IMG/VR virus record: IMGVR_UViG_3300024520_000116
Coordinates: 1-47,975 of that record
DNA: 47,975 nucleotides
Origin: a virus
Reading direction: 5' to 3' (one strand)
The position numbers were made by a program, and so were the translations under genes. The first letter of the stretch is position 1. Each line of letters opens with the position of its first letter. The notes beneath the pieces are model-generated. The model was not told the origin of the DNA. It made no database searches and worked only from the letters and a program-made list of their open reading frames with translations. Positions 1 through 47,975 of the stretch are shown here, one piece after another.

Positions 1-2
1 AG

Positions 3-1664
3 CAAACACCGGAGCTTACTCGACAGATCGCACAGCTTGAAGCGAGCCTTAAGAAAAGGATCGCAGCGGCTAGCCAACGGGCAGCAACTAGGAAACGAGG
101 AGCAGTCACCCAGACTGAGAAGCCGATCGATGCCACCATCAGGCTAGGCCGTGGTGCGCCATCTATTGCTTCCCAGCAGGCACGGATCCGTGCTGAGGTT
201 GCTGCTCGCGACAAGCGCCAGGCTGCCCTACGGAAAGCGCAGCGTGAGGCTAAGGCTGATGAACGTCGTCGTCAGCAGATTGCCGGGCGCGAGCGTGTGC
301 GGGCTGACCGCCAGACGGGTCGTCTCATTACGCGTGGGCGTGGGAACATCAATCGTCGCGGCCAGCTATTCACTCGGGGCCGTGGAAACTTTGATCGGAA
401 TGGTAACCCGATCAGTCGGCAACGTGGTAGGAACATCGCCCCCAAGATCGTCGTTCCGAAAACTCCTGAGAAGATCGCAGAGGAGAACAAGGACCAGAAC
501 ACTAAGGCCCGTGCCGCACTAGAGGCTATTCGGAAGGACGGTATTAAGGTCAAGAAGGGTGACCCTGCACGCGGTGCAGCAGCAAAGAAGGCTGTCGAGG
601 CTGCGCGGAAGGGGAAGGAGGCAGCGAAGAAAGCTGCTCCCGGTGCATCTGCAAAACGCCGCCCAGGCCAGACAGGACAACCGACAGCTAAGACTCCGGG
701 AGTTACTCCAGGCCAAGATGCCGCATCGAAAGCGCTCAAGAAAGCTCTTGAAGATCGTCGTCTCCGAAAGATCAATCTCGAAAGCCTCAAGGAATCAAAG
801 GTTCGGAATCTCGGTGGCCTAAAGTTCGCTCAAGAATCCGATCTTGCTAAACAAAAGAAACTCCAGGATATTGATCCCCGGAAAAGGACTGAGCTTCAAC
901 AGCGTGAGTTGCTCCAGCTAAGGGAACGGACTAAGATCGCGGCAGAAACTATTAAGCGTCTTGAAGAAGACAAGGCTCTTGATGACCGCATCCGCAAGGC
1001 TAAGCAGACGATCGCGGAGGAAACTTCGCGGATCAATAAAGCGAATGATGTTGGTGGCCTAGATCTTCCGGTCGTTGGTGCAAAACTCAATCCAGCACTC
1101 GTTGCAGCCCAGAAAGAATTAGCAGCGGCAGAGGCTGAAAAGAGACGACGTAATAAGGTCCAGACTCCCGAGGAGAAGGCTGCCGCAGCTGAGAAGTTAA
1201 GGCTCGCACGGATCAAGCAAGATGCCGACATCCGCGCACTTGCCCGTGGGGAGAAGACTCCGTTCAAGAAGCCGGGCACTGGCGTCAAGGATGCGATCAC
1301 TACAAAGACGATCGAGGCCGCTGAGAAGCAAAAGCTGGCTGCTGAGTTAATGATTCAGGCTTTCCAAGCTAGGCTCCCCAAAAGTCCTGAGCAGCTTAGA
1401 GCTGAGCGCGATCTCCAGTTTGAGAATGCTAAGAGGGGTATTCCCCCTAAGCCAATCACAACTCAAGTACTTCCCTTCGGGCAGTTCCGGCCTGCGGGCG
1501 AGATCGCTCCAGCACCGATTACTAATGTCGGTGGCATCAAGGTTGAGATTATTGGCGGCACGCAAAATCCGAAGGAAATTGCACGGTTGGTTGTCCCTGA
1601 AATTCAACGAGGCATCCGACAGGGCCTCATTCGTTTAACTCCTAGTAGAGGAAGAGCAAGATGA
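3..1664 (+). CDS. Probable tape measure protein, C-terminal part (5' end cut by window)
   Basis: The reading frame is open from the first base, so the start lies outside the window; 553 residues are visible. The protein is extremely rich in Lys, Arg, Ala, Glu and Gln, with long predicted helical or coiled-coil stretches, as in rod-like virion proteins that set tail length. The last 40 residues change character: a short strand (IKVEIIGG), then a helix PKEIARLVVPEIQRGIRQGL. This resembles the C-terminal end of many tail tape measure proteins. The TGA stop overlaps the ATG of the next gene by four bases, and tail-type genes follow. It could instead be another coiled-coil structural protein. The role is inferred from composition and position; no catalytic motif is seen. 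Confidence 0.55.
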   Translation, partial: QTPELTRQIAQLEASLKKRIAAASQRAATRKRGAVTQTEKPIDATIRLGRGAPSIASQQARIRAEVAARDKRQAALRKAQREAKADERRRQQIAGRERVRADRQTGRLITRGRGNINRRGQLFTRGRGNFDRNGNPISRQRGRNIAPKIVVPKTPEKIAEENKDQNTKARAALEAIRKDGIKVKKGDPARGAAAKKAVEAARKGKEAAKKAAPGASAKRRPGQTGQPTAKTPGVTPGQDAASKALKKALEDRRLRKINLESLKESKVRNLGGLKFAQESDLAKQKKLQDIDPRKRTELQQRELLQLRERTKIAAETIKRLEEDKALDDRIRKAKQTIAEETSRINKANDVGGLDLPVVGAKLNPALVAAQKELAAAEAEKRRRNKVQTPEEKAAAAEKLRLARIKQDADIRALARGEKTPFKKPGTGVKDAITTKTIEAAEKQKLAAELMIQAFQARLPKSPEQLRAERDLQFENAKRGIPPKPITTQVLPFGQFRPAGEIAPAPITNVGGIKVEIIGGTQNPKEIARLVVPEIQRGIRQGLIRLTPSRGRAR

Positions 1665-2176
1665 CCGCATTACTGGAAAGGCCCCGCGAGCAGTTCTCTC
1701 CAAAGGGCATGTTCGAGATTACGATCTCGGATAAGAAGACCGGGAAGATCAGGAAGCAGCTCAAGGTTCCGAACGGCATTACTAATGTCGGGAAGGACCA
1801 TGCACTCGACAGCACCTTCGACGCTGCAACCCAGATCACGTCCTGGTACATCGGGATGGTGGATAACGCCGGGTTCGTTGCATTCAATGCTACCGACACT
1901 ATGGGTGCCCATGCTGGCTGGTCCGAGTTCACGGCATACTCAGAAGGCACTCGCCCTGAGTGGGCACCAGATGCTGCTGCCAGTCAAGCAATCACGAACG
2001 GCACAGTCCGTGCATTCACGATGTCTGGTGCTGGAACGCTCAAGGGTCTGTTCATCGTCAGCGACAGCACGAAGGGTGGTGCTGGTGGTACGCTCTGGGC
2101 GACTGCTGAGTTCACTTCGACGATCGCCGTGACGGCCAGCGACCTCATCAACATCACCTACACGATCACGACCTAA
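1661..2176 (+). CDS. Small virion structural protein (paralogue of 11484-12062)
   Basis: A 171-residue protein in the tail module, starting in an ATGA overlap with the upstream gene. Its middle contains GAHAGWSEFTAYSEGTRP, followed by a Thr/Gly/Ala-rich beta region (TMSGAGTLKGLFIVSDSTKG) and a C-terminus ITYTITT. This layout (W-x-E-F..Y..x-RP, then alternating hydrophobic strands) recurs in small phage structural proteins near tail genes. A related protein lies at 11484-12062, with GWTELVNYAGSRPTF in the matching place. It is probably an exposed beta-sandwich virion component. The exact location on the particle cannot be told from sequence. No enzyme motif is visible. Confidence 0.6.
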   Translation: MTALLERPREQFSPKGMFEITISDKKTGKIRKQLKVPNGITNVGKDHALDSTFDAATQITSWYIGMVDNAGFVAFNATDTMGAHAGWSEFTAYSEGTRPEWAPDAAASQAITNGTVRAFTMSGAGTLKGLFIVSDSTKGGAGGTLWATAEFTSTIAVTASDLINITYTITT

Positions 2177-4029
2177 TGACTTCCACACTTGTAGCTGCAC
2201 GCCCACTTTCAGCAGACTTCGTCTCTGCCGCATCGGCACCTACGTTTGGTGTGCGGAATGGGCATCGTTTCATTGAGTTCCCGGATAGCGTTGACCGCGA
2301 CGCTTACTGGTCTGAGGTAATGCCTGATCATTACTCGGCCGCCGGGCTCACCGTTCTCGTTCGCTGGATGGCAACATCAGCAGTTGCTGGCGACGCCTTC
2401 TGGGGCATCAACTTCGAGAGGCATGATGTCGGTGGTACTGACCTCGATGTCGATAGCTTCACGACTCAGCAGACGATCGCATCGACAGCGCAGGCGGCTC
2501 CTGGCCAGATCTCTCAGGCTGTCATCGTCTTCACGGATCTCCAGATCGATGGGCTCCAGGCAGGTGAGTCGTTCCGATTGAGGGTCCGTCGCGTTGGAAC
2601 CAACATTGCTGACACCATGTCCGGTGGTGCTCAGCTTATTGCTGTCCACATCCAGCAAGCCGGAACAGGCGTTGGTGGCGGTGGCGGTGGGTTCTTCACT
2701 GACGGCATCGGTCTTAATGCTGCGCTCGGTAAGGGCACCACGCTTCCGCTCGCGGGTGGTGAGAACTCTTTCGCTCAGGGCGACGAGTCCGAGGCGAATG
2801 CAGCCAACTGCTTCGCTCTGGGCTTCAACGTCCAGGTCGATGAGATCGCATCCTTCGCGGCTGGTGACAACATCACCATGGTTGACACTACCTACAACCT
2901 AGGTGGGATGCTGGCCATCGGAGATACGCTCACGGTCAGTGAGTATGCTTCGGCAGCCATCGGCCTCAGCAACGTTGTCACCGGGCATCAGTCTTTTGCC
3001 CACGGTCAAGGGCACACGCTGGCAGGGAATCGCTGCGCGGCCTTCGGCTATGACAACGACTCCCCATATGCTCCAGTTGAAAACGTCTTCATGGCTGGGC
3101 AGGGAAACACTGTCGGCCCTGCCGATGGCCAGAACATCTTCATGCAGGGTGAATACAACTATATCGACGGAGCCTACGTTGACGAGGTTTTCGTCCAGGG
3201 TGAGGACATTAGTTTGACCGCTGGAGGGGATAAGATCTTCGCACAGGGCGACGACATCTCAGCCATCGGTGGCCAATACATGATGTTCCAAGGGGACACG
3301 ATTCAGTCTCTCAGCGCGACGGACTATGGGCTCTTCGGGCAAGGGACCTATCTCTACTTCCGGGGAGGCTGCCAACAGGTCATGACTCAAGGTCGTGACC
3401 ACCAGATCTATGGGGTAACCTACTCCATGCTCCAGGGTCGGAACTTCAATGTTGGCAACGTGACCTACGATGGGCATAGTCGGGTCTTCGCCCAGGGGCA
3501 CACTCTAAACATTGGACTCACGTCCATCGTGACGAACGTGTTCGCACAGGGCAGTAACCATCAGGTCAACGGCGACCGAACCTTCGCACAGGGTGAGGGC
3601 TGTGTCGTCGATCGTGACGACCAGAAGACCTTCTCTGCGGATCGCCTGACACTAGGCGCAGCGCAGTGGTCTAGCATTATTAAGCATATCGAAACGACGA
3701 ACAACACGCAGACAGCGATCATCACCCTCGATCTTGAGGTGGATAAGACTTATGTCTTCCGTGCCGTCGTCGCCGCTCGAAGGACTGACGCGAACGGTGA
3801 TGACGCATCGTTTGTCCTCGCTCAAGGAACAGGATATCGTGACGTTGCTGGGGCAGCTGTATTGGCAGGAACCCCAAAGGCACTCACCAAGGAGATTGCC
3901 GCCGGGGCAGTCAACTACCTCGCAGACATTGCATCTTCCGGCAATAACATTCTTCTCAGGGTCACAGGGGACACGCTTCACACTGTTGAGTGGATCGCCG
4001 TCCTCGAGTTCGCAGAGGTGCTAGGATAA
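2176..4029 (+). CDS. Tail fiber/adhesin-like protein with FAQG beta repeats
   Basis: A 617-residue protein beginning in a TAATG junction with the previous stop. Residues about 1-170 form a beta-rich N-terminal domain ending in a Gly run (GVGGGGGGFF). Residues about 190-480 are built of degenerate repeats with F-A-Q-G or related cores (SFAQGDE, CFALGFN, SFAHGQG, VFMAGQG, IFMQGEY, VFVQGED, IFAQGDD, TFAQGEG), spaced mostly 14-28 residues apart. This resembles the left-handed beta-roll of YadA/Hia adhesin heads, where SxAxG repeats trimerise. The last 130 residues form a separate C-terminal domain. A trimeric receptor-binding fiber or tail-tip spike is the likely role, acting outside the virion at host attachment. 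The repeats are seen; the trimer and receptor binding are inferred. Confidence 0.65.
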   Translation: MTSTLVAARPLSADFVSAASAPTFGVRNGHRFIEFPDSVDRDAYWSEVMPDHYSAAGLTVLVRWMATSAVAGDAFWGINFERHDVGGTDLDVDSFTTQQTIASTAQAAPGQISQAVIVFTDLQIDGLQAGESFRLRVRRVGTNIADTMSGGAQLIAVHIQQAGTGVGGGGGGFFTDGIGLNAALGKGTTLPLAGGENSFAQGDESEANAANCFALGFNVQVDEIASFAAGDNITMVDTTYNLGGMLAIGDTLTVSEYASAAIGLSNVVTGHQSFAHGQGHTLAGNRCAAFGYDNDSPYAPVENVFMAGQGNTVGPADGQNIFMQGEYNYIDGAYVDEVFVQGEDISLTAGGDKIFAQGDDISAIGGQYMMFQGDTIQSLSATDYGLFGQGTYLYFRGGCQQVMTQGRDHQIYGVTYSMLQGRNFNVGNVTYDGHSRVFAQGHTLNIGLTSIVTNVFAQGSNHQVNGDRTFAQGEGCVVDRDDQKTFSADRLTLGAAQWSSIIKHIETTNNTQTAIITLDLEVDKTYVFRAVVAARRTDANGDDASFVLAQGTGYRDVAGAAVLAGTPKALTKEIAAGAVNYLADIASSGNNILLRVTGDTLHTVEWIAVLEFAEVLG

Positions 4030-4325
4030 TGGGAATCACGGACACAGGTAAAAGTATTCCGTCCTCGGGAGCGACCGATGCTGGATGCGCCGCACAAGTC
4101 AAGAACATCTTGTTCAGGCAAATGCGTCAGAGCCGGAAGGCGATGAGGCGCATCAACCAGTGCTTCGCAACAGCCCCGGGCGGGTCACAGGGTGTCATCG
4201 ATGCCCTCTCCCCGTCCGAGTATGCCGAGCTGAATGAGATGATGACGCCCATCACGACGCTATCGAACGATCACAAACTTACCGATCAAACCAACATCAC
4301 AGTAACGGTGCCCACCCAATCATGA
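4029..4325 (+). CDS. Small protein of unknown function in tail module
   Basis: A 98-residue protein; ATG 4029 overlaps the previous TAA (TAATG) and was preferred over an upstream TTG that would run deep into the fiber gene. The sequence starts MGITDTGKSIPSSG and has a short basic helix (RQMRQSRKAMRRI) around residues 35-50, then a polar C-terminus. No domain is recognised. Its position between the fiber-like gene and the sulfotransferase, with overlaps on both sides, makes translational coupling and a virion-associated or fiber-assembly role plausible, but nothing in the sequence proves it. Confidence 0.6.
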   Translation: MGITDTGKSIPSSGATDAGCAAQVKNILFRQMRQSRKAMRRINQCFATAPGGSQGVIDALSPSEYAELNEMMTPITTLSNDHKLTDQTNITVTVPTQS

Positions 4326-5146
4326 TGAATGTTATCGCGGGTATGCCACGTGCAGGCAGCACGTTGCTATGTAACCTGCTAAATCAGAACCCCAGCTTCC
4401 AGGCAACCAGTACGAGTATCCTCCCGGGGATGATCATGCTGATGAGCCAGTATTGGAGCAACTCCTTGGAGATCCGTGGGGCTCTTATCAACGATCGTCT
4501 TGCTACTGAAGTGCGGATGCGAGACACCATGCTTGCAATAGCACGGGCATGGTATCCCACGGATAAGACAGTCTTTGATAAAGGCAGACAGTGGACAGGC
4601 AACCTCCCTCTATTCTTTAAGGTCTTCCCTACCGGGAAGGTGATCATCTGTCTTCGGGACCTTCGAGAGATCGTGGCGTCCATCGAGAAACAACATCTAA
4701 AGAACCCGATCCTGAATGTCGCCCCCGGAATGAACGTCCGACAGCGCGTCTCGAAGATGCTCGCCCCCAAGGGGATGCTTCGGATCTGCCTCAACGGTCT
4801 ACGCGATATCCTTGAGCGCAAGCTCGACGTCTACTTCCTCCGTGCTGAGGAACTAACACGCTTTCCTCAGCAGGTTATGGAACGGCTCTACGCGTTCCTT
4901 GAGGAACCTACTTTCGAACACACCCTCGAAGGTGTTCTCAACACCGCCGAAGACGTGGATGCGCTGTATCTTCACAAGTATCCGCACGAAGGTTCCGGGG
5001 ACATCTATCCCCTCGAACCCAGCTGGCAGAAGTATCTCTCGGATGGCTTAGCATCTGAGATCACCAGTGCCTTCCCCTGGTATAACGAAGCGTTTGGTTA
5101 TGGTGGACGAAAGTTGAGGGCAATCCGACATGTCCCTGCTGCTTAA
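4322..5146 (+). CDS. PAPS-dependent sulfotransferase
   Basis: A 274-residue sulfotransferase-family protein. The N-terminal GMPRAGSTLLCNLL (residues 7-20) fits the 5'-phosphosulfate-binding loop (family consensus PxSGTxxL). KVIICLRDLREIVAS (about residues 105-119) fits the 3'-phosphate-binding strand and helix (RDxRxxxxS). Such enzymes move a sulfuryl group from PAPS to a hydroxyl or amine on a glycan, protein or small molecule. The start overlaps the previous gene (ATGA) and the stop overlaps the LamG protein start by 17 bases, so it is embedded in the tail-gene operon. The acceptor is unknown; a virion protein or a host surface glycan are the natural candidates. An APS kinase at the window's far end (47605) could supply PAPS. 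Confidence 0.85.
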   Translation: MMNVIAGMPRAGSTLLCNLLNQNPSFQATSTSILPGMIMLMSQYWSNSLEIRGALINDRLATEVRMRDTMLAIARAWYPTDKTVFDKGRQWTGNLPLFFKVFPTGKVIICLRDLREIVASIEKQHLKNPILNVAPGMNVRQRVSKMLAPKGMLRICLNGLRDILERKLDVYFLRAEELTRFPQQVMERLYAFLEEPTFEHTLEGVLNTAEDVDALYLHKYPHEGSGDIYPLEPSWQKYLSDGLASEITSAFPWYNEAFGYGGRKLRAIRHVPAA

Positions 5147-6785
5147 CGGCACGACACAGTATCTCGAACGCACGGCGTCGATCCCGACGCTGACGTTTCC
5201 GTTCGCTGTTGCAGCGTGGGTCTACCCGACCAGCCTGACAGGTGATGAGGTCATCGTCAGCTTCGGCGATACCGTTGGGAATGCTGAGTCTCAGCAATTG
5301 CTATTGGTTGCTGGTGTGCCGACTGCTCGGAGCCGTAGTGCGAGCGTCAACGGTGACGCCACAGCAACTGAGTCTCTGGTCGCAAGCACTTGGCACCATG
5401 TCCTCGCGATCTTCATCTCGGCAACGGAGCGAGAGGTCTACATCGATGGTCGTGTTGAAACGCGTGGCACGAATGCTACAAGTCTCACACCGGCTGGTCT
5501 GGACGCCTACGCTGTGGGCCGGCTCATTCAGCTTACTCCTGGCAGTTTGTTTACTGGGCGTGTTGCAGAGATAAGCGTCTGGAACCTGTCCACCACGTTC
5601 GCGCCGAGTGAATTCCTCAGCCTGGCGCAGGGCACGTCAGCACTACAGCTTCGGACCTCTGAGCTTATCATCCACGATAAGTTCCTCGGGCAAGCTCCCA
5701 CGATCGACATGATTGGAGGCTTCAGCCTCACGGCAACGGGCGCTCCGACTGTTGCAGACCATCCACCGATCGCACAGCTTGGCTTCCAGAACACACCCTT
5801 CGGCGTTGATACTGTCATCCGTGTCAGCCAAGCTCTGACCTTTGGGCAGACGGTTGTCCCGGGGCCGAACACCTTCACGCGTGATATTAGTCAACAGTGG
5901 GATCTGTTCGACTTCGCTGACAATCACATCATTATCCTGGACGTCGTTCAAGCACTGACCTTCGGGCAGTCAGCAACCACTGGCCCGAATGTCTACGACC
6001 AAGATATCACCCAGCCCTGGCTGATCAATCACACTGGTCGTCGAACGTTCAGTGCATCTGTCACGCAGGCGCTAACCTTCGGGGATGCTGCAAACCGGGC
6101 AGGAGCAGGATCGAACCAGCTCACCTTCGCTCAGATGCTCACGGCGATCAAGAGTACGCGTGGTGAAAACGCGCTCATCTTCGAGCAGATCGCCACGATC
6201 CAACATGCGATCCGGCATCTCGCGGCAGGCAACACGCTCACGTTCGGGCAGCTCGCCCAGACAGACGATGGACCGACTGGAGACTGTGACCTCCACGATG
6301 CTGGCATCGATCTCAACGGTGCAGCGACCGGTGACCTCGATGATCTCAATACCGAGATCCTTGCGCCCGCCCCTGCGGCTCTGGTTATTCGGGATACAAT
6401 TGAGTTCTTCACGCTCCTCGGGATCCCTGCACCTACGCTCACGATCAGGAACCCGTCGTTCGGGAACGGTGAGAGCCATCAGAAGGGTAACCTCTTCACA
6501 CGTCTTCGTGGTGGAGCCCCGTCGTCACGCCACGTTACGGGCAAGCCAAGGATCCGTTCCCTGAACTTCGAGGTTGCGCTGTTGAAGGACACGGACCGAG
6601 ATGCAATCCAGGTGTTTCTCAATGCCACCTTGGGGACTAAGATCCGTTTCACAGACCACAGCAGCCAGGTCTACGTAGGGATCGTAACGAATCCTGATGT
6701 GGCCATCAGTGAGGTTCACAATAACCAGCACACAGCATCGTTTGAGATGGCTCTCTCGAATGACGCAGCCTATGTTGAAGTATGA
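5130..6785 (+). CDS. LamG-domain tail protein with QALTFGQ repeats
   Basis: A 551-residue protein. Residues 1-150 look like a LamG/concanavalin-A-type jelly roll: LNGTTQYLE, FAVAAWVYP, STWHHVLAIF and EVYIDGR occur in the usual order of these carbohydrate-binding domains. Residues about 225-385 contain spaced copies of Q-A-L-T-F-G-Q (QALTFGQTV, QALTFGQSA, QALTFGDAA and weaker TFAQ/TFGQ forms), probably short beta linkers. The C-terminal 110 residues (from LFTRLRGG) form a separate domain like small tail proteins that contact the tube end. It starts within the sulfotransferase gene and ends in an ATGA overlap with the next tail gene. Likely a distal tail or receptor-binding component. The lectin fold is inferred. 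Confidence 0.6.
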   Translation: MSLLLNGTTQYLERTASIPTLTFPFAVAAWVYPTSLTGDEVIVSFGDTVGNAESQQLLLVAGVPTARSRSASVNGDATATESLVASTWHHVLAIFISATEREVYIDGRVETRGTNATSLTPAGLDAYAVGRLIQLTPGSLFTGRVAEISVWNLSTTFAPSEFLSLAQGTSALQLRTSELIIHDKFLGQAPTIDMIGGFSLTATGAPTVADHPPIAQLGFQNTPFGVDTVIRVSQALTFGQTVVPGPNTFTRDISQQWDLFDFADNHIIILDVVQALTFGQSATTGPNVYDQDITQPWLINHTGRRTFSASVTQALTFGDAANRAGAGSNQLTFAQMLTAIKSTRGENALIFEQIATIQHAIRHLAAGNTLTFGQLAQTDDGPTGDCDLHDAGIDLNGAATGDLDDLNTEILAPAPAALVIRDTIEFFTLLGIPAPTLTIRNPSFGNGESHQKGNLFTRLRGGAPSSRHVTGKPRIRSLNFEVALLKDTDRDAIQVFLNATLGTKIRFTDHSSQVYVGIVTNPDVAISEVHNNQHTASFEMALSNDAAYVEV

Positions 6786-7180
6786 TTGAACTAGCAGTCA
6801 ATAATTCGACCTCGCTCCGGTACGCCTCGATCGAGTTACCCAACCCGGTCTTTGAGAACACTGTCGGTGTCGATGCCGGTGTTGATCTGAAACGTACTCA
6901 AGACGGTACGCTGTATTCGTATATCAAGAGCAGCGACGGTCGCTTTACAATCGTGATGAGGTTCGCACGTGTCGGCTACGGGAAGACGCGCTCGGTCTCT
7001 GATTTCTTTAGGGCGATCGCCGGAAACACTTTCGATCTCACAGACCACGACGACGTACTGTGGAACGTGCGTTTCGACCAGGAGGTCTTTGATTTCACAG
7101 TGGACGGTCGTATGGGTCCTGAGGTAACGAGCCGCGAGCACTGTAGCTTTGAGCTACGCTTTATTGGGAAGAAAGTCTAA
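6782..7180 (+). CDS. Tail/baseplate protein
   Basis: A 132-residue protein between two tail genes, with ATGA overlap upstream and a TAATG junction downstream. It is predicted mostly beta: MIELAVNNSTSLRYASIELPNP, then FTIVMRFARVGYG, then CSFELRFIGKKV at the C-terminus. No exact family is recognised. Size, beta content and position directly before the large hub-like protein resemble small tail-tip or baseplate adaptor proteins. The C-terminus of the preceding protein has a similar strand pattern (HTASFEMALS versus EHCSFELRFI), so the two may be distantly related domains. Function is inferred from context only. Confidence 0.55.
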   Translation: MIELAVNNSTSLRYASIELPNPVFENTVGVDAGVDLKRTQDGTLYSYIKSSDGRFTIVMRFARVGYGKTRSVSDFFRAIAGNTFDLTDHDDVLWNVRFDQEVFDFTVDGRMGPEVTSREHCSFELRFIGKKV

Positions 7181-9987
7181 TGTCGAAGGACATCGACGCT
7201 GGGCTAATCACCGAGCTCGCTATCAAGCGCGGGACCGAGCCGCTTAACATCGTTTCGATCCAGTGGGTCGTGGATGGGGACTTCATCGACTATGTCGAGG
7301 TGGAGCCCACGGGTCTCGAGCAGGCGAAGATCATCAGCCTCTCAGGCATCGACGCAATCCAGAAGGTTACCAGTGGTGGCGGGGCTGGCTCTGTCTCGGT
7401 CGTCCTAGACGATAAAGATGGTGCCATCGAATTGATCCTCAAAACGACTGACGTCCACAAGCGCAAGGCTCTCATCTATCAGACATTTCAAGACTATGTC
7501 CCGCCAGGCATTGAGTCCGATCGGGCACTTATCTTCAGCGGGGAGGTCTCCTCTCCAATCACATATTCGGAGACGGACAGGACGGTCTCGTTCGAGATCG
7601 TGACTCAGATTGAAAGCGAGGAGGTTGGGTTCTCCCCCGAAGAAGGTGAGTTCGATTTCATTGATGAGTCTGCTGTCGGCAAAGCCTGGCCGCTCTGCTT
7701 CGGTAGCCCTGTCCGTGTTCCGGCTGTCCGGATCAACGAGTCGGTAAGAGGCACAAGCCTCACACGTTACGGTGCAATTACGCTAGGGGATCTGAATGAT
7801 CTCTGTAGCAAGGCAACTACGTTTGCGAATGCAGAGTCAGATAAGATTCTGCAAGAGGCGAATCTCGCGTTCAACAATGATACCGACAAAGAAAGGATCG
7901 TCAACTACGGTGGGGCAAAGGTTGCCCTGGATACGACGCTAGCATCCTTAGTCTTCGACAGTCCAACGCAGGAAGGGAGCCTGATTAGTTTCGCCAACAC
8001 CTGTACTGACATCCAGAAGAATGAGAGGAACAAAACCCTCTTCACGGCACTAGCGATTGAGGCTCAGGGACAGATCGCTATCCTCGGTCCGCAGGTTACC
8101 TCCCTCCAGGCACAACTAGCTGCGGCGAAGGCAGTGAATCCGCCAAACGCTGATCTTGTTGATTCGCTTGAGGACCAGCTCGAACTGGCTGAGGATGGTG
8201 CCGCAGCAAGTGCTCAGGCTGGAACGGCAGAAGTTCGTGGGCTAAACGATTGGATCCTCGTTCAGACTTCTTCGACCAGTCAAGTGCTGGCAGCGAACTC
8301 GAACATCACTTCCCTGGAGGCGACTAAGAGTTCCCTGGAAAACTCACTCCTTCAGATCACGCTAACAGCGTTGAAGGTTCAGGGTGGGGAGAAGTTCCCG
8401 CAATCGACGTCGGTTGAGGTCATCATCAACGGTGCCAAGTTCGAGGGCACTTTCACCGGTGAAGACTTTGCGATCAACAACGCGAACCTCCCGGTCAATA
8501 CGAACATCTCAATCTCTCCCGGTCCTATCGCAAACCAGTTTGTTATTCCCGACGCAGCGGTGAACCTGAAAGGGCAGTACTGTTTCCTCGGTGATGCGAT
8601 CCTCTTCGTCGAGGCCCAGCAAGGGACAACCTGTACGTTCACTCCGGCGCTATTCCGTAAGGACTCTGAGTTTCTCTTCGGTCCACTCGGCCGGGATATC
8701 TTTGAGTTCAAGACGTTCACCAACGCAGTCATCAAGGAGACCTCCGCATTGTTCTTCGTGCACTGGCTCAACACGTTGAACAGCCAAGTGAACCAGATAA
8801 CCCAGGACCCTGGGATGCCGTCATCGGCAAGCATAGGTTCCTCAGCCTTCAGCTTTGCAAACGGCTTGGACGAGCTCCGCTCCTCTGACTATTCGATCGA
8901 AGTTGGAGACACTGTCTACCTGGCTAGCGGCTACGCAGAGAAGTACGTTGCGAACCTCATCCCCTCTACCGAGGTGAAGGAGGTCATGGCCTTTCGGTTA
9001 CTAGACGGTGTGCGGAAGCTGGTCCCAATTCCGAGCCGCTACTACACGATCAATCTCTCTGAGGCGATCGCCGGACAGACCTCAACAACGCTCGTGTTCC
9101 CGAACCCGCTCGAACAGTTCACTGACGAGAAGTGGGAGGACGATGTCTATGTCACGCTGATCTCAAGTGTTGGTCCGAATACGGCAACGATCATCAGCTA
9201 CTTGCTGACGACTTATACGAGCCTCACGCCAGAGACTGTGTCGTTCGCGGATGTCACATCGAAGCTGGTCAAGTTCCCCTCGCACTTCGCTGTTCTTGAA
9301 CGGCGGGATGCTCTGGACCTGATTGACGACATCGCTTCCCAAGCTCGCTGTGGCACGTTCCTCCGTAACGAGGACATAGTCATTCGCTACCTCGCTGAGT
9401 CCCCGACCTCAGTTCGTACGCTCAGTGAGGCGAACGTCGATCTCGAGAGCTTGGAGATTGGATACACCGAGACTGAGAAACTGGTCACAAAATTCACAGC
9501 CATCTGGCGGCGTGACTACGCGAAGGAGAAGGAGGATCGTGGCAAGACGAATAAGATCGTCCTGCGAAACAACATCCCGATCTACGGTACCCATGAAGAG
9601 GAGCGTGAGTTCTTCATCTACAATATCGAAGAGCTGGTCATTCGGTCCCTGACCTTCTGGCTGATTCGACGCTCCCACACTTGGTACTCGATCACTCTTA
9701 GGGCATTCCTCGATCAGCTCGAGCTGGAACCCTACGATGGTGTTACGTTCGCGTACACCGTAGCAGATCACCCTTTGATGTTTGACATCAGTGGCTCAGG
9801 TTTCAGGAGCCAGGTCCGAGACATCGGATACGACTCCTCGGAGAAAGAGATCACGTTCAAGATCTGGCGGCCGATCCCCGCCGGGCGTGAGAGCGAGCAC
9901 CCACTCGCATACCCTGCGTCTGCGGCTACTGGTATCACCTATCCCACAGCTTTCGATCCGTATACGGGCGGGGCGGCAACTCTCTAA
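7180..9987 (+). CDS. Large tail hub/tip protein
   Basis: A 935-residue protein, the largest structural gene here. The first 200 residues are beta-rich, with GAGSVSVVLDDKDGAIE as in proteins that build tail-end rings. A coiled-coil-like stretch rich in Gln, Leu and Ala lies at about residues 285-400. Later residues (RRDALDLIDDIASQARCGTF, about 705-725) recall phage hub proteins in which an aromatic or beta domain follows a helix. It starts in a TAATG coupling with the previous gene and ends in the same way. Likely role: central hub or tip connecting the tail tube to fibers. No peptidase or lysozyme motif is seen. The assignment rests on size, order and general fold character. Confidence 0.55.
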   Translation: MSKDIDAGLITELAIKRGTEPLNIVSIQWVVDGDFIDYVEVEPTGLEQAKIISLSGIDAIQKVTSGGGAGSVSVVLDDKDGAIELILKTTDVHKRKALIYQTFQDYVPPGIESDRALIFSGEVSSPITYSETDRTVSFEIVTQIESEEVGFSPEEGEFDFIDESAVGKAWPLCFGSPVRVPAVRINESVRGTSLTRYGAITLGDLNDLCSKATTFANAESDKILQEANLAFNNDTDKERIVNYGGAKVALDTTLASLVFDSPTQEGSLISFANTCTDIQKNERNKTLFTALAIEAQGQIAILGPQVTSLQAQLAAAKAVNPPNADLVDSLEDQLELAEDGAAASAQAGTAEVRGLNDWILVQTSSTSQVLAANSNITSLEATKSSLENSLLQITLTALKVQGGEKFPQSTSVEVIINGAKFEGTFTGEDFAINNANLPVNTNISISPGPIANQFVIPDAAVNLKGQYCFLGDAILFVEAQQGTTCTFTPALFRKDSEFLFGPLGRDIFEFKTFTNAVIKETSALFFVHWLNTLNSQVNQITQDPGMPSSASIGSSAFSFANGLDELRSSDYSIEVGDTVYLASGYAEKYVANLIPSTEVKEVMAFRLLDGVRKLVPIPSRYYTINLSEAIAGQTSTTLVFPNPLEQFTDEKWEDDVYVTLISSVGPNTATIISYLLTTYTSLTPETVSFADVTSKLVKFPSHFAVLERRDALDLIDDIASQARCGTFLRNEDIVIRYLAESPTSVRTLSEANVDLESLEIGYTETEKLVTKFTAIWRRDYAKEKEDRGKTNKIVLRNNIPIYGTHEEEREFFIYNIEELVIRSLTFWLIRRSHTWYSITLRAFLDQLELEPYDGVTFAYTVADHPLMFDISGSGFRSQVRDIGYDSSEKEITFKIWRPIPAGRESEHPLAYPASAATGITYPTAFDPYTGGAATL

Positions 9988-10733
9988 TGGCTCAGGATAT
10001 TGGAACGTCTAACATGCCGGACGTGGATGCCACTACTCCGGCTGACCCCACGACTGGGCGGGCGCAGAGTGACTACCAGGTTCCGCAGCCTCTTTTCCAG
10101 TCGGACTTCGGTCTTCCAAAGTCAGATCAGAATCGAGGGATCGAAGTCCTCATCCGCTCGACACCGTTCATCGATGCGGTGACCGGGTTCCGACAGTTCC
10201 TGAGTAACTTTCTCACCATTGAGCAGGAAGAGAATGGCGGTGCCGTTATGGCACTGTCGATCTTCGCCTACGCTGCTGGGCTCGTTGGTGACGTGACGAA
10301 GGTAGCACGTGTTGACTGGCAGTTCAATGAGCACTTGACCAGGTTCTTTCCGAAGGGACTGGTACAGATGCGTTTGAAGAGTATCCAAAACGATACCTTC
10401 ACTTGTCACACTTTCGACTCGGAGGAAGAGGATCTTGAAGAAGACATCATCGTGGCTCAGCCTCCTAAGTTCCAAAAGACTATACACAGCGGTAAGACCG
10501 TCAGCGGTGTTGCCTATTCCTACCCGGACGACGATCCTCACACGCGGGAGGCGACGGCCACGATCGAGGGCGAGGAGCAAACGATTACCGAGCAGATCAT
10601 CCCAAAGTACGAAGTAGACCAGTTGATCTACGTGATGCCAGTCATCGGGAGCCCTGGCCTTCCCGAGAGTGCCGACTACATCGCTATGAATATCGACGGA
10701 CGGCAGTGGGGTAAGACGGGAGTCCCGGACTAA
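9987..10733 (+). CDS. Virion-associated protein, unknown
   Basis: A 248-residue protein starting at a TAATG junction with the hub-like gene and ending in another with the next gene. The N-terminus is Pro/Asp/Thr-rich and probably flexible. Residues 60-130 contain mixed helix and strand (FLSNFLTIEQEENGG, then WQFNEHLTRFFPKG). An acidic segment (DSEEEDLEED) lies near residue 143. The C-terminal region ends in a beta-like VDQLIYVMPVIGS. No known domain is recognised. Its place between hub-like and fiber-like genes suggests a baseplate or fiber-adaptor role, inferred from position. Confidence 0.5.
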   Translation: MAQDIGTSNMPDVDATTPADPTTGRAQSDYQVPQPLFQSDFGLPKSDQNRGIEVLIRSTPFIDAVTGFRQFLSNFLTIEQEENGGAVMALSIFAYAAGLVGDVTKVARVDWQFNEHLTRFFPKGLVQMRLKSIQNDTFTCHTFDSEEEDLEEDIIVAQPPKFQKTIHSGKTVSGVAYSYPDDDPHTREATATIEGEEQTITEQIIPKYEVDQLIYVMPVIGSPGLPESADYIAMNIDGRQWGKTGVPD

Positions 10734-11494
10734 TGGCGCTTGAACACAATAGCTTAGTCTCGTCTAAGTTCAATGGACTCATTGACTCCAAGTTCAATAG
10801 CTTCAGCGATGACGCTCCTGTCTTCGAGGACACTGTGCAGCTGGAATCCTACTGGGAAGCGAAGAAGGAGCTCGTTCCTATTGGTTCAGGTTCGGGGCCG
10901 GTGGTCGCAAACCTTGGACCCATGCGCGCTATACACACAAAGAAGCAGTATGAGTACCTTGCTAACGTAGGCTTCCGTAGTGTAGATCGTGCGACGTTCA
11001 CATCAACGTATGATCGCCTTACGCTGCTCACGACTTTTGATGGGGCTACTTGGCTTGACACTCAGGCTAGCCATGCTGGTTGGACGTTTAAGAGTGGATT
11101 CCCCACGAACCTCTCAGCTGGGCATTTCCTCGGCGTAGGCCCCGGGCCTTACGATGACCCTTTCACCAATAAGGACTATGTCATCACCGGTCAATGGGAC
11201 GGTGGTAGTGGTTTGAGCATCATCTTCTTTGGCACTACCCCTACAGATTTTCCTCCGATCATTCGAGGTATGGCTATTACTCGTGGCCTAGCTACGGGTG
11301 AGGTGATGTCAATTATTGTCTTCGCAACTCCGTTCCAGATCTTTACACCAGGCGTGTTCATTAGTGCAGGCGTGTATCGGTTCTCGGAAGTATTACGTAT
11401 CTACGGTGAGTCCAATTCATCTAAGACAGATCCTTATATTGCAGCTGGTCAGTCGCCGAATATCTACCGATTGGTTCCCGAAGATGAAGATTAA
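10733..11494 (+). CDS. Virion-associated protein, unknown
   Basis: A 253-residue protein. Its opening has a short internal duplication (SSKFNGLIDSKFNSF). The rest is Gly-, Phe- and Thr-rich with alternating hydrophobic residues, consistent with an all-beta exposed virion protein such as a tail appendage. There is no recognisable catalytic motif. It starts in a TAATG junction and its end overlaps the start of the following gene by 11 bases, so it belongs to the same transcription unit as the tail genes. Receptor binding or appendage structure are possible; neither is demonstrated. Confidence 0.5.
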   Translation: MALEHNSLVSSKFNGLIDSKFNSFSDDAPVFEDTVQLESYWEAKKELVPIGSGSGPVVANLGPMRAIHTKKQYEYLANVGFRSVDRATFTSTYDRLTLLTTFDGATWLDTQASHAGWTFKSGFPTNLSAGHFLGVGPGPYDDPFTNKDYVITGQWDGGSGLSIIFFGTTPTDFPPIIRGMAITRGLATGEVMSIIVFATPFQIFTPGVFISAGVYRFSEVLRIYGESNSSKTDPYIAAGQSPNIYRLVPEDED

Positions 11495-12062
11495 CCCAAA
11501 CACTTGGCTCCGCTTATACCGAGGCGGGAGGATGATTAAAAAGGTTAGCGGTGCTAACCGTGTTAATCAGCAGGGGATGGCTCTTCTCCACACGTCCGCA
11601 CATGGTCGGCGTGATATTAGCCTTGTCAGGAGTGCGGTAGTATCAAGTGTTGGATTGATTAACTCAGTAGGCTTCGTTGAGCTGGACTTCGGTCCTTCGC
11701 CTAATGATACGCTGGCCCTGCACCCAGGTTGGACCGAGCTAGTGAACTACGCTGGTAGTCGTCCAACATTCAGCTACACTAATGCCCCCACAGAGAATGA
11801 GAAGGCTCGTGGTGTTGAACTCATCATGACAACAGACGATCGTCCTGTGTTCACGTTTACCTCAGCGGGAAGCATCAAAGGGGTGCTCGTAGTCCTTACG
11901 GCAACGAACCCTCTCATGCTTGGCCAGCCAGAGATCTTCAGCATGACAGAGCTAGACTCTCCATTGATTGTAGGGAGCAACGATACGCTGACCTTTGAAT
12001 ACAAGTTGACTATTGAGTCAACGCCTAGCTTTTTCCCAACGGGTGGTGTTTTAGAAGGGTGA
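11484..12062 (+). CDS. Small virion structural protein (paralogue of 1661-2176)
   Basis: A 192-residue protein. ATG 11484 was chosen because it overlaps the previous stop by 11 bases; an upstream in-frame ATG would bury 168 more bases in the previous gene. The middle, PSPNDTLALHPGWTELVNYA then SRPTF, matches the layout of the 1661-2176 protein (GAHAGWSEFTAYSEGTRP), and FTSAGSIKGVLVVL matches TMSGAGTLKGLFIV there. The two therefore form a within-genome family at opposite ends of the tail module. The N-terminus is basic (RLYRGGRMIKK). Probably a beta-sandwich virion component. Confidence 0.6.
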   Translation: MKINPNTWLRLYRGGRMIKKVSGANRVNQQGMALLHTSAHGRRDISLVRSAVVSSVGLINSVGFVELDFGPSPNDTLALHPGWTELVNYAGSRPTFSYTNAPTENEKARGVELIMTTDDRPVFTFTSAGSIKGVLVVLTATNPLMLGQPEIFSMTELDSPLIVGSNDTLTFEYKLTIESTPSFFPTGGVLEG

Positions 12063-12066
12063 TACG

Positions 12067-12369
12067 ATGAGGTGGGCGATCCTAATTCTGGTTTTAGTTG
12101 CTGCATGTCAGGCGGATACTCCGAAGCGGAAATCGGTTAAGGGCGTTGCCCCTATCCGGTCAACAACGGTTGCCCCTGTATCGACGCGGCCTACGCTCGT
12201 CCAATGCAAGATTCAAATGGATACGCTCGTCTCTGAGTTCCAGAAGTTCGGGAAGATGGTTGATGCTGCCGACTACCACACGCAACGCGCTACCATTGAC
12301 TATGCCAAAAGTAAGGGCATGATCTTCGTCCTCAAGAACCCAAAGAAACCACCACAGAAATCGTTTTGA
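12067..12369 (+). CDS. Small lipoprotein
   Basis: A 100-residue protein with a typical lipoprotein signal: a short N-terminus (MRW), a hydrophobic core (AILILVL) and the lipobox L-V-A-A-C at residues 10-14, cleaved before Cys14. The mature part is about 87 residues, polar and Lys-rich towards the end. A diacylglyceryl-Cys protein with Gln at +2 would go to the outer membrane of a Gram-negative cell. Outer-membrane spanins (Rz1 type) and superinfection-exclusion lipoproteins share this layout. However, the protein is not Pro-rich like many Rz1 proteins and no holin, endolysin or Rz neighbour is seen. It starts five bases after the previous stop. The lipoprotein call is firm; the role is open. 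Confidence 0.65.
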   Translation: MRWAILILVLVAACQADTPKRKSVKGVAPIRSTTVAPVSTRPTLVQCKIQMDTLVSEFQKFGKMVDAADYHTQRATIDYAKSKGMIFVLKNPKKPPQKSF

Positions 12370-12614
12370 GAAAGCTCCTTGATGGCACCATCATCTTCCC
12401 TGTTAGAGGAAAGCCTCCGGTTATCCCGCCGGGCTACGTTACGGCTCCAGGAAATCCGTACATCTTGAAGCCGAGCCCGCCGCCTTGTACTCATCGCGAG
12501 ATCCGTCAGCCTAACAAACGATGCTGCAATCAAGCGAACTGGATCCACTGCAAACTGTTCAGTAAGAGAGTCACTAACGGAACCTGTAGGAGTTGCGATG
12601 AAGCCACTGGTTAG
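12366..12614 (+). CDS. Small Cys-rich protein
   Basis: An 82-residue protein using a TTG start that overlaps the lipoprotein stop; its end overlaps the glycosyltransferase start by 17 bases. The second half holds seven Cys (PPPCTHRE, RCCNQ, IHCKLF, GTCRSC), a pattern suited to one or two zinc sites or disulfides. Short Cys-rich proteins just upstream of glycosyltransferase genes recur in phage contigs (general recollection, not checked). Without the TTG start the frame would begin much later, so the exact N-terminus is uncertain. The function is unknown. Confidence 0.5.
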   Translation: MRKLLDGTIIFPVRGKPPVIPPGYVTAPGNPYILKPSPPPCTHREIRQPNKRCCNQANWIHCKLFSKRVTNGTCRSCDEATG

Positions 12615-13302
12615 TGTCATGATGCCGGCTTTCAATGCTGAGCAATTCATTGCTAAAGCCATTGAGAGTATGCAGGCTCAGACCTATAAGAACTGGCAAC
12701 TCTGTATCGTGGATGACGGTAGCGAAGATATGACAGCAACAGTTGCTCAGACCTACGCGAATACGGATGGCCGCATCGTAATCGTACATGAGCTACATGG
12801 TGGGTGCCCGATCGCACGCAACGCCTGCCTAGCAATGGCTGAAGGAGATATCATCGCTCGGCTAGACGCAGACGATACTCACGACCCCGTCCGGCTCGAG
12901 AGACAAGTGAATCATCTATTGGCGAATGACGATGTTGACATCGTTACTTGCAACATGACGTGGCTGAAAGGGAACGTCAAGTTAAATAAGAAGACCGGTC
13001 CGATGATCCCTAACGCCTACATGGCAGGAAAGAGTAACGGCCCATGTTGTGCATCTGTCGTAGCCTGGACAAAGGTCTACGCCGAGGTCGGTGATTTCGA
13101 TGTCAGTATGCTTGCCGGTTCAGATGGTGACTGGAATTTCAGAGCTATCATTGAGGGATTCCGATGGGGGCATCTCGGTGGCTACTGGTATAATCAACGT
13201 CGGCATCCTGCTCAGTTGAGCCAGAGGATGCGTGGGATGCAGCGAAGCGTCCATACAAAATCAAGAGAGAAGTATGCCAAAGCCTGGCGCAAAAGGCCAT
13301 GA
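12598..13302 (+). CDS. GT2 family glycosyltransferase
   Basis: A 234-residue GT-A-fold glycosyltransferase. Residues 4-18 (LVSVMMPAFNAEQFI) are the first nucleotide-sugar-binding strand, CIVDDGSED follows near residue 38, and ARLDADD at about 89-93 is the metal-binding DXD-type motif. Family 2 enzymes move a sugar from a nucleotide-diphosphate donor, usually inverting, to a glycan or other acceptor in the cytoplasm. It opens a run of sugar- and methyl-transfer genes, so a role in decorating a virion component, host surface polysaccharide or phage DNA is plausible. It overlaps the next gene by 29 bases. The domain is short but complete; no membrane segment is seen. Confidence 0.85.
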   Translation: MKPLVSVMMPAFNAEQFIAKAIESMQAQTYKNWQLCIVDDGSEDMTATVAQTYANTDGRIVIVHELHGGCPIARNACLAMAEGDIIARLDADDTHDPVRLERQVNHLLANDDVDIVTCNMTWLKGNVKLNKKTGPMIPNAYMAGKSNGPCCASVVAWTKVYAEVGDFDVSMLAGSDGDWNFRAIIEGFRWGHLGGYWYNQRRHPAQLSQRMRGMQRSVHTKSREKYAKAWRKRP

Positions 13303-13912
13303 AACGATCAAGGCTTTCAACAAGCTGTGGCACGAATCTGTGGATGGTACGTGGCATAAGATGCGGTGGCTTGGAGTCAAGGCTCTAAAGACGCCGACAG
13401 ACTTCTGGGTCTACCAGGAGCTTATCACTGGGATTCGCCCAGACTGGATCATTGAGACAGGGACCTGCTTCGGCGGTTCTGCGCTGTTCATGGCATCTGT
13501 GCTTGACGGTCTTGGTAAGGGTAAGATCCTCACCATCGATATAAAGAAGCCCAGACGCCCGCCTGCACATCCACGCATCGAGTACTACACGGGCTCATCT
13601 GTGGACCCAAAGACTTTGGCGTATGTACGTCGGCGGATCAGTGGCAAGGTTCTAGTCATCTTGGATAGTGACCATTCAATGGGTCACGTCTTCAAGGAGC
13701 TGGAAGCCTACAGCTGGATGGTCAGCCCAGGGAGCTACTTAATCGTGGAGGACACGAGCCTCAACGGTGACGTTCGTAAGGACCACGGTCCCGGTCCCCG
13801 GGAGGCGCTGGAGAAGTGGTTACCAACACAGGACCGTTTCGCTGTGGACGAAGGTTGCGAGCGTTACTATCTAACGTTCCACCCAGGCGGGTATCTCCGA
13901 TGCGTGCGCTAG
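13274..13912 (+). CDS. CmcI-like SAM-dependent methyltransferase
   Basis: A 212-residue protein from ATG 13274, preceded by AGAGAGAAG as ribosome-binding site. WIIETGTCFGGSALFMA (about residues 57-73) is the SAM-binding first strand and glycine loop. GKVLVILDSDHSMGHVFKEL (about 123-142) contains the D-S-D-H motif of the CmcI/rhamnosyl-O-methyltransferase family, and SYLIVEDTSLNG follows. Family members O-methylate sugars or small hydroxylated compounds and are common in glycan clusters. Its neighbours are a glycosyltransferase and another methyltransferase. The acceptor cannot be named. Confidence 0.8.
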   Translation: MPKPGAKGHETIKAFNKLWHESVDGTWHKMRWLGVKALKTPTDFWVYQELITGIRPDWIIETGTCFGGSALFMASVLDGLGKGKILTIDIKKPRRPPAHPRIEYYTGSSVDPKTLAYVRRRISGKVLVILDSDHSMGHVFKELEAYSWMVSPGSYLIVEDTSLNGDVRKDHGPGPREALEKWLPTQDRFAVDEGCERYYLTFHPGGYLRCVR

Positions 13913-14424
13913 AGATCGGGCCTGGCAAGCACCCAGTTGACCCTCGCTGGGATATGATGGATATGATCCAACGTCCTGGCATAACTTACAAACATGATGC
14001 CCGCATCCGTCCGTGGCCCATCAAGGACAATCAATACCAGCTCGTCTACATGAGTCATGTCCTTGAGCATATCCCCTGGTTCGATACGATCGACACTTTG
14101 GCAGAGGTTCTAAGGATCCTGAAGCCGGGAGGCTTTGTTGAAATCTGGGTACCCAACTTTGAGTTGATTGTCGATGCTTACTTAGAGCGTAAGTGTATGG
14201 ACAACTGGTACAAGTTTAATCCTAAGAAGGACTACATGACTTGGATCAACGGACGACTCTTCACCTATGGACCGGGAGAAGAGAACTGGCATCGTGCTGC
14301 TTTCGATGAGGAATCGTTGAAAGGTTGTCTCGTGGCAGCAGGCTTTAGGACAACGGTCAAGCTAGATAAGCCGCGTGGAATTGACCACGGTCTAATCAAT
14401 CTCGGAGTGTCAGGAACAAAGTGA
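13900..14424 (+). CDS. Class I SAM-dependent methyltransferase
   Basis: A 174-residue protein; ATG 13900 overlaps the previous stop by 13 bases and places the SAM motif at the very start (RALEIGPGKHP, residues 2-12). Further class I features are YMSHVLEHIPW near residues 50-60 and ILKPGGFVEIWVPNFE near 74-89, the usual motif for post-loop strand 5. It resembles phage and bacterial methyltransferases acting on glycans or small molecules. The N-terminus is short, without a leading helix. Co-transcription with glycosyltransferase genes points to surface modification; the acceptor is unknown. Confidence 0.8.
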   Translation: MRALEIGPGKHPVDPRWDMMDMIQRPGITYKHDARIRPWPIKDNQYQLVYMSHVLEHIPWFDTIDTLAEVLRILKPGGFVEIWVPNFELIVDAYLERKCMDNWYKFNPKKDYMTWINGRLFTYGPGEENWHRAAFDEESLKGCLVAAGFRTTVKLDKPRGIDHGLINLGVSGTK

Positions 14425-15236
14425 TCTTCATCTCTTATGCTCAAATGGCCCGTGACGTTCTCGCTTGGAGTGAGCAGCTTCCTCGAGATATCGACGCGTT
14501 CGTTGCTGTGCCTCGCAGTGGAATCATCCCAGCATCCATCCTGGCGCTGCATAGGAACGTTCGCTTTGGGACAGTTAACGAGGTTGCAGCTGGGCGGCTG
14601 GAGCAAGGAGGCTTCCGAGACCAGCACCAACGTCTGAAGAAGATCATGGTTGTCGATGACAGCATCCTCTCTGGGAAATCAATCCAGGCTGCTCTGACTC
14701 GGCTGAAGGGTGCAAAGATTGAGATCATTGCAGGCGCTGTGTATATAAAACCAGGCAACCTGTATCTCCACTATAGGGAGGTACCGATGCCGCGCATCTT
14801 TGAGTGGAACTGGCTTCATCATTACTGGATGCAGAAAGCCTGTGTCGATATCGATGGCGTACTTTGCCAGGATCCAACGCGGCAGCAGAATGATGACGGT
14901 GTGCTCTATAAGCGGTTTCTGGCAACTGCTGGTCCGAAGCATCTCCCACGGGTCCAGATCAATACACTAGTGACAAGCCGCCTGGAGCGTTACCGTAAGG
15001 ACACAGTTGCTTGGTTACGGCGGCAAAGGATTGCCTACAAGCAGCTCATCATGCACCCAGCGGGGACAGCTCAACAACGTCGGCAACTAGGGGACCACGC
15101 CAAGCGGAAGGCTCAGGTCTATCGGGATCCGAGGTACGGGCTGTTCGTTGAAAGCAGCGAGAAGCAAGCTCAGGAGATCTATAGGTTAACCCGGAAGCCT
15201 GTCCTCTGTACGGATACGATGTGCCTCGCTACGTAG
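14421..15236 (+). CDS. Phosphoribosyltransferase-HAD fusion protein
   Basis: A 271-residue protein from GTG 14421 (overlapping the previous TGA). Residues 1-110 form a type I phosphoribosyltransferase domain: FVAVPRSGIIPA (27-38) and the PRPP motif KKIMVVDDSILSGKS (73-87). From about residue 140, ACVDIDGVLCQDPT carries the D-x-D-G motif that starts HAD-type phosphatases, followed by NTLVTSRLERYR (typical HAD motif II region). A fusion of PRPP chemistry with a phosphatase suggests salvage or making of a ribosylated metabolite. Which base or sugar is used cannot be told. It sits among glycosyltransferases, so making a precursor for modification is also possible. Confidence 0.75.
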   Translation: MIFISYAQMARDVLAWSEQLPRDIDAFVAVPRSGIIPASILALHRNVRFGTVNEVAAGRLEQGGFRDQHQRLKKIMVVDDSILSGKSIQAALTRLKGAKIEIIAGAVYIKPGNLYLHYREVPMPRIFEWNWLHHYWMQKACVDIDGVLCQDPTRQQNDDGVLYKRFLATAGPKHLPRVQINTLVTSRLERYRKDTVAWLRRQRIAYKQLIMHPAGTAQQRRQLGDHAKRKAQVYRDPRYGLFVESSEKQAQEIYRLTRKPVLCTDTMCLAT

Positions 15237-16651
15237 CATTCTATACGGAAGGCACGCTCTACGAGGAGGAGGTCAAGCATCTAGTTAGTGATTGCGAGCG
15301 TCTCGGTCTTGAGCTTATAACGAGAGGCTACGAGGATACTGGCTCTTGGGTTAGGAATGCTGGGATTAAGCCACAGTTCATTCTGGAGATGCTCACAATA
15401 TCAAAACAAGATATTGTCTACGTCGATGCTGATGCCCGCATCCGTCGTCTCCCTATGCTCTTCAAGAACTTTCGCGGGGATCTTGGCGTCCACTACCTTA
15501 ATGGTAAGGAGCTACTAAGCGGGACCATCTATCTAGCAAATACACCAGACGTGCGGCTGCTAGTTAAACTCTGGGCGCAGCGGCAAGCTGAGCGTCCTGA
15601 CACTTGGGATCAAAAGACCTTACAGGCTGTGGTCTCTGAGACAGGGTTTAAGGTCACTCCAATCCCGCCAGCATACGTTCAGATCTTTGATTCGATGAAA
15701 CATCATGGCCCACCTGTCATTGAGCATATGCAGGCAAGCCGTCGAGTAAGGAAGAAGAAAATCGTGAAGCGCAGCAACATCCCCAATGTCCTTGGTCGTG
15801 TCCGTGTCCGTGAGGCACCAGACGGAACCTTGTACATCACACGAAGGGACAAGGTCGCTGAGTCGTTCTTGGACAAACATGCAACACGCATCAAGAACCA
15901 GTTGCGCTGGTATCCGATCTTCGACGAGAAGCTACAGATTAACTACTTGAAGCCTGAGTTCAATGGGAGCAAGTGCTATATCGTGGGGAAGGGCCCGTCG
16001 CTCGATCACCTACGGCAAGAGCATTTCCCTGAGCGATGGCCCATCATCTGTCTCAACGAGGCGGTGCATCAGGTGGAGAAGCTGGGACTGAGCAACTCGA
16101 TCTACGGCTTGCAGCAGGACGCAAAGCTCAAAAAGAAATGCCTACCGAAGCGCGGGCGTTTGTTCGTGAGCGTGAAGGCTGCAAATTTCTATGCCGGTGA
16201 GAAGGATGTCTACATCTTTGATAGCCGACACTACAAGCTCTCAATGAATAGCTTGAGCGTGAGTGCAGCGATCGCTATCACTAAGTCTCTTGGAGCTACG
16301 GGCTACGAGCTGCTCTGCTTCGATGCGTGCGTCAACAAGAAACTGGAGTATGCCAAGTGCATTGGCTACGACGCATCTTGGGGCGGGCATAAGAAGAGGT
16401 TCCTTACACACCGCCCCAAGATCATCGCACGGGCAGGCGGGTTACCTACCAAGTTCACTATCCCAGAAGCCCCTGCTTCAGCATCGTCCGGTACACCGCA
16501 GCAGTCGCCACGCAATCCGAAAGAGCGTCGTGACCCCGCTCGTAAGGGGCGTTCAATTTCTTTGCAAGCCAACTCAAGTTGGTCTTTGAAAACGGGGGCT
16601 TCTCCGCGTGCATCCCAGCCCGATCGTTCAGATAGTCCGCCACAACCTTAG
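15221..16651 (+). CDS. Two-domain glycosyltransferase-like protein
   Basis: A 476-residue protein; ATG 15221 overlaps the previous gene by 16 bases. The N-terminal half has a nucleotide-sugar-transferase look: RYVAFYTEGTLYEEE at the start, then KQDIVYVDADARIRRLP with D-A-D as metal-binding DXD (about residues 68-70), and ELLSGTIYLANTP. The second half begins with KCYIVGKGPSLDHL (about 251-264), a glycine-rich loop like that of DUF115/Rossmann-type proteins in glycan pathways. The last 65 residues (from about 412) are Pro/Ser/Arg-rich and lie antisense to the exonuclease gene, so the original stop may have been lost. It is probably a sugar-transfer enzyme of the surface-modification cluster. 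Confidence 0.65.
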   Translation: MPRYVAFYTEGTLYEEEVKHLVSDCERLGLELITRGYEDTGSWVRNAGIKPQFILEMLTISKQDIVYVDADARIRRLPMLFKNFRGDLGVHYLNGKELLSGTIYLANTPDVRLLVKLWAQRQAERPDTWDQKTLQAVVSETGFKVTPIPPAYVQIFDSMKHHGPPVIEHMQASRRVRKKKIVKRSNIPNVLGRVRVREAPDGTLYITRRDKVAESFLDKHATRIKNQLRWYPIFDEKLQINYLKPEFNGSKCYIVGKGPSLDHLRQEHFPERWPIICLNEAVHQVEKLGLSNSIYGLQQDAKLKKKCLPKRGRLFVSVKAANFYAGEKDVYIFDSRHYKLSMNSLSVSAAIAITKSLGATGYELLCFDACVNKKLEYAKCIGYDASWGGHKKRFLTHRPKIIARAGGLPTKFTIPEAPASASSGTPQQSPRNPKERRDPARKGRSISLQANSSWSLKTGASPRASQPDRSDSPPQP

Positions 16652-17087
16652 TGTCACGATGGCTGTAGTGGAAGAAGTCGTTATAGAGTTCGACTCCTAG
16701 CCACGAGACGATGAAGCCTTTATCGAACGTGTAGTTCTGCCCGAGTGGCAGGATCTTCTTGGGGTTCCCGTACTTTGTAGACGGGAGCCCCAGTTTCGTT
16801 ACCCATTCTCTGAGAAGATCCTTAGCCTTCTCACGGTCATGGCCGCGCTGTCCGATCTTCGCGAAGTTCAAGCGGTTCACCTGCATCGCCTCTGGATCAG
16901 CACGCTCTGGATGGTCGGGAATGATCTCGATATAGAAAGGGAACACATCCTTACGTGGTTGGATATTAGAGTCCAGTGCCAGGATGCATATCTGAATAAC
17001 TTCGTGATAGCTCGGATCAAGGCCAGTGGTCTCAGTGTCGATGGCGCACATCTGATTCCCGTTCCAATGGATCATGGCGTTGCTCAT
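16458..17087 (-). CDS. DnaQ-like 3'-5' exonuclease (DEDDh)
   Basis: A 209-residue exonuclease. Exo I is CAIDTETTGLDP with D17 and E19; exo II is LGQNYTFDKGFI (the second Asp near residue 122); exo III is RGHDALSDC with His and Asp near 187-192, giving the DEDDh set. Such domains remove 3' nucleotides as proofreading subunits or single-strand exonucleases. The start overlaps the stop of the upstream deoxyribosyltransferase-like gene (ATGA). It is the last gene of the minus-strand operon and its 3' end is convergent with, and overlapped by, the + strand gene ending at 16651. The phage polymerase carries its own N-terminal exonuclease-like domain, so this may serve repair or recombination. Confidence 0.85.
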   Translation of the reverse strand: MSNAMIHWNGNQMCAIDTETTGLDPSYHEVIQICILALDSNIQPRKDVFPFYIEIIPDHPERADPEAMQVNRLNFAKIGQRGHDREKAKDLLREWVTKLGLPSTKYGNPKKILPLGQNYTFDKGFIVSWLGVELYNDFFHYSHRDTKVVADYLNDRAGMHAEKPPFSKTNLSWLAKKLNAPYERGHDALSDCVATAAVYRTMLKQGLLG

Positions 17088-17482
17088 TGGTGGGCTCCAA
17101 AGAGTTTGAGTAGCTCTTCCTCGGTCTCGAAGCTGTAGACGAAGCCGACCATGTCGAAGAGATGCTCCTTACGCTTTGAGACTCTGTAGATGTCAGCTTG
17201 GTCACCCCAGCGGATACCATATTCTCGGTTGGCACCGAGCGATGGAACATCGACCTCGAGGAAGATGAAGACATCGCAGTCTCTCGCACTGATGAGATCG
17301 TTCATGGCACGCCTGAGGAGTTTGGCAAGGTCTCCGCTGTTTTTAGCAGCATCGAATCCCTGAGTCCAATCCCAATTATTGCACCACTCCCAACCGAACA
17401 TCATCTTGAGATCGGTTGCTAGTTTGCGAACACGCTCTCGCTGAGCGGGAAGGCTGCTGCTTGCAATGTAGAAGGTGGTCAT
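17084..17482 (-). CDS. Nucleoside 2-deoxyribosyltransferase-like protein
   Basis: A 132-residue protein with the small Rossmann-like layout of nucleoside 2-deoxyribosyltransferase relatives: TTFYIASSS at the N-terminus, DLISARDCDVFIFLEVDVPS (residues 62-81), then LGANREYGIRWG (82-93), where family members place the catalytic Glu. These enzymes swap bases on deoxynucleosides, or hydrolyse the bond in related proteins. It lies between the adenine methylase and exonuclease genes with four-base overlaps on both sides, next to a DUF5664 protein. A role in phage nucleotide pools is therefore likely. The catalytic assignment is by motif only. Confidence 0.6.
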   Translation of the reverse strand: MTTFYIASSSLPAQRERVRKLATDLKMMFGWEWCNNWDWTQGFDAAKNSGDLAKLLRRAMNDLISARDCDVFIFLEVDVPSLGANREYGIRWGDQADIYRVSKRKEHLFDMVGFVYSFETEEELLKLFGAHQ

Positions 17483-18336
17483 CTTGCTTCTCGAATCCAG
17501 AGCACTTCTTTAGCGTGCTCACGCTTGGTGTTAATTCCGGCTTTCTTATTCTTTTCACTATTGACGACTGACTGGATCGAGACGAAGGCGTCCCACTCAA
17601 GGCGATCGTCCCACTCGTTCTCCTCATACAGAGGATTGGAGTAGCCACTCACAACGACGTGAGCTTTGCACTTCATGACACAAGCAATGAACTCTCGGTG
17701 ACGCTCAATGCTCATCTCGTTCTTATAGGTGCCACGATTGACATCTACATAGGGAGGATCACAGTAGATGACGGCATCGTGAGAGTCGTACTCCCGAATG
17801 CAGTCCTCCCAGTCAAGGTTCTCTACTTGGACCTTATGGAACCGAGCATGGATCTCAGGGAAGATCGCTAACTTGTTCCGGATCTTTCCAGCCATACTCG
17901 ACTTGGTTGTCTGCCGACCCCAGTTCCTTCCGATGCTTCCGAAGCTAGACTGGATCATGTAGTACCAGCGACCAGCTCTTTCGATGGGATCATCAACATC
18001 TTTCCAAGTTTCCTTGCACCAGACGAACTCCTCCTTAGCGTGGATCGTAAGCTCAAGCCACTGGCATAGCTTTGAGTAGAGAGCGGGATCCCGAATGCAG
18101 CGATAGAACGCTACTACCCCAGCATAGCGATCGTTGAAGACCTCGAGCTTGCTTGCGTTTCTCGCCAAGAGCACAGCACCCGAGCCACCGAAGGGCTCAA
18201 TGTACTTTGTACGGTAGGGGAGGTGGGGCAAGATGTTCTTGATCGAACGAGACTTACCACCAGGATACCCGAACGGTGCTCGGAGTATCTTGGTTTTCTT
18301 TTCGGATACTTGATCCAGGTCGTCGAAGATTCCCAT
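17479..18336 (-). CDS. DNA adenine N6-methyltransferase, D12 class
   Basis: A 285-residue D12-class (Dam-like) adenine methyltransferase. The N-terminal PFGYPGGKSR (residues 21-30) and YIEPFGGSGAV (45-55) form the SAM-binding FxGxG region, and VIYCDPPYVD (189-198) is the catalytic DPPY motif. These enzymes methylate N6 of adenine in a short DNA site, often GATC, though specificity cannot be read here. The length matches Dam (about 270-280 residues). It is within the minus-strand replication operon, so methylation could mark new DNA, protect against host restriction or time initiation. No matching restriction enzyme is adjacent, which argues against a phage-borne R-M system. Confidence 0.9.
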   Translation of the reverse strand: MGIFDDLDQVSEKKTKILRAPFGYPGGKSRSIKNILPHLPYRTKYIEPFGGSGAVLLARNASKLEVFNDRYAGVVAFYRCIRDPALYSKLCQWLELTIHAKEEFVWCKETWKDVDDPIERAGRWYYMIQSSFGSIGRNWGRQTTKSSMAGKIRNKLAIFPEIHARFHKVQVENLDWEDCIREYDSHDAVIYCDPPYVDVNRGTYKNEMSIERHREFIACVMKCKAHVVVSGYSNPLYEENEWDDRLEWDAFVSIQSVVNSEKNKKAGINTKREHAKEVLWIREAR

Positions 18337-18779
18337 TAGTAATCCTTCAGGATGAATGATTCGTTGAAAGTGTCACCACGATAGAGATGTGCGCCATCTG
18401 TTGCGTGACGTTGACGACCAAAGTTGAACTCTCGATCGTCGTAAAGTGATAGTGCAACAAAGCTCAGCTCATGCTTCACTTTGAAGCAACAGGTGAAGAC
18501 GATGTGGTCATGCTTCTTCGCAACTTTAGTTGGTTTGAGCTTATAGTCTTGCCGATTGTTGACAGCTACGAAGGTGAACTGCATTAACTTCTCTTCAGGC
18601 ATTGCCATTGCCCGTCGGACCTGACGCCCTCGCCAATTCTTGATCTCCCCACCAATGTGAGCACCGAACTCTCGTAAGCCCTTGAGGGACAGGTCCCCTG
18701 TTAGATTCTTGAGGAGGTCAAGTCCCATCCCCGAGGCTTTGACGCGACGAACCGCATTCCGCATATCAGCGTCCATCAC
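18336..18779 (-). CDS. Unknown protein in replication operon
   Basis: A 147-residue protein with no recognised family. The N-terminal third is helical and basic (RNAVRRVKASGMGL, RGRQVRRAMAM). The C-terminal part has alternating hydrophobic strands (LSFVALSLYDDREFNFG). The Arg/Lys richness would suit nucleic-acid contact. Its ends overlap the methylase start by one base and the DUF5664 stop by four bases, so it is probably translationally coupled with both. It contains no Cys cluster. Function is not assigned. Confidence 0.6.
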   Translation of the reverse strand: MMDADMRNAVRRVKASGMGLDLLKNLTGDLSLKGLREFGAHIGGEIKNWRGRQVRRAMAMPEEKLMQFTFVAVNNRQDYKLKPTKVAKKHDHIVFTCCFKVKHELSFVALSLYDDREFNFGRQRHATDGAHLYRGDTFNESFILKDY

Positions 18780-19171
18780 TTAGCCTTGAAAGGTTTGATG
18801 TCTGCCATCGCTGACGGCAGGTCGTTGAACTCTGGCGGCAACTTACCTTCACGGATCATCAGCTCGGTATGCATAATGGCAAAGGCGTTCCAGGCGACAG
18901 CAGCCATGTGATCTTCGGATCGGTCTCCTGCAAGATAGTTCTGACCGTGTCGGAGCAGACTGTCGAGATAGCTGGACAAAGGCTGGCCCTTCTCCCAGTT
19001 TCGGTCGCCATACTTGACAGCACCGTTCTCATAGTGTTTGGCAAGTCGGAGTAAGGAGGCGGGAGGTATAAGATCAAAGCGCCCTTTACCTGCCCGTACA
19101 TCTCGAACGCTTCCTGTAGGGAAGCTGCGTCTCTCACCAGAATCTTTAACACTGTCATAGTTGTCTTTCAT
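18776..19171 (-). CDS. DUF5664 (dATP/dGTP diphosphohydrolase-like) protein
   Basis: A 131-residue protein matching the DUF5664 pattern: FDLIPPASLLRLAKHYENGAVKYGDRNWEKG (residues about 32-62) then LLRHGQNYLAGDRSEDHMAAVAWNA (about 72-96), with the conserved W-E-x-G and E-D-H-x-A-A-x-x-W-N-A signatures. The all-alpha fold of this family is related to MazG-type nucleotide pyrophosphohydrolases, and one branch (MazZ) hydrolyses dATP/dGTP in phages with diaminopurine DNA. Here it is next to nucleotide and methylase genes, so altering dNTP pools is plausible. No PurZ partner is in the window, so Z-DNA is not implied. Confidence 0.75.
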   Translation of the reverse strand: MKDNYDSVKDSGERRSFPTGSVRDVRAGKGRFDLIPPASLLRLAKHYENGAVKYGDRNWEKGQPLSSYLDSLLRHGQNYLAGDRSEDHMAAVAWNAFAIMHTELMIREGKLPPEFNDLPSAMADIKPFKAK

Positions 19172-19356
19172 AGGATTTTTCCATACGCCCAGTCGCCTGA
19201 GCTTTCGAGAATTTCAAGATGCTGCAAGGGTTCGACGTTGACCCCTACGAAGATGCCGTCATCCAGTTCTATGTACTGAGCAATACTCTCCTCGAAAGCA
19301 TACCGGAGTTGTCGGTATTGCTCAGGCGTTAGTTGTTTCAGTAACTCTTCAATCAT
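19168..19356 (-). CDS. Small protein of unknown function (62 aa)
   Basis: A 62-residue protein. Its ATG at 19356 overlaps the primase-helicase stop by eight bases; a longer upstream frame would run inside the helicase gene and is rejected. The sequence (MIEELLKQLTPEQYRQLRYAF) starts with an amphipathic helix followed by an acidic beta-like part and ends DWAYGKIL. Its end overlaps the DUF5664 start by four bases. It is probably a genuine coupled cistron in the replication operon; the function is unknown. Confidence 0.55.
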   Translation of the reverse strand: MIEELLKQLTPEQYRQLRYAFEESIAQYIELDDGIFVGVNVEPLQHLEILESSGDWAYGKIL

Positions 19357-22054
19357 CGGTCGGGTCGAGGTATTTCTTATCGACAAGGATAAGCCGTCGC
19401 TTCTCGTCTGACACTGGCGGTTTGCCTTTCCACCAGACATTGCCAATGCAGTGCTGTCCATCTTTACGCCTCCGGCCCTTGGGATATTCAGGAGGTAGTG
19501 CACGATTCATCTTGATCTTACTCCAGTTATCCTGCTCACTGGGATCAAGCCACTTATAGAATTCGAGGTAGAAGTCAGACACCTTAATCATCTGACCGGA
19601 AACCTGTTCGCAGTTCTCCTCGATGAATACATCAAGGTCACTCTGGTTAAGACGTTGAATCTCTGCCTTCTCACGGGTATTGATAATTGGAATGTGAAGG
19701 CGACTGTTGCTCTCGGGAATCTCGATGCTCAGGATCTCAGCTAAGAAATCAGGAGCCTCTTTCTCTAGTAGTGGGACGAACCTCTTACGGGGAATCATCT
19801 CTAATGGGGAGAGAGGGTGAACGTAACACATCGTAATACGTGTATCCCCAGGGAACACAGGGCACGCTTGGAACTCGTTATCACACTGGACGAAGTGCAT
19901 CGTGTTGGTCGACATGAAGGGCGTCTTACCCTTGTAGACAACCTGGTAATCAGGTGATGTCACCCAGTCCTTGATACGTCGGTTCGCGATCTTATTCTTG
20001 CGGAGATCCGTCTCCTCAATGATGCAGAGGAGCGCACCATCTAGCTCACCATTGAACCCACTCTGATTCGTCAGTGCATTGTCTGCACGGACATAGCCTC
20101 TTGTGAGCAGTAGCTTCAAAGCCAAGTGGAACGATGACTTGCCTGTGTCCTCAGGGCCATAGAAGAACAGATACGGTAGCGGCTCGTAAGGGTTCTGGAA
20201 CAGGGACGCTACCCAGATCTTCAAGTAGTCAGCACCGTTCAAGACACCGTTCGCCCGGCACCAAGGATCAAGCTTGATGGCGTCATCCAACCCAGAACCA
20301 CAGTGGCTAAGCAGCTTGAGCCATGTCGGATAGCTAAGGTTCTCAGTGTCCGGGTTCGGCTGATACTTGAGCTGGGCTGCGTTTCGGTTCCATTCACGGT
20401 CACCTGGGTACTCAGGCTGGAATGGTTTGTTGACAACTTTCCAAGGCTTAAACACGCAGGCTCCCATGATCTGTTTAACTTCTTTGATTGAATGACCTAG
20501 ATACTCGAGCCCGAGCTTGATATGCTCCTTAGGCTCTCGGGACCATACGCCTTCGGTACGAAGCATCCAGCCTGCGTCCTCACGTGTAGTTCCCTGTACG
20601 ACCAACTTACGGATGAGATCATCCTGATTGATCGTATCCGGCTCCTCAGGTGAGATAACTTGCGTGGACATGATTCGCTGCCAGTGTCCCTTCTTCACAG
20701 CCCACCCACGCATCTTACCACCGTCGTCTTCCTTCTCATGCTTCAGGCGAACGATCAAGCGACCGTCTTTGTGTTGCTTGAGGATCGTCTTACGACCACG
20801 CATCCTAATGTCAAAGTTCAGATGCACGCCTAATAGATTGGCTGCCTCGATTGCGGACTCTGCATCGAGGAACTCAAAACTTCCATCAGTATCCTCAACG
20901 CCTGAGTAGGCACGACAAACTGTTGCAAGGTCGGGGTCTCGATTAAGATAGCATCGAGTCCATCCGGCACCATCCTGTGACCAAGAAGAATGCTCTTGAA
21001 CACCTGGGGTATAGCGTCTGATAGTCCAAGCACCCTTGCGGATGGGAAAGGCGAAGCAGTTCTGTTCATTAGTGTTTCCTCCTTTGGAGTCGGTTTTGAA
21101 GAAGCCTTTGAATCCAAGCTCCTCATGGGCTTGCTGCAAGTAGTAGGTATGGGTCACGAGCATGTAGTGGTCCTGATCCCACCACCACAATGAGTTCGAA
21201 GATTCGAGGTAATCAATCAAGCGTTGATGTTCGGCATCTAGCTTGTTCCTCGGACGTTGACCAGTTAGCTCGTCAAAGATATCTCCTTTGCCGACCTCTT
21301 CGATCTTCTTCGGAAGATTCTTCCTGCGGGCACCCTTCACGACCTTAACATGGTCACGCCAGTTGGGTGGTATGTCTGTGAGGATGTCACCATCCTTCAG
21401 AAGCTCAAGCCCATCTGTGCCTTTCATCTTACGATGCCAGACCCACATGTTCCCGCCGCAAATGTCCACCTTAGACTGGAAGTCGAATCCTGTGAGCGCA
21501 CCCATCTTGCCAAGGATCGCTCGGGCTAATGCTGCGTGCTCGTTATGGTTCGCGGTCTCGGGTCCATCGAGCATGACGTAAAGGTGTAATCCCTTACCGG
21601 ACGTGCTCTTACGGATGCTGACCCACGGGACCTCAAACGCTGCCTGACGCACTGCGTCAAGTTCCTGGTGCGTTAGCTTAGCCAGGTGCTTGTCGCTATG
21701 GCCGATGATCGCATCAAAGTCGTAAGCGACCCAGCGCGAACAACGTGCAACCCAGTCCCATCCGGTCATCCCGATACCCTCTACGTGGGCGCTCAGGTTA
21801 AAGGACATTGGAACGTCCTTAAACTCTGGATCGGAATTAGCCTTGTATGGGATTCTCAAAGCCTTCCACGTTTCAGCACCATTGGTGTAAGCCTGGTACT
21901 GACGCCCTTTGAAGTCTTTCGTTACACGGTCTCCACCATCCTGCGCCACGTTTACCTGTACTTCCATATCATGATGATACATCAAAGCCAGGTCTTTATG
22001 CGTGCTCGCCATTAGGAAGCGTTTGATTGCTTCCGTTCTTGATGGCTGCATCAT
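19349..22054 (-). CDS. Replicative primase-helicase (AEP primase + SF3 helicase)
   Basis: A 901-residue protein. The N-terminal part has the archaeo-eukaryotic primase/PrimPol layout: VAYDFDAIIGHS (about residues 108-119, D-x-D metal site) and SIRKSTSGKGLHLYV (about 146-160, the S-x-H-type nucleotide site). The middle is a linker. The C-terminal helicase is superfamily 3: FFYGPEDTGKSS (about 630-641, Walker A) and ALLCIIEETDL (Walker B). This D5-like arrangement both primes and unwinds, so it is the likely main replicative helicase. It is the first gene of the minus-strand operon, starting next to the DnaA-box region, as expected for an initiator or loader of replication. Confidence 0.85.
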   Translation of the reverse strand: MMQPSRTEAIKRFLMASTHKDLALMYHHDMEVQVNVAQDGGDRVTKDFKGRQYQAYTNGAETWKALRIPYKANSDPEFKDVPMSFNLSAHVEGIGMTGWDWVARCSRWVAYDFDAIIGHSDKHLAKLTHQELDAVRQAAFEVPWVSIRKSTSGKGLHLYVMLDGPETANHNEHAALARAILGKMGALTGFDFQSKVDICGGNMWVWHRKMKGTDGLELLKDGDILTDIPPNWRDHVKVVKGARRKNLPKKIEEVGKGDIFDELTGQRPRNKLDAEHQRLIDYLESSNSLWWWDQDHYMLVTHTYYLQQAHEELGFKGFFKTDSKGGNTNEQNCFAFPIRKGAWTIRRYTPGVQEHSSWSQDGAGWTRCYLNRDPDLATVCRAYSGVEDTDGSFEFLDAESAIEAANLLGVHLNFDIRMRGRKTILKQHKDGRLIVRLKHEKEDDGGKMRGWAVKKGHWQRIMSTQVISPEEPDTINQDDLIRKLVVQGTTREDAGWMLRTEGVWSREPKEHIKLGLEYLGHSIKEVKQIMGACVFKPWKVVNKPFQPEYPGDREWNRNAAQLKYQPNPDTENLSYPTWLKLLSHCGSGLDDAIKLDPWCRANGVLNGADYLKIWVASLFQNPYEPLPYLFFYGPEDTGKSSFHLALKLLLTRGYVRADNALTNQSGFNGELDGALLCIIEETDLRKNKIANRRIKDWVTSPDYQVVYKGKTPFMSTNTMHFVQCDNEFQACPVFPGDTRITMCYVHPLSPLEMIPRKRFVPLLEKEAPDFLAEILSIEIPESNSRLHIPIINTREKAEIQRLNQSDLDVFIEENCEQVSGQMIKVSDFYLEFYKWLDPSEQDNWSKIKMNRALPPEYPKGRRRKDGQHCIGNVWWKGKPPVSDEKRRLILVDKKYLDPTDD

Positions 22055-22057
22055 AAG

Positions 22058-22138
22058 TTATCCACAATTCCCTCACAATTGTTAGTAACTACGATCTGAC
22101 CATCAGTAGTTATCCACATTTTACACAAGTTATCCACA
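22058..22138 (+). promoter_or_regulatory. Three DnaA boxes (TTATCCACA)
   Basis: Exact 9-mers TTATCCACA occur at 22058-22066, 22110-22118 and 22130-22138, with 52 and 20 bp between starts. This is the consensus R1-type DnaA box of E. coli and related bacteria. Three perfect copies in 81 bp are very unlikely by chance. They lie directly upstream of the primase-helicase start on its template side, so they could be origin boxes, an autoregulatory site, or both. Confidence 0.75.
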
Positions 22139-22160
22139 ATTTCCACAATGACTCCTTTTG

Positions 22161-22244
22161 CTGACTAACTCTTTTCTACTAGACTGAAACGAAAGAAGAG
22201 TAATAGAGTATCATAAGAGAGGGAAGAAATAAAGAGTTAGTCAG
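22161..22244. repeat. 14-bp inverted repeat in origin region
   Basis: CTGACTAACTCTTT (22161-22174) and AAAGAGTTAGTCAG (22231-22244) are perfect reverse complements, separated by 56 bp. The loop is purine-rich (GAAAGAAGAGTAATAGAG). It lies just downstream of the DnaA boxes. It may be a binding site for an initiator, a bidirectional terminator for the diverging units, or part of a secondary structure used at the origin. Confidence 0.6.
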
Positions 22245-22367
22245 GAAAGCCGTAAGTCCTTGCCCTGTAAGGGTTTACGCAAAATCGACAAAATCCCGAA
22301 CGATCACGCGGAATGGGCGTCTAAGAGAGTCCTGGCTCAGTTTCTTCAGCCGGGTTTTACCACCGAT

Positions 22368-22399
22368 GGCATCACATCCAAAAACTATGATGTGATGCC
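22368..22399. promoter_or_regulatory. GGCATCACAT/ATGTGATGCC inverted repeat before ParB-like gene
   Basis: A 10-bp perfect inverted repeat with a 12-bp spacer lies 26 bp before the ParB-like ATG. The spacer and right arm contain TATGAT (22386-22391), a near -10 box, so a protein bound here would block the promoter. A further GCATCACA half-site lies at 22415-22422, seven bases before the ribosome-binding region. Related half-sites occur downstream of the gene. It is a candidate operator or parS-like site for the adjacent ParB-like protein; binding is inferred. Confidence 0.55.
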
Positions 22400-22425
22400 T
22401 AACATTTTGATGGAGCATCACAAAC

Positions 22426-23403
22426 ATGGGTGAATTGAAAAAGGTCGCGCTGTCCGACATCCGGGAGAACGACGTTGCACTGCGAACCGTGAACCGCGAG
22501 TCCGAAGACTACTTGGGCCTGGTCGAGTCGATCCGGTCCAAGGGCTTCATCGGCGCGATCAGCGTCCGAGAGCGTCAGGACGAAGATGAGACATCGTACT
22601 ACGAGTTGATCGATGGCCTGCATCGCTTCAACGCCTCGAAGGACGCTGGGCTCTCCACGATCAACGTGGATGTCGTCGATCTGGATGAGGACCAAGTCCT
22701 CGAAGCGCAGATCATGGCGAACATCCACAAGATCGAGACGAAGCCGATCGAGTACACTCGTCAGCTCAAGCGCATTCTGACCCGCAACCCGCTGATGACG
22801 GAAGCGGAGCTGGCGGCCAAGCTCGGCAAGAGCGCGTCGTGGATCGCCGGGCGTCTCTCGCTCAACAAGCTGGCGAGCGATCAGGCCAAGACTCTCGTGG
22901 ATGAGGGCAAGATCGGTCTCAGCAACGCTTACGCTTTGGCGAAGCTCCCCGCTGAGGAGCAGGCTGACTGGCTCGACCGGGCGATGACCCTCGCTCCGGA
23001 TGAGTTCATCCCCAAGGTGACTGAGCGTCAGAAGCAGATCCGCGAGGCACGGCGTGCCGGGAAGGAAGCCGGTCCCGCCGAGTTCCAGCCCGTCCCGCAC
23101 ATGCAGAAGCTCAAGGCTCTGAAGGATGAGTTCGAGAACGGCGAGGTTGGTCGCGTGTTGTGCTCCAAGCACAGCGTGGCGAACCCGATCGATGGCTTCG
23201 CTCTCGGAATCAAGTGGGCGCTCCACATGGATCCCGACAGCATCGAGGTCCAGAAGGAGAAGGACGCTGAGCGGAAGGCCCAGCGCGACGAGAAGAAGCG
23301 TCACAAGGCCGCCGAGAAGGCGAAGGCCAAGGCTGAGAAGCTGGCGAAGGAGCTGGAGGAAGCTACGACTGCGGCTGCTGAGGCCGAGGCTTCGCTCGCC
23401 TAA
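22426..23403 (+). CDS. ParB-like DNA-binding protein 1
   Basis: A 325-residue protein. Residues 1-120 are a ParB/Srx N-terminal domain: VALSDIREND, YYELIDGLHRFNASKDAG (about 59-76, the ParB R-motif region) and AQIMANIHKIETKPIEYT (about 95-112). A helix-turn-helix follows: LMTEAELAAKLGKSASWIAGRL. From about residue 275 the C-terminus is a Lys/Glu/Ala-rich coiled coil (QRDEKKRHKAAEKAKAKAEK), probably for dimerisation. ParB-family proteins bind centromere-like sites; stand-alone phage versions also act as regulators. No ParA gene is seen nearby. The gene is GC-rich in third positions, like its downstream neighbour at 23659, suggesting high expression. It starts after a GGAG at 22411-22414. Confidence 0.8.
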   Translation: MGELKKVALSDIRENDVALRTVNRESEDYLGLVESIRSKGFIGAISVRERQDEDETSYYELIDGLHRFNASKDAGLSTINVDVVDLDEDQVLEAQIMANIHKIETKPIEYTRQLKRILTRNPLMTEAELAAKLGKSASWIAGRLSLNKLASDQAKTLVDEGKIGLSNAYALAKLPAEEQADWLDRAMTLAPDEFIPKVTERQKQIREARRAGKEAGPAEFQPVPHMQKLKALKDEFENGEVGRVLCSKHSVANPIDGFALGIKWALHMDPDSIEVQKEKDAERKAQRDEKKRHKAAEKAKAKAEKLAKELEEATTAAAEAEASLA

Positions 23404-23417
23404 CACAACCCGAACAT

Positions 23418-23548
23418 GATGCTGGCATCTGGATGCCTGTTACGACTACATGCAACACGTCGTGACTAACCCTCGCCAGACCAGCATCGGATTCACGGGG
23501 TGCTGCCAGCCATCCTAGACAAACCAGGTTCTCCTGGATGCTGGCATC
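23418..23548. repeat. Palindromic GGCATC/GATGCC repeats after ParB-like gene
   Basis: GATGCTGGCATC occurs at 23418-23429 and again at 23537-23548. The first copy overlaps the palindrome GGCATC-TG-GATGCC (23424-23437). An inverted GATGCTGG (as CCAGCATC) lies at 23481-23488. These share the GGCATC half-site with the inverted repeat at 22368-22399 upstream of the ParB-like gene. The rest of the 255-bp gap has no supported gene apart from the tRNA-like element. A binding array for a ParB-like protein is the simplest reading. Confidence 0.5.
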
Positions 23549-23550
23549 AC

Positions 23551-23624
23551 GGGCTTGTGGTGTAAAGGTTGCACGCTGATGTTCGCGACATTAGAAGACG
23601 AGGTCCGAACCCTCGCATAGCCCA
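23551..23624 (+). tRNA. tRNA-like element with atypical acceptor arm (possible anticodon CGC)
   Basis: A 74-nt cloverleaf can be drawn. The D arm GTGT-AAAGGTT-GCAC is good, as is the T arm CGAGG-TCCGAAC-CCTCG. The anticodon arm is TGATG-TTCGCGA-CATTA, giving anticodon CGC (Ala) if the loop is seven bases. Oddities: an extra base between D and anticodon stems (or a 6-bp anticodon stem), and an acceptor GGGCTTG/CATAGCCC that pairs only with one bulged T. The T loop starts TCC instead of TTC, no CCA is encoded (TCA follows), and there is no G3-U70 Ala identity pair. It may be a decayed tRNA or a tRNA-like regulator. A T-run (TTTTTT) follows at 23631-23636. Confidence 0.45.
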
Positions 23625-23658
23625 TCACCGTTTTTTGTAATTTGAAAAGGATATCATC

Positions 23659-24318
23659 ATGTCGAATGAATTGGTAAAATTGGACGACCTTGGCGATCTG
23701 CCCGTGGCGAAGTATTCGGATGACGATTGGGATGCTGCGGCATCTGGGTCGGCCTTCCTGCCTCGCGTGCAGCTCATGACCTCGAACGCTGGCCTCTGTA
23801 AGCGGGGTGAGTTCAACACGAACCACTACGCTCTCGTCCGGGATCAGAAGTTCGATGACCTCGGGAAGAACGTGGACGTGCTGGTTCTGGTTTGGCGTCC
23901 GAAGGCGCTGGACACGAACGATGGCGTCATCAGTGTGTTCGACCCGAACGACAAAGAGTTCGAGCGCATCCAAGAGAAGTCCCTGACCGTCAAGAACTCG
24001 AACTGCATGTTCGGTCCCGAGTTCCTCATCTGGATTCCGAAGGCGGCCACGTTCGCTACCTTCTTCTTCGGGACCAAGTCTGCTCGCCGTGAGGCTGGCA
24101 ACATGAAGGCTCGCTTGAAGAAGCCTGCCACTCTCGGGAGTCAGTTCTGCAAGAACAAGGACTTCGAGTGGTTCGCTCCTGAGGTGTCGGCTTGCAGCAC
24201 TCCCTTCGACATGCCGAAGAAGGAGGAGCTGATGGCCGCCATCGAGCAGTTCAACAACCCGCCGAAGAACGACACGGAGAACGTGGAAGACGAGGAGGAG
24301 ACCTCCCGGGCTCGCTAG
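23659..24318 (+). CDS. Putative ssDNA-binding protein (paralogue of 43563-44639)
   Basis: A 219-residue protein with AGGA six bases before its ATG. The core (about residues 33-150) contains FLPRVQLMTSNAG, HYALVRDQ, LVLVWRPKALD, CMFGPEFLIWIP and TFFFGTKSARREAG. The C-terminus becomes highly acidic (DTENVEDEEETSR), like the tail of single-strand DNA-binding proteins. The beta-strand-rich core and acidic tail, its place between ParB-like and helicase genes, and high GC3 (strong expression) fit an SSB-like role. No classical OB-fold motif can be read by eye, so this is inference. The 43563 protein repeats the whole core, which shows it is a distinct conserved domain. Confidence 0.55.
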   Translation: MSNELVKLDDLGDLPVAKYSDDDWDAAASGSAFLPRVQLMTSNAGLCKRGEFNTNHYALVRDQKFDDLGKNVDVLVLVWRPKALDTNDGVISVFDPNDKEFERIQEKSLTVKNSNCMFGPEFLIWIPKAATFATFFFGTKSARREAGNMKARLKKPATLGSQFCKNKDFEWFAPEVSACSTPFDMPKKEELMAAIEQFNNPPKNDTENVEDEEETSRAR

Positions 24319-24342
24319 GCTAGGATTCAATTAACCCAGGGC

Positions 24343-24374
24343 GGGCGGAATGGCTGCGGCTGTTCCGTCCGCCC
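24343..24374 (+). terminator. GC-rich hairpin after putative SSB gene
   Basis: GGGCGGA (24343-24349) pairs with TCCGCCC (24368-24374) around an 18-base loop. It lies 25 bp after the stop of the 23659 gene and 11 bp before the chosen start of the next gene. No U-run follows, so it is not a typical rho-independent terminator. It may attenuate transcription or stabilise the 3' end of the upstream mRNA. The in-frame ATG at 24350 is inside the hairpin and is therefore a poor start. Confidence 0.35.
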
Positions 24375-24385
24375 AGGTGGTGCGT

Positions 24386-24892
24386 ATGGACTATGAAATT
24401 TACCCTCTTGCAGTGACCCAGCCCGAGTGGCGGGTCTTTATCGATGTCTGCAAGAACGTCCTAGGGCACTCACCTACGAGGGGAATTGATGCCAGCCATC
24501 TAGATATTGAAGACCCTGCTGCCTTCCTAGGTAGCTTGGATATGGATAATGCCCCATTGGATGCGCTGCGCGATCAGCACAACCTGGGGCATTTCCATTT
24601 CTCTATTAGCTTCATCGCTATACTGGATCTTGAAGCCTGCGGTATGTTGCTCAACACGGGGCTCAAAGTCTCGTGGAAAAGCAATAGGCGTAGGTATGTC
24701 TGCATCGTCACAGGCACCATGATCCAGTGGTATCATGCGGTCATCCAAGGATGCCGTGAGAAGGCGGAGTATGAGTTACGCTGGATTATGAATCGTGTCC
24801 TCGCGCATTTCGAGCGGGCAGGATTCGGCGAGCTATTCTCTCGCTTCAAGAAGCAGCAGCTTCACGACGAAACATTCGCATTAAGATCATAA
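24386..24892 (+). CDS. Protein with ThyX-like C-terminal half, catalytic motif absent
   Basis: A 168-residue protein. ATG 24386 was chosen because AGGTGG sits five bases upstream and the earlier ATG (24350) is in a hairpin. The second half follows the order seen in flavin-dependent thymidylate synthase: strand HFHFSISFI, then a segment ending NRRRYVCIVTG, then TMIQWYHAVI, then a helix EKAEYELRWIMNRVL and GFGELF. This compares with ThyX RYv..GslRxWxxfxxxR..xxAQxEIRxxa..F. The ThyX signature RHRxxSxNExSxRY is not preserved: the RHR position is TGL, though Ser and RRY remain. If related, it is a non-catalytic or changed-function relative. The call is speculative. Confidence 0.35.
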   Translation: MDYEIYPLAVTQPEWRVFIDVCKNVLGHSPTRGIDASHLDIEDPAAFLGSLDMDNAPLDALRDQHNLGHFHFSISFIAILDLEACGMLLNTGLKVSWKSNRRRYVCIVTGTMIQWYHAVIQGCREKAEYELRWIMNRVLAHFERAGFGELFSRFKKQQLHDETFALRS

Positions 24893-24894
24893 TC

Positions 24895-26877
24895 ATGGAC
24901 ATGGAAACAATCAAGAGAATGAAAAAGGCAAGTGACCAGATGACAACATCAACACAAGTAGTTGAGTGCAAACTACGAGTTGGAAAGTTCCGCAAGCTAG
25001 GTAAGCTGCGCTTCACCAAGGGGAGGATCGAGTTTCACTTCGGCTACTGGAAAGGTTTGAACGAAGAGATCAAGTCGATGGAGGGGCATCGCTATCATGG
25101 CTTCGAGCCCAAGCCCCGAAAGATTTGGTCCGTTGTCGATAGCCCACGCAACCGTTTCCAGCTAGCCTTCATGCAGGGTGAGGATCCTTACTCCCACTAC
25201 GATCAGAAGCTAGTCGTCATCAAGACAGAGCGCCCACTCTACGACCACCAAGGGGATATGCTCGGGCACACGATGACATACCACTACGTCATCTTGGCCT
25301 GTGAAATGGGGACCGGAAAGACGCTAGTCTTCATCGAGGCAGCCGAGCGTAGTGGCCTCAAGGATGGCGACATCTGGTATGTTGGTCCGAAGGCTGGTGT
25401 CAAGGCCGTCAGTCGCGAGCTGCTGAAGTGGAAGTCTACCGTCAAGCCTGAGATGATGACTTACGCTGGCATGAAGAAACGGGTCAAGAACTGGATCCCC
25501 GGCACCTCGGCTCCCAAGTTCATCTGTTTCGATGAATGCTCCAAGCTCAAGACACCCACGTCTCAGCAGAGTCAGAGCGCGTTGCACCTTGCGAACGCCA
25601 TGAGAGAAGAGCACGGGGTCGATGGATCCTACCTCATCCTTATGTCTGGCACGCCGGCCCCGAGAACACCTATTGATTGGTGGCATCAGTGTGAGGTGGC
25701 GTGTCCAGGCTTCATCAAGGAGGGCACGGTCGGGAAGTTCACGAACCGACTTCGCGTTGTCGAATACCGTGAGAACACCATCACTGGAGGCCGGTACCCG
25801 CACCCGGTTACGTGGCGTGACGACCCGCGTAAGTGTCAGCAATGCGGACAGATGGAGGGGCACCCGGACCACGCAACAATCAACCGTGGTAATGATGGCT
25901 ATCATCGGTGGCGGAAGTCACGAGACGAGATCAGTTATCTCTACGAGAGAATGAAGGGGCTTGTCCTTGTCAAGTTCAAGAAAGACTGTCTGGATCTTCC
26001 TGACAAACAATATGAGATTATTCGAGTCAAGCCGACCCCCGAGATTATCCGGGCAGCGCGGCTCATCCAAGCTCGTTCGTCCAGAGCCATCACCGCCCTC
26101 ACGCTTACTCGTGAGATTAGCGACGGGTTCCAGTATGTTGAGGTAGCCTCCGGGACTGAGCAGTGCCCTAACTGCCACGGCAAGAAGGAGGTTGAGATCA
26201 TGGTGCCTCTAGAGGATGTTGACATCCTTGCGCCTCAGAAGATCGACACGTCCCAATTCGAGCGAAAGGTTGTGACGTGTGACAACTGTGGAGGAGTCGG
26301 TGAGGTCACGACTTACTCAAGGGATACCGACGCGGTTGGTAGTCCTAAGGATCAGGTCTTCATTGACGACCTCGATTCTCACGAAGATGTTGGACGCTAC
26401 ATTGTCTGGGGAGGATTCACAGGCACCCTGGATCGCTTGGTGGGAATCGCACATCAGCAAGGCTGGGCTACCCTCCGGGTGGATGGCAAGGGATACATTG
26501 GCTGCTCAGCTAGAGGCGAAAAGCTCGATGCCGACATCCTTCTCGACGCTATGGACCGCTCACATCCCAATAGGAAGAAGCTGCTCGTAACCTACCCGAA
26601 GCTCTGTTTCGTTGGTCACCCACAAGCCGGTGGTATGGCACTGACATTGACAGCCTCCCCTACTGAGCTTTTCTACAGCAACTGCTACAACGGTGAAGCC
26701 CGTATGCAAGCTGAGGATCGTGGTCATCGTCTCGGCATGGATAAGAATCGTGGACTCACGATCAAAGACATCATCATGCTGGGGACAGACAAGCTCGTGC
26801 TCGACAACCTCAAGAAGAAGAAGAAGATGCAGGACCTAACTATGGGCCAACTGTCGGATGCATTTACTTCGGCATAG
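24895..26877 (+). CDS. SNF2-like SF2 helicase with internal zinc knuckles
   Basis: A 660-residue SF2 helicase. Motif I is CEMGTGKT (about residues 134-141), motif II FDECSKL (DECS, about 211-217), motif III LMSGTPAP (about 250), and the C-terminal RecA domain ends with MQAEDRGHRLGMDK (about 605), like the SNF2 motif VI QAxDRxHRxGQ. Two zinc-binding insertions lie between the RecA domains: CQQCGQMEGHPDH (about 313) and a DnaJ-like pair CPNCHGKKE/CDNCGGVGE (about 423 and 461). Unlike UvsW, it has an N-terminal 130-residue extension. It is expected to remodel or unwind DNA in replication or recombination. ATG 24895 is used; ATG 24901 is an alternative. Confidence 0.85.
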   Translation: MDMETIKRMKKASDQMTTSTQVVECKLRVGKFRKLGKLRFTKGRIEFHFGYWKGLNEEIKSMEGHRYHGFEPKPRKIWSVVDSPRNRFQLAFMQGEDPYSHYDQKLVVIKTERPLYDHQGDMLGHTMTYHYVILACEMGTGKTLVFIEAAERSGLKDGDIWYVGPKAGVKAVSRELLKWKSTVKPEMMTYAGMKKRVKNWIPGTSAPKFICFDECSKLKTPTSQQSQSALHLANAMREEHGVDGSYLILMSGTPAPRTPIDWWHQCEVACPGFIKEGTVGKFTNRLRVVEYRENTITGGRYPHPVTWRDDPRKCQQCGQMEGHPDHATINRGNDGYHRWRKSRDEISYLYERMKGLVLVKFKKDCLDLPDKQYEIIRVKPTPEIIRAARLIQARSSRAITALTLTREISDGFQYVEVASGTEQCPNCHGKKEVEIMVPLEDVDILAPQKIDTSQFERKVVTCDNCGGVGEVTTYSRDTDAVGSPKDQVFIDDLDSHEDVGRYIVWGGFTGTLDRLVGIAHQQGWATLRVDGKGYIGCSARGEKLDADILLDAMDRSHPNRKKLLVTYPKLCFVGHPQAGGMALTLTASPTELFYSNCYNGEARMQAEDRGHRLGMDKNRGLTIKDIIMLGTDKLVLDNLKKKKKMQDLTMGQLSDAFTSA

Positions 26878-27109
26878 GCACAAGTCCCGAAGAATTGATC
26901 ACTGGCAATGTTTGCACTGTGGTCAAGAGGGTCGTCAAGCAAATGTCCTGCGGACACGATGTGCGATGACTCTCGAAGCAAAGATCGTTTTCCTTTCAAC
27001 CCGAACCTCTGACGAAGATATTTACACTTTCACAGTTTGTGTTCGATGTGACTCATCGTTCATGAGACTTACTATTGACCCCCGACGGAGAGTCTGTTAT
27101 GAGTGTTGA
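26858..27109 (+). CDS. Small zinc-ribbon-like protein
   Basis: An 83-residue protein overlapping the helicase end by 20 bases. It has three Cys pairs: WQCLHCGQEG, VCVRCDS and the final CYEC, suggesting one or two zinc sites. Between the first and second pairs is a strand-like AKIVFLSTRTSDEDIYTF. The start is uncertain: ATG 26858 or an internal ATG (26966). It sits between the helicase and the 40-residue gene at 27113. Because Cys-pair proteins abound in this genome, it is probably real; function unknown. Confidence 0.5.
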   Translation: MHLLRHRHKSRRIDHWQCLHCGQEGRQANVLRTRCAMTLEAKIVFLSTRTSDEDIYTFTVCVRCDSSFMRLTIDPRRRVCYEC

Positions 27110-27112
27110 CAG

Positions 27113-27235
27113 ATGACTTGGACAGAAATTGCAAGACACATCCTTTCAAAAGGAACCCTCAAGGGGATCCCAACTGAAACCCTCAAGGATATGATCGCGG
27201 AACTTGAAGCTATTACCAACCAGGAGACCCAGTGA
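27113..27235 (+). CDS. 40-residue protein
   Basis: A 40-residue gene: MTWTEIARHILSKGTL at the start, a helix-like TETLKDMIAELEAI and end NQETQ. Its TGA (27233-27235) overlaps the GTG start of ParB-like gene 2 (27232), which suggests translational coupling. The sequence reads as two short helices, perhaps dimerising. It was found by reading the gap between larger genes; no homologue is recognised. Confidence 0.45.
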   Translation: MTWTEIARHILSKGTLKGIPTETLKDMIAELEAITNQETQ

Positions 27236-28077
27236 CAACTATGCAAATTAGCGACATCCCGATGTCCATCATCCTCTTTGACGAGGAGTTCAACTGTCGG
27301 GGACCGATCGCCCCTATTGACGTAACCGATCTAGCCAACTCGATCAAGGAGCGTGGGTTGATTCAGCCCGTGGTCGTTTGTCCCTTGACCGGGCATCGCC
27401 TGAACGCCAATCCCGGGAAACAGTTTCTCCTCATCGCTGGCTATCGGCGGTTCACCGCGTTCAAGGTAAACAGCGAGACTAAGATCCCAGCGATCATCCG
27501 CAAGGATATGATCGACGAGACCGAGGCTAGGTTCTTCAACCTGTCCGAGAACCTCCAGCGTAAGGACTTGAATCTTCTTCAGGAAGCTCGAGCCCTAGCA
27601 AAGCTCGAGCGTCTCGGCGTATCGGAGATGGAGGCATCCAAGAAGCTGAACGTCGGACGTGGCTGGGTTCAGGTTCGTTACATGGTCCTACGGTTGCCTG
27701 ACGAGGTTCAGGAGGAGATCGCTGCTGGTTGGATGTCGCAGAAGCAGATTCGAGACTGCTACTCTCACTTCGTGGACTCTGGGAAGGAGGCGTGCTTCAA
27801 CGTCGTCAAGGAGTTCAAGGACGATAAGATCAAGGGGCGCAAGGGCACCCGTAAGAAGGTCAAGAAGAAGAAGGCCAAGGATCACAGCACCAAGAAGGCT
27901 CGTGACCGGAACGAAATCTTCGAGATGCAGGCTCATGTCTATGAGCAGCTTGGAGGTAACAGCATCGTGACTCGTGGCTTTGCTTGGTGTGCTGGAGAGA
28001 TCAGCGACCTGGAATTCCACCAGGCGATGCAGACATTTGCGGAGACTCTCAATAAGCACTACCGTCTGCCGCAGTAA
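27232..28077 (+). CDS. ParB-like DNA-binding protein 2
   Basis: A 281-residue protein from GTG 27232, overlapping the previous stop. It has the canonical ParB N-terminal layout: IPMSIILFDEEFNCRG, DLANSIKERGLIQPVVV, LLIAGYRRFTAFKVN (the G-x-R-R motif) and FFNLSENLQRKDLNLLQEAR (the E-N-L-Q-R-x-D-L-N motif). A helix-turn-helix region (EMEASKKLNVGRGWVQVRYMVLRL) follows, then a basic linker (about residues 200-225, KGRKGTRKKVKKKKAK) and a C-terminal domain. It is closer to bacterial ParB than protein 1. Phage stand-alone ParB-like proteins can be partition or regulatory factors or nucleases. No ParA is seen. Confidence 0.8.
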   Translation: MTTMQISDIPMSIILFDEEFNCRGPIAPIDVTDLANSIKERGLIQPVVVCPLTGHRLNANPGKQFLLIAGYRRFTAFKVNSETKIPAIIRKDMIDETEARFFNLSENLQRKDLNLLQEARALAKLERLGVSEMEASKKLNVGRGWVQVRYMVLRLPDEVQEEIAAGWMSQKQIRDCYSHFVDSGKEACFNVVKEFKDDKIKGRKGTRKKVKKKKAKDHSTKKARDRNEIFEMQAHVYEQLGGNSIVTRGFAWCAGEISDLEFHQAMQTFAETLNKHYRLPQ

Positions 28078-28418
28078 TGATCGACCTATCCAACTACGGG
28101 GACACCGATATTTTGTCCCCTGGAACTATATTCCAAGAACTTGATGCCTCATCTCCCGAGGAAGACTTTGACATCAGTTTCCTTAAGCATATGGTGCATG
28201 GCCATTACCACTTCCCGGTGGTGGCTCGCTCCTGGTGTCTCTGGGAAGAAACTGTCAAAGCTGAGGTCTACTTCAAGTGGGACGTTTGGCACTTTACCCT
28301 TCAAGTGTTTCTATATGATGTCCACCATCAGTGTCCATCGTGTCGGTGCACACAACATGCGGATCTTCAGGAGCCCATCCGTGAGATGTTGGAGGAGCTA
28401 GTCTGTGATCTTCTTTGA
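28077..28418 (+). CDS. Unknown protein before DNA polymerase
   Basis: A 113-residue protein in a TAATG junction with ParB-like gene 2 and overlapping the polymerase start by 14 bases. The N-terminal 40 residues are acidic (SSPEEDFDIS). The middle has aromatic strands (WCLWEETVKAEVYFKWDVWHFTLQVFLYD) and the end has CPSCRCTQHADL, a possible metal site. No family is recognised. Tight coupling to the polymerase gene suggests a replication-linked or processivity-type role, but this is only inference. Confidence 0.55.
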   Translation: MIDLSNYGDTDILSPGTIFQELDASSPEEDFDISFLKHMVHGHYHFPVVARSWCLWEETVKAEVYFKWDVWHFTLQVFLYDVHHQCPSCRCTQHADLQEPIREMLEELVCDLL

Positions 28419-30903
28419 TACTGAGACTTGTGGCTTCCACGGTCCTACTGTGCTTATCCAGTGGGCCGAGGGTGTTGATGGTGTCATCCATCTGTTCAAT
28501 GTCTGGGACTCTCCAATCTGGGAGACTCTCCAGCTTATCGAGAAGCTCTGTGATTCTGTTGTCTGCGCTTTCAACTTGGCGTTTGACTGGTTCCACATCT
28601 GCCAGACGTATACGATCCTAGAACTATTGGCAGCGAAAGTAGGTATGGATGCACTCCCCGGAGATCACATCGAAGAGTACGCTATCCTGGAGCCGAAGGC
28701 GCGTTTCGGTGCGTGTCTCAAGCCTCGTGGTGCTCTTGATCTTATGCTACATGCTCGGAAGGGTCCATATCAGTCAACGATGGACCGGAGTGATGTGCGT
28801 ATCCGTCGGGTGCCTACTCAGCTTGCTGAGCCTCTGGCGCGAAAACTCGGAGAGCTGATCCCGCTTAACGATGTCTACTTTGCACGCTTCAAGGATAAGA
28901 AGCGTCGGTGGGTTGTATACGATATCAAGGACGACCTCGATGAGATCATCCCTGAGTTCAAGGACGTTGTTCTTAGGTTCAAGCCGTCGTCGGCGCTCAA
29001 GGCTCTGGCGGCTGATGCTCTTGGGGCTACGGACGTTATCAAGTTCGTGGACATTGATCTGCCAAAGAAGGCATACCCGAAGGAGAACGGATGGGCTCCT
29101 TTTGCTGCTAGTGTCGGTAGCCCAGGAGCCTGGAACGGTGCCTGGCCTGAGAAGATCGGGATGCATATCCGGCACTGGGGCTATAACAGGTTTGCGAGGA
29201 AATATGCAACCGACGATGTCAAGTATCTGCAAGGTCTCTATACTTACTTCGATAAGCCTGACCATAGTGACGATGATAGCATCCTCGCTTGCAATGTGGC
29301 TGCTGTACGTTGGCGTGGTTTCGCTATTGATCGGGATGGGCTGGCAGCATTACGTAAGGTCAAGCAAGCCGAGGTCGAAGAGTTAGGCTTCAACCATAAC
29401 AGTCATAGAGTTGTCAGACGATACCTTGAGCAGGCACTATCACCCACTGAAGTAGCAGTGATGAAGGATGGCAAGGGGAACATCTCCACCAAGGGAATTA
29501 TCCTTGAGGAGATAGCTAGCTGGATGGTCGAGGATGTCTGCGACATCTGCTTTGGCATGGGTGAGACAGAGATCATAGTTGATCCTGCAACAGGCCAGGA
29601 GCGAGTCAGCGGCAACGTCTGCAAAGGCGAGTGTGTTGACGGTATGATTAAAACGGATGTGGAGCATCCGGCTGCTGTCCGAGCCGCTGCGGTGCTCAAG
29701 GCCAGGCGTGCGGCTAAGCGTGTTCAGTTGATCAACAAGCTTTTAATCGCCGGACGATTCCACGCTAGTGTTAAGGTCATCGGCACGCTGTCTACTCGCA
29801 TGGCTGGTGCTGATGGTATGAACCCACAAGGGATCCCTCACGATGAAGTCTTCAGAAAACTCTTCGGTCTCGCTGACGGTCAGCTCGTCCTTTGCGGAGG
29901 GGATTTCGCAGGCTTTGAGATCTGCCTCATGGATGCGGCATACGGGGACCCTGTACTTCGGGCAAAGCTCCTCACTAAACGTCCGTGCCACGTTTGTGAA
30001 CTCTCCGGGAAATGCAAGAAGTGCAAAGGATCGGGATGCAAGAAGTGTGGTGATGACGGCATCTGCACAGAGTGTAAGGGAACCCTCGAAACAGACACCA
30101 AGATCCATGCCCTCTTCGGAACCTACCTGTTCAAGTCTGAGGGACTCACCTATGAGGATATTCTCTCGACAAAAGGTCTACCCGGAGAGAAAGACAAGTA
30201 TGATCGTAGTAAGAAGGGAGTCTACGCTACAGCCTATGGTGGCGAAAGCTACACCCTCCAGACTCGAGTAGGTATCTCGGAAGCAGATGCCGACGAAGCC
30301 TTCCGGCTATGGTGTGAGGAGCATAAGGTCTGGGGCCAGGAGCGTAAGAAGATTTTCGATATGTTCTGCTCAATGCGCCAGCCAGGCGGCATCGGGACCA
30401 GGGTTGAGTGGCATCCCCCGTCAGACTATATCGAGAGCATGTTCGGGTTCCGCCGGTACTTTACATTAGAAAACAAAATCTGCCACGCTCTCTTCCATCT
30501 AGCTGAGGATCCACCTAAAGAGTGGACGGCAATGAAGATCAAGGTGACACGTCGTGATAGGATCCAAACAGCATGTGGCGCTCTCCGAAGTGCTCTCTTC
30601 GGTGCGGCCTTTCAGGTGCAAGCTGCCAACATGCGAGCAGCCGGTAACCACGTCATCCAATCTTCAGGAGCCCAGGTCTGTAAGAAACTCCAGCGCCAAA
30701 TCTGGGACCTCCAACCTATCGGGATCGGAGATTGGAAAGTACAACCACTTAACGTCCACGATGAGGTAATGGTGCCAACGCACCCCACCCTGATCCCGAA
30801 GCTAGAGAAGCTGGTCGATGACTTCATCATCTGGTTAAAGAAAAAGGTTCCACTCGCTGAGATTGACTGGGGTAGTCGTCTCAACTCGTGGGCGGAGAAA
30901 TAA
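28405..30903 (+). CDS. Family A DNA polymerase with 3'-5' exonuclease-like domain and zinc-knuckle insertions
   Basis: An 832-residue replicative polymerase. Residues 1-160 contain the exonuclease-like FFDTETCGF (2-10, D-x-E) and NLAFDWFHI. Polymerase motif A is LCGGDFAGFEICLMD (about 493-507), motif B DRSKKGVYATAYGGES (about 598-613) and motif C PLNVHDEVMV (about 780-789). Two unusual Cys-rich insertions occur: VCDICFGMG..VCKGECVDG (about 377-413, before motif A) and CHVCELSGKCKKCKGSGCKKC..CTECKG (about 528-560, between motifs A and B). Both resemble DnaJ CxxCxGxG knuckles. It should synthesise phage DNA. The start ATG 28405 overlaps the upstream stop. Confidence 0.9.
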   Translation: MIFFDTETCGFHGPTVLIQWAEGVDGVIHLFNVWDSPIWETLQLIEKLCDSVVCAFNLAFDWFHICQTYTILELLAAKVGMDALPGDHIEEYAILEPKARFGACLKPRGALDLMLHARKGPYQSTMDRSDVRIRRVPTQLAEPLARKLGELIPLNDVYFARFKDKKRRWVVYDIKDDLDEIIPEFKDVVLRFKPSSALKALAADALGATDVIKFVDIDLPKKAYPKENGWAPFAASVGSPGAWNGAWPEKIGMHIRHWGYNRFARKYATDDVKYLQGLYTYFDKPDHSDDDSILACNVAAVRWRGFAIDRDGLAALRKVKQAEVEELGFNHNSHRVVRRYLEQALSPTEVAVMKDGKGNISTKGIILEEIASWMVEDVCDICFGMGETEIIVDPATGQERVSGNVCKGECVDGMIKTDVEHPAAVRAAAVLKARRAAKRVQLINKLLIAGRFHASVKVIGTLSTRMAGADGMNPQGIPHDEVFRKLFGLADGQLVLCGGDFAGFEICLMDAAYGDPVLRAKLLTKRPCHVCELSGKCKKCKGSGCKKCGDDGICTECKGTLETDTKIHALFGTYLFKSEGLTYEDILSTKGLPGEKDKYDRSKKGVYATAYGGESYTLQTRVGISEADADEAFRLWCEEHKVWGQERKKIFDMFCSMRQPGGIGTRVEWHPPSDYIESMFGFRRYFTLENKICHALFHLAEDPPKEWTAMKIKVTRRDRIQTACGALRSALFGAAFQVQAANMRAAGNHVIQSSGAQVCKKLQRQIWDLQPIGIGDWKVQPLNVHDEVMVPTHPTLIPKLEKLVDDFIIWLKKKVPLAEIDWGSRLNSWAEK

Positions 30904-30905
30904 TC

Positions 30906-31046
30906 ATGAATCCTAATTCTATCATTCTAATCAATCTCATGAACATGCGGACAAACCGGGACCTAGGACAGTACGAGTTGCTACTCTACCGGCAGCTCCT
31001 TACAACCGCACGTGCAAAAGCTCGCTTGGACGAGCTGATGTTCTAA
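30906..31046 (+). CDS. 46-residue protein
   Basis: A 46-residue gene: MNPNSIILINLMNMRTNRDL, then GQYELLLYRQLL and end KARLDELMF. It begins two bases after the polymerase stop, so it is probably co-translated. The sequence reads as helix-loop-helix without membrane segment or Cys. Its existence rests on its position, spacing and plausible composition. Function unknown. Confidence 0.45.
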   Translation: MNPNSIILINLMNMRTNRDLGQYELLLYRQLLTTARAKARLDELMF

Positions 31047-31069
31047 GACGCGATTAGGGGAAAAGAAGA

Positions 31070-31423
31070 ATGGCCAAGGGACTGATCAAACTACAGGAGG
31101 AGCTACACCACAGGCTACTGAACCTGAGGAGCATAGAGGCGATGATCCGCCGCCACCAGTTTGAGCGCCTATGGGCGGACTCTTCCCTCGCGGACAAGGT
31201 CACGCTCCAAGAACATATCGACAAGTGCAACAAGAAAAAGGTAGCCGAGTGGATGCGTCAGCATCCGTCTCTCGAGCTAGCTGAGAAACAGTTGGTTGAG
31301 CTGAAGCGCATTGCGACGAAGCTTGGTATGAAAAACATTTCACGTATGGGTAAGTTGGAACTTGTCCGTCTTATTGAAAGCAAGGAGAAAGAATATGGGA
31401 ATCAGCAAAGCCTTCATGCTTGA
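31070..31423 (+). CDS. Small protein with Rho_N/SAP-like C-terminal motif
   Basis: A 117-residue, mostly helical and basic protein. The last 45 residues (QLVELKRIATKLGMKNIS then MGKLELVRLIESK) match the helix-turn-helix pattern of Rho N-terminal/SAP-like motifs, L-K-x-x-A-x-x-L-G-x-(3)-x-K-x-x-L-x-x-x-I, which bind nucleic acid. The first part is a charged helix (HHRLLNLRSIEAMIRRHQFERLW). The gene lies in a string of small genes after the polymerase. A DNA or RNA-binding accessory is likely; it could also be a tethering module. Confidence 0.5.
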   Translation: MAKGLIKLQEELHHRLLNLRSIEAMIRRHQFERLWADSSLADKVTLQEHIDKCNKKKVAEWMRQHPSLELAEKQLVELKRIATKLGMKNISRMGKLELVRLIESKEKEYGNQQSLHA

Positions 31424-31826
31424 GCAAATGGCAGTACTCGGGAAGCAAATGGTAGAGCAGCTACTGACCGAGGATGCCGACATCAAGCCGACGTATCTGG
31501 ATCTACCAGAGGATCCGGACCATTTCAAAATGGAGTTCGTGAAGGCGGGCTACGCTTGGATCCTCCAAGTTCATACAGCACAGTACGCCGAAGTCCGACG
31601 TATCTGGAAGATGCAGACCCCCGAGATGTGGAAACGCTATAAGTCTTGGGGAGTCTTCGACGAACATCGTGAAGTAGTATTACTACGAAAGGCTATCAAT
31701 GACCTCCGCGCAGCAATCGTCTCCCGCTCCCGAGCAGACTTCTACAAAAAGTCCAAGCGAGCCCTCAAGAAAAACAAAACCAAGGCCGGGCTTAAGGCTG
31801 CGGGAAGCGTTCCACAGGATAACTAA
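31395..31826 (+). CDS. Helical protein, unknown
   Basis: A 143-residue protein. ATG 31395 has AAGGAGAAAG upstream and overlaps the previous stop by 29 bases; an earlier start would add residues out of keeping with the rest. It reads as amphipathic helices (SKAFMLEQMAVLGKQMVEQLL, then VVLLRKAINDLRAAIVSRSRADF), with a Lys-rich tail (KKSKRALKKNKTK). No motif is recognised. Basic character and position among nucleic-acid genes make DNA binding possible. Confidence 0.5.
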   Translation: MGISKAFMLEQMAVLGKQMVEQLLTEDADIKPTYLDLPEDPDHFKMEFVKAGYAWILQVHTAQYAEVRRIWKMQTPEMWKRYKSWGVFDEHREVVLLRKAINDLRAAIVSRSRADFYKKSKRALKKNKTKAGLKAAGSVPQDN

Positions 31827-31980
31827 TCTCACGCACAAGGTCGCAGAACTCATCATCATTACCAGTGTCATCGTCAAGAAAATGGGAATCACAAATGAAG
31901 AACTCAAAGAAGAAGCAACCCGCCTCGCTGACGCAAGTTCGCGGTCTCCTGAAGGAAGTGGTGTGGAACCCACGAACTAA
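31699..31980 (+). CDS. Possible overlapping small protein (uncertain)
   Basis: A 93-residue frame inside and after the 31395 gene. Only its part from about 31790 on (HRITNLTHKVAELIIIT, then KKMGITNEELKEEATRLADAS) lies outside other genes, in a 68-base stretch (31827-31894) otherwise not coding. The C-terminal helix reads like real protein and an internal ATG (31883) would give 32 residues. The N-terminal 30 residues are Ser/Pro/Thr-rich and could be read-through of another frame. Reported with low confidence because it fills a gap; it may be spurious. Confidence 0.25.
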   Translation: MTSAQQSSPAPEQTSTKSPSEPSRKTKPRPGLRLREAFHRITNLTHKVAELIIITSVIVKKMGITNEELKEEATRLADASSRSPEGSGVEPTN

Positions 31981-32194
31981 GGGGCCGATGTCGATCATCA
32001 GCGACGTAGGTGGATCCGAATACTACGAGTGCCGTGCGATTGAGGAGATTCGCGAGGCACAATCTATTAGGAAACATATTAGTACCGATCCCTGTGGTGG
32101 GGACGGTTTCCGAACTGGAAACTATCATGCAAGTATCAATAAGGCTATACGATTACTACTCCTCGCTAGGTTAAGTGTGAATGGACCCGCTTAA
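31895..32194 (+). CDS. Unknown small protein
   Basis: A 99-residue protein from ATG 31895. The N-terminus is strongly basic (MKNSKKKQP), followed by ASLTQVRGLLKEVVWNPRTKG and IISDVGGSEYYECRAIEEIREAQSI. A Gly-rich loop (DPCGGDGF) and a C-terminal helix complete it. No family is recognised. The end overlaps the VRR-NUC start by 14 bases. Start ATG 31865 is an alternative but lies outside good spacing. Confidence 0.5.
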   Translation: MKNSKKKQPASLTQVRGLLKEVVWNPRTKGPMSIISDVGGSEYYECRAIEEIREAQSIRKHISTDPCGGDGFRTGNYHASINKAIRLLLLARLSVNGPA

Positions 32195-32534
32195 GACACG
32201 ATCCAAGAAGGGCCCTGAAGCTAAGATTCAGAAGGCCATTATCGAGATGCTCCAGATCAAGGGCTGGTATGTCATGGTGACGCATGGCAACATGTACCAG
32301 TCCGGGTTTCCTGATTTGTTTGCTTGTCACAGCACATATGGCCAACGATGGATTGAGGTTAAGAAGCCCAAGTTTAAGGGGTCGAAGTTTACACCAGCCC
32401 AGCTAGAGTGCTTCCCGAAGATGTGTTCTAACGGTTCAGGAGTCTGGATCCTTACTGCTGCCACCGACAAGGAGTATCAAAAGCTCTTTGCCGGTCATAA
32501 CTGGTGGCAATATCTCTCAGCTTTTAGGTTGTAA
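32181..32534 (+). CDS. VRR-NUC nuclease
   Basis: A 117-residue VRR-NUC (PD-(D/E)xK) nuclease. The pattern is clear: KKGPEAKIQKAIIEMLQIKGW (helix with conserved Glu), YQSGFPDLFACHS with P-D (about residues 37-46), then RWIEVKKPKFKG with E-x-K (about 57-68), and the family-type KFTPAQLECFPKM. Stand-alone phage VRR-NUC proteins are structure-specific endonucleases acting like Holliday-junction or flap resolvases. The product is full length for the minimal domain. It is co-transcribed with NYN and small genes, so it may serve resolution of recombination intermediates. Confidence 0.85.
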   Translation: MDPLKTRSKKGPEAKIQKAIIEMLQIKGWYVMVTHGNMYQSGFPDLFACHSTYGQRWIEVKKPKFKGSKFTPAQLECFPKMCSNGSGVWILTAATDKEYQKLFAGHNWWQYLSAFRL

Positions 32535-32536
32535 AC

Positions 32537-33040
32537 ATGAAACGTATTGGAGTGTTTGTCGATGTCAGTAACATCTACTACTGCATTAGCAAGAAGTATG
32601 AGTATCGAAAGCTCGACTATCGAAAGTATTTGGATTTCGTCAAAGACATGGGAGAGATGACCAAGTGCATTGCATATGGTTCCCAGATGTCCAACGAAGC
32701 AGCCGGATTCATCCACTGTCTTCAGAAGATTGGATTCCAAACAAAGTTCAAGGCTGTCAAATCTTACAGCCAAGACCAAGAGCTTCGACGCAAGGCCGAT
32801 TGGGATGTTGGCATCACTATGGACATTGTGTCCATGATCGACAGGTTCGACATGATCATCCTCGGCACGGCCGATGGGGATCTTGAGCCAGTTGTTGACT
32901 GGGCCGTTCGACGTGGTGTTGACGTGATCGTTCTTGCTTGCGGCATCTCGCGGGATCTTAAGGACAAGGCAACGCAGTTCATCGAGATCCCTGAATCTTT
33001 ACTAGAGGAGAAGAGCCATGCGCCTCCTAAGGATGGGTAG
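32537..33040 (+). CDS. NYN-domain (PIN-like) ribonuclease
   Basis: A 167-residue protein of the NYN/LabA-like (DUF88) type. Acidic motifs are in order: GVFVDVSNIY (D9), KADWDVGITMDIVSM (two Asp near 89-90 and Asp near 96), and IILGTADGDLEPVV (D-G-D near 114). The final strand is VDVIVLACGISRDL. These PIN-like metal nucleases usually cut RNA. The phage protein could degrade host or viral RNA. It follows the VRR-NUC gene directly and its end overlaps the next gene by 23 bases. Confidence 0.8.
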   Translation: MKRIGVFVDVSNIYYCISKKYEYRKLDYRKYLDFVKDMGEMTKCIAYGSQMSNEAAGFIHCLQKIGFQTKFKAVKSYSQDQELRRKADWDVGITMDIVSMIDRFDMIILGTADGDLEPVVDWAVRRGVDVIVLACGISRDLKDKATQFIEIPESLLEEKSHAPPKDG

Positions 33041-33503
33041 TAGGAATCAATGCCTGCTCTACTCTTTGGCGATGCTTCTCAACGAGAAGCCGGATGTGCT
33101 CATCAATGAGATCGGTCACGATGGTACGGATATTTGGTGGGATCATGCCCCACCGTTCTGTTATCGTGGCCATCATATCCAGGAGGTCATCGACGTCTGC
33201 CTGGCTCGTGGGAAAGCCCTTGTCCCTATCGAGGGCAATCCCCAGAGTGGGTGTTTCAAGGAGCCTGGAAAGTCTAAAGCGCTCTGGGACCCTGATGTAG
33301 CATCAAAGCGCATGGAGCGTTTACTTAAGGGGCAAGAGGCTTTGCTGATCGGACAGACTCATGCTTGTGCTTGGGATGGCAACATCGTCTACGACCCCAA
33401 TGGGAGGACCTGCTCTCTGGAGGAGTTCTATCCTCTGGAGGTCTGGCTGATGTTGTCATCACATCAGAAATCCCGAGTGTCTCCTGGGTCTCAGCGATTC
33501 TGA
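33018..33503 (+). CDS. Cysteine peptidase-like protein (papain/C39 fold)
   Basis: A 161-residue protein with a cysteine-peptidase-like layout. The N-terminal SRNQCLLYSLAMLLNEKPDVL places a Cys (about 12) at the start of a helix with the Gln just before it. IGQTHACAWDGNIVYDPNG (about 112-126) gives a His then a following D-P-N-G strand, as in C39/papain-like peptidases where Cys, His and Asp or Asn form the triad. Its target is unknown. Phages encode such proteins as maturation or host-takeover proteases, but a structural homologue without activity is also possible. It follows the NYN nuclease with a 23-base overlap. Confidence 0.5.
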   Translation: MRLLRMGSRNQCLLYSLAMLLNEKPDVLINEIGHDGTDIWWDHAPPFCYRGHHIQEVIDVCLARGKALVPIEGNPQSGCFKEPGKSKALWDPDVASKRMERLLKGQEALLIGQTHACAWDGNIVYDPNGRTCSLEEFYPLEVWLMLSSHQKSRVSPGSQRF

Positions 33504-33600
33504 GAAAGGGGTAGAATCTTCCGAACGATTTTGATTCAATAGAGGAGTGATTCTGGGGAGGATGGTCCTCTCGGCATCACATCACGATTGGAGAAAACGG

Positions 33601-34068
33601 ATGAGCCATCACATCGACAACGAGCAAACAAGGGCACGGATCCTCCGGGCCTCACGGATTCTTGGCGGGGAAGGCGACGAGGTTTGCCGACACTGTGATG
33701 CTCACATCATTCTCTATGCTCCGCATAAGGATGACTGCATCCTTCGGAAGGTGAATCCTGAAGCGCTTCGGGATTTGCAAGTGGAGCTCAAGAAGAAAGT
33801 GAGAAAGGACATCAACAAGCAACGTATATTCAAGAGCGATAAGAAGCATTGGAACGGGCTTCCTGCCGGTAGTGGTGGCACACTGGTCAAGCGTAAGGGA
33901 GCCCGCGCCAAAGCTAACAATCGAGACATTAGGTGGTGTAGGGTCTGTTCCCTGGACCGCCTCTTTATTAGCAACAAGTGTAGAGAGTGTGAACATGACC
34001 GACCCTGTGCTTATCGGCCCATTGGTAAGAATTGTGCGCGCTGCCATCCTGGAGAGCAACGTGGATAA
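33601..34068 (+). CDS. Cys-rich protein (zinc binding)
   Basis: A 155-residue protein from ATG 33601 (GGAG eight bases upstream). CRHCDAH and HKDDC lie near residues 30-45, a basic middle section follows, and the C-terminal 40 residues have CRVCSLD, CRECEHD and C..CH pairs (RWCRVC, KCREC, NCARC). This is the signature of zinc-ribbon or HNH-like proteins, but no HNH His-Asn-His set is complete. The gap before it (33504-33600, 97 bp) contains one GGCATCACAT half-site at 33573-33582. Function unknown. Confidence 0.5.
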   Translation: MSHHIDNEQTRARILRASRILGGEGDEVCRHCDAHIILYAPHKDDCILRKVNPEALRDLQVELKKKVRKDINKQRIFKSDKKHWNGLPAGSGGTLVKRKGARAKANNRDIRWCRVCSLDRLFISNKCRECEHDRPCAYRPIGKNCARCHPGEQRG

Positions 34069-34354
34069 CGAGAAGATTGATGGTGTCATCCGACGACACA
34101 TGATCGTAGACCCTGAGGACCTTAGCATCATCACCGGGCGATGTGCCATCGGCGGGTGCTGGAAGACGCCGCACCAAGACGCTCGGTGTTTCTGGCACTA
34201 TCACGGGACGACGCCCCCGGAGGAGTGTCAGAAGCACGACTTCAAGCATGGGGCGTGCCGACGATGCCACATCCCTCGTGGTGATCTCGACCCGATCGAG
34301 GTTGAGGTGGCCCGCAAGAAGCTGTCCCGGCTAGAAAAGTATCCGGTCCTGTGA
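33995..34354 (+). CDS. Cys/His-rich protein
   Basis: A 119-residue protein; ATG 33995 follows GAGAG and overlaps the previous gene by 74 bases. After a helix it shows CAIGGCWKTPHQDARCFWHYHG then ECQKHDFKHGACRRCHIPRG, ideal for two zinc sites. The spacing C-x4-C-x8-C-x2-H is unusual. It is one of several small Cys-rich proteins packed in this stretch. Function is not assigned; nucleic-acid binding or inhibition of a host protein are possible. Confidence 0.5.
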   Translation: MTDPVLIGPLVRIVRAAILESNVDNEKIDGVIRRHMIVDPEDLSIITGRCAIGGCWKTPHQDARCFWHYHGTTPPEECQKHDFKHGACRRCHIPRGDLDPIEVEVARKKLSRLEKYPVL

Positions 34355-34464
34355 AGGTCCTTGAAGACCTGCTCAAGCTCGTTGATGATGTCGACATCGG
34401 TCCGATCGTCGAGATTCTCGAAGAGGTCGTCATTGAGCAGGCGATCTTTTGGTGGCTCCTATGA
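34351..34464 (+). CDS. 37-residue protein
   Basis: A 37-residue gene from GTG 34351, overlapping the previous stop (GTGA). It reads MKVLEDLLKLVDDV, then DIGPIVEILEEVVIEQ, ending AIFWWLL. Its own TGA overlaps the ATG of the PolX-like gene (ATGA). The sequence is a pair of amphipathic acidic helices. Exact tiling with both neighbours supports it as a real cistron, although very short. Confidence 0.45.
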   Translation: MKVLEDLLKLVDDVDIGPIVEILEEVVIEQAIFWWLL

Positions 34465-35057
34465 GCCAGGGCGACCCGATTCAACTCAAGGCTGCGGAGC
34501 ACATCGTCGGGCTCTGGCAGGAACAGTATCGTGAACACTGTAGTGATGCTGATGTCATCATCTGCGGTTCAATCAGGCGTAAGGCCCGCATGGTGCGGGA
34601 TATCGATGTCCTCATCCTCGATGCCGATATGCACGGCACGTTTCAGAAGGGGAGCAAGTTCCAGGGCGTCGAGCTTAACCTGTGTTTCGTCAATCCTGAG
34701 TGTAAGGGGAGCGGGATGCTCTTCCTTACGGGAGACTACAAGTTCAACATTCGGCTTCGCGGTATTGCAAAGAGCATGGGTATGAAGCTCAACCGCTACG
34801 GTCTTTGGAGAGGTGATGAGATCATCGCTTCCAAGACGGAGCACGACATCTTCAAAGCACTCAAGCTGAATTACACTGCACCTGAAAACCGCAGCAGCCC
34901 GGATGGGCAAAAGGGTATCCTAGTCTATGGCTCCCAAATCGGGAGTGCCTATGAAGTTTTCATCAAGAGTCTGCACGGGTTCGACTTCTGCACCTGTAAG
35001 GGCTTCCAATATCGCAACAGTTGTCGCCACCTCGGAGTGGCTATGGAGAAAGTATGA
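34461..35057 (+). CDS. PolX-like nucleotidyltransferase with SWIM zinc finger
   Basis: A 198-residue protein. It has the polymerase-beta-type core: IICGSIRRKARMVRDIDVLILD (residues about 32-53), where G-S and the D-x-D (RDIDVL) hold metals, and FQGVELNLCFVNP with Glu in the place of the third Asp. GDYKFNIRLRGIAKSMGMKLNRYGLW resembles the C-terminal DNA-contact domain of PolX. The last 35 residues hold a SWIM finger: CTCKGFQYRNSCRHLG (C-x-C-x8-C-x-H). PolX enzymes fill short gaps in repair. The fusion with a SWIM domain is uncommon. It starts in an ATGA overlap and ends in another. Confidence 0.75.
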   Translation: MSQGDPIQLKAAEHIVGLWQEQYREHCSDADVIICGSIRRKARMVRDIDVLILDADMHGTFQKGSKFQGVELNLCFVNPECKGSGMLFLTGDYKFNIRLRGIAKSMGMKLNRYGLWRGDEIIASKTEHDIFKALKLNYTAPENRSSPDGQKGILVYGSQIGSAYEVFIKSLHGFDFCTCKGFQYRNSCRHLGVAMEKV

Positions 35058-35428
35058 CATATCAAGAGCGAGAGATTCTCGCAAGGCACAAGGCGGGGCA
35101 CACGAACCTCGACATCTCGGTCTCACTTGGAGTAAACCAAGCGATCGTCGAAGCCATCATCCAAGAGCGCCATGAGAAGGAGCTGCTGATCGTTTGCACA
35201 GGAGCGGTGATGACCACGCTCTTGGAGATGGGTAACACGGCTCCGAGAAGCATCATTCAGATGGCGCTCAAGGACCGCTACACGGAGTTCGAGGACCTGA
35301 TGCGCTTCAACATGTTCTGCGGTGCACTGGAGCGTCTTGGCTGGATCACGGTCACGGCGAACAAGCTCATCCTCACCGATGACGGCATCGAGCAGGCCAC
35401 GAAGATGGAGGCATCGATCAGTGACTAA
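35054..35428 (+). CDS. HTH-containing small protein
   Basis: A 124-residue protein; ATG 35054 overlaps the PolX-like TGA. The N-terminus EILARHKAGHTNLDISVSLGVNQAIVEAII looks like a helix-turn-helix of the homeodomain or sigma-4 type. LIVCTGAVMTTLLEMG and LERLGWITVTANKLILTDDGIEQA resemble a winged-helix domain. A DNA-binding regulator is therefore plausible. It ends eight bases inside the next small gene. Function is not known beyond this. Confidence 0.45.
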   Translation: MTYQEREILARHKAGHTNLDISVSLGVNQAIVEAIIQERHEKELLIVCTGAVMTTLLEMGNTAPRSIIQMALKDRYTEFEDLMRFNMFCGALERLGWITVTANKLILTDDGIEQATKMEASISD

Positions 35429-35627
35429 CTGTGAGGAATGGCCGTGCTGCGGCCACGAGATGGGCTGTTGCCCCGACTATGATGAATCGGGTAGGCAGTT
35501 GAATATGAAGTGCGTCTGTGGGGCCACGGTGCCCCTTAGCAGTCGCTCTTCTATCTGCCAAGGGTGCTTGCATCCACCACCCGGTCACCCGGACCACGAC
35601 CCATATTACGAGGGCAACTTCCAATGA
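35421..35627 (+). CDS. Small Cys/His-rich protein
   Basis: A 68-residue protein using GTG 35421, overlapping the previous stop by eight bases. It has CEEWPCCGHEMGCC at the start, CVCGATV in the middle and ICQGCLHPPPGHPDHDPYY near the end, for two or three zinc sites. The C-x-x-C-L-H-P-P-P-G-H section reads as a ribbon end. It ends in an ATGA overlap with the next gene. Function unknown; it resembles the compact Zn proteins common in this operon. Confidence 0.5.
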   Translation: MTNCEEWPCCGHEMGCCPDYDESGRQLNMKCVCGATVPLSSRSSICQGCLHPPPGHPDHDPYYEGNFQ

Positions 35628-35845
35628 GCAAGCCCAAGACGCAGCTCTTCCATCATCCTCACGAGTACGGTGGAGCCAATCGCATCCGTGTCTGGCGTGA
35701 GAACTGGCGTGATGATGTTTTTGAGGTCCTCACTCAAGAGGAGTTCACAACCCTCAGCAAAATCTGTATCCGTTTCAATATTTCTATCACTGATGTTGAA
35801 CATCTCTCGGAAGAAGAGAAACAACATCTCAGGAGTCAAGTATGA
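35624..35845 (+). CDS. 73-residue protein, unknown
   Basis: A 73-residue protein; ATG 35624 is in a four-base overlap with the previous stop and the end overlaps the kinase start. It reads KTQLFHHPHEYGGANRIRVW, then a helix (DDVFEVLTQEEFTTLSKICI) and an acidic C-terminus (VEHLSEEEKQHLRSQ). No family is recognised. Coupling to the kinase gene on the same transcript is the only functional hint. Confidence 0.5.
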   Translation: MSKPKTQLFHHPHEYGGANRIRVWRENWRDDVFEVLTQEEFTTLSKICIRFNISITDVEHLSEEEKQHLRSQV

Positions 35846-36369
35846 AGACAATCATCATGAGCGGCCCATCAAGTGCGGGCAAAGGCTACTGGATCAAGGA
35901 GCAGAAGTTCCCTCAAGGGCTGATCCTCTCGGCGGATCACTACTTCTACGGCTGGAGGGATGATTACGAGGGCATCCCTACGATGTCCCTGGATCAGACT
36001 GGAGAGTGGACGACCGACTATCCGCTCGGCGACTACAAGTTCGAGCAGGGCTTCGAGCACATCACTCAGGCCCACAGGAACTGTCGTCGAGCATTCCGGC
36101 GGGCCATGATCGAGGACATCCACGATGTGGTCATCATTGACAACACCAACACCTCGGCGGCGGAGAAGGCGGTCTACTACGACCACGCCTCGGACTACGG
36201 CGACGTGGAGATCGTTCGATTGGAGACATCATTGGAGGTGTGCTTGGAGCGTAACCACCACGACCTCCCGCCCTCTGTGATCGAGGACATGTGGGTCCGC
36301 CACCACGCTAAGGACGAGAAGGGGAATCTCGTCCACACAATGCCGTGGTGGAACACCGTGAATGGATAG
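35842..36369 (+). CDS. Polynucleotide kinase-like P-loop protein
   Basis: A 175-residue P-loop kinase. Walker A is IIMSGPSSAGKGY (4-16), then LILSADHYFYG (about 27-37), and DVVIIDNTNTSAAEKAVYY (about 94-112) is the D-N-T-N motif of the T4 Pnk 5'-kinase/zeta-like family. VEIVRLETSLEVCLERN carries the usual lid-preceding strand and Arg. It would add phosphate to a 5'-OH end of DNA or RNA, or act as another zeta-type kinase. It sits before sigma-like and ligase genes, so 5'-end preparation for the ligase at 36933 is a consistent role. There is no 3'-phosphatase domain as in T4 Pnk. Confidence 0.7.
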   Translation: MKTIIMSGPSSAGKGYWIKEQKFPQGLILSADHYFYGWRDDYEGIPTMSLDQTGEWTTDYPLGDYKFEQGFEHITQAHRNCRRAFRRAMIEDIHDVVIIDNTNTSAAEKAVYYDHASDYGDVEIVRLETSLEVCLERNHHDLPPSVIEDMWVRHHAKDEKGNLVHTMPWWNTVNG

Positions 36370-36946
36370 GGACGAGGCCGTGGCGGAGTATATGCCATAT
36401 GCAAAGGACCGGGCACGCTGGTGGGCCACCAAGCACCCGGCTCTCTGGGATGACATTCACGCTGCGGCCTACCTCGCCCTTGTTAAAGCCCTTAATGCCA
36501 GGGATACTGGACCTGGCATTAAGGGATTCATCTCTAAGTGTATCGACAATGAGATCACAAGTCTTCTAAGGGGGAATGACCTCATCAAGATTCCAACACG
36601 TGAGATTCAACGCAGAAAGAAAGGAGACCTGGGCTTCGACGATTTTCCCAAAGTTATACTGGTCGATGACCAAGAACTCCACGGACTACGCCGATCCAAT
36701 CGGCACCCAGCGTGGGTGGCCATATACATTAAGGATGTCTTTCGGCTCCTAGAGCTGACAGACCACGAACGAGAGATTCTGATTCTCAAATCTGACGGCT
36801 ACTCACTGAGTGAGATAGGTGAAAAGCTTAGCCGTGCCAAGTCTTCCCTCTCAGAGACTCTCGGAAATATCCGGGGGCGATACATCCGATTATTGCGGAC
36901 TCACCATGAGCTGCTACAACCAAGGAGCACTGATGAACAGGCGTGA
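36362..36946 (+). CDS. Sigma-factor-like protein
   Basis: A 194-residue protein with sigma-70-family layout. Residues 1-65 resemble region 2: YMPYAKDRARWWATKHPALWDDIHAAAYLALVKAL then GFISKCIDNEITSLLR. The last 70 residues resemble region 4: LLELTDHEREILILKSDGYSLSEIGEKL, with helix-turn-helix SRAKSSLSETLGNIRGRYI. The acidic/aromatic region 2.3 is reduced. It could redirect host RNA polymerase to phage late promoters, or be an extra-cytoplasmic-type regulator. It starts within the kinase stop and its own stop overlaps the ligase start. Confidence 0.6.
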   Translation: MDRDEAVAEYMPYAKDRARWWATKHPALWDDIHAAAYLALVKALNARDTGPGIKGFISKCIDNEITSLLRGNDLIKIPTREIQRRKKGDLGFDDFPKVILVDDQELHGLRRSNRHPAWVAIYIKDVFRLLELTDHEREILILKSDGYSLSEIGEKLSRAKSSLSETLGNIRGRYIRLLRTHHELLQPRSTDEQA

Positions 36947-37985
36947 ATTCCTCATGCTAGCCCAGACACTTAATACCCGTAAGCACGGTATCGGTGGCTG
37001 GTTCATGAGTGAAAAGCTCGACGGGATTCGTTGCCTTTGGGATGGCGGCATCAGCCGTGGGATGCTGAAGACCACTGTGCCTTGGGCGAACAACGATAAG
37101 GATGGGCGTTACAAGGTGCCACCTGTCTCTACTGGGCTATGGACACGCCTTGGGAACATTATCCATGCCCCTGATTGGTGGCTCGATAAGCTCCCACGGA
37201 TCGTACTAGACGGGGAGCTATGGCACGGTGTTCGTGGCCACGGGCAACGGCAGCCCTTAACACGGATTGTCAAACCCTTGATTCCTGGTCCGCGATGGGA
37301 CAGGGTCAAGTACTACGTCTTCGATATGCCCTCGATCTCGATGCTCTTCAAGGATGGGCTCGTTAAGGGCACGAACTTCACCAAGGTCTTCAAAGGTATC
37401 AAGCCTGATTACTCGGGACTTGAGTACACTCCGATGGGTGCGCTCCGCTTCGCCAATGTTGTGAAGCGCATGGCAGACTATCTTGATGGCGACATCGCTG
37501 TTGCCCATCCACAGGAACAGCTCTCCTTCCAGACCTCTGCGGCTGAGGCCCGCATGGAAGAGGAGATGAATCGTTTGGTTCCTCTTGAGGGTGAAGGCGT
37601 CATCCTCAGAAAGCCTGAGTCCTTCTGGACGCCTAAGCGATCCTGGAATCTGCTGAAGCACAAGGATGTTGACGATGATGAGGGCATCGTTACCGGCTAT
37701 ATCACTGGCCGTGAAACAGACAAGGGATCGAAGCTGCTCGGCCTCATGGGTGCCCTGATCCTGAACTACAACGGGCAGCGTCTGGAGCTGTCTGGGTTCA
37801 CGGACGCTGAGCGTTCTTGGCACTCAGACGACGCTTACCAGTGGTCCAAAGACAATCCTGGGGAGGAAGTTCCTTCCTGGATTTATTCATCGCACTTCCC
37901 GCGTGGAAGTACGGTAACCTTCCGTTACAGAGGTAAGACTCTGAGCGGTATCCCAAGCTGCGCCGCTTATTGGCGCAAGAGATGA
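36933..37985 (+). CDS. ATP-dependent DNA ligase
   Basis: A 350-residue ligase, about the size of T7 ligase. ATG 36933 has AAGGAG seven bases upstream and overlaps the sigma-like gene by 14 bases. Motif I is SEKLDGIRCLW with the adenylated Lys28. RIVLDGELWHG is motif III, EGEGVILRKPES motif IV, and SWNLLKHKDVD motif V. The C-terminal third is the OB-type domain, ending with TVTFRYRGKTLSG. The enzyme should seal nicks using ATP, joining Okazaki fragments. It is complete at both ends. Confidence 0.85.
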   Translation: MNRREFLMLAQTLNTRKHGIGGWFMSEKLDGIRCLWDGGISRGMLKTTVPWANNDKDGRYKVPPVSTGLWTRLGNIIHAPDWWLDKLPRIVLDGELWHGVRGHGQRQPLTRIVKPLIPGPRWDRVKYYVFDMPSISMLFKDGLVKGTNFTKVFKGIKPDYSGLEYTPMGALRFANVVKRMADYLDGDIAVAHPQEQLSFQTSAAEARMEEEMNRLVPLEGEGVILRKPESFWTPKRSWNLLKHKDVDDDEGIVTGYITGRETDKGSKLLGLMGALILNYNGQRLELSGFTDAERSWHSDDAYQWSKDNPGEEVPSWIYSSHFPRGSTVTFRYRGKTLSGIPSCAAYWRKR

Positions 37986-38296
37986 CGATGAAGTATTATC
38001 ACATGGAGGTCTCAGCGACCGGACGCTTTGCGTTCGTTCCCGCTGAGTTTGGACGCTACCTCAGGACGCACATCTGTGTCCTATTCGTAGATTGTGGGAA
38101 CAAGCTCTGCGGAGCGAAGAAGAAGAATCCGTGTATTAGTCTGACTAAGCTCGCGAAGTTCGACACGCGGATTCCTCAGGTCAAGGTTTGCATGGAACGG
38201 ATGCAAGCCTACAGGACCTACCAGGCGGGGCTGCCACAGGTCGATGTGACCGGCAAGATCCTGAAGATCAAGAAGGGAGGCCGTCGCAGTGGGTAA
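37982..38296 (+). CDS. Unknown small basic protein
   Basis: A 104-residue protein; ATG 37982 overlaps the ligase TGA. It has HICVLFVDCGNKLCGAKKKNPC in the middle, with three Cys and basic residues, and ends KILKIKKGGRRSG. The Lys/Arg content suggests nucleic-acid contact. No known family is seen. Its end overlaps the next start by eight bases. Confidence 0.45.
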   Translation: MTMKYYHMEVSATGRFAFVPAEFGRYLRTHICVLFVDCGNKLCGAKKKNPCISLTKLAKFDTRIPQVKVCMERMQAYRTYQAGLPQVDVTGKILKIKKGGRRSG

Positions 38297-38696
38297 GAAG
38301 AGACCGACCGGACCAATGGTCCCGATCACCGATGATGACATCACGAACCTCAAGTACATTCGAGACGCGTCCAGTTCGCTCAGAGTAATGGCTGAGTGGA
38401 CGGGCTTCTCGCAAGCTTCTCTGCGAAACTGGCTCAAGGGCGAAGAGGTCGAGATGCACTGGCGTGAGAGCGTCAAGAAGAAGATCGCTAAGGTCGCCCA
38501 CGATCTGAACCCCGAGCCCGTGGCTAAGCCCTGTGGGGCTGTGTTCAAGAGTGAGCATCCGCTCATGTTCGCCTACAAGCGAGTGAAGAGGCTCATCAAC
38601 GAGTCAACGAACGATGCCGTCATCGATTCCCTCGGGGCCGTTGCCGGCACCTTGGCAATGGAGATGATCGACGATCAGCTTCGAGGTGAGGCATGA
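38289..38696 (+). CDS. Small HTH protein
   Basis: A 135-residue protein from GTG 38289. Residues 20-55 (DDITNLKYIRDASSSLRVMAEWTGFSQASLRNWLKG) look like a Cro/C1-type helix-turn-helix: the turn is at AEWTGFSQASLRNW. The remainder is helical (SVKKKIAKVAHDL and MFAYKRVKRLINEST). It probably binds DNA as a regulator. Its end overlaps the next gene by four bases. Confidence 0.5.
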   Translation: MGKKRPTGPMVPITDDDITNLKYIRDASSSLRVMAEWTGFSQASLRNWLKGEEVEMHWRESVKKKIAKVAHDLNPEPVAKPCGAVFKSEHPLMFAYKRVKRLINESTNDAVIDSLGAVAGTLAMEMIDDQLRGEA

Positions 38697-38944
38697 GCCT
38701 CAGACACGACGTGCTTCGAGCACTGGAAGCCAGTAAGCTCAACGAGGAAGCCAAGGACCTTGGTCCTGAGGAGCTGAGGGCCAAGTACGGGCAGCTCTGG
38801 GACACCGCTGCCATGCAGCGTGACTACACGGTAGATGGATTCGCAGCACCTTTCGTAGTGGTGGTGCGTAAGAGCGATGGCGTCAAGGGCACACTCGCCT
38901 TCAGCCACAACCCCCGCTGGTATCACAGCTTCAAGGAGGCGTAG
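38693..38944 (+). CDS. 83-residue protein, unknown
   Basis: An 83-residue protein starting in an ATGA overlap. It has a helical N-terminus (VLRALEASKLNEEAKDLGPEELR) and a beta-like C-terminus (FVVVVRKSDGVKGTLAFSHNPRW). No motif or membrane segment is visible. Its ends are adjacent to neighbours with one-base spacing. It is likely real by tiling; function unknown. Confidence 0.5.
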   Translation: MSLRHDVLRALEASKLNEEAKDLGPEELRAKYGQLWDTAAMQRDYTVDGFAAPFVVVVRKSDGVKGTLAFSHNPRWYHSFKEA

Positions 38945-38945
38945 C

Positions 38946-39182
38946 ATGGCCGAGCGTGAGAAGATGCGGGCCACCGACAACTGGCCCTTGTGGCCTAAGC
39001 TTCCGGTGAAGCGTCGATCCAAGACCGGGCTTCCCGGGATCGGAGTCATCCTCGCTCAGGACGTAGAGTCCGATGGCGAGATCAAGCTCTACAGCGGCAA
39101 CGTCTTTACGGATCTCGGAACGGTCGTCGAGACGTTCCCGAGTCTCGATGCGTTGCTGGATGCCGGTTGGGTGGGTGATTGA
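38946..39182 (+). CDS. 78-residue protein, unknown
   Basis: A 78-residue protein; ATG 38946 follows the previous stop by one base. The N-terminus is basic (MAEREKMRAT, KRRSKTG) and the rest is acidic and beta-like (GVILAQDVESDGEIKLYSG, FPSLDALLDAGWVGD). An upstream in-frame ATG (38877) would overlap the previous gene by 68 bases and was rejected. The TGA overlaps the next ATG by one base. Function not known. Confidence 0.5.
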   Translation: MAEREKMRATDNWPLWPKLPVKRRSKTGLPGIGVILAQDVESDGEIKLYSGNVFTDLGTVVETFPSLDALLDAGWVGD

Positions 39183-39523
39183 TGAAGGTCATCTGCAAGC
39201 ACTGCGGCTCCGAGGCACATAGCAAGTGTCCGTGGAGCCGGACCGTGTTCCCTAGTGAGTCTTCCAGGGAGGAGAGCGACTTCTGGCAGGGGATGGGCTT
39301 CAAGCTCGAGCCTGCCGGACAGGGTTGGAGCGAGGGGACGATGCGACTTAGCGTCACGATGCTCGTCTTCGGCGAGTCAGAGGAGGAGGCCATGCGTCGG
39401 TTCATTCTGAAGATGCGCTCCATCCCTAAGGAGGAGATGGACAAGTATCTGTGCAAGCACAAGTACGAGCATACAATGGACTGTCCGTTCTGCTCGTTCA
39501 AGATGGAGGCATCATGCAAGTAG
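39182..39523 (+). CDS. Small Cys-rich protein
   Basis: A 113-residue protein from ATG 39182. It begins MKVICKHCGSEAHSKCPWS, a clear zinc-knuckle (C-x2-C-x6-C), and ends CPFCSFKMEASC with a second Cys pair. The middle (RLSVTMLVFGESEEEAMRRFILKMR) is a strand followed by a helix. A TTG three bases earlier is an alternative start. The end overlaps the next gene by ten bases. Confidence 0.5.
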   Translation: MKVICKHCGSEAHSKCPWSRTVFPSESSREESDFWQGMGFKLEPAGQGWSEGTMRLSVTMLVFGESEEEAMRRFILKMRSIPKEEMDKYLCKHKYEHTMDCPFCSFKMEASCK

Positions 39524-39840
39524 GTGACTGGGCCTACTGTGAGGATGAGGACATCCACTTCAAGGTCCTCGCGACCAAGGACTTCCTCCTCCAGAAGAAC
39601 GTGACGGTTTGGATTAACCAAGCACGCTGCGTGAAGGTGAGTCTTGAGGAGTGCCGACGCTGCCATAAGCAGGTGCCTCAAGGACAGGTCAGCGAACGTT
39701 ACAGCTTCACGGTGTATGCCGGGAAGATGTGCGATGAATGTGCTTACAACAGCTATCGGGACCACTGTGGTCTCGATGGAGGGCAGGGGAACCCTGCGGA
39801 TTTGGATGAAGAACTCGAACCCGACGATTGGGGACTCTAA
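39514..39840 (+). CDS. Small Cys-rich protein
   Basis: A 108-residue protein from ATG 39514. It starts MQVGDWAYCEDEDIHFKVLA and then shows ECRRCHKQV and KMCDECAYN, two Cys pairs for a zinc site, and an acidic C-terminus (LDEELEPDDWGL). The first part is SH3-like in hydrophobic pattern. It overlaps the previous gene by ten bases and the next start by one base. Confidence 0.5.
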   Translation: MQVGDWAYCEDEDIHFKVLATKDFLLQKNVTVWINQARCVKVSLEECRRCHKQVPQGQVSERYSFTVYAGKMCDECAYNSYRDHCGLDGGQGNPADLDEELEPDDWGL

Positions 39841-39953
39841 TGACCGTTATCTACCTTGCAATCGGGATCATCAGTCTTATCATGGTCTTCGCCCAGGCTC
39901 AGCTGTTCGAAATCAAGGAGATCCTGAAGGAGATCCGTGATTCCCGATCTTAA
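39840..39953 (+). CDS. 37-residue membrane protein
   Basis: A 37-residue protein from ATG 39840 (TAATG junction). Residues 3-18 (VIYLAIGIISLIMVFA) form a single membrane helix, followed by a charged helix (FEIKEILKEIRDSRS). Its end overlaps the GTG start of the next gene by 17 bases. A small phage membrane protein of this type can be an inhibitor or a lysis-control factor; the sequence does not say which. Confidence 0.45.
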   Translation: MTVIYLAIGIISLIMVFAQAQLFEIKEILKEIRDSRS

Positions 39954-40119
39954 AATCTTTGATCTGGTGCTCATCATGGTAGATGGGCGTGCGATCCGGA
40001 TCAATAACCTTCCTGCGGTTTCTTATAAGGAACTGCAAGACCACATCCTCAATACGCATGAGGGTATCAAGACGATGATCGTCAAGGAGCAAACAAATGG
40101 AGATTCCAGAACTGTTTAG
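39937..40119 (+). CDS. 60-residue protein, unknown
   Basis: A 60-residue protein from GTG 39937. It has a hydrophobic strand (FDLVLIMVDGRAIRINNL) then a helix (YKELQDHILNTHEGIKTM). It overlaps both neighbours (17 and 23 bases). The order (strand-turn-strand-helix) resembles a small alpha/beta protein; no family is recognised. Confidence 0.4.
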   Translation: MIPDLKIFDLVLIMVDGRAIRINNLPAVSYKELQDHILNTHEGIKTMIVKEQTNGDSRTV

Positions 40120-40315
40120 GACTCAGATGAGGGGCCGAGCCCGGAGGGCATTTAACGGTGAGACGGTTCACCGGATCACTGAGGTCTCCGTGACCTCGCT
40201 AATCTATCGGATGCCGTCATCGTTGTTCGACGTTGCCCGGCGACAGGGTCCCAAGGTCATGATCCGCAAGGACAAGGTCGGACGGATCTACATCCCTCGG
40301 AGTGTTGATCTATGA
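40097..40315 (+). CDS. 72-residue basic protein
   Basis: A 72-residue protein rich in Arg/Lys (RTQMRGRARRAFN and VARRQGPKVMIRKDKVGRI). It overlaps the preceding small gene by 23 bases and the next by four. The composition and size fit a nucleic-acid-binding accessory, but no motif is identified. It ends with YIPRSVDL. Confidence 0.45.
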   Translation: MEIPELFRTQMRGRARRAFNGETVHRITEVSVTSLIYRMPSSLFDVARRQGPKVMIRKDKVGRIYIPRSVDL

Positions 40316-40545
40316 AGTTGAATGGTAAGGGTGAGCCGATACCCGCAGAGAAGACGGCAGAGATCGATGAGTTCATCAAGACGAACATGGGCGTCGATCG
40401 CGTATCCTGTATCAAGCGAGGCGTCTGTGTCCCTAAGCCTTGGGGCTGCGGGAAGCTCAGTGGTCCCTTCAAGAACGTCCTCTCCAAGACGGAGTACACG
40501 ATCAGTGGCCTGTGTCAGAAGTGTCAGGACAGGATCTTCGGATGA
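40312..40545 (+). CDS. 77-residue Cys-containing protein
   Basis: A 77-residue protein with two Cys groups: SCIKRGVCVPKPWGCGK (about 32-48) and GLCQKCQDRIFG at the end, forming a likely zinc site. The N-terminus is helical and acidic (AEKTAEIDEFIKTNMG). It starts in an ATGA overlap and ends in one with the next gene. Function unknown. Confidence 0.5.
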   Translation: MKLNGKGEPIPAEKTAEIDEFIKTNMGVDRVSCIKRGVCVPKPWGCGKLSGPFKNVLSKTEYTISGLCQKCQDRIFG

Positions 40546-40757
40546 TTGCAACTGAGACACAACCGGCCCCGCCGACCACCAAGGATGCCCGCATCCGGCA
40601 CTACGTTCAGCGGCTCTCCCCGAAAGGGGAGGTGCCCGTTGTGTGGTCGAAGATCGCGCTGTGTGGTACTGAGATCCAAGAAGTCTTTGTTGACCAGAAT
40701 GGTGAGATCTGTCAGGCGTGTGTTGACGAGTCGCGCCGTCGGCCAGTGGAAACATGA
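40542..40757 (+). CDS. 71-residue protein, unknown
   Basis: A 71-residue protein from ATG 40542 in an ATGA overlap. It begins MIATETQPAPPTTKDARI, has a strand (GEVPVVWSKIALCG), and ends with EICQACVDESRRR, a C-x-x-C. Two Cys plus an earlier Cys may bind metal. It overlaps the following gene by four bases. Confidence 0.45.
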   Translation: MIATETQPAPPTTKDARIRHYVQRLSPKGEVPVVWSKIALCGTEIQEVFVDQNGEICQACVDESRRRPVET

Positions 40758-41686
40758 GCTGGATACGGAACCACGTTCGTCATTACGTTGTGCCTGGCAT
40801 CTTCGCGATTGCTAAGGCGCATCGTAAGACGCAACCAGATCCTCGCTACTGGAACATGAAGGACGTGAATGTTGTGGACCGGAAGTATCCTGTCCGCAAT
40901 CTCCGCCCTGCGAAGGGCTTCAAGACTAAGGAACTTGGGCTAATCTGGGCCGCACTTAGGTCCTGTGGGTATGCTCCATACGTTCACCCGACCACCACGT
41001 ACCACCTCTCCACGATGACGCCAGTGATTGCTCGGTCAATCTATGGTGTTGAGGAGGACCTGGAGAACGTCATCCACACGATGGTGAAGAATAGCTTCAA
41101 GGCCCTGCGAAGAATACTGAAGAAGCCGGGTCGTCGGCTGATTCTTCCTGGTCGTGATGTCTGGTTATGGAGTGTCATGTGTCACAAGATGGGCATTGAC
41201 CACGTATTCGATGCTCGCATCAGTCGTGGCGTTGCTCGGGATCATAAGGTGTTGGCGAAGATCATCCAGCCCTGGCACCTTAACCAGAATACGATCATCT
41301 TCGATACCGGTTTCGCGGGTTCGATCTACAATCATATCTGTGCAGCATCTCGGAAGACGCCCATCAACCTGATGCTGTCGACCCATCGGCTTGCTCCTAA
41401 TGGTAAGAGCGAACAGCTCTTCCCGAATCATAAAGGCGCACGTGCAAAGGCCCTAGCGATTGAGTACCTCCCTAAGTACCAGAAGACTGGGACCATTCGT
41501 GGTGATAAGCCTGTCCAATGGCTTGGAACACTCGATGAGTTCATCAGGGCCGCGATCCTAACCATTTGGTTCTGGCACTATGAGTCACCTGCCTGGATTG
41601 CGCGAGGTGACCGTAAATGTAAAGTTGTTGACTGTTACTGCAAGTCCTGTGCACTGTGGAAGGAGGCACCCATGCCTACCGTGTAA
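40754..41686 (+). CDS. Conserved-looking protein of unknown function
   Basis: A 310-residue protein, the last gene of the run. Motifs visible: RRLILPGRDVWLWSVMCH (about 127-144), VFDARISRGVARDHKVL (about 152-168) and TIIFDTGFAGSIYNHI (about 180-195). The R-D, I-S-R-x-V-A-R and D-T-G-F-A-G-S series is reminiscent of P-loop-less phosphotransfer or HAD-like folds, but I cannot place it. The C-terminus has CKVVDCYCKSCALW, a Cys cluster. A kinase, phosphatase or nuclease role is possible; none is demonstrated. It starts in an ATGA overlap and precedes the 475-bp non-coding region. Confidence 0.45.
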   Translation: MSWIRNHVRHYVVPGIFAIAKAHRKTQPDPRYWNMKDVNVVDRKYPVRNLRPAKGFKTKELGLIWAALRSCGYAPYVHPTTTYHLSTMTPVIARSIYGVEEDLENVIHTMVKNSFKALRRILKKPGRRLILPGRDVWLWSVMCHKMGIDHVFDARISRGVARDHKVLAKIIQPWHLNQNTIIFDTGFAGSIYNHICAASRKTPINLMLSTHRLAPNGKSEQLFPNHKGARAKALAIEYLPKYQKTGTIRGDKPVQWLGTLDEFIRAAILTIWFWHYESPAWIARGDRKCKVVDCYCKSCALWKEAPMPTV

Positions 41687-41942
41687 TTCTTCTTAATATG
41701 TGACGACGTCCGTTGGACAAACTTAATGCTTAGACACCACCGTAAGTGACCCGGCCTGGATAGGATCCCTCGCCCACGTAAACGCGGTTAGTAGGGCTGA
41801 CAGCCTGAATTATCTCAACCCCGGAGGAACACATGTTCCCGCACTTCACCGAATATATAACCACCTACCTCGAGTAGGTCGCTAAGACAGTTGCCATAGT
41901 AATGCTACCAGATGCAACCATCATGAATACGGCGATATATGA

Positions 41943-41970
41943 TTGACACTGGCCAGTAAGATCCTATATC
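41943..41970 (+). promoter_or_regulatory. Sigma70-like promoter
   Basis: TTGACA (41943-41948) matches the -35 consensus exactly. After 16 bases comes TATATC (41965-41970), matching four of six -10 positions. It would start a transcript about 41977, running about 185 bases of leader before the nuclease gene at 42162. It is the best promoter-like pair seen on this strand in the window. Confidence 0.45.
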
Positions 41971-42047
41971 AGTATTACCTGGGCGATAGCCCTCGTGCCT
42001 TTTCAAGCGGTGGTCAGTAGTGTTCAGCACGAATTGTAAGGGATTGC

Positions 42048-42144
42048 TATGGACAAACGACTAGACTAGTGGACGCTCTGGTCATGCCCCTACGGGGGCT
42101 GGCCTGGCTGACTTATCAAACCCAACCGGACGCTATTGTCCATA
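42048..42144. repeat. 9-bp inverted repeat TATGGACAA/TTGTCCATA
   Basis: TATGGACAA (42048-42056) and TTGTCCATA (42136-42144) are exact reverse complements, 79 bases apart. Between them are the ACTAG-A-CTAGT and GCCCC-TACG-GGGGC hairpins, so the whole may be one RNA domain closed by this stem. It ends 17 bases before the RecB-like gene start. Confidence 0.45.
42086..42099 (+). ncRNA. UNCG-type hairpin GCCCC-TACG-GGGGC
   Basis: GCCCC (42086-42090) pairs with GGGGC (42095-42099) around a C(UACG)G loop, the very stable UNCG class. It has no following U-run, so it is not a usual terminator. It is likely part of a folded leader or small RNA. Confidence 0.4.
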
Positions 42145-42161
42145 AGAGCAAAGTATGAGTA

Positions 42162-43157
42162 ATGAGAATCCCACGCTATCTCTCCAATACCAGTATCCAA
42201 CTGTTCTACTCCGACCGTATGGAGTTTTACCTCAAGTACCTTGCTGACGAGCGACCACCACGCTTCAAGCAGACACAGCCGATGTCCGTCGGCTCAGCGT
42301 TTGATGCGTTCGTCAAGAACTATATCCTCTTGCGCTTAGTGGGTAAGGACTCACTACCAGAGGAGTTTGAGCTTGATGTGATCTTCACAACCCAGGTGGA
42401 GGAGCAGCATCGAGTATGGGCGCGTGAGGCTGGGGAGTATGTCTTCAATTGCTACAAGCGTAGCGGAGCACTCGCCGACCTGATGTTCGAACTCGGTAAG
42501 GCTGCCGAGCAACCACGTTTCGAGTTCACTGTCGAGCGAACAATCGACGGTATCCCGCTACTTGGGAAGCCGGATGTCTGGTTCGTCGTTGACGGGATGC
42601 AAGTGTTGATTGACTGGAAGGTTAACGGCTACTGCTCCCGCTCGTCTGTGTCGCCCCGAAAGGGTTACATTAAGCTGGTCGACGGATGGGATCATCAGAA
42701 ACAGAAACCGTCACGGAATCACAGGGCACCACACAAGGACGCCCAGATCATCATGGTCAAGGGTATCCAGATCAACGCGGCTATCTTCCTTGAGGATGTC
42801 GATAGCAAGTGGGCCGATCAGACCTGCCTCTACGGCTGGCTCATGGGTGCCGAGATCGGAGAGAAATTCCTCACTGGTATCGACCAGATTGTAGGTAAGC
42901 CCAACCCAGGAGGGAAGCCGTGGCTGCGGATCGCACGCCATCGGACCCGAGTGAGTGAAGGGTATCAACGGCTTCTTTGGAAGCGTATCAAACATGTTTG
43001 GGACACTATCCAGTCCGGTCATATCTTCGACGATATGCCAAAAGAGAAGTCCATCGAGCGTCAAGCGATGCTCGATGATTACCACAAAGCCTACGAAGGC
43101 GATGACCCCAACGAGAAATGGTTCAGGGAGGCTACCCGTGACCGACGAGGATTCTAA
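42162..43157 (+). CDS. RecB-like PD-(D/E)XK nuclease
   Basis: A 331-residue PD-(D/E)xK nuclease of the RecB/Cas4-like type. LSNTSIQLFYSDRMEFYLKYL opens it as in RecB-family nucleases. MSVGSAFDAFVKNYI is the helix with the first site. GIPLLGKPDVWFVVDGMQVLIDWKVNGY (about 131-158) contains G-x-x-D and D-W-K motifs, giving the D-(D/E)xK set. It would degrade or trim DNA ends in recombination, or act like phage exonucleases. No Cas4 iron-sulfur Cys cluster is visible. ATG 42162 is used. It ends 20 bases inside the next gene. Confidence 0.75.
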   Translation: MRIPRYLSNTSIQLFYSDRMEFYLKYLADERPPRFKQTQPMSVGSAFDAFVKNYILLRLVGKDSLPEEFELDVIFTTQVEEQHRVWAREAGEYVFNCYKRSGALADLMFELGKAAEQPRFEFTVERTIDGIPLLGKPDVWFVVDGMQVLIDWKVNGYCSRSSVSPRKGYIKLVDGWDHQKQKPSRNHRAPHKDAQIIMVKGIQINAAIFLEDVDSKWADQTCLYGWLMGAEIGEKFLTGIDQIVGKPNPGGKPWLRIARHRTRVSEGYQRLLWKRIKHVWDTIQSGHIFDDMPKEKSIERQAMLDDYHKAYEGDDPNEKWFREATRDRRGF

Positions 43158-43554
43158 GAAACGCTCACTCTACATGACGAGTGAAGTTGCAACTGAGCTG
43201 CATCAGCAGAAGAAGAACGTAATCCAGAAGCGCATGGAAGAGCGTATCGCCTTGGAAGAGGAGAAGCTCGACAGGCGCAGAGCCAAGCAAGAGCAGCAGC
43301 TCGCCAAGGTAGCAAAGAAGAAGGCTCTCAAGCGTGACGCCAAGGACAGTGAGCGATCCCTGGCTCTGGCATGTATCTCTCTGGAGACAGCAATCGAGGA
43401 GGAGGCCGATGACAGCATCGTCGAACTCCGCTCACAGCGATTGCGTGAATCGTGGGACAACAGTCGTAAGGCGTGGGCTCTGTTGAGTCGAACACGCCGC
43501 AAGGAACGTGACCGGCATCTTCGGCGTCGGGCAAAGGGCCTTCTGGGCCTCTAG
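43138..43554 (+). CDS. Basic coiled-coil protein
   Basis: A 138-residue protein. GTG 43138 is preferred because GGGAGG lies six bases upstream and it overlaps the nuclease stop by 20 bases. Almost the whole protein is charged helix (EERIALEEEKLDRRRAKQEQ, then KVAKKKALKRDAK), ending KERDRHLRRRAKGLLGL. No other domain is seen. It is probably a coiled-coil partner or assembly factor of the adjacent nuclease or the following protein. Confidence 0.5.
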   Translation: MTDEDSKKRSLYMTSEVATELHQQKKNVIQKRMEERIALEEEKLDRRRAKQEQQLAKVAKKKALKRDAKDSERSLALACISLETAIEEEADDSIVELRSQRLRESWDNSRKAWALLSRTRRKERDRHLRRRAKGLLGL

Positions 43555-43562
43555 GAGACAGC

Positions 43563-44639
43563 ATGTATAATTACCTTCAATGGGCTAAGACCTGGTTATT
43601 ACGGATCTTCTTCTTCCCGATCTGGATGCTGCTCATATGGCGTCGTAACAGACTCGAAGCTGCTGAGCTGGCTGCTGAGGCTGCCGCCGATAAGGCGGAG
43701 CATGAGGCACGAGTGGCTCAGCTTGAGGCTGCCAAGGCTGCGGATGAGGCCCAGATCCTCGCCAAGCTAAAGGAGCAAGAGGGCCGGGTCAAGGTCTTCC
43801 TTCATGGTGTCGAGCAGAAGCCAGGTGACGCTGTCTACTCAAAGGCTGAGAAGGTTGAGTGGCTGCACTTTACCGATAAGTTGACTATCGAGTACGAGAC
43901 GTTCCGGCGTCTCCAGTTGATGACGGCCAATAGCACGGCCTGTCAGATGGGTAGCTTTCCGGTTAACGAGTACGCTCTTGTAGACAACGGGGATATGGAG
44001 TCCGTCGGGAAGGCAGTCGTGATTGAGCTGGTGGCTTGGCGTCCGAAGGCTCTTGATTGTAGCGAGAAGGATGTCGTCATCAGCTACGACACGGAGAGTG
44101 AGGTCTTCAATTCAATTGTGGAACGGGCTAACAATGACCGTCGGTCAATGTGCATGTACGGTCCCGAGTTGAAGCTCCTCGTGAAGGATGAGATCGTCAC
44201 GATGTTCTTCGGTAGTAAGTCGGCCAGGCGAGTTGTCAAGGATCTTAAGTTCCGAGAGGGTGATCGCTATATCCTTGGCGTGCAGAAGATAGAAATGAAG
44301 AGCTATTGCTTCTGTGTTCCTCGGCTCGATCCATTCCCCTGGATGTGGGTGGAGGACTACGTCAATGAGTTGAAGGGCAGGCGACTTTACAACATCATCG
44401 AGGCGATCAAGCGAGGGACTTGGAAGACCAGTGGCAAGAAGGTTGAGATTGCACCCGGCCTGAAACGTGCTCTCCAGGCTGAGTGGGAGAAGCGTGCAAT
44501 CAGTGCCAAGAAGATCGCCAAGTACGAGCGGAAGAACAAGGAGTGGGAGCAGGAAAACTGTAAGCATATTGATGATGTCTGGGAAACCAACACTGGCCAG
44601 TATATCTGCGTCAAGTGCCAGGCAGTGATCTACCCCTAG
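43563..44639 (+). CDS. Putative ssDNA-binding-domain protein with hydrophobic N-terminus and Zn ribbon
   Basis: A 358-residue protein. Residues about 9-25 (TWLLRIFFFPIWMLLIW) can form a membrane helix. Residues 28-80 are an Ala/Glu coiled coil. Residues about 117-275 repeat the 23659 protein core: RLQLMTANSTACQMG, VAWRPKALD, SMCMYGPELKLLV, TMFFGSKSARRV. The C-terminus is a zinc ribbon (NCKHIDD..ICVKCQAVI). The second copy may hold ssDNA or a protein complex near the membrane. It has no acidic tail, unlike the 23659 paralogue. The core homology is seen; the function is inferred. Confidence 0.55.
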   Translation: MYNYLQWAKTWLLRIFFFPIWMLLIWRRNRLEAAELAAEAAADKAEHEARVAQLEAAKAADEAQILAKLKEQEGRVKVFLHGVEQKPGDAVYSKAEKVEWLHFTDKLTIEYETFRRLQLMTANSTACQMGSFPVNEYALVDNGDMESVGKAVVIELVAWRPKALDCSEKDVVISYDTESEVFNSIVERANNDRRSMCMYGPELKLLVKDEIVTMFFGSKSARRVVKDLKFREGDRYILGVQKIEMKSYCFCVPRLDPFPWMWVEDYVNELKGRRLYNIIEAIKRGTWKTSGKKVEIAPGLKRALQAEWEKRAISAKKIAKYERKNKEWEQENCKHIDDVWETNTGQYICVKCQAVIYP

Positions 44640-44646
44640 AACAACC

Positions 44647-44720
44647 ACCCGAGTAGCCCAATGGCAGAGGCAAGAGACTTAAAATCTCTCCAGGTGTGGG
44701 TTCGATTCCCACCTCGGGTA
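44647..44720 (+). tRNA. tRNA-Leu (anticodon UAA)
   Basis: A standard 74-nt cloverleaf (discriminator A; no CCA encoded). Acceptor is ACCCGAG/CTCGGGT (7 bp), D arm GCCC-AATGGCAG-AGGC, anticodon arm AGAGA-CTTAAAA-TCTCT with anticodon TAA, and T arm GTGGG-TTCGATT-CCCAC. The variable region is only about six bases, unlike host tRNA-Leu with a long arm, so charging by host LeuRS is uncertain. UUA is a rare Leu codon in GC-rich genomes. Confidence 0.85.
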
Positions 44721-44732
44721 TAAGGAGCGGCA

Positions 44733-44975
44733 ATGGAAATTCACCATCAAGACGGATCCAAGGCACTGGTCGAGACACTCGTGGTTGCTCGCAGGACCAA
44801 GGCTAACTGCATCGCACTGTGCTTCAAGTCCAACCAATCGGCAGGGAAGGGGATCGTGATCCTGAGTCCTAACGAGGTTGCTGCTATTTTGGTAGCCGCC
44901 AAGGGTGATGACAGCATCGATGACGTGACCCTCTTCAAGATGTTCGCCAACATTAGCCCGATCATTAGGCCATGA
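44733..44975 (+). CDS. 80-residue protein, unknown
   Basis: An 80-residue protein after the tRNA (GGAGCGGCA upstream). It has an alternating beta pattern (ALVETLVVARRTKANCIALCF) then VILSPNEVAAILVAAKG and a C-terminal acidic helix. It resembles small single-domain alpha/beta proteins; no family is recognised. Its end overlaps the next start by four bases. Confidence 0.5.
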   Translation: MEIHHQDGSKALVETLVVARRTKANCIALCFKSNQSAGKGIVILSPNEVAAILVAAKGDDSIDDVTLFKMFANISPIIRP

Positions 44976-45568
44976 AGCACGTTGCAATCCTAGAAGGTTT
45001 CCAAGCTGCACCCTTCATTAAGAAGTGGCATTACTCTGGGACTGCAACAAAGGGTGATCACCATTACTTTGGATGGCTCATCAACAAGGGGATGTATGCA
45101 GTAGCTGACTACGGGTCGCCGACCAATGAACACCAGGCTCACGGGTTAGCGTCTGAGCTGCTGCTGAACGTAACGACAACAAACTTGGTTGAACTTAAAA
45201 GGTTATGCAGAGTTGAGCCTAAGCAGCAGGTGCAGCTCACAGAATTCTTGGCACGTTGCCACAAGATATTGCGGAGGATCGGTATCGTCTATGTTATGAG
45301 TTTCTCGGACCCGGCTCAAGGTCATGATGGCGGCATCTATAAGGCTGCTAACTTTGAGCATGTAGGCCAGACCAATGCTGGCTTAGCTTGCGTGGATCAG
45401 AATGGCAAACATCATCATCGTAAGTATCCTTATCGGTATGCTCATAATAATGGGTGTACTATGGTGGAAGCTTACAAGATCCTCGGCCTCAAGACAGTGG
45501 AGATTCCTCCAAAGGATCGGTGGTTACTTTGTATCAATAAGAAGAAAAGGCGGTGGGCTCTTGGATAA
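44972..45568 (+). CDS. Mom-like DNA-modification protein (GNAT-type)
   Basis: A 198-residue protein with the Mom-family signature: FIKKWHYSGTATKG (residues about 14-27), then MYAVADYGSP, LVELKRLCRVEPKQQ (about 71-85), IVYVMSFSDPAQGHDGGIYKAANFEHVGQ (about 106-133). The Mu Mom protein modifies adenine to an N6-acetamido/carbamoylmethyl form, protecting phage DNA from restriction. The GNAT-like core is complete here. It lies between two tRNAs and small genes, so co-expression with the other late accessory genes is likely. The donor and target site are not known from sequence. Confidence 0.75.
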   Translation: MKHVAILEGFQAAPFIKKWHYSGTATKGDHHYFGWLINKGMYAVADYGSPTNEHQAHGLASELLLNVTTTNLVELKRLCRVEPKQQVQLTEFLARCHKILRRIGIVYVMSFSDPAQGHDGGIYKAANFEHVGQTNAGLACVDQNGKHHHRKYPYRYAHNNGCTMVEAYKILGLKTVEIPPKDRWLLCINKKKRRWALG

Positions 45569-45692
45569 GCCACACATTGAGATCCCGACAGAGTGTCCAC
45601 TCTGCCATCGAAGATACTGTGATCATCCTCGTAACGATATGTGGGAATGTTCCCCAAGGTGTTGGTGTGGATCGCAAACTAAGGAATCTTGA
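45561..45692 (+). CDS. 43-residue Cys-rich protein
   Basis: A 43-residue protein using TTG 45561 (AAGG 12 bases before), overlapping the Mom-like stop by eight bases. It has CPLCHRRYCDH in the first half and WECSPRCWCGS in the second: two metal sites likely. A longer frame starting upstream would overlap the Mom-like gene deeply and was rejected. Its stop overlaps the next gene. Confidence 0.4.
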   Translation: MDKPHIEIPTECPLCHRRYCDHPRNDMWECSPRCWCGSQTKES

Positions 45693-46032
45693 ACGTCTCG
45701 CTAAGAGCGGGGACCCTCAAGCTCTTGCTCAATGGGGACGTGCACAGTGTAGGATGAAAGGGCACGTGCGGTGGATTGTGAGGGAGGTCTCAATAACGAT
45801 TGACTACGAGAAGATAGGGAGAGTTATCTATGCGAAGCTAGGCCCAAATACTACTGAAATCCAAACATTTATTCCTAATCATCAAATATTGAAATATGGT
45901 CTCAAGGATGCCATCATCCCAGTACTGATTACTATGTCAAATCAACTAGCTCATTGCAAACGTTGCGAGGAGCGCATACCTTTTCAACAGTATTTCTACG
46001 AGAGCATCGTTGCCAAGCTAGCACAATGGTAG
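45667..46032 (+). CDS. Unknown protein with DxxLRxLER N-terminus
   Basis: A 121-residue protein from GTG 45667. It opens MDRKLRNLERLAKSGDPQALAQ, a helical motif resembling the next gene's start (MDTRLRELERDAK), so the two share an N-terminal module. The middle is a beta-like region (RVIYAKLGPNTTEIQTFI) and ISMSNQLAHCKRCEERI holds a C-x-x-C. The stop (46030-46032) lies inside the D-arm of a tRNA-Thr-like sequence. The start is supported mainly by this recurring motif. Confidence 0.5.
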   Translation: MDRKLRNLERLAKSGDPQALAQWGRAQCRMKGHVRWIVREVSITIDYEKIGRVIYAKLGPNTTEIQTFIPNHQILKYGLKDAIIPVLITMSNQLAHCKRCEERIPFQQYFYESIVAKLAQW

Positions 46033-46084
46033 TGCACCGGTTTTGTAAACCGGAGGCTAAGGGTTCGAGCCCCGATGACGGTCA
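46012..46084 (+). tRNA. tRNA-Thr-like (anticodon UGU), partly degenerate
   Basis: D arm GCAC-AATGGTA-GTGC, anticodon arm CCGGT-TTTGTAA-ACCGG (anticodon TGT at 46044-46046, Thr) and T-loop GGG-TTCGAGC-CCC are perfect. The T-stem outer pairs (A59/A75, A60/G74) fail and the acceptor (GCCAAGC against TGACGGT) pairs poorly, so the element looks damaged. No CCA follows. Its first 21 bases overlap the end of the 45667 gene. It may be a decayed tRNA, or one that works only with editing. Confidence 0.55.
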
Positions 46085-46103
46085 TCAAGGAGGCAATAAT
46101 ACG

Positions 46104-46883
46104 ATGGATACTCGCCTAAGAGAATTGGAGCGAGACGCCAAGATCACCGGTGACAATGCACCCTGGCTCAAGGCTCTCAGGCACACCGAGAGTAAGCTGC
46201 TCGTGAAGACCGACTGCTGCATCGAGGTCGGTGGCATCTTCAGGCATCGTACAACGCGGAGACTGCATGCCCATTGCCCCAGTTGCAATGGATATGGCGA
46301 ACGACCCTACACTTGGGATGAGCGCATCACCCTCGCTGCCTATTGTGGGGATATCGGTGCTCGGGCACTAACTGAGGCTTATAGGGTTAAGTTCAATGGG
46401 ACATGGATCCATGCTGGCTGTAGCCAGGGCCAGATTATTTCGTGCTCAGCTACTAGCAAGGCGGCCATCCTCGATAGCTGCTACTGCACCCTGCCCGAGC
46501 GTCGTTACAAGCCAATTAAATACATCGATAATCTCCCTTGCCCACAGGAGGCGCTCGAACATGCTGCACTGGCTGCTTGCGAGTGGTGGCTGGCTAGGGA
46601 GACCGAACGATGTGGTAAGAAGATGGGGATCTTCCCGTCTCTGGCACTCGAAGCTGCCAGGAACTACATCAACAACCCGCAGCCTGCCACTCGGGAGGCG
46701 TGCAGTATCGGGACGACCCAAGATCCCTGTCGCTTGTTAGCTTTTTACTTTAGTAGTCGACTTGATGCTGCCGATCCAAGCTACGCCGTTTACATGCGAG
46801 CCGGTCTTCGGCACGTTATCATTACAACTGAGATACCGCTAGACGCTATCAAGGAGAGGATCATCAAATGGCTCTTACCGTAA
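46104..46883 (+). CDS. Unknown protein with DxRLRxLER N-terminus
   Basis: A 259-residue protein; AGGAGG lies about ten bases before ATG 46104. It starts MDTRLRELERDAKITGDNAP, like the preceding gene. Next come LLVKTDCCIEVGGI and HCPSCNGYGERPYTW with a CxxCxGxG-type knuckle, then GCSQGQIISCSATS. It ends with DAIKERIIKWLLP. Ten or more Cys suggest metal binding. No known family is recognised. Its last 16 bases overlap the next start. Confidence 0.5.
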   Translation: MDTRLRELERDAKITGDNAPWLKALRHTESKLLVKTDCCIEVGGIFRHRTTRRLHAHCPSCNGYGERPYTWDERITLAAYCGDIGARALTEAYRVKFNGTWIHAGCSQGQIISCSATSKAAILDSCYCTLPERRYKPIKYIDNLPCPQEALEHAALAACEWWLARETERCGKKMGIFPSLALEAARNYINNPQPATREACSIGTTQDPCRLLAFYFSSRLDAADPSYAVYMRAGLRHVIITTEIPLDAIKERIIKWLLP

Positions 46884-47215
46884 GACAACTAGCCGAGGTC
46901 GTGTGTGAGCACTGTGGGCAGGGGTTCGTCATCGAAGGCAACCGTCACGGTGGGGATCTGGATAAGGTGCCCTGGGTCGCTGGCGGTATCATCATCACGC
47001 AAGACGGTTATCATTATCATGGTTACCCGGGCAGGGGTGATAGTTGCCTAGCAAAGAGTGGTGGCGTTATTCAAAAGCGGAAGGGCCATAAGAAGCTGGG
47101 CGATATGCTAGAGCTAACGATGAGGGAGTGGTTCGCAAAGTACTACCCTAAGGGCAAGTTGACTAATATTCGTTTCAATGTAGAGTACCAGTGGGCACCA
47201 GAGCAAGGTAGTTAA
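46868..47215 (+). CDS. 115-residue protein, unknown
   Basis: A 115-residue protein with VCEHCGQGFVIEGN near the start (C-x-x-C) and ITQDGYHYHGYPGRGDSCL in the middle, possible metal-binding pieces. The C-terminus is helical then beta (FAKYYPKGKLTNIRFNVEYQW). It overlaps the upstream gene by 16 bases and its stop directly precedes the GTG of the adenylyltransferase. Function unknown. Confidence 0.5.
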   Translation: MALTVRQLAEVVCEHCGQGFVIEGNRHGGDLDKVPWVAGGIIITQDGYHYHGYPGRGDSCLAKSGGVIQKRKGHKKLGDMLELTMREWFAKYYPKGKLTNIRFNVEYQWAPEQGS

Positions 47216-47608
47216 GTGAAAAGAGCAATGTTCGTAGGGCGCTGGCAGCCCTGCCATCTAGGTCACGAGTGGTTGATTCGTCAGAAGCTACGCAAGGGCA
47301 TCCCGTGTCTGATCTTAGTCCGTGACATCGTCCCCGATGAGCGTAACCCGTTCACCACGGATCAGACGGTCTCGATCCTGGAGTCAGCGTTCCACGGTGA
47401 GGATGTGATCATCCGAACAATCCCGGATATCGAGAGTATTAACTGGGGACGTGGTGTAGGCTACGAGACCAACGATCATGGCGAGTGCCCGATCAATGGC
47501 ATCTCGGGTACTGAGCTGCGGCAGCGTATGCTTCATGGTGGTAACTGGCGTGGGTTCGTTAGTGACAAAGTGGCCGAGGAACTCGAGCATCTCTTGGAGC
47601 AAGGATGA
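47216..47608 (+). CDS. Adenylyltransferase of HxGH superfamily (NMNAT/ATP-sulfurylase-like)
   Basis: A 130-residue protein from GTG 47216. MFVGRWQPCHLGHEWLI contains H-x-G-H, the ATP-binding signature. NPFTTDQTVSILESAF and NGISGTELRQRMLHGGNW hold the second ISGTELR motif, as in NadM-type NMN adenylyltransferases and in ATP sulfurylases (ISGTxxR). The domain is near the minimal length of archaeal-type NMNAT. The next gene is APS kinase, so making APS is possible, but the motif set fits NMN adenylyltransferase at least equally well. Its stop overlaps the kinase start by four bases. Confidence 0.6.
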   Translation: MKRAMFVGRWQPCHLGHEWLIRQKLRKGIPCLILVRDIVPDERNPFTTDQTVSILESAFHGEDVIIRTIPDIESINWGRGVGYETNDHGECPINGISGTELRQRMLHGGNWRGFVSDKVAEELEHLLEQG

Positions 47609-47975
47609 CCGCCGTCTGGCTCACAGGTCTTTCGGGTTCGGGGAAGTCAACCATCGCAGCCACGCTGCATAGTCGGCTCTACTACAACACAGGGCTGCCT
47701 AGCATCTTACTCGATGGAGACATCTTACGGTCCACTGTCTGTAAGGACTTAGGGTTCTCACCTAAGGACCGCGATGAGAACATCAGTCGGGTCATTACGC
47801 TAGCAAGCTACTTTGCCCATCAGCGTGTGATCCCTGTCTGTTCGTTCATTAGCCCATACCAGGCAGCACGGACCGACGCGAAGCGGCGCATACCGGGGCT
47901 GGTCATGGTGTACTTGAACACACCACTGGACGTGTGCGAGGAGCGGGACCCTAAGGGGCTATACAAGAAGGCACG
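47605..47975 (+). CDS. cysC: APS kinase, 3' end cut by window
   Basis: The first 123 residues of an adenylylsulfate kinase, in an ATGA overlap with the adenylyltransferase gene. Walker A is AVWLTGLSGSGKSTIAA (about 3-19). LLDGDILRS (about 37-45), KDLGFSPKDRDENISRV (about 49-65), VCSFISPYQAAR (about 80-91) and VYLNTPLDVCEERDPKGLYK (about 103-122) match the CysC motifs in order. It makes PAPS from APS and ATP. The frame is open to the end of the window, so the C-terminal 70 residues lie outside. The product would feed a sulfotransferase such as 4322-5146. Confidence 0.9.
   Translation, partial: MTAVWLTGLSGSGKSTIAATLHSRLYYNTGLPSILLDGDILRSTVCKDLGFSPKDRDENISRVITLASYFAHQRVIPVCSFISPYQAARTDAKRRIPGLVMVYLNTPLDVCEERDPKGLYKKA

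Follow-up and report, generated by a model that had tools for sequence, protein, structure and literature searches.

A 371-bp region between two divergent genes of the uncultured virus record IMGVR_UViG_3300024520_000116 (47,975 bp; the whole stretch analysed, referred to here as the window) carries three perfect host-type DnaA boxes, all in one orientation, next to DNA of very low stability. On the basis of sequence comparison, we give about an even chance to the reading that this region serves a PrimPol-helicase replicon of the NrS-1/P4-like kind both as origin and as divergent control region, and that in it the DnaA boxes would replace the left arm of a large symmetric site seen in relatives. 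The window showed no DNA match to isolated phages, and its protein matches to them were distant only. The region and the two genes that flank it are as follows.

22055..22425, no strand: divergent intergenic region of 371 bp, candidate replication origin and control region
19349..22054, minus strand: candidate initiator, a primase-helicase of 901 aa with AEP-type motifs and, at the C-terminus, a DUF5906 helicase domain; NrS-1 polymerase-like
22426..23403, plus strand: ParB-like DNA-binding protein of 325 aa (ParB_N and HTH_ParB)

The primase-helicase scored above the cutoff for DUF5906 in a domain search and also matched phage primases, its match to P4-family primases being weak and below the cutoff. 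A profile search aligned residues 609-778 with the helicase structures of the NrS-1 polymerase (6k9c/6k9e, E 3e-7). No Pfam prim-pol domain was matched in this protein, and in an alignment of 16 sequences the residues D112, D114, H157 and D197 were invariant, a pattern that on motif inspection is as expected for an archaeo-eukaryotic-type primase (DxD, SxH-like, D). Further genes downstream encode a family A DNA polymerase (28405-30903), a helicase, a ligase and another ParB-like protein (ParB_N and HTH, 27232-28077), and no ParA partner was found among the approximately 40 window proteins searched. The window also encodes a tRNA-Ala(CGC) (23551-23623), a tRNA-Leu(TAA) (44647-44720) and a Mom-like DNA modification protein (phrog_1384, 44972-45568), which suggests that the phage DNA is modified.

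The initial annotation had placed three exact DnaA sites of the same orientation within 81 bp beside the primase-helicase start, and these were recovered at 22058, 22110 and 22130, occupying the left half of the intergenic region together with two weaker sites.

22058..22066, plus strand: exact DnaA box 1, upstream of the primase gene at 3 bp from its first ATG
22110..22118, plus strand: exact DnaA box 2, exact consensus
22119..22127, plus strand: weak DnaA-like site TTTTACACA (7/9), tentative
22130..22138, plus strand: exact DnaA box 3, exact consensus
22139..22147, plus strand: weak DnaA-like site ATTTCCACA (7/9), its TTCCA core kept in the relatives L009 and L007

The three sites are the sole exact copies of TTATCCACA in the 48 kb, where 0.2 would be expected, and none of 100 dinucleotide shuffles of the window reached three exact boxes. 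In shuffled versions of the 371-bp region the probability of at least one exact box was 0.0047, which puts that of three boxes at about 2e-8. Sites with one mismatch occurred across the window at chance level (11 versus 7.8 expected), and therefore the DnaA-box signal is confined to the three-box cluster. All three exact boxes extend to AGTTATCCACA and are spaced by 20 and 52 bp. Inspection by eye for DnaA-trio-like sequence yielded only CTACTAG at about 22176-22182, with no array evident.

To the right of the boxes lie the elements listed below, among which the 14-bp inverted repeat described by the initial annotation was confirmed.

22161..22174, plus strand: left arm of the inner inverted repeat, CTGACTAACTCTTT, 14 bp, with the TGACTnACT motif
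22172..22231, no strand: candidate unwinding element, only one other 60-bp stretch of the 48-kb window being less stable
22231..22244, minus strand: right arm of the inner inverted repeat, AAAGAGTTAGTCAG, 14 bp
22251..22279, plus strand: hairpin CGTAAGTCCTTGCCCTGTAAGGGTTTACG (CGTAAGTCCTT...AAGGGTTTACG), a new element with respect to the initial annotation
22368..22378 and 22389..22399, no strand: perfect 11-bp inverted repeat (GGCATCACATC/GATGTGATGCC), operator- or parS-like, immediately 5' of the ParB-like gene

The inner repeat is part of a pair of 18-nt arms that match at 94% and are separated by 56 nt; it brackets the candidate unwinding element, which begins 34 bp past box 3. The hairpin is the counterpart of the CGTAAGTC...GACTTACG hairpins present in the dyad arms of some relatives. 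At the position of the outer repeat (22368-22399), an element that was likewise absent from the initial annotation, many relatives carry AATCAAATC/GATTTGATT. Extra operator-like copies of CATCACATC were observed about 11-12 kb downstream, at 33457, 33575 and 33607 of the window and at 34396 and 34488 of the related contig G001, and the ParB-like regulator may have a second site at these distant copies.

Relatives of the primase-helicase and of the ParB-like protein were taken from viral contigs, and most of them keep the divergent primase/ParB layout, with the genes usually 325-590 bp apart. The box array was present in only two of these contigs, G001 (L009/L159) and G002 (L007/L160 and L008/L161, two pairs with identical match values), whose primases are 75-79% identical to that of the window. 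At the corresponding site G001 has three exact boxes plus three one-mismatch boxes and G002 has two exact boxes, neither contig having an exact box elsewhere, and GTTATCCACAA by the primase start is invariant in the window, L009 and L007. Low-stability DNA adjoins the array in both contigs, at 22592 in G001 (rank 1 of 38 kb) and at 4352 in G002 (rank 2 of 18 kb). The window and the two box-bearing relatives formed a single clade with 100% support in a quick tree. The boxes are conserved, in the same place, in this three-member clade, whereas some 60 other relatives lack the array and, apart from L222, show no exact box in the 600 bp that precede the primase gene; the single site in L222 could be due to chance.

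What most relatives have at this position is a giant imperfect dyad. When the best self-reverse-complement alignment of each region was scored against dinucleotide shuffles, the dyad was detected in 30 of 38 intergenic regions (30 of the 35 further relatives measured), with z values from 4.6 to 24. Of 220 stretches of 430 bp taken at random from such contigs, none reached a score of 40, and dyads scoring at least 40 comprised 81-255 paired positions. Examples are L163, L162, L197 and L193, among others, in which the arms differ between phages and match within each phage; the L163 region folded into one long hairpin (z -10.8). In 20 of 29 cases the left arm was closer to its own right arm than to any arm of another phage, indicating that the dyad arms change together, and most exceptions had a close relative within the set. 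Enrichment of shorter motifs was also found in the intergenic regions of the primase/ParB relatives, namely about 48-fold for TKACTnACT; AATCAAATC occurred 73 times, distributed over 26 of the 37 regions. An RNA-level structure was considered and set aside: the dyad mismatches comprised 205 G.T and 167 A.C (p 0.055, no clear difference) and an RNA-structure search gave no match in Rfam, so that a dyad acting at the DNA level is preferred. Possibly, the giant dyad of the relatives is an origin or a cruciform.

Self-dyad symmetry of the window did not rise above chance level (z 0.4). Nothing remains of the site there except the inner TGACTAACT pair, the hairpin on the right and the outer palindrome. 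The box-bearing L159 gave a moderate dyad value (z 4.4) that has its source in opposed DnaA-like boxes. A strict rule by which boxes replace the dyad was rejected, given that five relatives (L170, L171, L172, L211 and L221) lack both; the replacement of an arm by boxes consequently rests on one evolutionary event, and a tie between box gain and dyad loss is suggestive only.

Two further observations concern the relatives at large. Primase relatives of 39-47% identity occur in Planctomycetota, Bacteroidetes and Thioalkalivibrio assemblies, an identity too distant for naming the host of the window. One of them, L278 (G134:C1), is a 39%-identical primase-helicase located at 2.86 Mb of contig 1 of a Planctomycetota genome, probably within an integrated element, and its upstream region has neither the dyad nor exact boxes. 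The primase-helicase encoded at L207:5001-8729, on the contig of L016, contains an in-frame intein, which has LAGLIDADG and splicing domains and sits within the helicase portion, near residue 724.

According to the origin reading, most relatives would use a large dyad-symmetric site that is probably read by phage proteins; the outer palindromes would be recognised by the ParB-like protein, and the inner arms with TGACTnACT as well as the hairpins by the primase-helicase. The left arm in the box clade no longer matches the right one and carries an array of perfect DnaA boxes, two or three in number. Host DnaA may bind this array next to the low-stability DNA between the inner repeats and thereby help to open this DNA for the primase-helicase of the phage. 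Because the boxes sit within the leader of the primase gene, primase expression would in addition be tied to host DnaA. We infer DnaA binding, melting and a replication start in this region, as well as the assignment of each protein to its repeat, from the arrangement of these elements. It is a tentative and rather doubtful extension of this reading that the site was remodelled recently, one arm of a phage-specific giant dyad having been traded for a DnaA-box array, so that a self-sufficient symmetric origin became an asymmetric one assisted by host DnaA; in that case the ancestral dyad would possibly have been a cruciform or a double helicase-loading site whose arms were kept by concerted change.

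The proposal of the initial annotation that this region is an origin candidate gains from the clade-specific array, from the adjoining low-stability DNA and from the structured nature of the site in relatives, but GC skew gave it no support. No consistent switch was found at the primase/ParB site in 14 contigs, where the skew follows gene strand. As origin evidence it was discarded: gene strand accounts for the local minimum at 22 kb of the window, and the cumulative curve reaches its global minimum at 10.2 kb.

The main rival to the origin reading is a purely transcriptional DnaA site, in which DnaA bound in the primase leader represses or activates the gene and so times replication with no melting of an origin. 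As the boxes overlap the primase leader, 3-84 bp upstream of its ATG, such a role fits as well, and it has a precedent in lambda, where, according to titles cited in PMC3985674, DnaA acts on transcription at the origin. A weak -35/-10 pair on the minus strand (22145-22118) overlaps boxes 2 and 3; however, the match is poor, with three promoter-like sites against 0.9 expected and none in L009, and a site with only a regulatory function need not adjoin the least stable DNA. We regard this explanation as possible, with a clear minority of the probability.

It appears unlikely that the region is only a divergent promoter/operator, with the origin elsewhere and the dyad of the relatives serving as the operator array of the ParB-like protein. 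The strong enrichment of AATCAAATC half-sites in the relatives, the further CATCACATC copies in the window and the absence of an origin signal in GC skew would agree with it, but the 81-255 paired positions of the dyads far exceed 9-bp half-sites, and an operator has no need of a low-stability core or of hairpins. It is improbable that the boxes are iterons of a phage protein that match the DnaA consensus by chance. Their extension to AGTTATCCACA, common orientation and 20- and 52-bp spacing are what iterons might show, yet the 9-mer is the exact DnaA consensus in all eight copies from three phages, relatives encoding the same proteins lack it, and G001 has near-consensus variants in the other orientation (TTTTCCACA, TTATCAACA and TTCTCCACA), as DnaA arrays do. 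Finally, the DnaA-competing function that had also been suggested, in which the numerous copies of the phage genome would act as a decoy that titrates DnaA and stops initiation in the host, is very improbable. Every replicated genome would presumably carry perfect boxes, but each has only two or three exact ones, and these lie at the putative origin, where a decoy need not be; the window has no exact box outside the cluster, and nothing beyond the boxes themselves speaks for this function.

The origin reading can be compared with known systems. P1 oriR-type and plasmid origins combine perfect DnaA boxes, unstable DNA, an adjoining initiator gene and a ParB-like gene in the replicon. The window shares with P1 oriR the box cluster, the unstable DNA, a candidate initiator gene and the ParB-like gene, whereas no RepA-type initiator or ParA was found in it, the candidate initiator being a PrimPol-helicase. 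Lambda replicates by means of O/P and host DnaB, unlike the window phage, which has its own primase-helicase and whose boxes are perfect and clustered. The lambda origin region (pO/pR) nevertheless resembles the arrangement proposed here, in that DnaA-box-like sites near the origin and a replication gene are bound by DnaA, which is also linked to transcription nearby (PMC3985674). With the deep-sea phage NrS-1 the window shares a helicase domain related by profile, and AEP-type residues are invariant here; in contrast to NrS-1, it also encodes the family A DNA polymerase. The initiation site of the NrS-1 primase is given as TTTGGTTA in PMC8718748. As an origin motif for the present family this site was rejected, being missing from the intergenic region of the window and present in only 2 of 37 intergenic regions, and no link to DnaA was found in the portions of the NrS-1 literature covered.

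Reliance on host DnaA had been regarded as unusual for such a phage. Within the family this holds insofar as one of many lineages has boxes, but tandem boxes occur in many viral contigs. Paired AGTTATCCACA sites 5-35 bp apart were found in at least 120 stretches of 2.9 million viral contigs (none for a scrambled pair); 103 of the 120 tandem pairs among the matches listed lie between ORFs, and their nameable neighbours are most often terminase, the commonest, or DNA methyltransferase, with few primases. These numbers, together with the lambda case, indicate that it is not exceptional for a phage to have host-type DnaA sites. The use of host DnaA by a phage is thus of an already known kind, and what deserves to be followed is the proposed remodelling of the origin, together with the giant dyads and their concerted change. 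How phages with their own primase-helicase choose a start site is poorly known, and here, at one conserved gene pair, a single family has a large symmetric site specific to the phage and, in one of its clades, a site for host DnaA, an arrangement which suggests that the box-bearing clade may have taken up the host starter protein DnaA.
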